Assembly (NCBI GenBank): GCA_001464575.1
Contig: LNFE01000169.1
Coordinates: 1-33,513 of the forward strand
Reading direction: 5' to 3'
Origin: Acidobacteria bacterium Ga0077553
GTDB taxonomy: Bacteria; Acidobacteriota; Terriglobia; Bryobacterales; Bryobacteraceae
DNA length: 33,513 nucleotides
Below, one piece after another: positions 1-33,513 of the stretch; the first letter of the stretch is position 1, and every line of letters begins with the position of its first letter. The notes under the pieces were generated by a model that saw only the letters and a program-made list of their open reading frames with translations, made no database searches and was not told the origin of the DNA. Position numbers and translations under genes: made by a program.

Positions 1-1243
1 GGAGGCGGGCGCGCACGGCAGCGTTTTCCACGGGCTTGGTTTCTTTCGGATCCTGGGCCCAGTTATAGAGCTTGCCGGTGTCGTAGAGCTTCCACTGCTT
101 GTCGAAGACGTAGCGCTGCGTGCGGGTCCAGCGTTCTTTGTCCCAGCCGGGCCGCGGGTCGTACCAGGAGTAGATCCAGGGGCGGGGGACGCCGATTTTG
201 CCTTGCAATTGCGGCAGGAAACTGACGCCATCCATCTTGCCCATCGTCTTGGTGGGGACGTTGGCGGCAGCGCAGATGGTGGGGAGGAAGTCGCAGGAGT
301 CGATGAGGTCTTCGTTGACCTTGCCGGGCGGGGTGACCCCTTTCCAGCGGGCGATCATCGGCACGCGAATACCGGCTTCGGTGGGGAAGCCGTTGTTGCC
401 TTGGTAGGGCTTTCCGTTCAGTTGGCTGGTGATGCTTTGATGGGTGCCGTTGTCGCTGAAGAAGAGAATGAGCGTATCGGGCGGCAACTGATCGACGACG
501 CGGCCGACGAGCTTGTCCATGTACTCCACCATGTCCTTGAAGAATCGCTTGTCGGCCTTCAGGCGGTCGGGGCCGGCGAACTCCGCGCTATCGGGGGTGG
601 GGACGAAGGGATCGTGGGTCAGCGCGAGCGGCCAATAGACAAACCAGGGCTTGGGGTCGGGCTTCTTGACGAACTTCAGAATGAAGTCGGCGAAGAGATC
701 TTCGCCGTACTTGCCTTCGATGTTTTTGACTACGGTGCCGTCGGTGTAGATGGTGGGATTGCCGTAGCGGGAGCCTTTCTCTTCGGTGTGGCCGGCGTGC
801 CAGACATAGTGTTCATCGAAGCCGGCGTCTTCAACGCGCTTGCCCTTGCCGCGCCATTCGGGCTCGAAGGTGGGCGGGTTGTAGCTCCAGAACTGCCACT
901 TTCCGGCGATGGCGGTGCGATAGCCGCCTTCCTGGAAGAGGTGGCCGAAGGTGCGCTCCTTCGGGTCCATGATGCCGAACGCCTGCCAGTTGCGGAAGTT
1001 GTACTTGCCGGTCATGAGCTGCATGCGCGTGGGCGAACACAGCGGCTGGGCGAAGGCGTAGCGGAAGAGCATGCCTTCGCTGGCCATGCGGTCCAGGTTT
1101 GGCGTTTTGTAGGTTTGGCTGCCGTAGCAGCTCAGGCATTCGTAGCCGAGGTCGTCGGCCAGGATGAGGAGGATATTCGGGCGTTTCGGCTGGGCTCCCA
1201 GCGCGGCCGCGGACATGCCGGCGAGGAACTGGCGCCGGTTCAT
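1..1243 (-). CDS. Sulfatase (formylglycine-dependent), C-terminus beyond window
   Basis: Reading down from an ATG at 1243, the frame stays open to base 1 (414 residues seen), so the C-terminus is missing. The start gives [18 protein letters not shown], a short twin-arginine-like signal, followed by [12 protein letters not shown], where D30 and D31 are the usual metal ligands. The sulfatase signature CSPTR is present at residues 69-73; Cys69 would be converted to formylglycine. A second metal-site motif FFSDNGTH is seen further on. The usual GKWHLG motif reads GKWQFW here, so the conserved His is Gln. Family knowledge: such enzymes hydrolyse sulfate esters, often on sulfated glycans, outside the cytoplasm; the substrate cannot be told. 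Its ATG overlaps the stop of the DUF1552 gene upstream (ATGA, 1240-1243), implying translational coupling. Confidence 0.93.
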
Positions 1244-2556
1244 CCAAAGATCTCCGGGAGTTCGCGGGAGCCGCTGGGGAACTTGGCGATGCCGGCGCCC
1301 ATGGCTTTGTTGGCGGCGGCGATGTAGAGATCAGCGACGGTGCCGGTGGTGCGGGTGTGGAGGCCGGTGCGGAGGCCGCCGGCGTGGCCGGCGACGATGG
1401 CGGAGAGGCCGTTGTTCTTGTGGTCGTTGGCTTCGGCGTGCTCGTGGACGTAGAGGAGCGTGGTGCGGTCGAGCAGCGTGGCGTCGCCTTCTTTGACGGA
1501 CTTCAGGCGGCCCAGCAGCCACGCGAACTCTTCGGCGTGCCAGCGGCAGATGTCGCGCTGGATGCGCAGGCCTTCAAGGCCGTTGTTCGAGGCCGACTTG
1601 CCGACGTTGTGCGAGTAATCATGATGCCGGCCGTTGGTGTGGCCGAGCCAGGGGAAGCGAGAGAGGCCCTGGCACTTGGTGAGCATGTAGGAGGCGACCT
1701 TCGTCTGCCCGCTGGCGAAGGCGTGGACGAGAAGTTCGCTTTGCAGCTTGGCGATGCGCGGCCAATCCTTCATGTCGCCTTCGGCTTCGGGCGGGTCGAC
1801 GCGACGGTAGTTCGGCGGGAGGCTGGCGATGGCGCGTTCGACGTCGCGGATGGAAGAGAGGTGCTCGTCGACGCGGGTCGCGTCTTCCTTGCCGAGAGCC
1901 TTGCGGAGGCCGGCGGCGTCTTCCTGCACGGTGTCGAGAACGCTCTTCTTGCGATTGATCCAGGTGAGTTCGCGGGCGCCGAAGAGACGATCGAAGAGCT
2001 TGTTCGGCAGCATTTCAGGGGGCAGGGCGCGATCGTAGCCCGCCCAGCTCATGTTGCGCTGGATGCTTTCGCCGAAGGACTCCTGGGAGACGCCGATTTG
2101 GAGCGAGCGGAAGCGGGTATCGGAGCCAACCTTGGCGGCGATGACCTGGTCAATCGACGGGCCGCCGGCGCCGCGGCCGGTGAACTGCGTGCCGGTCATG
2201 AGCGAGGCCATGGAGCGGTGGTGATCGTTACCGGGGCCGGGCAGGCGGGCGGCCGGATTGTCTAGACCGGTGACGATGTGGATGTCGTTGCGGAAGGGCG
2301 CAAGGGGCGCGAGACACGGCGTCATCATGTAATCGGCGCCGGTTTCCGTGGGGATCCAATACTTTTCGGGGATGCCGTTGCCGTTGAACCAGACGACGAA
2401 GCGGTTGGGCGGCGTGCCTTTGCCGGGAGCGGCGTAGGCGGTGCCGTTCGCGTTGAACATCGCCGCGAGAGGCGGCAGGCCGACGAATGCGCCGGACAGG
2501 CTGCGCAGAAGGGTACGGCGCGAGAGCGAGAGGTTTTTAGTGTGAACGGCTGGCAT
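1240..2556 (-). CDS. DUF1552 family secreted protein
   Basis: 438 residues. The N-terminus has a twin-arginine motif ([10 protein letters not shown], Arg13-Arg14) followed by a hydrophobic stretch ending around AYAAP, a probable Tat export signal. The body has the features I associate with DUF1552: [16 protein letters not shown] near residue 52, a [16 protein letters not shown] block, and a late [16 protein letters not shown] segment. Biochemical function is unknown in the family; the fold may relate to alkaline phosphatase/sulfatase-like proteins, which I state only as a possibility. DUF1552 genes commonly sit beside DUF1592-type heme-motif proteins, as here: the upstream gene ends 4 bases before this ATG, and this stop overlaps the sulfatase start. 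A GGAG lies about 10 bases before the ATG. Confidence 0.9.
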
Positions 2557-2560
2557 CGAG

Positions 2561-4492
2561 TTATGACTCCGGGGGGAAAACGCTCCACTTCAACAAGCTG
2601 ACCATCAACTCCCGGAAGTGGAACCCGGAGCTGCGGAAATCGGCGAAGGCCCGATTGATGACAACGGCGTCGCGGGCGTTTTCGTGACGCCCCATATAGT
2701 AACGGAAGAGCTGCTTGGCCACGCACTCCTGGCACTGCGGAGCAGCCGAGAGAATTTTACCAAGCTCACGCGGCGTCGAGAAGCTGGAGTTCGGGATGCC
2801 CGCCACGTAGCCGTTGGTGTCGATATCGAGTTCGACGTTGACCACATCACCATCTTCTTTGCGAGCCGGGCGGAAGGTGAGCTTCTGCTTGGCGCGGAAC
2901 TGGCCGATGGCGTCGTACTTTTCAAAAGCGAGACCGATGGGGTCGACGAGCGTATGGCAACTGGCACAGCTCTCGTTATTGAGATGCATGGCGAGCCGTT
3001 CGCGGTTAGTCATGGGCTTGCCCTTGTCGAGGTTGGGCAGGTTGGCATTGACGCCGGGGGGCGGCTGGGGCACTTCCTGACAGAGGAAGTGTTCGCGGAC
3101 GAAGAGGCCGCGCTGGGTGGCGCTGGTATCGGCGGGCTTAGAGGTGGCGGCCAGGAACATGGCCTGGCCGAGGATTCCGGCGCGGCCGGTCTCCGGCGGC
3201 AGCGGGACGCGATCGTATTCGCTCTTCGGCGCGGGGACCTTATAAAGCTGGGCGAGGCCGGTGTTCACGAAGCTGTGTTCGGCGGAGAAGAGCTGCATGA
3301 AGTCCTGGTCGCGCCAGACAAGATCAGCGACCATGCGGCGGGTTTCTTCCGTCATCGCAACCGTGAGTTCGGCCGAGTACATGGGGAACTGGGCGCGTTC
3401 CTTGACGGCGTCGAGCAACTGGTCGAAACGAAGCCATTCGGCGACGAACTCATCGAGGGTGGCTTTGGCGCGGGGGTCGGCGAGGAGGCGGCGTGCCTGC
3501 TTCTCGACGGCTTCGCGGGTGTTGAGTTCGCCCTGGGCCGCGGCGCGGGTGAGCTCGGCGTCGGGCATGGAGTTCAGCAGGGCGTAGGAGAGGCGGCTGG
3601 CCGTTTCATAGGGCCGCCAGGAGGGCTCGGCGCCGTTTTCGGTGCGCATGAGAAAGTTCGGCGACTGGAGCATGGCTTCGAGCGTGAGCTGGGCGCCGGC
3701 GAGGAAGCTTTTCTCGGAAACGAAGAGCTTATCGTAGCGGGCCACTTCCGCTTCGAGTAGCGGGCGGCGGAAGGCCTTGGCGCCGAAGGTGCGGAGGAAC
3801 TTTTGCCGGCAGGCGGCGTCCTGCGTCTTGCAGGGGATGAGGCCATGCGTGTCACCGCCGCGGAAGGCGGAGCGGGCGAGTTTTTCGGCGGCGGCACCGT
3901 AGGCTTCGGCTAGGAGCGGTGAGATAGACTGCGATTGAAATTGGTTGCGATAGCCGCCGACGAAGTCTTCGGCGGGGAACTGGTCGGCGACGCGGCTATC
4001 GTCGCCGAGGAGGTCGCGAACCGTGTTGTTGTACTGGGCGTGGGTCAAGCGCCGGAGGACGGGGCGGGCTTCGAACTTGCGCTGGCCGAGGAGGAAGCGA
4101 TCGTCCGGCTTCGTGTTGCTGGCGAGGTAGTCGATCCAGGTGCGGAGCGTGGCTTCTTCGGCGGAGCCGGGGGTGATCTTCACTCCGCCGGCATGGGCGA
4201 CGCGGCGGGTGGGCTTGTTGAGCAGCAGCGATTTCGAGAGGTCTTCGCGATTGATCAGGACGTGGAGCGATTTCCCGAAGAGCTGGAGCTCTTCGGCGCT
4301 GGCGCCTTCGTCGGGGAAACGGAAGCGGGTGCCGCCGGCGACTCCGTTCGAGCCATGGCAGTTTTGACAGCCGCCTTTTTCAAGGGCGGGCATCACTTTT
4401 GCAGTGAAGTAGGCTTCGCCGGGCGCACTGAGGTTCTTCTGGCTCAGGAGCAGGGGCAAAGCGGCGCAGAGAAGGAGGCAGCGGCGTAGCAC
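2561..4492 (-). CDS. DUF1592/DUF1588/DUF1585 family secreted protein with two CxxCH heme motifs
   Basis: 643 residues from a GTG start, beginning with a hydrophobic signal peptide ([16 protein letters not shown]). Domain order from motifs: a cytochrome-c-like N-terminal segment with CQNCH at 42-46; DUF1587-like [18 protein letters not shown] around 147-164; DUF1595/DUF1592-like segments ([11 protein letters not shown] at 240-250, [13 protein letters not shown] at 271-283); a DUF1588-like segment ([12 protein letters not shown]); a second CASCH at 509-513; and a DUF1585-like C-terminus (QLFRYYMGR). This is the 'PSD1/planctomycete cytochrome' architecture found in Planctomycetes, Verrucomicrobia and Solibacter-type acidobacteria. 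The two CxxCH motifs suggest covalent heme c and a periplasmic redox role; the substrate is unknown. It lies 20 bases downstream of the methyltransferase gene and 4 bases upstream of the DUF1552 gene. Confidence 0.92.
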
Positions 4493-4512
4493 TGCCCCTA
4501 TATTATTGCTTT

Positions 4513-5505
4513 TTAACTCCGAACGCTAACCAATACTTGCTCGGGCATGGGGCCGGTGGGCACTTGGTCGGTGGAGGCGAAGCCGGCGGCGGCAAACATG
4601 CTTTCGAATTGGGAGAAGGTGTAGGCGTCGCCGGAGGGTGTATTGAGGAGCATGGTCATGGCGAACGCCGCGGCGATGGGCGGGGTGACGCGGTCTGGGT
4701 TGGGGACAAATTCCAGCGTGATCGCCCGGCCACCGGGCTTGAGGGAGGCGTGGACGCGGCGGAGGATGTCGATGCAGCCGGCTTCGTCGAAGTGGTGGAG
4801 GAAGTTGGTGAGCAGGACCAGATCGTAGCCGGAGCCATAATCGACCGAGAGGGCGCTGCCGGGTAGGGGCGTCCAGCGGTTGGCAACGCCGAAGCGTGCG
4901 GCGTTTTCGGCGGCGACTTTGAGAACGGCGGGCCAGTCGAGGGCCGTGATGTGCGCTTCCGGATTTTTTGAGGCAATGTGGATGCCGAAGATGCCGTGGC
5001 CAGCAGCGATATCGAGGACGCGGAGCGGGCCGGGTCCGGCTAGCTCGGCGAGGAACTGCGCGGCGGGCGTCATCATGGGGACCATGCCGCGGGCGAAATC
5101 TTCCCACACGGGGTTTTCGTCTTCGATGGTGCCCTCGCCGCCGAGGATGCTGCGACCGGTGCGAACGACTTGCGCGATGTCGCTGGCGGCATGCATCAGG
5201 ACGGGATGATGGAGGAACTTGGAGGCGAGGCCCATGTAGGCCGGGGAGTTGGCGTCCAGGAAGAGAGCGGCGTCGGGCGCGAGGCTGTAGGCATCGTCAG
5301 CCTTCGTGAGCAGGCCGGTAACGCAGAGGTAGTCGGCGAGAATGCGGGTGCCGCGTTCGCTGGCGCCGATGTGGGCCGCCAAAGTAGGAGCCGTAGTGTG
5401 GCCTTCGGCGATGGCCGTGAACAGGCCCAACTCCAGGCCGCCGCGGAGCGCCTCGGTGGCCACGTGGGCGCTCATCATTTGGAAGATGCGTTCGGGACTG
5501 ACCAT
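4513..5505 (-). CDS. SAM-dependent O-methyltransferase, family 2 type
   Basis: 330 residues. An N-terminal winged-helix/dimerisation region (roughly 1-100) precedes a Rossmann methyltransferase domain with the SAM-binding motif DIAAGHG at 165-171, an acidic residue at the end of the next strand (ALDWP) and a His-His pair (LTNFLHHFDEA, His237/His238) at the position of the catalytic base in plant-type and bacterial O-methyltransferases. The methyl acceptor cannot be inferred. The start codon lies 3 bases after the stop of the upstream, related methyltransferase, so the two are very likely co-transcribed and possibly act on the same compound. The gene downstream starts 20 bases later on the same strand. 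Confidence 0.88.
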   Translation of the reverse strand: MVSPERIFQMMSAHVATEALRGGLELGLFTAIAEGHTTAPTLAAHIGASERGTRILADYLCVTGLLTKADDAYSLAPDAALFLDANSPAYMGLASKFLHHPVLMHAASDIAQVVRTGRSILGGEGTIEDENPVWEDFARGMVPMMTPAAQFLAELAGPGPLRVLDIAAGHGIFGIHIASKNPEAHITALDWPAVLKVAAENAARFGVANRWTPLPGSALSVDYGSGYDLVLLTNFLHHFDEAGCIDILRRVHASLKPGGRAITLEFVPNPDRVTPPIAAAFAMTMLLNTPSGDAYTFSQFESMFAAAGFASTDQVPTGPMPEQVLVSVRS

Positions 5506-5508
5506 GGC

Positions 5509-6504
5509 TTAGCTGAGCCTCGCTGCGATGACGGACATGGGAGATGGGGTGGGGACGATCTCGTCGATGGTGAAGCCGTGGGCGTTGAGGAGCGTGTGCC
5601 ATTCGGTGGCGGTGCGTTCTTTACCGCCGGTCATCACCATCATATTGACGTCCATGATGCGGGCGGGGCCGGCGTCGGCGTCGGAATCGGGGACGACGGA
5701 TTCCAGGATGATGAGTTTACTATCGGGCAGGGCGGCGGCGCGGATGGTATCGAGGATGCGGCCGGCGTCGTGGTCGTTCCAATCGTGCAGGATGAACTTC
5801 ATCATGTAGGTGTTGGCGCCGGCGGGGACGGTGGCGAAGAAGTCCGCAGCGACTGCGATGGCGCGATCGGCCATGCCTTGCGCGGCGAGGTAGGCTTCGG
5901 CGGCCGGGATGGTGAAGGGCAGATCGGTGACGATGCCGCTGAGGCCGGGTTGCTGATTGAGTACGGCACAGAGTAACGTTCCGTTGCCTCCCGCCACATC
6001 GACGATGGTACCGCTCGCGGGGAACTGGTAGCTGGCTAGGATGGCCGGGATCAGGGCCCCGCTGAAATCGCTCATGGCTTGGTTGAAGACCTGGCCTTCG
6101 GCGGGGTTGGTTTTGGTGAAGTAGGCCCAAACGTCCTCGCCGTGGGCGTCGTCAAAGGCGGTGACACCGCGTTCGATGGAGGCCCGGAGATTGGCCCAGG
6201 CTTTCAGATGGCCGCCGCCAAAGATGGAGGTGACCATGCCGCGGAGGGAGCCGGGGACGTCGGTGCGGAGCGTTTCGCCGAGGGGCGTGAGGAGGAAGCT
6301 GCCGCCGGGTTGCGTGGTGACGAGGCCGATGGTGGCGCAGGCGCGGAGGAAACGGTCGAGCGACGGCGCGTGGACGTGGGGAACAGGTTGTTGCGCGGCG
6401 AGGTAGTCGGCGATCTGGAGTTCGGCGAATACCTGCAGAAGGCGGGCGCGCATGAGGCCGAAGCCCATGTCGAAGATTTGCTCTTGCGGCGAGGGAGTAT
6501 GCAT
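5509..6504 (-). CDS. SAM-dependent O-methyltransferase (hydroxyneurosporene/caffeate OMT type)
   Basis: 331 residues. The SAM-binding motif DVAGGNG is at 169-175 and the catalytic-base motif HDWND (His240) is followed by DAGRIL, the pattern of family-2 O-methyltransferases including bacterial hydroxyneurosporene and polyketide O-methyltransferases. The N-terminal 100 residues are the dimerisation domain. It is the first gene of the minus-strand set (6504 down to 1) and divergent from the SNF2 helicase gene, with 81 bases between the two starts. The arrangement of two related methyltransferases in tandem suggests duplication, although the two share little beyond family motifs by eye. Substrate unknown. 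Confidence 0.9.
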   Translation of the reverse strand: MHTPSPQEQIFDMGFGLMRARLLQVFAELQIADYLAAQQPVPHVHAPSLDRFLRACATIGLVTTQPGGSFLLTPLGETLRTDVPGSLRGMVTSIFGGGHLKAWANLRASIERGVTAFDDAHGEDVWAYFTKTNPAEGQVFNQAMSDFSGALIPAILASYQFPASGTIVDVAGGNGTLLCAVLNQQPGLSGIVTDLPFTIPAAEAYLAAQGMADRAIAVAADFFATVPAGANTYMMKFILHDWNDHDAGRILDTIRAAALPDSKLIILESVVPDSDADAGPARIMDVNMMVMTGGKERTATEWHTLLNAHGFTIDEIVPTPSPMSVIAARLS

Positions 6505-6518
6505 GTTGAGTTTCTGAC

Positions 6519-6546
6519 ACTATACGCGAAACGGGTCCGCCCGGAA
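6519..6546 (-). promoter_or_regulatory. Candidate promoter for the methyltransferase gene set
   Basis: On the minus strand a TATAGT hexamer (6524-6519) lies 14 bases before the ATG at 6504. A weak TTCCGG (6546-6541) stands 16 bases further upstream. The -10 hexamer is the same one found before the TonB-type receptor at 18.6 kb, but the -35 match is poor and the implied leader is only about 8 bases. Confidence 0.3.
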
Positions 6547-6585
6547 GGGTCACTCGATGTGGTATTGATTGTTTAGTCTTACTCG

Positions 6586-9500
6586 ATGCTTATCCTGCAC
6601 GCCGGCGTACACGACGGCTTCTTTTCGATATGGCTGGAGGCATCGGCAGATCATAAACAGGCGAAGGCGGCCCCGACCGTGGGGCGTCCGCAGCGAAGCG
6701 GACCGCCGGATTATCCTTATGGAGCCCCGCCCGCACTGTTGCGCGAAATACTTTCCTCCCTCCCCTACTGTGGGGAATTGGCAAAGGCCCAGATGCAACG
6801 AGTGGTTCTCTGGGCGCCTGCCGCGCCCGAAGGGCCGGTGGCATCGAGCGCGTTGATCGCCGAGCACCCCGTTTATGAGAGCTTAACGCTCTCGCCGTTC
6901 TCTATTGCCTCCATGCAATTGGGGCCAAAAGAGACCGTCGATTTCCTGGCGGCGACGTTCGGCCAACGGCTGATTCGGCCGGGGTTGATGGTGGCTCCGG
7001 ACGTGCAATTCTGGGTTTCGGCGCTGCGGTTTGCAGGCGGGTTGGTGGCACGGCAGCAGTTTCTACCGGACTTGGACGAGGTGGACGGGGAGTTCGCCGC
7101 GAGTTGGACGCCGGTTTACCCGGGTATCGAAGGGCACCGGCTGGCGGCGTTGGCCGCGGCGATGCCGGCTTCGGCGCGGGCGATCACGTTTGAAGATAAG
7201 GCCGCTCCGGCCACGCCCGCCCGGATTGTGTTGGACGCCTTTGTCTCCTGGATGCTCGACGATCTGATTCGGGGCAGCTACAACGGCGGAAAGCCGCCGC
7301 GAGGGAAAAGCCCACACGAACGCTGGCTGTACGCGCTGGCTTCCGAGGATGGACTCGTCGAAGGCTATCCGGACATCCTCGAACGGATTTCGAAACAGGT
7401 GCGGCAGTGGCGGCGTCCTGTAGCATTGACGGCCGATGCGCCGTTCCGGCTCTGCTTCCGGTTGGAAGAGCCTTCGGAGCTGGGTTCGGCTTGGACCGTA
7501 CGGTACTTGGTGCAGAGCGTGGACAACCCGGACAACGTACTGCGGGCGGAACAGATCGGCACGGGCGAGCGGCTGGTGGGCGTGACGCGGCAGCCGACGC
7601 TTGAGTTCCTGCTGACGTCGTTGACGCAGGCGACCTCCATTGTGCCCCGCATTGAAAGCTCGCTGCGGGCGAGCGTGCCCACCGGGTTCGACGTCGATAC
7701 CAATGGCGCTTATGAGTTCCTGAACCAGAAGGCCGTGGCGCTCGAACAGGGCGGGTTCGCCGTGGAGCTGCCGAAGTGGTGGAGCCGCGACGGTACGCGG
7801 GCGCGTCTGAGCGTGAAGGCGATTGTCGATAGCCCGGAGAAGCCGCCGAAGGGCGGGCTATCACTGAACTGGATTTTGAACTTCGATTGGCGGATTGCCG
7901 TGGCTGGTGAATTGGCCACGCGCGATGAGTTGCTCGAACTGCAGCGGCTGCGGTCGCCGCTCGTGAAGGTGCATGGGCAGTGGGCCCATGTGACGCCGGA
8001 CGAGATCGACTATTCGCTCGAATTCTGGCGGCGCAACGCGAGCGGCACGGCGACGGTTCGCGAGATTATCCAGATGTCGCTGGGCAACTACCACTCGAAC
8101 CACGAGTTGCCAATTGAAGGCGTCGTGGCGACGGGCTGGGTGCGCGATCTGCTCGACCAGTTGGAAGGCCGGAAAGTGTTTGAAGAGTTGAAGCCGCCGA
8201 AGGGCTTCAAGGGGACGCTGCGGCCGTACCAGATTCGGGGTTACTCCTGGCTCAAGTTCCTGCGCAAGTGGGGCCTGGGCGCATGTTTGGCCGACGACAT
8301 GGGTCTCGGCAAAACAATTCAGACGCTGGCGCTGTTGCAGCTCGACAAGGAAGAAGGCACGACGATGCCGACCTTGTTGATCTGCCCGACTTCGGTGGCC
8401 GGGAACTGGCAGAAGGAAGCGGCGCGGTTTACGCCGCAGTTGAAGGTGCTCGTTCATCACGGGGTGAACCGGCTGAAGGGCGACGAGTTCACGCGGCAGA
8501 TGCACAAGTATCATCTCGTGATTACGAGCTATGGCATTCTGCAGCGCGATCTTGAGTACTTCAAGCAGGTGACCTGGAGCGGGGCGATCCTCGACGAAGC
8601 GCAGAACATTAAGAACCCGGATACTCGGCAGGCGAAGTCCGTGCGGGCGCTGGTGAGCGACTACCGGATTGCGCTGACGGGTACGCCAGTCGAAAACAAC
8701 GTCGGCGAACTCTGGAGCGTGATGGAGTTCCTGAACCCCGGCTTCCTGGGGACGAGGGAGCAGTTCCGCCGGAACTATTTCCTGCCGATTCAGACCAACC
8801 GCGACAACGACGCGGCGAACCATTTGAAGCGGCTAACCTCTCCGTTCCTGCTGCGCCGGTTGAAGACCGATACGAAGATCATTGCGGACCTGCCGGAGAA
8901 GTTCGAGAACAAGGTCTACTGCACGCTGACGCGCGAGCAGGTAGAGATGTATCAGCAGGTGCTGAAGGATGCGCACTCGAAGATCGAGTTCGCCGACGGC
9001 ATGGCTCGGCGGGGCGCGATTCTGGCGACGCTGTCGAAATTGAAGCAGGTGTGCAACCATCCGGCGCATTTCCTGGGCGATGGGTCGCCGGTGGTGGACC
9101 GTTCGGGCAAGCTGACGCGTCTGACCGAAATGGTGGAAGAGGTTCTGGTAAGCGGCGACCGCGCGCTGGTGTTCACGCAGTTCACCGAGATGGGCGGCAT
9201 TCTGCAGAAGCATCTGCAGGACAGCTTCGGCGACGAGGTGCTCTACCTGCACGGTGGCACTCCGATGCGGCAGCGCGAGATGATGGTGGAGCGGTTCCAG
9301 AAGTCGCCGAACGGGCCGCGGGTGTTTATCCTATCGTTGAAGGCTGGTGGAACGGGTTTGAACCTGACGCGTGCCAACCACGTATTCCATTACGATCGCT
9401 GGTGGAACCCGGCGGTGGAAGATCAGGCCACGGACCGGGCGTTCCGCATTGGGCAGTTGCGCAATGTACAGGTGCACAAGTTCCTTTGCGTGGGGACGCT

Positions 9501-9645
9501 CGAAGAACGCATTGACGAGATGATTGAAAGCAAGAAGAGCATCGTCAACGAAGTGATTGGCACGGGCGAGGGCTGGATTACCGAGCTTTCGAACGAAGAG
9601 CTGAAGAATGTGTTCGCGTTGAGTGCGGAGGCGCTGGATGAGTAA
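6586..9645 (+). CDS. SNF2-family DNA helicase/ATPase with SNF2-associated N-terminal domain
   Basis: 1019 residues. The first ~550 residues are the poorly conserved region typical of bacterial SNF2 proteins, including a DUF3670-like segment (GGFAVELPKWW near 389). The ATPase core follows: Walker A in DDMGLGKTIQ (Lys576), the DEAQ box at 670-673, a TGTPVENN motif III region, and motif VI QATDRAFRIGQ at 947-957. These proteins translocate on double-stranded DNA and remodel protein-DNA complexes; they generally do not unwind strands. The cellular partner is unknown, but the next gene is a SWIM zinc-finger protein whose ATG lies 8 bases inside this gene, a pairing known from actinobacteria and cyanobacteria. 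No clear Shine-Dalgarno precedes the ATG. It is divergent from the methyltransferase set. Confidence 0.95.
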   Translation: MLILHAGVHDGFFSIWLEASADHKQAKAAPTVGRPQRSGPPDYPYGAPPALLREILSSLPYCGELAKAQMQRVVLWAPAAPEGPVASSALIAEHPVYESLTLSPFSIASMQLGPKETVDFLAATFGQRLIRPGLMVAPDVQFWVSALRFAGGLVARQQFLPDLDEVDGEFAASWTPVYPGIEGHRLAALAAAMPASARAITFEDKAAPATPARIVLDAFVSWMLDDLIRGSYNGGKPPRGKSPHERWLYALASEDGLVEGYPDILERISKQVRQWRRPVALTADAPFRLCFRLEEPSELGSAWTVRYLVQSVDNPDNVLRAEQIGTGERLVGVTRQPTLEFLLTSLTQATSIVPRIESSLRASVPTGFDVDTNGAYEFLNQKAVALEQGGFAVELPKWWSRDGTRARLSVKAIVDSPEKPPKGGLSLNWILNFDWRIAVAGELATRDELLELQRLRSPLVKVHGQWAHVTPDEIDYSLEFWRRNASGTATVREIIQMSLGNYHSNHELPIEGVVATGWVRDLLDQLEGRKVFEELKPPKGFKGTLRPYQIRGYSWLKFLRKWGLGACLADDMGLGKTIQTLALLQLDKEEGTTMPTLLICPTSVAGNWQKEAARFTPQLKVLVHHGVNRLKGDEFTRQMHKYHLVITSYGILQRDLEYFKQVTWSGAILDEAQNIKNPDTRQAKSVRALVSDYRIALTGTPVENNVGELWSVMEFLNPGFLGTREQFRRNYFLPIQTNRDNDAANHLKRLTSPFLLRRLKTDTKIIADLPEKFENKVYCTLTREQVEMYQQVLKDAHSKIEFADGMARRGAILATLSKLKQVCNHPAHFLGDGSPVVDRSGKLTRLTEMVEEVLVSGDRALVFTQFTEMGGILQKHLQDSFGDEVLYLHGGTPMRQREMMVERFQKSPNGPRVFILSLKAGGTGLNLTRANHVFHYDRWWNPAVEDQATDRAFRIGQLRNVQVHKFLCVGTLEERIDEMIESKKSIVNEVIGTGEGWITELSNEELKNVFALSAEALDE

Positions 9646-10840
9646 ACGGCCAGGCGGCGGAAGTGGGAACGGGAACGGCGGCGGAGGCGGGAATCGCGGA
9701 TCCTGGGGCCGGCGGAAGTTCAACAACCGGCGGCGGGGTACGCCGGCGGGTGGTGAGGGAGTGGGAGCGGCCAGCGCGCCTCCCCCAACAGCCGCGGCGC
9801 CGCCTCCTCCACCGCAGCAAATGCGGAGCGGCGAGGGGAACGGGAACGGGAACGGCCACGGGCGGCAGAACGGCAACGGCAGGCGCAACGACCGCGATGT
9901 GCGGGGCAACCGTAATCGGCGGCGTGGGCCGCAGCGGCGGGCCGGGGGCTTCCGGGCGCCGGGCGGCGGCGGCATTCGCGCGCAGACGAAAGGCTCGCGC
10001 TTTGGTGAGAACTGGTGGGCGCGGCGCTGGATCGAGGTGCTCGAAAGCTTCGAGATGGGCTCGCGGCTCAACCGGGGCCGAGACTACGCCAAGAGCGGGC
10101 ATGTGCTGGCGATCACGATTGACGAAGGGCACGTGCATGCCCGGGTGCGTGGGTCGCGGCCGAAGCCGTACGACGTCGACATCAACATCAACACAATTCC
10201 GGAAGAAGACTGGACCCGCGTGGGCGCGAAGCTGGCCGAGCAGGCCGTGTTTTCGGCGACGCTGCTGGCCGGCGAGATGCCGGGCGACATCGAAGAGATT
10301 TTTGAAGAGCTGGGCCTGTCGCTGTATCCGAAGAACGAACAGGACCTGGTGACGAGCTGCACGTGCCCGGATACGGCGAACCCGTGCAAGCATCTGGCGG
10401 CGGTTTATCTGCTGCTGGGCGAAGAGTTCGATCGCGACCCGTTCCTGCTGTTCACCATGCGTGGCATGCGGCGGGATAAGCTGCTCGCGATCATCGAGAA
10501 GAACCTGCCGCAGGCGCTCGACGCCGAAGCGCAGCGGGACGACGAAGAGTTGGCGCCGGTGGAGGAGCCGAAGCAGGCCCTGCAACTGGACCCCGACATC
10601 TACTGGAAAGGCGCGGTGCGGATGCCCGAAGACGCAATGGGCGACGTGGCGCCGCCGGCGATCTCCGCCGCGCTGCCGCGGCGGTTAGGGCCCTTCCCTT
10701 TCTGGCAGGGCCAGAAGACGCTGCTCGATGCGATGGAGCCCGTGTATAGACGGGCCTCACAACATGCGGTGGTCTTTTTGCTGGGCGAGCCGCTGCCGGC
10801 AGCGGCCAATGGAACTACCGGCGGCCCGAACCCGCAGTGA
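9638..10840 (+). CDS. SWIM zinc-finger protein, partner of the SNF2 helicase
   Basis: 400 residues from the ATG at 9638. This start is preferred over the GTG at 9623 because GGAGG (9627-9631) stands 6 bases before it and it overlaps the helicase stop. Residues 1 to about 115 are low-complexity, rich in Gly, Asn and Arg (GNGNGNGHG, RNRRRG) with a proline run, likely disordered and nucleic-acid binding in the manner of RGG tails. The rest has the conserved block ENWWARRWIEVLE, RGRDYAKSGHVL and the zinc-binding SWIM motif C241-x-C243-x6-C250-x-H252 (SCTCPDTANPCKH). SWIM domains bind DNA or proteins. Operon position suggests it works with the SNF2 ATPase. The 3' end overlaps the converging ABC-F gene by 26 bases. 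Confidence 0.93.
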   Translation: MSKRPGGGSGNGNGGGGGNRGSWGRRKFNNRRRGTPAGGEGVGAASAPPPTAAAPPPPPQQMRSGEGNGNGNGHGRQNGNGRRNDRDVRGNRNRRRGPQRRAGGFRAPGGGGIRAQTKGSRFGENWWARRWIEVLESFEMGSRLNRGRDYAKSGHVLAITIDEGHVHARVRGSRPKPYDVDININTIPEEDWTRVGAKLAEQAVFSATLLAGEMPGDIEEIFEELGLSLYPKNEQDLVTSCTCPDTANPCKHLAAVYLLLGEEFDRDPFLLFTMRGMRRDKLLAIIEKNLPQALDAEAQRDDEELAPVEEPKQALQLDPDIYWKGAVRMPEDAMGDVAPPAISAALPRRLGPFPFWQGQKTLLDAMEPVYRRASQHAVVFLLGEPLPAAANGTTGGPNPQ

Positions 10841-12412
10841 CACCCTTAGAGGCTTGATACTCCTCGTACGGGCCCTTGAAGTCTTCGATCTCATTGTTGT
10901 CGACGGCCCAGATGCGGGTGGCGACGGCGTCAATGAGGTCGTGGTCGTGCGTGACGATGAAGACGGTACCGTCGAACTTCTGGAAGGCGAAATTCAGGGC
11001 GTTGATTGCTTCGAGGTCCAAGTGGTTGGTGGGTTCGTCGAAGACGAGCACGTTGGGCTTTTCGAGCATCAGACGGCAGAAGATGAGCCGGGCGGCTTCG
11101 CCACCGCTGAGCGCGTGGGTGGGCTTGGCGCCTTCTTCCCCGGTGAAGAGCATCTGGCCAAGGGTGCCGCGGATCTCTTCGCGGCTGGCCTGGGGGTCGA
11201 AGGTGTGGAGCCATTCGAAGGCGGTGGTGCCTTTTTCGATTGATTCTTTATGGTCCTGCGCGAAATAGCCGATGCTGGTTTCGTGGCCCCACGTGACTTC
11301 GCCGGAGCCGACGGAGGTGTCTTTCTCTTTGGCTGAGGTGACCGGTCCGTTGTCGAGCAGGGCGCGGAGAAGGTTGCGATGCGTTCGCCGCGGCTGACGT
11401 GGGCGGAGAAGGGCTTGAAGACGAGTTGGTCACCGTAGGAGCGGGTGAGGTTTTTCACCTCGAGCGGATGCTTGCCGGAGGGGCGCTTCGAGACAAACTT
11501 GATGAACGGGCGGGCGATGTTGGAGCGCTTGAGGTCAGAGACTTCGAGGCGCTCGACTTCCTTGGCGCGGCTGCGGACCTGGCTCGCGCGGGTGCCGGCA
11601 CTGAAGCGGGAGATGAACTCGTTCAACTGCGCGATCTTCTTTTCGCGTTGCGCGTTGTCGGCTTCGACGCGGGCGCGGACCTGGGTCTTGGCCATCACCA
11701 TGTCGTCGTAGCCGCCGGTATAGACGATGATCGTCTGGTAGTCGATGTCGGCGGTGTGGGTGCAGACGGAGTTGAGGAAGTGGCGATCGTGGGAGATCAC
11801 GATCATGGTGCCTTTGAAGTTGTTGAGGAAGTCCTGGAGCCAGTGGATGGAGTCCAAGTCCAAGTGGTTCGTCGGTTCGTCCAGCAGGAGGGCTTCGGGG
11901 TTGCCGAAGAGGGCCTGGGCGAGCAGCACGCGGACTTTCTGGCCGCCCTGGAGCTCGCTCATTTTCCGTTCGTGGAGCTCTTCGGGGATGCCGAGGCCGC
12001 CGAGGAGGATGGCGGCGTCGGAATCGGCGGAGTAGCCGTCCTCTTCGCCGACGATGCCTTCGAGCTCGCCGAGACGGATGCCGTCTTCGTCGGTCATGTC
12101 GGCTTTGCTGTAGAGGACTTCGCGCTCTTCGAGGGCGCTCCAGAGGCGTTGGTTGCCCATGATGACGGTATCGACGACGCGATAGGCATCGAAGGCGAAC
12201 TGGTCCTGCTTGAGGACGGACATGCGCTTGGGCCGGGTGACGGTGCCTTTTTGGGCGTCAATCTCCCCGGAAAAAATCTTCATCAGGGTGGATTTTCCGG
12301 CGCCATTGGGGCCGGTGAGGCCGTAGCGGCGGCCCGCCACGAACGCGACAGAGACATCCTCGAACAGAACTTTTGCGCCGTAGCGCATCGAAACGGAACT
12401 TACAGAAATCAT
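10815..12412 (-). pseudogene. ABC-F ATPase (YbiT-like), frameshifted by a deletion across the second Walker A
   Basis: The first part (12412 to about 11375) encodes a good YbiT-like ABC-F N-terminus: RYGLTGPNGAGKST (Walker A, Lys40), ELQGGQKVRVLLAQAL, LLLDEPTNHLD, then the linker region and the start of the second ATPase domain up to RGERIA. There the frame changes. The continuation in another frame reads NLLRALLDNGPVTSAKEKD, then GYFAQDHKE, LSGGEAARLIF, VLVFDEPTNHLD and a normal C-terminus ending at 10815. Between RGERIA and NLLRALL an intact protein would carry about 10 residues (a G-x-N-G-x-G-K-S/T Walker A); these and one extra base are absent, so roughly 31 bases are missing near 11374/11375. 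As written the gene gives a 447-residue product with a nonsense tail. ABC-F proteins act on ribosomes. It could be an assembly error. Confidence 0.85.
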
Positions 12413-13080
12413 GCGGCGGTATTCCCTTGCGAGTATAGCAACCCGCCTGCGAGGGCCCGGAATCGGCGCTACTGTTCACTTGGGGCGATGGCGCGTCGGC
12501 CATTCGCTGGAGAGCTCCCGCACGCCGAGCTTGCGCGGAGATTTACCCTTCCGCACCCAGGTTGGGATATGAAGTGTTGTCGACTCCACGGGGGCACACG
12601 TGGGGTAACCGGGGGCGAAGTGCAGGTTCCTTAAGCGCACGTTTTGAGGACTGCGCCAACGCAGGGCGAAGCATTAACGTAAATGAAGACGAGGAGCAAT
12701 GCAGCATCACGACGAAATCGCATGACGCCTGCATCCGGCTCCGCTTGCGTGGAGTCGCCAAGTGGAAAACTGGAGCCACCCGCCAGGATCGAACTGGCGA
12801 CCTGCTGATTACGAAACAACTTTTGCTTTACAAACCACTGCAAACAGGGACACTCCACGTCCACCGGGAGGGCCATTCGATGCTGTTTGGGCAGTAGTTG
12901 AACAGGTTGTTGAACAGGACGATGGTCCAAGATGCCTCCCGGAGGCCTGTTCTTACCGTGCCTCGTTAGCTCGGAGCTTGCGGTGACGGACTCGTCCCGA
13001 TCGGCGGGGGGTTCTACCGGGACAGCCATGAGCTTGAATCTGCCAGATCCATCATAGAAGGCGCTTTTGGCGAATTTCTC
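12413..13080. other. Non-coding stretch around the left edge of the integrated element
   Basis: No convincing gene. Upstream of the ABC-F start there is a TATACT hexamer on the minus strand (12437-12432) that could be its -10 box, without a clear -35. Bases 12770-12815 are the displaced tRNA-Thr 3' half, described separately. Bases 12816-13080 contain no protein I can recognise and no integrase. Open frames crossing the tRNA fragment on the minus strand contain the NQQVASSILAGG string that is typical of spurious frames over tRNA genes. Confidence 0.5.
12770..12815 (-). repeat. Displaced tRNA-Thr 3' half (outer attachment site of the element)
   Basis: These 46 bases are identical to 23242-23287. 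They cover the tRNA-Thr from the first bases of the anticodon loop through the T-arm and acceptor strand to one base past CCA. Identity stops abruptly at both ends (next bases a/t at the left, a/t at the right). The 5' half of a tRNA is absent here, so this is not a functional gene but the att-site copy left by integration. Confidence 0.9.
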
Positions 13081-13512
13081 GTGTCGAAGCGCCAAGTCCG
13101 CCACGTCGAGGCGATTGAACTCGTTCGCGAGCGGCGGGACAAGGCGCAACAGTTGCTCGGATTCGCGGCCAGGCCTTTCGTCCTTTGTGGCCTGCCCGTG
13201 CGCCGACCAGCCAGTTCGACTCTCGTCTATGAGCGGCGAAATGGATCGTTCTCCTTGCAGATCACCGGGCACCCGCAGTTTGGTTTGCCCTATGGGCAGG
13301 ATCGGTTGGTGCCGATCTTCCTGGCAACTCTGGCGGTGCGCCAACAGAGCCAGGTCATCCGGTTCAAGTCAGCTGCTCAAATGCTGGACACATTCGGCAT
13401 GGCGAAGGGAGGCAAAGCGACAAGGAACACCTTTCGCGGGTTCCGTTCAGCGAATTGGATTAGGACTTGGGTTAAGGGCTGTGCTGAAGTGCACGGATGT
13501 CCGTGGAGATAA
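13081..13512 (+). pseudogene. RepA-like plasmid replication initiator fragment
   Basis: 143 residues from a GTG; no ATG exists upstream in frame before the stop at 12967. The stretch RPFVLCGLPVRRP, LVYERRNGSFSLQITGHP, FGLPYGQDRLVPIFLATLAV and the following RQQSQVIRFKSAAQMLDTFG match my memory of RepA-type replication initiators of plasmids (RepA_C family) and their relatives in acidobacterial genomes. Such proteins continue with a YRR...GFxRIF region and another 100 or more residues. Here the sequence degenerates after GGKATRNTFRGF and stops, so the C-terminal half is missing. An intact initiator would bind and open an origin; this copy is probably dead. It lies 265 bases inside the left repeat, supporting a plasmid-like origin for the element. 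Confidence 0.6.
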
Positions 13513-13825
13513 CAACTGAGGAGATGCCTGTTACGATTTCGTATAAATGGGTTTGTCATCAATCACCAACTCTGTTCTCAGGTTAGGTTCGCACCCGTGT
13601 TGGGGGAGCCAAACTCTAAAACTGTCGCGCGGCTAGTTGACCTTGCGCCGGGGCAGTTCTTTCGGTGCAGAAGACTGAGCCCTGGTACCACCAGTCGAAA
13701 GAGCGGCCCCCGATCGCAAGGGGGAGGTGCCAAGTTTGAGTTGGGCGGTTGCTGAACCGTGGCAACATTTTCCACGCAAGGAAGAGCTCCCACCGGATGG
13801 GGATGGGAGCTCTTACTGGTTGGGC
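13513..13825. other. Intergenic stretch without recognisable gene
   Basis: Between the RepA-like fragment and the end of the mannonate-dehydratase-like gene. I see no supported coding frame. The only clear structure is the hairpin at 13782-13814. Confidence 0.4.
13782..13814 (-). terminator. Hairpin terminator after the mannonate-dehydratase-like gene
   Basis: A perfect 11-bp inverted repeat, AAGAGCTCCCA (13782-13792) and TGGGAGCTCTT (13804-13814), with an 11-base loop. It starts 11 bases after the stop codon at 13826 when read on the minus strand. There is no strong T run after the stem, so it is a plausible but imperfect intrinsic terminator. Confidence 0.55.
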
Positions 13826-14998
13826 TTATGCGCGTGCGGTGCGCAGAGCGGACTTGTACATCGCGTTCATCGAGCCGAGCAGGTAGGCCAGGCCCGGATG
13901 GGGCCGGTACTCGCCTTGGGCGGCGCCGCGGCTGGTGTCGGGCAGGTTGGGATTGGTGCCGACGGCAGGGATGTGATCGGGGATCACGATGCCGTCGAAC
14001 TTCACGTCGACGAGCGCCTGCATGGCCTTGGACATGTCGTAGTAGCCATCGTCGATGAGCGCTTCGACAAAGTGGGGCAGAGGCGCCGTCACGTTGCGGA
14101 AGTGCACCTTGAACAGCTTCTTCTTGGCCGCGAAATACTTGATGACCTCGACTGGGTCGGCGCCTGTGTTCTTCTCGCCACCTTCAAGCCAGGAGCCGAT
14201 GCAGAAGCAGACCCCGATGTTGGGGCTGTCGGCGATCTCAATCGCCTTCTTATATCCTTCGAAGTTCGAGAAGATGCAGCGCGGGACGCCGGCGAGCATG
14301 CGCATGGGCGGATCGTCGGGATGGATGCCGATTCGCACGCCAGCCTCTTCGGCGACGGGCTTTACCTTCTTGATGAAGTAGATGTAGTTGTCCCAGATTT
14401 CCTGTTCGGTATAAACCCGTCCATGGGAGAGCGGACCGGTGAAGGTCTTGCCGGCCCAGACGCCTTTCCACTCGGGACTGTTCGCATTGCCGTCGCGCGC
14501 AGAGTAGCCGCGGGCGCTGGTGACGCGTCCACTGGACCAGATTCCGTTCCCCATGTGGGCGTAGGTGGAGTAGGGCACTTTGGCTTTGCCCAGGTACCGG
14601 ATGTAGTTGAGATATTCCTCAATCTTCTGGTCGCGGCCAGGGAGGTTGAGGGTGACCTCGGACATGTTGTGGAGGCTGCCGGAGGGTCCGACGCCGCTGC
14701 CGATGTTGTAGATCCGGAAGCCTTCGGCTTCCCAGGCGGCTTTTTGTTTGATGAAGCCTTCGGCGGTGGCCTCGGCCTGGATGGGTGCGAGGCTGAGCCA
14801 CTGGACGCCGAGTTGCTTGAGGTAGTTCGTATATTCCGGGGAGAGTCGATTGGCGGAGACGCCGATCTTTAGACCCGGGGGGATCGGGATCATCGGCTTG
14901 GCATGGGCCGCGGGGGCGGTTGCCGCTAATGCGGCGGCACCGGCGAGAGCCATGCCTGTAATGTCCCTTCTGCTGGGATCGTTTTTCTGGTCGCTCAT
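13826..14998 (-). CDS. Mannonate dehydratase-like (UxuA family) protein with Tat signal
   Basis: 390 residues from the only ATG that fits, at 14998; the frame is open further up but without similarity. The N-terminus is a twin-arginine signal (DPSRRDITGMALAGAAALAA...AHA), unusual for an enzyme that is normally cytoplasmic. The body is a TIM-barrel of the UxuA type: GVRIGIHPDDPP (221-231), a Cys in FCIGSW, a His in KVHFRN and an Asp in IPDH, corresponding to the Mn/Fe ligands of mannonate dehydratase, which converts D-mannonate to 2-keto-3-deoxygluconate. Such enzymes belong to uronate catabolism. Given the signal, this may be a secreted relative with a different substrate. It lies downstream of the receptor on the same strand, 178 bases after its stop. 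Confidence 0.8.
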   Translation of the reverse strand: MSDQKNDPSRRDITGMALAGAAALAATAPAAHAKPMIPIPPGLKIGVSANRLSPEYTNYLKQLGVQWLSLAPIQAEATAEGFIKQKAAWEAEGFRIYNIGSGVGPSGSLHNMSEVTLNLPGRDQKIEEYLNYIRYLGKAKVPYSTYAHMGNGIWSSGRVTSARGYSARDGNANSPEWKGVWAGKTFTGPLSHGRVYTEQEIWDNYIYFIKKVKPVAEEAGVRIGIHPDDPPMRMLAGVPRCIFSNFEGYKKAIEIADSPNIGVCFCIGSWLEGGEKNTGADPVEVIKYFAAKKKLFKVHFRNVTAPLPHFVEALIDDGYYDMSKAMQALVDVKFDGIVIPDHIPAVGTNPNLPDTSRGAAQGEYRPHPGLAYLLGSMNAMYKSALRTARA

Positions 14999-15067
14999 GG
15001 AGGAAAGTCCGTTTCTAAAGTTGGATGTGGAATTCCGAAGGGATGGTATCGGGTTGGGTCGTGTTTG

Positions 15068-15091
15068 GCAAGCCGGTGCTAAGCGGCTTGC
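15068..15091 (-). terminator. Hairpin between the receptor and the mannonate-dehydratase-like gene
   Basis: A perfect 8-bp inverted repeat, GCAAGCCG (15068-15075) and CGGCTTGC (15084-15091), with an 8-base loop. It lies 86 bases after the receptor stop and 70 before the next ATG on the minus strand. Without a T run it may be a weak terminator, a processing site or an attenuator that sets the ratio of the two genes. Confidence 0.4.
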
Positions 15092-15176
15092 TGAGTTAGT
15101 CAGACGGCAGGCTCGTTCCGGTTGCCCCCATCTGCAGGGCTTCGTAGGGCCTCGGCATTGACGGCAGTGTTGGTGA

Positions 15177-18100
15177 TCAAAACTGCAGCCTGAGACCGAG
15201 TTGGATGTTGCGGGGGGCGCCGCCTGCCAGTACTTGGCCGAACTGGGGCGCGCCGATCGTAACACTGGATCCGGTTCCAAGACTGAGAGCCGGGGTGTTG
15301 AAGATGTTGGTGATGTCGGCGCGGAGCTGGACGAGGATGCGTTCGCCGATGGGTTGATTACGGATGAAGCCCATGTCCCAGTTGCGGCGGCCGTAGTTCC
15401 GGAGCTGTGGCTGGGTCAAGGAGTCGGTCGGGATGGTGTAAGCGGGCGCCTGGGTGAAGGCGCTGGTATTGAAGTAGCGGTTGGTGGAGCTTTCGCCGTC
15501 AGGCAGGACGGGATTGCCCACACGGTTGCCGCGGCCACCGGAGAGGGCAAAGTCATAAAGGAACGTGTTATCCGCGCCCGCGATACGGATGGGGGTGCCG
15601 GACTGGAATACGGTGATGCCGGAAACCTGCCAATTTCCAATGATGGCGGCGAGGACGCCGTCGGATACAAACCGCTTCTTCTTACCGAAGGGCAAGTCGT
15701 AGAAGTAGCTCATCACGAGGCGGCGGGGAATGTCGTTGGTCTCGATGGAGCGATTGTATCGGGGGTTGTAAAGGGCGTTCTGAGGGAATGCTTCCGAGGC
15801 ATCGGATTCAAAGACGTTGGCGATGGTCTTCGAGCCGGTGAAGGAGGCCGAGAGGGTGAGGCCGTTCGAGTAGCGCTTCTCTAGAGAGAGCTGCAGGGAG
15901 TGATAGTTGCCGTGGCCGTAGCCTTCGCGGGGGAAGAGGACTTGGAGGTATTGCGGGTAGGGGCGGAGCAACTGACGGCGTTGGACCGTGGCGAAGCTGA
16001 GATTGCCGCTGCGGATCTTTCCGAAGAAGGGGTTCGGCACGTTGTCGAGCAGGGAGGAGCCGAGCGATAGAAGGGCCGGATCGTTCTGGTTGTTGAACCG
16101 GTTCTGCGCGATGTGCGTAATCTTGTTGCCGACGTAGCCGGCGGAGATGACGATGTTGCTGCCGATGAGGCGTTGGATGTTGAAGCTCCAGTTGCCGACT
16201 TCGGGGAGGGGACTATCGCGATTGAACGTGCGGAGGTTTTCCCCGGCGAAGGTGGAGTTGCGATTGGGCTGAGGGAGTCCACCGGCGAATGGGTTTAACC
16301 AGGAGCCGCCGGGAGGCGGGGTGTTGGCGAAGGGGCTGGGTGCGCCGAGGGTGCCTTCGTAGAGAGTGAAGAGGCCATTGCCCCAGTCGGAGGTGCCGGC
16401 GTTGATGGTGTTGGATGCGGCGTAGAAGTAACCGGCGCTGAGCCGGATGACGGTCTTCTCGTTGAGCTTATAGGCGAGTCCCAGGCGTGGGGCGAAGTTC
16501 ATGCGCTGGGGATCGGTTTGGAATTCGCCGGGATTGAGGAACTTAAAGGTGCCTTTCATGCCGGTGACGGGTTCAATGCCGTTGAAGTCGAAGGACCCGA
16601 TGCGGCCGTACTTTTCGGCCCAGGGCTGCGTGTATTCGTAGCGCAGGCCGAGGTTGAGGGTGAGGTTCTTCGTGACTTGGACGTCGTCCTGGATGTAGCC
16701 GCCGAAGAAGCGGCGATAGAGGGTGAGGTGGGGATCGAAGGACTGGCGGTTGGAGATGGGCACGCCGAGCAGGAAGCTGGCGAAGCCAGAGCCGGAGGTG
16801 GTGGCGCGGACCAGGGGGTCTGGGCCCTGAGTGTAGACGCGATCGAAGAAGTAGGCTCCGGCGGGGCTGTTGGTGGCGAAGGAAGCGAGTCGCAGGAGTT
16901 GGGTTTCGCCGCCGAACTTCACCTTGTGGCGATTGCGGAGGTAGGTCATCTGGTATTGGAGCTGCCAAGTGTCTTGTGGAGTTCGGACGAGGTTGGCGCC
17001 GTTGAGGCCGCTGACCTCGGCCGAGGATCCGCTTGAGACGGAGAGTCCGGTGCCGACGGTGTATTGGGCGACGGAGATGTTGGGAAAAGTTCTGTAGCCC
17101 ATGGCGCCGACGACACTCGCTGGCAGGCCGAGGGTGGAGACGTCGAAGCCTTTGCCGTCGAACTCGGAGAGGGCGCCGAGGCGCGTGTAGCCGAGGCGGA
17201 GTTCGCCGATGAAGGACGAGGTAAAGGTCGAGGTGGCGGAGATCATGGCGGAGTGGCCGGGGTTCGACTGGATGGTCTGGGGTACGAGGGCGACCATCGA
17301 ATCGTCGAGACCCTTCGAGAAGTTGCGTTGGCGGCGGCCGTAGTATCGGCCGAAGAGGCGGTGTTTATCGCTGAGGTTGTGGTCGACGCGGCTGACCCAG
17401 AGGTCCTGCTCGAGGGCACGTGCGCCGGCGACGAAGAAGTTGTTGAACTCGGCGGGCCCTTCGCCAGGGCGATTGGCAGATGGCCAGTACTTGAGGACAT
17501 TGGCGGAGACGGCGTTGATGCGCTGGGAGGGGACTCGATTGCCGGGGAAGGGGTCTCGGATAAGAGCGGTGCCGTTGGTGCGCGTGGTGATGGGATCGAA
17601 GACGGTGATTTGGCGGCCGGAGGGGTCGAGAGTGCCATTGAAATCGCCGGTACGTTGCGCGGCGGTGGGGACGGTGTTGAGTGACTGAATGGGAGCGGAC
17701 TGGAGGGTGCGCTCAAGGTTGCCAAAGAAGAAGGTGCGATTGCGGATAATGGGACCGCCGAGGGAGCCGCCGAATTCATTGCGGCGGAATACGCCACGGT
17801 TGACACGGTTGCGGTTGTTGGTCCAGGAGTTGGCGTTCAGCCTGTCGTTGCGGAGGTACTCGTAGCCGGATCCGTGGAAGGTATTGCTGCCAGATTTGGT
17901 GACGAGGTTGACGACGCCACCGGCGGCGCGGCCGAATTCAGCGCCGTAAGTGGCGGTGTCGACGCGGTACTCGGCGACTGATTCCATGGGGATGGTGAAC
18001 GCGGTTTTGGAGTTGACGGTGGCGCGGCTTTCGCCGCCATCGGTGAGGACGGCGTTGTCGCGAGCCATGCCGCCAGACATTTTGGCGTTGGTGGCGTCGC

Positions 18101-18605
18101 CGTTGGTATCGCCGCCGACGGGGGTGACGCCGTGGAGGAGGGATACGAGTTGGAGGGGATTGCGGCCGATTAGGGGTAGGGTGTTGATGGTCTCCGTGGG
18201 GAGGACTTTGCCGAGGGCGGTGGTTTGCGCTTCGAGTTGAGCGGCTTCGGCGCGGACCTCGACGGTTTCCGAGACGGCGCCGATTTCGAGGCGCACGTTG
18301 TAAGTGGCGGTGGTGCCGGCGCCGAGTACGATGTTGGAGACCACGGCGGCGCGGAATCCGGCATGTTCGACGCGGAGTTCATACTGTCCCGGGGAGAGCG
18401 CGGGGAGATAGAAGAGGCCGGCCTGATTGGTGGCGGTTTTCAGAATGATGTTGGTGGTTGTATTGCGGAGCGCCACCTGAGCGCCCACGATGTTTGCCCC
18501 GGAGGTGTCGGTGGCGGCGCCGGTGATCGTGGCGCGCTCACCTTGTGCTAGCAGAGCTACGGTGGAGAGTAATCCGATCAAGAGGGGACGAAGAGTCAGA
18601 GACAT
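15177..18605 (-). CDS. TonB-dependent receptor with carboxypeptidase-regulatory domain (Oar-like)
   Basis: 1142 residues. A signal peptide (LLIGLLSTVALLAQ) is followed by a carboxypeptidase-regulatory-like (Cna-B-type) domain at about 22-110 (TITGAATDTSGANIVGA, GQYELRVEHAGF). A plug-like segment follows (TINTLPLIGRNPLQL, YGAEFGRAAGGVVNLVTKSG, SGYEYLRNDRLNAN). The rest is a large beta-barrel ending in LGLRLQF, with the terminal Phe typical of outer-membrane proteins. These very long receptors are greatly expanded in Solibacter-type acidobacteria and are thought to import glycans or other large substrates. The ligand is unknown; the mannonate-dehydratase-like gene downstream hints at a sugar-acid or uronate polymer. 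A strong promoter stands just upstream. Confidence 0.93.
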   Translation of the reverse strand: MSLTLRPLLIGLLSTVALLAQGERATITGAATDTSGANIVGAQVALRNTTTNIILKTATNQAGLFYLPALSPGQYELRVEHAGFRAAVVSNIVLGAGTTATYNVRLEIGAVSETVEVRAEAAQLEAQTTALGKVLPTETINTLPLIGRNPLQLVSLLHGVTPVGGDTNGDATNAKMSGGMARDNAVLTDGGESRATVNSKTAFTIPMESVAEYRVDTATYGAEFGRAAGGVVNLVTKSGSNTFHGSGYEYLRNDRLNANSWTNNRNRVNRGVFRRNEFGGSLGGPIIRNRTFFFGNLERTLQSAPIQSLNTVPTAAQRTGDFNGTLDPSGRQITVFDPITTRTNGTALIRDPFPGNRVPSQRINAVSANVLKYWPSANRPGEGPAEFNNFFVAGARALEQDLWVSRVDHNLSDKHRLFGRYYGRRQRNFSKGLDDSMVALVPQTIQSNPGHSAMISATSTFTSSFIGELRLGYTRLGALSEFDGKGFDVSTLGLPASVVGAMGYRTFPNISVAQYTVGTGLSVSSGSSAEVSGLNGANLVRTPQDTWQLQYQMTYLRNRHKVKFGGETQLLRLASFATNSPAGAYFFDRVYTQGPDPLVRATTSGSGFASFLLGVPISNRQSFDPHLTLYRRFFGGYIQDDVQVTKNLTLNLGLRYEYTQPWAEKYGRIGSFDFNGIEPVTGMKGTFKFLNPGEFQTDPQRMNFAPRLGLAYKLNEKTVIRLSAGYFYAASNTINAGTSDWGNGLFTLYEGTLGAPSPFANTPPPGGSWLNPFAGGLPQPNRNSTFAGENLRTFNRDSPLPEVGNWSFNIQRLIGSNIVISAGYVGNKITHIAQNRFNNQNDPALLSLGSSLLDNVPNPFFGKIRSGNLSFATVQRRQLLRPYPQYLQVLFPREGYGHGNYHSLQLSLEKRYSNGLTLSASFTGSKTIANVFESDASEAFPQNALYNPRYNRSIETNDIPRRLVMSYFYDLPFGKKKRFVSDGVLAAIIGNWQVSGITVFQSGTPIRIAGADNTFLYDFALSGGRGNRVGNPVLPDGESSTNRYFNTSAFTQAPAYTIPTDSLTQPQLRNYGRRNWDMGFIRNQPIGERILVQLRADITNIFNTPALSLGTGSSVTIGAPQFGQVLAGGAPRNIQLGLRLQF

Positions 18606-18628
18606 TTATGGGAGGGTCCGGCGGCAAG

Positions 18629-18655
18629 ACTATATGGCCCGCGGGGGAGTGTCAA
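18629..18655 (-). promoter_or_regulatory. Promoter of the TonB-type receptor
   Basis: On the minus strand a perfect TTGACA (18655-18650) is followed, after 15 bases, by TATAGT (18634-18629). The hexamers are near consensus for a sigma-70-type factor, though the spacer is 2 bases short. A start about 7 bases downstream would leave a leader of around 17 bases before the ATG at 18605, with no clear Shine-Dalgarno. Confidence 0.6.
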
Positions 18656-18720
18656 GGGGTAGTCTTGTCTCGGTAGCTAGTGTAGTGCTTCGGTACTCGC
18701 AACCAGTATGCGCGCGCGAC

Positions 18721-18841
18721 TAGGCACGCACCTTGCAGCGCCTTCTGCACGAAGGTGTAGCTGAGGTGGATGTCATGTTTCTCTCCCAAGTTCTCGTGAA
18801 AGTGCCGAATGTTCAGGTCGAGCATTCTAAGCTGGCAATTG
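18721..18841 (-). pseudogene. Transposase remnant (ISNCY-type)
   Basis: On the minus strand bases 18841-18721 read LDLNIRHFHENLGEKHDI, then HLSYTFVQKALQGACL. This matches my memory of the segment before the DDE core in ISNCY-family transposases (pattern LNVxHFHEKLxEEHGIxLSYTWVQxALQxAGL). Only about 35 residues remain; I see neither the catalytic core nor terminal inverted repeats. The rest of the 18606-18936 interval holds the receptor promoter and no other gene. Confidence 0.6.
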
Positions 18842-18936
18842 ACCCCAAATCTACCATCTCTGGCAGTGACGGCTCCGCAGCGTGCACGCCAGGCGCCAGA
18901 ATGATTGCTTTGCGGATTCTTCCGTGGGTTGATCAG

Positions 18937-20238
18937 CTACCGCTTTCGGAACAACACGTACTGTAGCGGCTCGTAGTCGCTATCGGTGAGGATGAGCAAA
19001 TAGCCGTTTTGAATCGCTTCTAGGCGGGCCCAGAACTTCTTAGACTTGCCGCCAACGCGGTTGGTCGCGGTGACCTCCCAATCGGAGACCGTAAAGCGGC
19101 CCTGGTAGTCCGTACCGGCGAACTTGGCACCCGAATCGCTAGTGCTCGCGTACCGATGCGTACTGCGATAAGTTCCGTCAGTGCTGAACACGAATTCGTC
19201 CGAAGTAGAATTCGCGCTCATGCCGGCATAGCTGCCAGTGTAGGCGTTGTAGTATTCGACCCCACCCCCAGCGTTGCGCACCCATGTGCCAGCAAGGTCC
19301 TGGACGGCAAGCCCAAAGCGGTTGTAGGTGAGAGTGCGATCAAGCTCGTTTGGATGGCGGAACAATTGGCTGTACGTCCGTTCATCGGGGCTGACGACGA
19401 GAACGACGCGTGCGCCTCCCGAGAAGATGACTTTCATCGCGATAAAGCATGGCTTGCCGGTTTGAAGATCGGTCGCGGTGGCGTCCATGAAGTACACCGG
19501 CGGGTAGCTGACACCGGAATATTTACGTGGCGTGGAAGCGCGGAAGGAAGGCGCCACCAATCGGCTCCAGAAGTATTCCGGGACATCGACGGTATTGGGT
19601 CGGCTGTTTTCGAGGGCGGAATTGACGTAGTAAAGGCGTAACTCGGTGGACGCTTTGTTGACTTGGACGTAGTCAGGACGGACCTGGGCAATCCATCCGT
19701 CATCAAAGTTAGTGCGCGGTTTGGACATGACCATGCTGGAGCGATCGGGCTGGGGGGCGACCGGGGCGGCGGGCTCGTCGACAACAACCGAGTTCGTGAA
19801 TGCGGCGATGTCGTCAGCAAATCGCATGTCGTTGAAGTAGCTGACGATGGCGTAGGTTTGGGATTTGCTGCTGCGGGTTGTGATGAGGATGATGAACTTC
19901 TGGTTGGGCGAACCGGCCGTACCAGCACCAGCAGTCACCTGCCATGTGTCTTGGACGGAGGATTTCACATTTTCTGGCGTTGGAGCACCATGCTTGGCGG
20001 CATGCGACTTCCAGTCGGCGGCAAAGTCTGAGTCGTGGCGGCCGCTTGAAGGGCGCGGCCGGAAAACGTGGATACTGCAATATTGGGCACCGTTGTCCTG
20101 CTTGACCGCGACGAACATGTCCGTACGCTCGACCTTCCATCCCTTGGGCGGGTTGAAGCTGAAGGGCTCGAAACGATCCCACGCAACCATCGCAGTCGGG
20201 AAGAGCACACAAAGAGCGAGCAGGAAGTATCGTGGCAT
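18937..20238 (-). CDS. Secreted protein of unknown function, lipocalin-like C-terminal region
   Basis: 433 residues with a clear signal peptide (MPRYFLLALCVLFPTAMVAW). The N-terminal part (FNPPKGWKVERTDMFVAV, then FIILITTRSSKSQ) resembles secreted proteins that recognise user-like stress or lipid ligands only vaguely, and I do not assign a family. The last ~120 residues (DLAGTWVRN, TGSYAG, FVFSTDGTYRS, GRFTVSDWEVTATN, LEAIQNGYLLILTDSDYEPLQ) look like a single beta-rich lipocalin/calycin-type domain of the kind seen at the end of acidobacterial and verrucomicrobial exported proteins. No catalytic motif is visible. It stands alone, on the minus strand, inside the tRNA-bounded element. Confidence 0.8.
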   Translation of the reverse strand: MPRYFLLALCVLFPTAMVAWDRFEPFSFNPPKGWKVERTDMFVAVKQDNGAQYCSIHVFRPRPSSGRHDSDFAADWKSHAAKHGAPTPENVKSSVQDTWQVTAGAGTAGSPNQKFIILITTRSSKSQTYAIVSYFNDMRFADDIAAFTNSVVVDEPAAPVAPQPDRSSMVMSKPRTNFDDGWIAQVRPDYVQVNKASTELRLYYVNSALENSRPNTVDVPEYFWSRLVAPSFRASTPRKYSGVSYPPVYFMDATATDLQTGKPCFIAMKVIFSGGARVVLVVSPDERTYSQLFRHPNELDRTLTYNRFGLAVQDLAGTWVRNAGGGVEYYNAYTGSYAGMSANSTSDEFVFSTDGTYRSTHRYASTSDSGAKFAGTDYQGRFTVSDWEVTATNRVGGKSKKFWARLEAIQNGYLLILTDSDYEPLQYVLFRKR

Positions 20239-20517
20239 ATCGACCTCTGGACTAGGCTAACAGCATTGACCAAGTTGCGGAGTTACGTGGCCGAGGCCTC
20301 ATGGCACCGGATTAGTCGCCGAAAGCCCAATAATGGCTCAGGCACCGTAGCGTCGTGAGCGATTAGCTGGCACCGAAGCGATAACAGGCGCGGTCTCCCA
20401 AGTATTGCTCGTTTGCGAGGCTACTGCATCGCCTAGGCCATCCAATTAGCTCACCGCCTATGACTTGCCTTAGCCGAAACGAAGTAGACCAAACTTGCAG
20501 GTGTACCCGCCCTGCCT

Positions 20518-21179
20518 ATGCCGATTGACCAAATGTTCGACTCTGCATACCGGGCGCTTGAGGCGCGAATGAGGGCGCTAGCGGAAACTGATGGCGACGT
20601 GTTTCTGCCCAACCCAAAGCCGCTCGCACCTGTCCAGGACGTTCTGATTTGCATGGAAGCTTGTCTGCCGCGCGGGAGTTGCCAGGACTGAGCGATATGA
20701 CCGGTGGTACGCGCTCCTACGTGAGGAGATTGATCTGTGCGTCACGCCCGATGCTCGCATCGTCGCGGTCGGCAATGTTGTTTCGCAGCATCATCGGCGA
20801 AGCGGGTTCCCCCGGCCATTCACTCGGGTAATCCACTACTCCAACCAAGCAGGGCCAGCCAGGCTACCGGGGATCGTTGGCCACGAGGACGGTTTCCAGG
20901 CGTTCATTCAATGGATCTGTCACCTTGAGGGACTTCGTTTATTCAGCGGCGGCCGCCCTGGAGACAGCCGGTGTGCCATCAGAATTCCGCGATGAGGCGT
21001 TGAAGCGGCTGGCGAAAAGTGAGCTGACAACATCCCGCCAGCAACTCATCTTCAACTACAAGCTGGCGTTCGAATCGATGCGTTTTCGAGAGGGCTCTAT
21101 CTGCTCATTTGTGGGACCCTATCGTCGTCCCATCGCGTCAGCCGTAATGGGTCTACCCATTTGCATCGCCGCCTCATGA
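20518..21179 (+). pseudogene. Disrupted conserved gene of unknown function (three frames)
   Basis: Three coding-like pieces in order on one strand, each in a different frame. Piece 1 from ATG 20518: MPIDQMFDSAYRALEARM ... VFLPNPKPLAPVQDVLICME, then a stop after 55 residues. Piece 2 from about 20669: RAGVARTERYDRWYALLREE, RIVAVGNVVSQHHRR, FTRVIHYSNQAGPARLPGIV, ending near 20905. Piece 3 from about 20910 to the stop at 21179: SVTLRDFVYSAAAALETAG and LAKSELTTSRQQLIFNYKLA. The pieces read as one protein that lost a segment of unknown size near 20655 and suffered a further shift near 20905. Piece 2 resembles a uracil-DNA-glycosylase-like core (AVGNVV...VIHYS), a weak inference. It cannot make a full product as written. 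Confidence 0.6.
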
Positions 21180-21267
21180 GCCCCCATCACCCGACGGCAA
21201 TCCCTCTGTACTGTTAGACTCGCAGTCATTGGCAAGAACTGAATTACCGATGCATACGCCCGGGAGC

Positions 21268-21272
21268 GGAGG
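21268..21272 (+). promoter_or_regulatory. Shine-Dalgarno deciding the isochorismatase-like start
   Basis: GGAGG 10 bases before the ATG at 21283. It favours this start over the upstream TTG/ATG candidates at 21229 and 21250, and the protein then begins directly with a signal-like sequence. Confidence 0.6.
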
Positions 21273-21282
21273 TTTTTTTGAA

Positions 21283-22200
21283 ATGAGGCTCGTCGACCGA
21301 AGGTACTTTCTACAATCTATTCCCTCAGCGATGATGCTGGCAGCAGCTGCGTCCCCTCCTCAGCTAGCTGCGCTTCCCAATCGGCCCAAGGTCCCAGGGA
21401 CCTTAAGTCTTCGTGCCCGCCGACGAACAAAAGAGACCGGACCCGCTGAGCAAACATTGCAGTGGCCGGTTGCGCGCACCGCGATCATTATCTGCGACAT
21501 GTGGGATTCACACACGTGCGGAATGTCAGCGCAGCGTGTCGCTTTGATGGCGCCCCGAATGAATCAAGTCGTCAGCGCCGCTCGAAGTCTGGGCGTTATG
21601 ATCATCCATGCGCCGAGCGACACGATGAAGTTCTACGACGGAACCCCATGGCGCGAGCGGATGAGGAATGCACCTGTTGCCGCATCCCCTTTCCCGATTA
21701 TCAATCGCTGCCCGCGGGTTCCGGCCGAGGAGCGCGATTTCCCTATTGACGATTCCGCTGGAGGATGCGACGATCCGATTTTGAAAGAGTTCACCGGCCC
21801 GCCCTACCCGTGGACCCGCGAACACCCGGCGATTGACATTGTGGGCTTCGACGGAGTGAGCGATAGCGGCCAGGAGGTATACAACTTCTGTAAGCAGGAG
21901 GGTATAGACAAGATCGTGCTGATGGGGGTCCACACGAACATCTGTATCCTGAACCGCGGGTTCGGCACAAGACAGATGACGCGCCTTGGCTTCGACGTCG
22001 TACTGGCTCGAGACCTCACAGACGCAATGTACGATCCAAGAACGCGACCGTTCGTTAGCCACGCACGCGGAACTGAGCTGGTTGTAGAGCACATCGAAAC
22101 TATGTGGGCGCCGACAATCCTGTCTGAAGATTTGACTCGCGTGGTGCCGGGGACGGCAGATGTGCCAGCGCGACCAGAGAAGCGACGGTCCGGAGGCTGA
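21283..22200 (+). CDS. Isochorismatase-like cysteine hydrolase, probably exported
   Basis: 305 residues from the ATG at 21283. The N-terminus MRLVDRRYFLQSIPSAMMLAAAA is a likely export signal (twin-arginine-like, Arg6-Arg7). The fold is of the isochorismatase/nicotinamidase superfamily: AIIICDMWDSH with catalytic Asp72, and GVHTNICIL with nucleophile Cys221. The third residue of the triad (Lys) is probably in the LKEFTG region near 168. Family members hydrolyse isochorismate, nicotinamide, ureides or carbamates. The extra insert between 110 and 200 (TPWRERMRN, PRVPAEERDFP, GGCDDP) sets it apart from cytoplasmic nicotinamidases. Substrate unknown. It follows the disrupted gene by about 100 bases within the element. 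Confidence 0.85.
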   Translation: MRLVDRRYFLQSIPSAMMLAAAASPPQLAALPNRPKVPGTLSLRARRRTKETGPAEQTLQWPVARTAIIICDMWDSHTCGMSAQRVALMAPRMNQVVSAARSLGVMIIHAPSDTMKFYDGTPWRERMRNAPVAASPFPIINRCPRVPAEERDFPIDDSAGGCDDPILKEFTGPPYPWTREHPAIDIVGFDGVSDSGQEVYNFCKQEGIDKIVLMGVHTNICILNRGFGTRQMTRLGFDVVLARDLTDAMYDPRTRPFVSHARGTELVVEHIETMWAPTILSEDLTRVVPGTADVPARPEKRRSGG

Positions 22201-22524
22201 GACCCATTGATGTTTCTGCCGCTGGCCGATTCTGCGGGTGCCGACCGTGGTCCGGTGCAGACATTGGCGGCGTTCGATTGAAGGCCGGGCGGCGTTAGCA
22301 GACGCGACGCACAAACGCTCGTTGCTGATTGCTGCCGGAAGTCGGCGGCCTGCATCATCGTTATGAGCGCCGTGCCGCATAAAGGCATTTTCGGCGCAAT
22401 TCCACCTGCATTGGCCGGGGCCGCGCCCGTGAGGCGCGACAAGAGCGTGTAGGTGCCTGTTAATTTCCGGCGATGTGCAAGAATTAATGGGACTTACGTT
22501 TGCTTGACGGTCTGCGATGGTTGC
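22201..22524. other. Intergenic stretch, nothing recognised
   Basis: Between two genes that converge. I find no supported coding frame, tRNA or clear repeat. Codon-like patterns in this stretch on either strand did not match a family I know. Confidence 0.4.
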
Positions 22525-23145
22525 TTACAGGTGTAAGCCGCTGAGCCCGATTACACCGAAGAGGCCGGGTTCGGCAGCGCCCGACTCGGGCGTGAGCGCC
22601 GTAGGGTCAAGGCTCCATCCGGCAGCGACGCGCATGACGTCGTCTTCATCGGGGCGCCACTCGTCTTTGGGCCGATGGAAGAAGGGTATACTGCGTTCTA
22701 CTTCCGTCAGCGGCCCAAAGTCATCCAGGAACTCGCCTTGATCACCCGCGTATTCGAAACTTCTGACGATCTCTCCCGCTTTCGCCAGCATCCAGTGGTG
22801 GTATTCCGAAACCCGGTGCGTAGCGAATCCTTGCGCTTCACCGAATCTCTGGCTGATTCGATCCAACGAGTTCCGAAACGACTTGTTGGGCTGCGGGTCG
22901 GCGATGGCGGCGGCGGACCAGCCGACCACGAACGTCCAGCCGCGGATGGCGGGCGAGAGAAACACAGCCTGCTCTTGAGAGCCGTAGGCTGCCTCGATCC
23001 CTGCGGTCCAGGAAAGCTCGCAGCCCGAGTTCAGTTGAAGAAACTCGCCCACTTCTGCAGGACGATCGCAGCGCACGGCAATCCACGCCATCTTGTAGCC
23101 GAACGGCACCGGACCAGTGGGACGTGTTTTGCGGAGCCAAGGCAT
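22525..23145 (-). CDS. Conserved hypothetical protein
   Basis: 206 residues from ATG 23145. It starts with GYKMAWIAVRCDRP near residue 16 and has the conserved-looking pieces AIRGWTFVVGWSAAAIAD, LDRISQRFGEAQGFATHRVS and EYHHWMLAKAGEIVRSFEYA, then EDDVMRVAAGWSLDP. I have seen this layout in hypothetical proteins of actinobacteria and myxobacteria but know no function. No signal peptide or membrane segment is visible, so it is probably cytoplasmic. It is the gene nearest the tRNA-side edge of the integrated element, where an integrase would be expected, but it has no recombinase motif (no R-H-R-Y pattern). Confidence 0.8.
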   Translation of the reverse strand: MPWLRKTRPTGPVPFGYKMAWIAVRCDRPAEVGEFLQLNSGCELSWTAGIEAAYGSQEQAVFLSPAIRGWTFVVGWSAAAIADPQPNKSFRNSLDRISQRFGEAQGFATHRVSEYHHWMLAKAGEIVRSFEYAGDQGEFLDDFGPLTEVERSIPFFHRPKDEWRPDEDDVMRVAAGWSLDPTALTPESGAAEPGLFGVIGLSGLHL

Positions 23146-23241
23146 GGGAGGCTACAAAACTGCCAGCGCCAAGCTACCGGCTGACCGAAAAACAACGACG
23201 CACCAGAGGGGCGGGCCAACATGAGATCGCGTCTAGATAAT

Positions 23242-23287
23242 CTGGAGCCACCCGCCAGGATCGAACTGGCGACCTGCTGATTACGAA
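23242..23287 (-). repeat. tRNA-side copy of the 46-bp attachment repeat
   Basis: Identical to 12770-12815. It covers the 3' part of the tRNA-Thr gene from the start of the anticodon loop to one base past CCA. In the integration model this copy came in with the element and restored the tRNA. Confidence 0.9.
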
Positions 23288-23318
23288 TCAGCCGCTCTAC
23301 CAACTGAGCTAGGGTGGC
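23243..23318 (-). tRNA. tRNA-Thr (anticodon CGT)
   Basis: The reverse strand folds as a standard 76-base tRNA: acceptor GCCACCC/GGGTGGC, D-arm GCTC..GAGC, anticodon stem GCTGA/TCAGC with loop TTCGTAA, a 5-base variable loop, T-arm GCCAG/CTGGC with TTCGATC, discriminator T and an encoded CCA. Anticodon CGT reads the Thr codon ACG. It is the integration target of the element to its left. Confidence 0.96.
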
Positions 23319-23377
23319 TCTCCAGGCGCTCGTTCTCTAGTATACACGGGTCGGCATGTTAGAGTAAAAAACGGCTC

Positions 23378-24007
23378 ATGCAGAAGCCCCGCCTCGTTAT
23401 CCTCGGTTCCGGCGGCCATGCGAAAGTCATCGCGGAAATCTTCGAAGAGACCTCCTCGTTCGAAATCGCGGGCTTCACCACGCTCTCGCCTACCGAATCC
23501 CTCTTCGCCTACCCCCACCTCGGCAACGACGACGAACTCCCCCGTCTCCTCGCTAAGGGCATCACCCACGCCTTTCCCGCCATCGGCAGCAATCGCATCC
23601 GCCACCGCATGCTCGCCCACCTCCGCTCGCTCGGCTTCACCCTCCCCAACGCCATCAGCCGTCACGCCATCCTCTCGCCCCGCACCCAACTCGGCGCGGC
23701 CGTCGCCATCATGCCCGGCGCGATCGTCAACGTCGACTCCACCATCGAGGACGGCGCCATCCTGAACACGGCCTCTTCCATCGACCACGATAACCACATC
23801 GGGGCCTGCGCCCATGTCGCCCCCGGCTGCCATCTGGCCGGCAACGTAACCGTCGGGGAAGGCGCCTTCATCGCCGCCGGCTCGGCCGCCATCCCCGGGG
23901 TCACCATCGGGCCCTGGGCCACCGTCGGCGCGGGCGGAGTCGTCATCCGGGATATCACTGCGGGCGTTACCGTCGTCGGCGTGCCTGCCACGCGGCTGTT
24001 GCGATGA
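23378..24007 (+). CDS. NeuD/PerB-type sugar O/N-acyltransferase (left-handed beta-helix)
   Basis: 209 residues. An N-terminal Rossmann-like region with LVILGSGGHAKV (residues 6-17) precedes hexapeptide repeats forming a left-handed parallel beta-helix (AIVNVDSTIEDGAIL, CHLAGNVTVGEGAFIAAG, VTIGPWATVGAGGVV) with a His in IDHDNHIG as likely catalytic base. Family members acetylate sialic acid, bacillosamine or GDP-perosamine on nucleotide-activated sugars using acetyl-CoA. The perosamine-synthase-like aminotransferase further along the same operon makes an N-acylating role for this enzyme plausible. Its stop overlaps the next start (ATGA at 24004-24007). It is the first gene of the polysaccharide operon and lies 60 bases right of the tRNA. 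Confidence 0.92.
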   Translation: MQKPRLVILGSGGHAKVIAEIFEETSSFEIAGFTTLSPTESLFAYPHLGNDDELPRLLAKGITHAFPAIGSNRIRHRMLAHLRSLGFTLPNAISRHAILSPRTQLGAAVAIMPGAIVNVDSTIEDGAILNTASSIDHDNHIGACAHVAPGCHLAGNVTVGEGAFIAAGSAAIPGVTIGPWATVGAGGVVIRDITAGVTVVGVPATRLLR

Positions 24008-25047
24008 AGATTATCGTCGCCAGCACGGTGGTTCCGTTTCTCTATGGCGGCTACACCGTCATCGTCGACTCCCTCGCCGACGAACTGACCAAGGCCGGGC
24101 ATCAGGTGGAGGTCCTCAAGTTTCCCTTCTCCTCCCAATATGACGAGCTGCTCGAACAGATGACTGCGCTGCGCCTGCTCGACCTGACCGAGCACGGCGA
24201 CCGGCTAATCACCATCCGCTTCCCGAGCTATCTGCTGCGCCATCCCAAAAAAGTCGTCTGGTTTATCCATCACCATCGCGGCGCGTACGACCTGTGGGGA
24301 ACCCGCTATCAAGACATTCCTTTAACACCCGAAGGCACCCGGATCCGCGACTCCATCATCGCCGCCGACCGCCTGGGCCTGGGCGAATGCCACCGGATCT
24401 TCAGCAACTCCCAAGTGGTGGCCAAGCGGCTGCAGCACTACAACGGGATCAACGCCGAAGTGCTCTATCCGCCTTTGCCGAACGCGGAGCGGTACCACTG
24501 TGCCGGGTACAACGACACGATTCTCTATCTCAACCGGCTGGTGCACCATAAGCGGCAGTGGCTGGCGATTGAAGCGATGCGCTACGTCAAGACCGATGTC
24601 CGGCTGCTCATCGCGGGCAAGGCCGACCCGGACGCCGGAGCGTACGTCGATGAGCTGCATGAGCTCGTGCAGCGCTACAAGCTGAAAGACCGGGTAACCA
24701 TCTTCGATGATTGGATCGATGAGGCCCGCAAGGTGAGGTTCTTTTCCGAGTGTCTGGCCGCGGCGTATTTTCCCGTCGATGAGGACTCCTACGGCTACCC
24801 CAGTCTCGAGGCGCATCAGTCGGGAAAGGCCGTGCTGACGACGTCCGATGCCGGCGGCACGCTCGAACTGATCACGGATGGGCTGAACGGTTTGGTCGCC
24901 ACGCCGGAGCCGGCTGCCATCGGGGCGGCGATGGATCAACTCTTTACCGAACGCAAACGGACTCAGGCCATGGGCGAGGCGGGGCGAGTGCGGATGGCCG
25001 ATCTCGGCATCGCCTGGCCGCATGTTCTCGAACGGATGTTGTCATGA
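24004..25047 (+). CDS. Glycosyltransferase family 4, copy A
   Basis: 347 residues, two Rossmann-like halves of the GT-B fold. The N-terminal half begins MKIIVASTVVPFLYGG and includes HHHRGAYDLWGTRYQ. A connecting stretch RIFSNSQVVAKRLQHYNG is followed by EVLYPPL. The C-terminal half has LNRLVHHKRQWLAIEAM, LLIAGKAD and the acidic nucleotide-sugar motif DEDSYGYPSLEA. Members transfer sugars from nucleotide donors to lipid-linked oligosaccharides at the cytoplasmic face. It overlaps the gene before and the gene after by ATGA and is a close paralogue of the next gene, a tandem duplication. Confidence 0.92.
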   Translation: MKIIVASTVVPFLYGGYTVIVDSLADELTKAGHQVEVLKFPFSSQYDELLEQMTALRLLDLTEHGDRLITIRFPSYLLRHPKKVVWFIHHHRGAYDLWGTRYQDIPLTPEGTRIRDSIIAADRLGLGECHRIFSNSQVVAKRLQHYNGINAEVLYPPLPNAERYHCAGYNDTILYLNRLVHHKRQWLAIEAMRYVKTDVRLLIAGKADPDAGAYVDELHELVQRYKLKDRVTIFDDWIDEARKVRFFSECLAAAYFPVDEDSYGYPSLEAHQSGKAVLTTSDAGGTLELITDGLNGLVATPEPAAIGAAMDQLFTERKRTQAMGEAGRVRMADLGIAWPHVLERMLS

Positions 25048-26033
25048 AGATTCTGGTGGCGAACAACTGCGTCCCGTTTGTGCGCGGTGGCGCCGAGCAT
25101 TTGGCCGAAGCGTTAACGGAAAAATTGAATGAGTTCGGGCATCAGGCGATGCTGGTCCGCATTCCGTTCCGGTGGGAGCCGCCGGCGAAGATTCTCGAGA
25201 GCATGTTGGCTTGCCGCCTGATGCGGACACCTAACGTCGACCGGATTATCGCCTTCAAGTTTCCGGCTTACTACCTGCCCCACGACAACAAGTTTCTTTG
25301 GCTGGTGCATCAGTTCCGGCAGGTTTACGATTTGTGGGGAACGCCGTATCAGGGGATGGTGGAGACGCCGGAGAATCTGGCCGTGCGCCGGAGCATTATT
25401 GAGGCGGACAATACGTATCTGCGCGAAGCCCGGCAGATTCCTTCGGAGGTGCTCTACCCGCCGTTGCTCGAAACCAAGCATTTCCGGTTCGGCGAGACAG
25501 GCAACTACATTTTCTGCGCCGGGCGGATCACCTCGTCGAAGCGGCAATATCTGTTGGTGGAGGCCATGCAGCATACGCGGACGAACGTTCGTCTGGTGAT
25601 CGCTGGGAAGTCAGAGGATACGGCCGACGCGCAGCAGATAGCCAAGCTGATCGCCCAGCATAACCTGGCGGGCCGGGTGACGGTGATCGACCGGTTCATT
25701 TCCGAGGAGGAGAAGGCGGCATATTTCGCCGATGCCTTGGGGGCCGCCTATATTCCGTTTGACGAGGACTCGTACGGGTACGTCACGATGGAGGCTTTCT
25801 ACAGCGGCAAGCCGGTGATCACCACCACCGATTCCGGCGGCATCCTGCAGGTAGTGCGCGACGGAGAGACCGGATACGTGGCTGAGCCCAAACCGGCCGC
25901 CCTGGCTGCCGCAATGGACCGGCTTTTTGACGACCCGGCCAAGGCGCGAAACCTGGGCCGCGCCGGGTACGATTTAATACAAAACATGGGCTTAACGTGG
26001 GAACATGTAGTTTCAACGTTGACCGCCGCATAA
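25044..26033 (+). CDS. Glycosyltransferase family 4, copy B, with internal deletion
   Basis: 329 residues and clearly related to copy A throughout: MKILVANNCVPFVRGG, QVYDLWGTPYQG, ICAGRI-type core FCAGRITSSKRQ, LVIAGKSED, DEDSYGYVTMEA. At residues 130-137 it reads REARQI directly followed by PSEVLYPP, where copy A has RI plus 17 residues (including SNSQVVAKRL) before NAEVLYPP. This is an in-frame loss of 51 bases near 25440. The lost segment is the end of the N-terminal domain, present in every relative I recall, so activity is doubtful. In copy A the segment is flanked by GATC on both sides; here GATT remains once, consistent with slippage between short repeats. The gene is otherwise intact. 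Confidence 0.88.
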   Translation: MKILVANNCVPFVRGGAEHLAEALTEKLNEFGHQAMLVRIPFRWEPPAKILESMLACRLMRTPNVDRIIAFKFPAYYLPHDNKFLWLVHQFRQVYDLWGTPYQGMVETPENLAVRRSIIEADNTYLREARQIPSEVLYPPLLETKHFRFGETGNYIFCAGRITSSKRQYLLVEAMQHTRTNVRLVIAGKSEDTADAQQIAKLIAQHNLAGRVTVIDRFISEEEKAAYFADALGAAYIPFDEDSYGYVTMEAFYSGKPVITTTDSGGILQVVRDGETGYVAEPKPAALAAAMDRLFDDPAKARNLGRAGYDLIQNMGLTWEHVVSTLTAA

Positions 26034-26043
26034 TCCAGAACCT

Positions 26044-26778
26044 ATGGCGCGAACGCCGTCACCCTACAGCATCGAACTCAAGGACGTCACCAAGTCGTTC
26101 CCGTTGCAGACGAGCAGCCTAATGCGGCGTCTGCGGCCGGACCGGTTTACGGCGCTCGCGAACGTATCTTTCACGGTGGGGCACGGCGAGTCGGTGGCGA
26201 TTCTGGGCCGCAACGGAGCGGGCAAGAGTACCTTGCTGAACCTGATCTCGGGTGTGGTACCGCCCACTAGCGGGAAGTTGCGAACCGAGGGACATTTGAC
26301 CGCCCTGCTCGAACTCGGCACCGGCTTTCATCCCGACCTGACGGGCCGCGAGAACGTTACGCTGAACGCATCGCTGTTTGGCCTGTCTCGCGCGCAGACG
26401 ACCGAACGGTATGCCTCCATCGTCGAGTTCTCGGAGCTCGAAGAGTTCATCGGTGACCCGCTGCGGACGTATTCAAGCGGCATGTGGCTGCGGTTGGCGT
26501 TCGCGATTGCAGTGCACTCGGATCCCGATATCTTGCTGATCGATGAGATTCTCGCCGTGGGCGACGACCGGTTTCAGAAGAAGTGCTTTGACCGCATGGC
26601 TGAGTTCCGGCAACAGGGCAAAACGATTCTCTGCGCGTCGCATGTGCACAGCATTGTGGCGAGTTTGTGCGACCGGGCGATCTGGCTGGAGCAGGGCCGG
26701 GTGGTGCGTGACGGTCCGTTGGATGCAGTTTGCAGCGAGTACGAACATTCGTTACAAAGTGCGGAAGCGCCGCGTTAG
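26044..26778 (+). CDS. Polysaccharide-export ABC transporter ATPase (Wzt/TagH type)
   Basis: 244 residues. Walker A is GRNGAGKST (55-63), the Q-loop region carries ELGTGFHPDLTGRENV, the signature is YSSGMWLRLAF, and Walker B is ILLIDEILAVGDD, all typical of the ATPases that export O-antigen or teichoic acid. There is no C-terminal carbohydrate-binding extension as in E. coli O9a Wzt, so chain-length sensing by that domain is absent. The matching membrane permease (Wzm/TagG) is not in this window, an oddity, since it usually sits directly upstream. It starts 10 bases after copy B. Confidence 0.92.
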   Translation: MARTPSPYSIELKDVTKSFPLQTSSLMRRLRPDRFTALANVSFTVGHGESVAILGRNGAGKSTLLNLISGVVPPTSGKLRTEGHLTALLELGTGFHPDLTGRENVTLNASLFGLSRAQTTERYASIVEFSELEEFIGDPLRTYSSGMWLRLAFAIAVHSDPDILLIDEILAVGDDRFQKKCFDRMAEFRQQGKTILCASHVHSIVASLCDRAIWLEQGRVVRDGPLDAVCSEYEHSLQSAEAPR

Positions 26779-26787
26779 ACTAGTCGA

Positions 26788-28338
26788 TTGGATTTCAACG
26801 CAGCCCTAATCAAGCGCCGCTTGGTGGAGAAACTCGGACCTGCCGAACCCAAAGCGAATGGCCCGGCGGCGGTGACTATGGTCGACTTGGCGCCATTGCT
26901 GTCGATTGCGGACGACGCCAGCTTTGTGCGGGAGAGCTATCTGCGCGTGCTGGGCCGGGAGTGCGACGTCGGCGGGTTTGTGCATTACCGCGAGTTGCTC
27001 CGGAACCACTATCCGCGGCGTTGGCGCTATGTGGGCTTGTGGGCCGCGGGGCAAGACGGGCCCGCGCTGCCCGGTGCGCGCTGGATTGCCGCGGGCAAGG
27101 TGGCGCTTTGGAATCGCGCCCGGCGGTTGTTTGAGTATTTCCTGCGGGTCTCGCGCGTCGAGGCGATTGAGCTGAAGCTGGACTACGTGCTGCAGGAAAA
27201 TGCGCTGCAGGCCGAACGCAGCATGGGCAAGCTGGACCACACGCTGTTCACGATTTCGGACAAAGTGGATCGTTACGTGGCGGATCTCGTGGTGAAGCAG
27301 ACGGAGTTGGCCGCGCTCACCCGCGACAACCGGACCGCGCAAGAGAGTTTGGCGGCGGACCTGCGAGCGCAGGCGTTGCTGCTGGAGACGATCCAAGTCG
27401 CGAGCGAACAGGCAAGGGCGCAAGCGACTAGGGACCTGGCCAAACTCCAAGCGGAGCTGGAGTCGGCTCGGCAGGCGATTGGGCAGGCGACCCGGCAAGC
27501 CGCCAACGAGGCGGCCGCGGAGCTAGCTCAGCTACAGGCGGCCCTGGCCGAGGTGCGTACGCATCAGCGGCCCCCGGTTTTCCAGGCTGGCCCCGACGTG
27601 ATCGTGACGGAGGTCGATGGCTTCCTGCTAGGCGTGCCGAGTCAGGAGTGGCGATTGGCCGCCTACTACGGCTTGCGCGGACTGCCCGAGCCGGGCATGA
27701 TGCGGCTGTTCACGAGCTTGGTGAAGCCGGGTATGGTGGTCGTCGATATTGGCGCGCATATCGGCATCTACACGCTGTACGCTCTGCGCCAACTGAGCGG
27801 CCATGGCCGCGTCTACAGCTTCGAACCCACGCCGCGCACTTTCGGGTTGCTGCATGACAATGTACAGGTGAACGGCTTTCTCGAATCGGGAATGGTCCGG
27901 TTCGACCGGCGAGCGGTTTCCGACCGGGCCGGGGCAGCGACTTTCACCGCCTATGCCAACAACTCCGGGCACAACACGCTGTTTGCCAGCGAAACGGTTG
28001 GCGAGACACTGACGGTGGAGACGGTCTCGCTCGATGAGGCGCTGGCGCACGAGCAGCGGGTTGATGTCATCAAGATCGATGCCGAAGGCGGCGAGCCCTT
28101 CATCCTGCGCGGCATGACGCGGATCCTCGCGACCAACCCGGAGGTCCGCATCTTCGTTGAATTTGGGCCGGAGCATCTGCGGCGCGCGGGGATAGAGCCG
28201 TTACAATGGCTGGAGGAACTTGGAACCCTGGGCCTTCGGGTTCAGCGGGTGGAAGATCTCTCCGGAGAGCCGCTACCGCTGGATCGGGAAGCTGCCGCCA
28301 ACTGTATCAGTTGGAATCTTCTTCTGACCCGCGCTTGA
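26788..28338 (+). CDS. FkbM-family methyltransferase with DUF4214-like and coiled-coil N-terminal half
   Basis: 516 residues if the TTG at 26788 is used; it is the only start before an in-frame stop at 26776, but an ATG at 26878 (MVDLAPLL) is a reasonable alternative. About residues 40-75 (DASFVRESYLRVLGRE, GGFVHYRELL) resemble DUF4214, found in surface-polysaccharide proteins. Residues about 150-270 are Ala/Gln/Glu-rich and likely coiled coil. The C-terminal third is an FkbM methyltransferase: VVVDIGAHIGIYTLYA (Asp320, SAM binding), YSFEPTPRTFGLLHDN and DVIKIDAEGGEPFILRG. Such enzymes O-methylate sugars, often capping glycan chains. In this operon it may cap the exported chain; the coiled coil might act as a molecular ruler or tether, as in the WbdD terminator. 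That comparison is inference. Confidence 0.85.
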   Translation: MDFNAALIKRRLVEKLGPAEPKANGPAAVTMVDLAPLLSIADDASFVRESYLRVLGRECDVGGFVHYRELLRNHYPRRWRYVGLWAAGQDGPALPGARWIAAGKVALWNRARRLFEYFLRVSRVEAIELKLDYVLQENALQAERSMGKLDHTLFTISDKVDRYVADLVVKQTELAALTRDNRTAQESLAADLRAQALLLETIQVASEQARAQATRDLAKLQAELESARQAIGQATRQAANEAAAELAQLQAALAEVRTHQRPPVFQAGPDVIVTEVDGFLLGVPSQEWRLAAYYGLRGLPEPGMMRLFTSLVKPGMVVVDIGAHIGIYTLYALRQLSGHGRVYSFEPTPRTFGLLHDNVQVNGFLESGMVRFDRRAVSDRAGAATFTAYANNSGHNTLFASETVGETLTVETVSLDEALAHEQRVDVIKIDAEGGEPFILRGMTRILATNPEVRIFVEFGPEHLRRAGIEPLQWLEELGTLGLRVQRVEDLSGEPLPLDREAAANCISWNLLLTRA

Positions 28339-28342
28339 ATTG

Positions 28343-29470
28343 ATGCCAGCTGCCGCCCCCGCCCCCCGTAAGATCGCCGTTTCGGCGCCGCAATTTCAAG
28401 GCAACGAAGCCAAGTATGTGCAGGAGTGCCTGGACACAACGTGGGTCTCTTCGATCGGGCGGTTTATCCCGCTGTTCGAACAGGGATTCGCGGAGTACTG
28501 CGAAGTGGAGCACGCGATTGCCGCCAACAACGGCACGAGTGCACTGCATCTGGCTTTGTTGGGCATGGATCTGCAGCCGGGCGACGAAGTGATTGTCCCG
28601 ACGCTCACGTTTGTCGCGACGGCGAACGCCGTCACCTATTGCGGCGCGAAACCGGTGTTTATCGATTCCGAGCCGCGGACGATGAATCTCGATCCGGCTT
28701 TGCTCGAGGCCTGCATTACTCCGAAGACGCGGGGGATCCTGGTCGTTCATCTGTATGGGCATCCGGCCGATATGGACGCGATTCTTGCCGTCGCCCGCCG
28801 GCACAATTTGTTCGTCATTGAGGACGCGGCGGAGGCGCACGGAGCGCTCTACCGAGGGCGGAAGGTGGGGGGACTCGGCGACGCGGGCACCTTCAGCTTC
28901 TTCGGCAACAAGATCATCACGACCGGCGAAGGCGGGATGGTGACGGTGCGAGACCACGGGCGCGCGGAGCGGATCCGCATTTTCCGCGGTCAGGGGATGC
29001 AGCCGGATCGGCGCTACTGGTTTCCCGTGATTGGGTACAACTACCGGATGACGAATATCCAGGCGGCGCTGGGGTTGGCGCAGCTCGAGCAGATCGACCG
29101 GTACACGGCGCATCACCGGATGGTGGCGAGTTGGTACGCGCATTATCTGTCGCCGCTAGCCGAGGCGATGGCCTTGCCGGTGGAGGAGCCATGGGCGCGG
29201 CACGCTTACTGGTTGTACACGGTCGTGTTGGGACCGGCGATTGCCACGAGCCGGGACGAGATTATGGCGGGGTTGGCGGAGGCTGGAATTGAGACGCGGC
29301 CCGTGTTTTACCCGATGCACGTGATGCCGCCGTTCTTTTCCGAGGGTGCGAGCTTTCCGGTGGCCGAGCGGTTGAGCGCCCGGGGGCTGAGCCTGCCGAC
29401 GCATATCCGGCTGACCGAAGAAGACGTGGCTTACATCGCCGGGCATCTGCTGCGGCTCTGCAATTTATGA
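28343..29470 (+). CDS. DegT/DnrJ/EryC1 aminotransferase, perosamine-synthase-like
   Basis: 375 residues from ATG 28343 (a TTG directly before is possible). Motifs of PLP-dependent sugar aminotransferases are all present: NNGTSALHLALLGMDLQPGD, DEVIVPTLTFVATANAV, VIEDAAEAHGALY (Asp161), SFFGNKIITTGEGGM with the Schiff-base Lys190. The EDAAEAHG and FFGNK pairs are those I associate with GDP-perosamine synthase (RfbE/PerA), which converts GDP-4-keto-6-deoxymannose to GDP-perosamine. Other 4-amino sugars are possible. The supply genes for the donor (gmd, manC) are not in the window. Four bases after the FkbM stop; overlaps the next GT by ATGA. Confidence 0.9.
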   Translation: MPAAAPAPRKIAVSAPQFQGNEAKYVQECLDTTWVSSIGRFIPLFEQGFAEYCEVEHAIAANNGTSALHLALLGMDLQPGDEVIVPTLTFVATANAVTYCGAKPVFIDSEPRTMNLDPALLEACITPKTRGILVVHLYGHPADMDAILAVARRHNLFVIEDAAEAHGALYRGRKVGGLGDAGTFSFFGNKIITTGEGGMVTVRDHGRAERIRIFRGQGMQPDRRYWFPVIGYNYRMTNIQAALGLAQLEQIDRYTAHHRMVASWYAHYLSPLAEAMALPVEEPWARHAYWLYTVVLGPAIATSRDEIMAGLAEAGIETRPVFYPMHVMPPFFSEGASFPVAERLSARGLSLPTHIRLTEEDVAYIAGHLLRLCNL

Positions 29471-30741
29471 AGATCGCCTGGTTTACGCCGCTGTCGGAGC
29501 GCAGCGCCATTGGGCGGGCGAGCACCTACATTGTGCGGGAACTGGCGAAGGTGGCCGATGTCGAGCTCTGGCACTTTGAGAAAGGGCCCGTGCATCCGGT
29601 CAGCGTGAAGACAGTGTTCGCTCCGGGTGCCGACCTGGGACGGCTGGCGGACTTCGACCTGATCGTTTATAACTTTGGCAACCATTTGCCGTTTCATGGG
29701 GAGATTTTCAAGGTTTCCAGGCAGCATCCCGGGGTGATCATCCTGCATGACTACGTGATGCATCACTTCTTCGCGGCCCTCTATCTGGAGGTTCAGCAGG
29801 ACCCGGCGGCGTACACGGCCGAAATGGAGCACTGGTACGGGGTGAGCGGCCGGGCGGCGGCGGAGCGCAGCCTGAAGGGGGAGCGGGTTTGGGAGAGCGA
29901 CGAGGTCGTCAATTTTCCCCTGGTCGAGCGCTGTACGGAAGGCGCGCTGGGGGTCGTAGCCCATTCCGAGTACCTGCTGGACGCCGTCCGGAGGGCCTTT
30001 GCCGGTCCGGTGCGAAAGATCAATCTGCCTTATGAGCTGCCGGCCAACCCCACCGCCGGAGGGCGCGCCAGTTTGAACGTGCCGTCGGAGGCCCTGCTGC
30101 TGGTGACGATTGGCCACGTGAACCCGAACAAGCGGGTGCATGCCGTGCTCGAAGCGATGGGTCCGGCGATGCATTACGTGGTGGCGGGGCCGGCGGACCC
30201 GGCCTATCAGAAGCGGCTCGACCGGATTGTGGCCGAGCGCGGTTTGGGCGGCCGGGTGCAGTTTCTCGGCCGGGTATCGGACGAGGTGTTGCATACTTGC
30301 CTGGCGGCGGCGGATATCTGCCTGAATCTGCGGCAACCGGCGATTGAAGGCGCGTCGGCGTCGGTGATTGAGGAGATGCTCTACGGCAAGCCCGTGGTGG
30401 TGACCGACATCGGGTTCTACCGGGAATTGCCCTCAGATTGCGTGGTGAAGGTGGATCCGGCAGACGAGGCGGCGGGGCTAAGGGCGGCCTTCGCAAGGTT
30501 GGCCGAGGCGGCGGAGCGGGAAGCGATGGGCGCGCGGGCGCTGGCGTACGCGGCGGCGACCTTCCGGGCCGATAACTATGCGAGGGACCTGCTGCGGTTT
30601 GCCTGGGATGTGCGAAACGCGCAGCCGCTGTTTGCGCTGTCGGACCGGATTGCGGGCGAGTTGCGGCGGATGAAGGTGTCGAGTGATATGGCGATTGTGG
30701 ACGCGGCGGCGACGACCGTTGGGGATTTGTTTTGTGGCTAG
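29467..30741 (+). CDS. Glycosyltransferase family 4
   Basis: 424 residues. The N-terminus MKIAWFTPLSERSAIGRASTY gives the first Rossmann half; the C-terminal half contains IGHVNPNKRVHAVLEA, RVQFLGRVSDEVLH and a regular EX7E motif (EGASASVIE), followed by MLYGKPVVVTD. A His-rich segment LHDYVMHHFF lies in the N-terminal half. It is of GT4 class but not closely related to the tandem pair upstream. It probably adds a sugar to the glycan built by this operon. It overlaps the aminotransferase by 4 bases and ends the operon; the next gene is 18 bases away and looks functionally different. Confidence 0.92.
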   Translation: MKIAWFTPLSERSAIGRASTYIVRELAKVADVELWHFEKGPVHPVSVKTVFAPGADLGRLADFDLIVYNFGNHLPFHGEIFKVSRQHPGVIILHDYVMHHFFAALYLEVQQDPAAYTAEMEHWYGVSGRAAAERSLKGERVWESDEVVNFPLVERCTEGALGVVAHSEYLLDAVRRAFAGPVRKINLPYELPANPTAGGRASLNVPSEALLLVTIGHVNPNKRVHAVLEAMGPAMHYVVAGPADPAYQKRLDRIVAERGLGGRVQFLGRVSDEVLHTCLAAADICLNLRQPAIEGASASVIEEMLYGKPVVVTDIGFYRELPSDCVVKVDPADEAAGLRAAFARLAEAAEREAMGARALAYAAATFRADNYARDLLRFAWDVRNAQPLFALSDRIAGELRRMKVSSDMAIVDAAATTVGDLFCG

Positions 30742-30759
30742 CTGTGCTAGCATCCCCGC

Positions 30760-31797
30760 ATGGTGAAAGTTTTTACTTCTCTCTTCTTCACCGCTGCGTT
30801 GGCCCTCGCTGCCCCCGCCGTGGAACTCAAATCGGCTGGCCCGTTGACGTTTGGGCCCAACGGAACTCTGTTTGCGGGTGACTCCGCCGGCGGCCGGATC
30901 TTCGCCTTCGAAACGAACGACACCAAACCGAGCAAGGGCGTAACGGTCGAGATCAAGGGTGTGAACACCAAGATCGCCGCACTGCTCGGCACGACGGCGG
31001 ATCAGATTCTCATTGCCGATATGGCGGTGAACCGGATTTCGAAGAACATCTACTTCTCGGTGGCGCGCGGCCGTGGGCCGGAGGCGACACCGATGATTCT
31101 GCGGGCGGATACGGCGGGGAACATCACGGAGTTCGGACTGGCGACGGCGAAACAGTCGTCGGTGAGCTTGAGTGATGTTCCTGCCGAAGGCGGGCGGCAG
31201 AGGATGGAAGCGATTACCGACTTGGGGTTTGTGGATGGGAAGGTGGTGGTAGCTGGGCTTTCGAACGAAGATTTCGCTTCGAGCCTGCGGTCTTTCCCGT
31301 ACCCGTTCAAAGAAGCGACCAAGGGCGCCGGGATTGAGATTTTCCATGGGGCGCATGGGCGCTTTGAGACCAACGCGCCGGTGCGGACGTTTGTTCCCTA
31401 CACGATCAAAGACAAGGCCTATATTCTGGCGGCTTATACCTGTACGCCGCTGGTGCGGATTCCGGTGAGCGATCTGAAGCCGGGCGCGAAGGTGAAGGGC
31501 ACGACGATCGCCGAACTAGGCAATCGGAACCGGCCGCTCGACATGATCGCCTACGAGAAGGACGGCCATGCCTACATCCTGATGGCGAACAGCAGCCGGG
31601 GCGTGATGAAGTTAACCGGTGAGGGGTTAGATGGTTACGCCCCGATCACCGCGCAGACGGAGAAGCAGGGCGTGCCCTACGAGACCGTGGATAGCCTGAA
31701 GGGCGTACAGCAGTTGGACAAGTACGACGCGACGCATGGCGTAACGCTGAGCGACGAAGGCGGCTCATTGAACGTCCGGACCATCAGCCTGCCGTAG
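30760..31797 (+). CDS. Secreted beta-propeller-like protein of unknown function
   Basis: 345 residues with a signal peptide (MVKVFTSLFFTAALALAAPA). The mature part starts with LTFGPNGTLFAGDSAGGRIF, a blade-like repeat seen in NHL/YncE/SMP-30 propellers, and similar short blades recur (ILIADMAVNRISKNIYF, GYAPITAQ). No catalytic residues stand out. The next gene starts 1 base after the stop, so the two are co-transcribed. There is a GCTAGC-TGT-GCTAGC inverted repeat just upstream (30735-30752) that could be a leader hairpin. Role unknown; a redox-linked pathway is possible given the heme-motif protein on the opposite strand. Confidence 0.8.
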   Translation: MVKVFTSLFFTAALALAAPAVELKSAGPLTFGPNGTLFAGDSAGGRIFAFETNDTKPSKGVTVEIKGVNTKIAALLGTTADQILIADMAVNRISKNIYFSVARGRGPEATPMILRADTAGNITEFGLATAKQSSVSLSDVPAEGGRQRMEAITDLGFVDGKVVVAGLSNEDFASSLRSFPYPFKEATKGAGIEIFHGAHGRFETNAPVRTFVPYTIKDKAYILAAYTCTPLVRIPVSDLKPGAKVKGTTIAELGNRNRPLDMIAYEKDGHAYILMANSSRGVMKLTGEGLDGYAPITAQTEKQGVPYETVDSLKGVQQLDKYDATHGVTLSDEGGSLNVRTISLP

Positions 31798-31798
31798 T

Positions 31799-32773
31799 AT
31801 GCGGACCCTGCTGCTGTTGCTCGCTTTGACGCCGGTGCTGCAGGCACAGGCGGTTTTGCGCAGCGCGGATGGCACGGTCTTCTGGGTGGAGAGCCCCGCA
31901 CCTGGGGAGACGTTTGAGGTGTACGTCGGCGTAGGCGACGTACCGCCCGTTCTTGGCGCTTTTAGCGCTGAGAACGGGCGGCTTGTTTTGATTTTTCGCG
32001 GGGTGGTGACGCGGTTTCCCGCGCTGCGTGCGGCGCCGGTTTCGTCCACCGTGGTGGAGGCGGTATACCCCACAGCGGACCGGTTGCCGGAGAATCTGCT
32101 GAAGTTTTATGTTGTGTTTTCGGGGCCAATGCAGCGGGGCGAGGGGTGGACACGGCTCCAATTGCTGAAGGCGAATGGGACGCCGGTGGAGTTGCCGTTT
32201 CTGGAGATCGACCAGGAGCTTTGGGACCCGGGGAACCTGCGGTTTACGATTTTGTTCGACCCGGGACGGATTAAGCGCGGGGTATTGCCGTTGAACGAAG
32301 TGGGCCCGGCATTGGTAGTCGGCGAGACGTATACGTTGGTGGTGGACGCGGCTTGGCGCGACGCCGCCGGGGCGCCATTGCGGACGGGATACCGGAAGAC
32401 GTTCACGGTGACGGAGGCGGAACGGAGGCCGATTGAGCCTTCGGCTTGGCGGGTGGTGACGCCGGTGGCCGGGTCTCGGGACCCGTTGACGGTAGAGTTT
32501 GGGCGGCCGTTGGATGTTGCCTTGGCGCTGCGGTTGATTACGGCCGACGTTGCCGGACAGGCGCGGTTGCAGGACGGGGAGACGCGGTGGGAATTTGTCC
32601 CGGCAGCGCCGTGGACGGCGGGAGAGCATCGGTTGACGATCGACGTGACGCTCGAGGATTTGGCGGGGAACCGCGTAGGCCGGCCGTTTGATGTCGACGT
32701 GTTTAACCCGGTGACGACGAAGATTACCGGGGAGACGGTGGCTTTACCGTTCCGGATCGTCGAGCGTCGTTAG
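31799..32773 (+). CDS. Secreted Ig-like protein of unknown function
   Basis: 324 residues. Signal peptide MRTLLLLLALTPVLQAQA. The rest is beta-rich and resembles Big/SbsA-type Ig-like repeats, for example LLKFYVVFSGPMQ followed by a carried-forward sheet and DVTLEDLAGNRVGRPFD near the C-terminus. It starts 1 base after the propeller-like gene and is likely translated with it. A strong tandem hairpin structure lies inside its 5' third (31921-31997). Its 3' end overlaps the converging gene by 30 bases. No enzyme motif is visible. Confidence 0.78.
   Translation: MRTLLLLLALTPVLQAQAVLRSADGTVFWVESPAPGETFEVYVGVGDVPPVLGAFSAENGRLVLIFRGVVTRFPALRAAPVSSTVVEAVYPTADRLPENLLKFYVVFSGPMQRGEGWTRLQLLKANGTPVELPFLEIDQELWDPGNLRFTILFDPGRIKRGVLPLNEVGPALVVGETYTLVVDAAWRDAAGAPLRTGYRKTFTVTEAERRPIEPSAWRVVTPVAGSRDPLTVEFGRPLDVALALRLITADVAGQARLQDGETRWEFVPAAPWTAGEHRLTIDVTLEDLAGNRVGRPFDVDVFNPVTTKITGETVALPFRIVERR
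31921..31997 (+). repeat. Tandem hairpins with T-rich tail inside a gene
   Basis: First hairpin: GTACGTCG (31921-31928) and CGACGTAC (31936-31943). Second: CCGCCCGTTCT (31943-31953) and AGAACGGGCGG (31971-31981), a perfect 11-bp stem; inside it, after a two-base mismatch on each side, GCGCT (31956-31960) pairs with AGCGC (31964-31968) around a 3-base loop. It is followed by CTTGTTTTGATTTTT. The two hairpins share base 31943, so they cannot both be complete. This looks like an intrinsic terminator, yet it lies in the reading frame. Confidence 0.6.
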
Positions 32774-33513
32774 CAGGGCGATGGTCGCCCAGGCCGATGT
32801 CGAGATGTGCTGGGCGTAGCTGAGGGAGCCGGGAGGGCGGGTGGTTTCCGGCCAGCCGCCGGCAGGCTGCTGCGTTCTGGCGAGATAGGCTCGTCCGCGG
32901 GCGACGGCACTGGGGTGGTGGCGGTGTAGCGCGAGGAGGGCGACGGCGGTGTCGAAGGCTTCCGAGGGGCGGCCGGGATAGGGGCCCCAACCGCCGTCGG
33001 GGTTTTGAGCCGCCAGGAGAATCGGCTCCGGAGTACCGGTCAACATCGATTTGGCGGCGGCGTCCACCACGCTGATTGGCTTTAGGTTACGGAGCCAGGC
33101 GTTCGCTTTCGCGGCGGCATCGGCGATGCCGCCGGCGCGAATTTTTTGCAGGCTCATGTAGGTCGCCAGGGCGCGGCCATAGGTGACGGGGGAGCCGAGC
33201 GCCTCTTCACCGTCGATCTTCCAGGAGCCGTCCGGTTGTTGGTCGGCGACGAGGGCGGCTCCGGTAGCAAAATGGATGCGCGCGAGCTTTTTATCGCTGA
33301 AGGCGGGGTTGGCGCGGTCGTTTTCCCAGTTGGTCACGGGTCCCGGGGCTTCGGCCCAGCCGCGTTGGGAGGCCAGAGCAAGGGCGCGGCCTCCGTCGCC
33401 GTCGTTGTGGCAGGAGTAGCAGCCGTTTTCTTTTCTCCAGCGAGGGACTTCGACCTGCAGGTAAGCGATAGCCTTGGCTTCAGCGTCGAGGCGGCGAATG
33501 CGGAGATTGCGGA
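32744..33513 (-). CDS. Prenyltransferase/squalene-oxidase-repeat protein with CxxCH motif, N-terminus beyond window
   Basis: The frame is open from base 33513 down to a TAA at 32744 (256 residues seen); the true start is outside the window. A CYSCH heme-c type motif lies at 33421-33407, followed by alpha/alpha-toroid repeats with Gly-Trp turns: QQPDGSWKIDGEEA, AAQNPDGGWGPYPGRPSE, RTQQPAGGWPETT, each followed by helices such as FDTAVALLALHRH. The fold resembles squalene-hopene cyclase and protein prenyltransferase beta subunits, but a CxxCH-bearing version is a separate, probably secreted group seen in acidobacteria and planctomycetes; cyclase activity should not be assumed since no DxDD motif is visible here. 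It converges on and overlaps the Ig-like gene by 30 bases. Confidence 0.85.
   Translation of the reverse strand, partial: RNLRIRRLDAEAKAIAYLQVEVPRWRKENGCYSCHNDGDGGRALALASQRGWAEAPGPVTNWENDRANPAFSDKKLARIHFATGAALVADQQPDGSWKIDGEEALGSPVTYGRALATYMSLQKIRAGGIADAAAKANAWLRNLKPISVVDAAAKSMLTGTPEPILLAAQNPDGGWGPYPGRPSEAFDTAVALLALHRHHPSAVARGRAYLARTQQPAGGWPETTRPPGSLSYAQHISTSAWATIALLTTLDDPER

Follow-up and report, generated by a model that had tools for sequence, protein, structure and literature searches.

A likely CIME remnant of a RepA-carrying element family at an acidobacterial tRNA-Thr gene

How did 10.5 kb of DNA come to lie between an intact tRNA-Thr gene and a displaced 3' half of that same gene? Acidobacteria are common in soil, and to our knowledge few of their gene-transfer systems have been worked out. 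The window analyzed here, a stretch of 33,513 nucleotides from a 308-contig draft genome, contains such a block at positions 12770 to 23287. We consider it likely that the block is a stranded remnant, a CIME (cis-mobilizable element), of a RepA-carrying family of conjugative elements from acidobacteria, inserted at the tRNA-Thr 3' end. No integrase or transfer genes were detected in it, and it therefore fits a CIME, a decayed ICE or IME that keeps its att sites.

The tRNA-Thr site in the window and its relatives

The intact tRNA-Thr(CGT) gene occupies positions 23243 to 23318 on the minus strand. Repeat comparison placed one att copy in its 3' half (23242 to 23287, minus strand), and the other copy, the displaced half at 12770 to 12815 on the same strand, is broken at the 5' edge of the anticodon loop. 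The two are identical over 46 bp, so that both att sites of a CIME are kept, and over 52 bp the identity is still 96%. With as many as three mismatches permitted, a 45-base core of the repeat has exactly two occurrences in the assembly, and its reversed control has none; the repeat is therefore neither a chance nor a dispersed one. The order and orientation of the copies are consistent with insertion into a tRNA 3' end. The preliminary description of this DNA had reported the perfect direct repeat and the same geometry, and both hold. Contigs of relatives often end at the tRNA-Thr repeat.

The mechanism of such integration is already known. An intact circular element would carry the order integrase-attP-repA, with a tRNA 3' half within attP; the order integrase-att-repA was seen at the junctions of neighboring blocks. 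Crossing over by its tyrosine recombinase within the anticodon loop would let the incoming copy rebuild the tRNA and would displace the old 3' half to the far end, a model for which both the repeat geometry and an empty site were observed. Further elements would presumably insert afterwards, one behind another, at the tRNA-side site, because that site would stay usable; tandem blocks were seen in G008, KBS 96, and other genomes. With the later loss of their integrase and transfer genes, blocks would remain as cargo that could move only with an intact neighbor or a helper integrase. The losses in the window comprise most of repA and, probably, another block to the left.

The empty site was found in genome G017, where matches to the window up to position 12450 and from position 23241 onward are separated by 37 bp; this is the direct joining of both flanks that the preliminary description had expected of a relative. 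The state of this one genome could be a precise loss instead of an ancestral empty site. The left chromosomal flank is an ABC-F ATPase gene (10815 to 12412, minus strand), about 31 bp shorter in the window than in relatives and out of frame, and the right flank is an acyltransferase-type gene (23378 to 24007, plus strand; label read from sequence) that is contiguous with the tRNA in both G017 and G008. Between the left flank and the displaced half lies a scrap (12451 to 12769) with no counterpart in the empty site and no match among the loci compared, which we propose may be the remnant of a neighboring, deleted element. Since this scrap differs from the empty-site flank, the left repeat looks like the junction of two elements rather than the original chromosome border. 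An att copy was searched for at the left edge of the scrap, as well as between the leftmost block and the ABC-F gene of G008, and was found in neither place.

In G008 the site is filled by 116 kb. The tRNA is at C7:39204, three extra halves at 63127, 129093, and 152775 yield four blocks, and the ABC-F flank is at 155867, all in one orientation. The conserved left end of the element family (12816 to 13417 in the window, plus strand) follows each of the three halves at 91.7%, 91.2%, and 85 to 91% identity (the last in pieces), with a complete repA beside two of them. The right end of the window block (22434 to 23140, minus strand), in which a 206-residue ORF (22525 to 23145) gave no family match, is common in pieces to the block that adjoins the 152775 half of G008 toward the ABC-F gene. 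Units of the G008 array include a polyketide synthase region and a C-P lyase operon. Misassembly, or the mere copying of a tRNA fragment with no mobile element involved, might be suspected from the draft state of the genome and from the contig ends at the repeat, but in G017 the two flanks form one continuous stretch and G008 has matching left and right ends at this tRNA, and we give this explanation practically no weight. No ABC-F gene adjoining the tRNA was detected in six further members of the genus (G005, G009, G011, G012, G015, and G016); gene and tRNA are on different contigs there, and the ABC-F stretches compared share other downstream DNA. Neither the same genes without the half copy nor the repeat at many unrelated tRNA genes was seen in the genomes examined.

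Cargo, remnants, and missing genes

The RepA-like fragment described earlier is real. It spans 12932 to 13443 on the plus strand and encodes residues 1 to 27 and 25 to 171 of 341 in two frames. The complete G008 homolog matches PF10134 and PF04796, and comparison of the truncated window copy with complete copies gave dN/dS values of 0.14 to 0.17. Behind it, 13551 to 18821 on the minus strand is a cargo block 98.8% identical to G008:C7:47750-53021. It holds a sugar-isomerase-type TIM barrel protein (UxuA/AP_endonuc_2; 13826 to 14998, minus strand) and an outer-membrane receptor (OMP_b-brl_4, CarboxypepD_reg, and weakly TonB_dep_Rec; 15177 to 18605, minus strand). The transposase scrap noticed earlier lies at 18652 to 18825 on the minus strand and corresponds to a portion of a longer G008 gene; the scrap itself matches no family, and the longer homolog matches HTH_32 below the curated cutoff. 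There follow a 433-residue protein without a match in Pfam, NCBIfam, or PHROGs (18937 to 20238, minus strand), an isochorismatase-domain protein (21229 to 22200, plus strand), and a fragment (22335 to 22445) that matches the terminal part of an IS-like gene (rve_3) from the G008 array. The earlier statement that receptor and enzyme cargo had been kept is borne out.

At fourfold sites, the receptor/TIM barrel cargo gives identities of 0.972 and 0.990 between the window and G008, versus 0.62 to 0.86 for three flanking genes. These identities suggest recent movement of this cargo, which we count in favor of the CIME remnant. The edges of the 98.8% block in G008 are transposase-like sequences, and the block may have moved by itself. 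The preliminary description had called the element old, and for this we found no support, because the two att copies match perfectly, the main cargo differs very little from that of another species while the flanking genes differ more, and the repA dN/dS is low as given above.

Its remark that the interior has no recognizable integrase was confirmed: a profile search with PF00589 gave no match on the window's contig, and tblastn with 13 tyrosine recombinases gave none in the window at an E value of 0.01. Relaxase, coupling proteins, VirB4/10/11, ArdC, and SSB likewise gave no tblastn match in the window at that threshold, and PF08751 was absent from G000 in a profile search. The block thus lacks detectable integrase and transfer genes, as expected of a CIME, and the integrase, relaxase, coupling protein, and T4SS that an ICE carries itself were not found in the block. 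A tRNA-Thr-specific phage whose DNA has since decayed is a very improbable source. In G014 a tyrosine recombinase on a phage-like contig (label read from sequence) does adjoin the same tRNA-Thr, with about 50% identity over 245 residues to the integrase of G087, but no phage structural genes were recognized by Pfam in nine window ORFs or by PHROGs in two, and repA and the 206- and 433-residue ORFs had no PHROGs match. Moreover, the left end of the window block is a plasmid-type RepA, and the fuller relatives carry conjugation genes.

RepA-marked blocks at other tRNA genes

Among 79 related repA loci, the 74 with at least 300 bp upstream were screened for a tRNA 3' half. Under a strict definition a half lies within 650 bp upstream in 50 of the 74, against an expectation of about 0.36 (0.0048 per 650 bp by chance), and is missing at 24. 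One of the 50 is an intact tRNA, a tRNA-Cys in L128. A relaxed count of 56 of 74 was set aside because two extra matches (L103 and L108) looked false. Halves and whole tRNAs were told apart with ARAGORN at 60 loci; a stem-pairing label was too lenient and was not used. An integrase is present at 13 of the 79 loci, and in 8 of these 13 it lies directly left of the repA junction in the same direction.

The fullest relative is at tRNA-Gly, and the relatives sharing the repA-att end are ICE/IME-like. In the isolate KBS 96, a 126-kb block runs from a half at 2357691 to an intact tRNA-Gly at 2483363 in the order half, repA, relaxase and VirB genes, integrase, tRNA-Gly. It encodes a TrwC relaxase, a coupling protein, and VirB4/6/8/9/10/11-type proteins, and its integrase is 45 bp from the tRNA, with repA at the opposite end. 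To its left are two further repA blocks, neither with an integrase. Several positions set the halves at 2337672 and 2357691 apart from the intact tRNA-Gly, so that this one complete element has poorly matching ends. G024 contains a 3.8-kb block (half, repA, integrase pieces, half) with a TrwC relaxase, coupling-protein fragments, HTH_17, and an integrase to its left, and L098 and L107 have coupling protein, SSB, and ArdC-type genes together with an integrase. The preliminary picture of a decayed, plasmid-like element inserted at tRNA-Thr without recombination genes thus stands as to insertion (the G017 empty site), RepA, and the lack of a detectable integrase; it is incomplete in that the element is not a lone one, its repA-att end being common to a family that stacks in tandem and includes members with integrase and conjugation genes.

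At tRNA-Thr itself, no block carrying both repA and an integrase was seen in the genomes examined. G087, with halves at 259686, 276480, and 281630, has one block with repA and no integrase and another, of 5 kb, with no repA, whose integrase lacks an internal stretch. Reading this region as one 22-kb block with both genes was rejected; the third half, at 276480, splits it. In multi-copy genomes repA adjoins 7 of the 47 displaced tRNA-Thr halves inspected (2 of 40 in one survey plus 5 from the window, G008, and G087). RepA-type ends were accordingly rejected as the source of most such halves, and other element families therefore also use tRNA-Thr.

Could the window block instead be an undecayed satellite, for which repA and att suffice and another element normally supplies the integrase in trans? 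G008 has three repA-marked blocks without integrase, two of them with full-length repA (dN/dS 0.10 to 0.13 between them), L142 has a 6.6-kb repA block between a half and an intact tRNA-Gly with no integrase detected, KBS 96 has its two beside the intact block, and 66 of the 79 repA loci show no integrase within the covered DNA, although many are limited to 10 kb or by contig ends. Other family members have the integrase at the expected end, however, the repA copies may have diverged before arrival, and the window repA is truncated. The integrases of the family are only weakly alike (at most 31% identity) to those on the five G000 contigs with PF00589 matches. We judge a satellite unlikely and prefer the CIME remnant.

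Known element classes and what the tag allows

CIMEs and tandem accretion, as defined in the relevant part of PMC5704250, share with the present system the retained att sites, the loss of integration and transfer genes, and stacking at one tRNA; they differ from it in that here repA marks one att end, the host belongs to the Acidobacteriota, and large metabolic clusters are carried, with cis-mobilization putative. Actinomycete ICEs (AICEs), in the account of PMC3218068 bearing on them, resemble the family in combining a plasmid-type replication initiator with a tyrosine recombinase, in tRNA 3' end insertion, and in tandem copies. Their order is att-tra-rep-int-att, whereas here repA and the integrase sit at opposite att ends, and a TrwC relaxase and VirB-type genes occur in KBS 96. 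Additive flexible genomic islands (PMC10872708, in the section concerned) are likewise marked by recurring tRNA-end repeats, but of the last 20 bp of tRNA-Lys rather than, as here, of about 45 bp that reach the anticodon loop and adjoin repA. Tycheposons, in the descriptions of PMC10872708 and PMC11389934 drawn on here, are also tRNA-bordered cargo elements (4 to 200 kb), but with a tyrosine recombinase, of which none was found in the window. For acidobacteria, the pertinent passages of PMC3158045 and PMC7661733 mention ICEs without details, and that of PMC3174227 reports, for "Ca. Solibacter usitatus," candidate islands that have tRNA genes and integrases.

No literature title or abstract opening was found that describes a RepA-marked tRNA family. 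A broader reading is tentative and, in our estimate, rather doubtful: one phylum-wide RepA-marked family would use many tRNAs (Gly, Thr, Val, Arg, Asp, Pro, and others) and build stacked islands, with integrase-less satellites re-mobilized by fuller members and pathways such as the polyketide cluster, the C-P lyase operon, and the receptor/TIM barrel sets passing between species as cassettes. A repA adjoining a tRNA half is a simple sequence tag for the start of a block, and variable islands that look featureless can therefore be resolved into units that can be dated and followed from one species to another.

Integration site and its state in relatives

The intact tRNA-Thr(CGT) of the window, found by ARAGORN at 23243-23318 on the minus strand, is accompanied by a displaced 3' half at 12770-12815, an unchanged and identically oriented copy at a distance of 10,472 bp that breaks off at the anticodon loop, on its 5' edge. 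The 45-base core of the repeat occurs only twice in the 6.45-Mb, 308-contig assembly with up to 3 mismatches, and its reversed control gave no occurrence in the same search with 3 mismatches allowed. The perfect direct repeat reported in the preliminary description stands, and the end of the displaced half fits the crossover that it placed in the anticodon loop. It had also anticipated relatives that join the two flanks directly, and one genome does so. In the same-genus relative G017, a single contig carries both the left flank (to window position 12450) and the tRNA together with the right flank (from 23241), and 37 bp separate the two matches. In G008, another relative, the matching flanks are separated by 116 kb, a stretch that three additional tRNA halves (63127, 129093, and 152775, the last partly decayed and 90% identical) split into four blocks; this array, C7:39204-155867 (L035 to L040 and L011), lies at the same tRNA-Thr.

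A simple picture of empty and filled sites is opposed by six genus members (G005, G009, G011, G012, G015, and G016) in which the ABC-F gene of the left flank was not found beside the tRNA. There, the two are on different contigs, and the ABC-F stretches compared have other downstream DNA in common, so the site is documented in three genomes only and its empty state in one. Left of the displaced half, approximately 320 bp (12451-12769) differ from the flank of the empty site in G017 and had no match in the loci compared; we read them as a putative remnant of another block. Compared with the copies in related genomes, the window ABC-F gene (10815-12412) is itself out of frame and short by approximately 31 bp in the region 11300-11440, which may be a real loss or an assembly slip; longer copies are present in G017, G008, and others.

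RepA left end, cargo, and age

The left end of the window block (12770-13417) recurs beside all three displaced halves of G008, at 91.7%, 91.2%, and, in pieces, 85 to 91%. It encodes the start of a RepA whose complete G008 form has 341 residues and matches Replication initiator protein A (PF10134) and RepA_C (PF04796), both above the cut-off. The window retains residues 25 to 171 in one frame and a match to residues 1 to 27 in another, and the RepA-like fragment noticed earlier in the interior is thus the start of such a protein, at the left end. In a search of 72,556 PLSDB plasmid records, 428 matched RepA, all below 60% identity, with 25.6 to 31.3% among the 15 matches listed. The dN/dS ratio is 0.10 to 0.13 between two G008 repA copies and 0.14 to 0.17 between these and the window fragment, and from the latter value the truncation looks recent. 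The Ga0077553 assembly has another repA of this family, on a small contig, C284 (L083, 3,503 bp), with its upstream side cut off.

The receptor and enzyme cargo that had been recognized in the interior is an outer-membrane receptor and a TIM barrel protein at 13551-18821, a block 98.8% identical to a stretch in the tRNA-proximal block of G008. Fourfold-site identity is 0.972 for the receptor and 0.990 for the TIM barrel, whereas three genes of the flanks reach 0.727, 0.620, and 0.860 (the latter two over 330 and 292 codons), and given this difference the cargo is best read as having been transferred between the species after their split. Since transposase-like sequence lies at both ends of the 98.8% block in G008, IS-driven movement of the cargo is possible too. 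The fourfold-site values, with the recent look of the repA truncation, give no support to the earlier view of the element as old. G017 has a partly homologous cargo region elsewhere in its genome, approximately 85% identical. Other G008 blocks carry PhnI, PhnJ, and a phosphonate-binding protein (C-P lyase operon), and polyketide synthase domains (within the 1,000 residues scanned) with a P450 in a region of two genes over 38 kb; the array also holds receptor sets and an asparagine-synthase-type protein. At the right end of the window block, a 206-residue open reading frame (22525-23145) has no family match; one of the G008 blocks retains it in pieces.

The RepA-marked family and its integration and transfer genes

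A search with RepA alignment A1 (11 rows) against one genome per species gave 139 relatives, and 79 loci were kept, all with acidobacterial titles and including G008, G017, G024, and KBS 96 (G041) themselves. At least 300 bp lies upstream of repA in 74 of the 79, and in 50 of these 74 a strict tRNA 3' half, always in one orientation, was found no more than 650 bp upstream; applied to the rest of the locus DNA, this rule gave a background of 16 matches, or 0.0048 per 650 bp. In L128, which is among the 50, the match is an intact tRNA-Cys, not a half, and in three further loci (L097, L129, and L138) an intact tRNA-Met faces repA. Anticodons were tallied over 51 loci, the 50 plus L120 (287 bp upstream): Gly-CCC in 28, Thr-CGT in 5, Arg in 4, Val in 3, Gly-GCC and Gly-TCC in 2 each, Asp, Pro, Ala-type, and the intact Cys in 1 each, and 3 unclear. 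A second copy of the half lies within the same locus in L127, L132, L139, L142, L152, and L159, that of L142 being an intact tRNA-Gly. The titles and abstract starts listed in searches of one library held no description of a RepA-marked tRNA family, and within that scope the family appears undescribed.

Within the locus DNA examined, a tyrosine recombinase was found in 13 of the 79 repA loci. In eight (L098, L107, L110, L112, L151, L152, L154, and L168), the integrase adjoins the repA junction on its left side and points the same way as repA, an arrangement that a circular element with the order int-attP-repA would give. The L110 gene is in two pieces, with no strict half found, and the pieces at the L152 junction are fragments; L098 and L107 carry coupling protein, SSB, and ArdC-type genes. 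The fullest member is that of KBS 96, where three halves (2310929, 2337672, and 2357691), all with a repA after them, and the intact tRNA-Gly(CCC) at 2483363 enclose 172 kb with no further strict half between these positions; caution applies to the halves at 2337672 and 2357691, which show several mismatches to the intact tRNA. Its last block (126 kb) begins with repA, a TrwC relaxase, and a coupling protein, continues with VirB4, VirB6, VirB8, VirB9, VirB10, and VirB11-type genes, and ends with an integrase 45 bp before the tRNA-Gly, while the two left-hand blocks have repA without an integrase. The integrase by the tRNA is 94% identical to one just left of the array (KB906767.1, 2310929-2483437). 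The order in a 3.8-kb block of G024 is half, repA, integrase pieces, half; the block to its left has an integrase, an HTH_17 protein, and a TrwC relaxase along with fragments of a coupling protein.

Less complete cases are found at tRNA-Thr. In G087, where the halves stand at 259686, 276480, and 281630, the first block has a repA cut short and no integrase. The second (C8:276480-281630, L080, 5 kb) lacks repA and has an integrase gene from which an internal stretch is missing; a repA comes after the third half. The second block also has toxin-antitoxin-like genes, so labeled from the sequence. In the window, no match was obtained with any of the integrase or transfer protein queries, in keeping with the earlier remark that the interior has no recognizable integrase. 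PF08751 is absent from the Ga0077553, G008, and G017 assemblies, and the five Ga0077553 contigs with PF00589 matches are only weakly like the family integrases (at most 31%).

Breadth of the tRNA-Thr hotspot and known systems

The Thr 45-mer is present, with at most 2 mismatches, in 93 of 150 family genomes, 37 of them with at least two copies, for 91 sites in all. The 80 sites that were read comprise 32 whole tRNAs, 40 halves, and 8 at contig ends, and repA lies within 0.9 kb of 2 of the 40 halves. Among the other 11 sites, repA is found at the window's half, at two halves in G008, and at two in G087, and at neither one further half in G087 nor one in G002. With repA at 7 of 47 tRNA-Thr halves, this tRNA is shared by other element families, including a phage-like element in G014 whose own integrase is approximately 50% identical to that of G087 over 245 residues; on its phage-like contig (L045, G014:C45), the tyrosine recombinase adjoins the intact tRNA-Thr. 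Nine loci in other genera (L191, L199, L200, L211, L213, L214, L243, L247, and L248) have halves with similar left ends, for example, GAATTCGGACT and GAATATTCGC, which suggests that a different element family also uses this tRNA. In L184, L189, L216, L220, L257, L259, and L260, draft contigs end at the tRNA-Thr repeat or within approximately 30 bp of it, and draft genomes will therefore under-report such arrays.

The AICEs outlined in an excerpt of PMC3218068 resemble the family in their replication initiator and tRNA insertion but differ in gene order. Additive islands with tRNA repeats, as excerpted in PMC10872708, resemble the array but lack its repA tag. A cis-mobilizable element (CIME), in the excerpt of PMC5704250, has lost its integration and transfer genes and kept attL and attR, and tandem accretion of such elements is described there as well. 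The window block, which may descend from an ICE, has kept its att sites and shows no detectable integrase or transfer genes, and on these three features we file it as CIME-like, which would make it a known kind of element.
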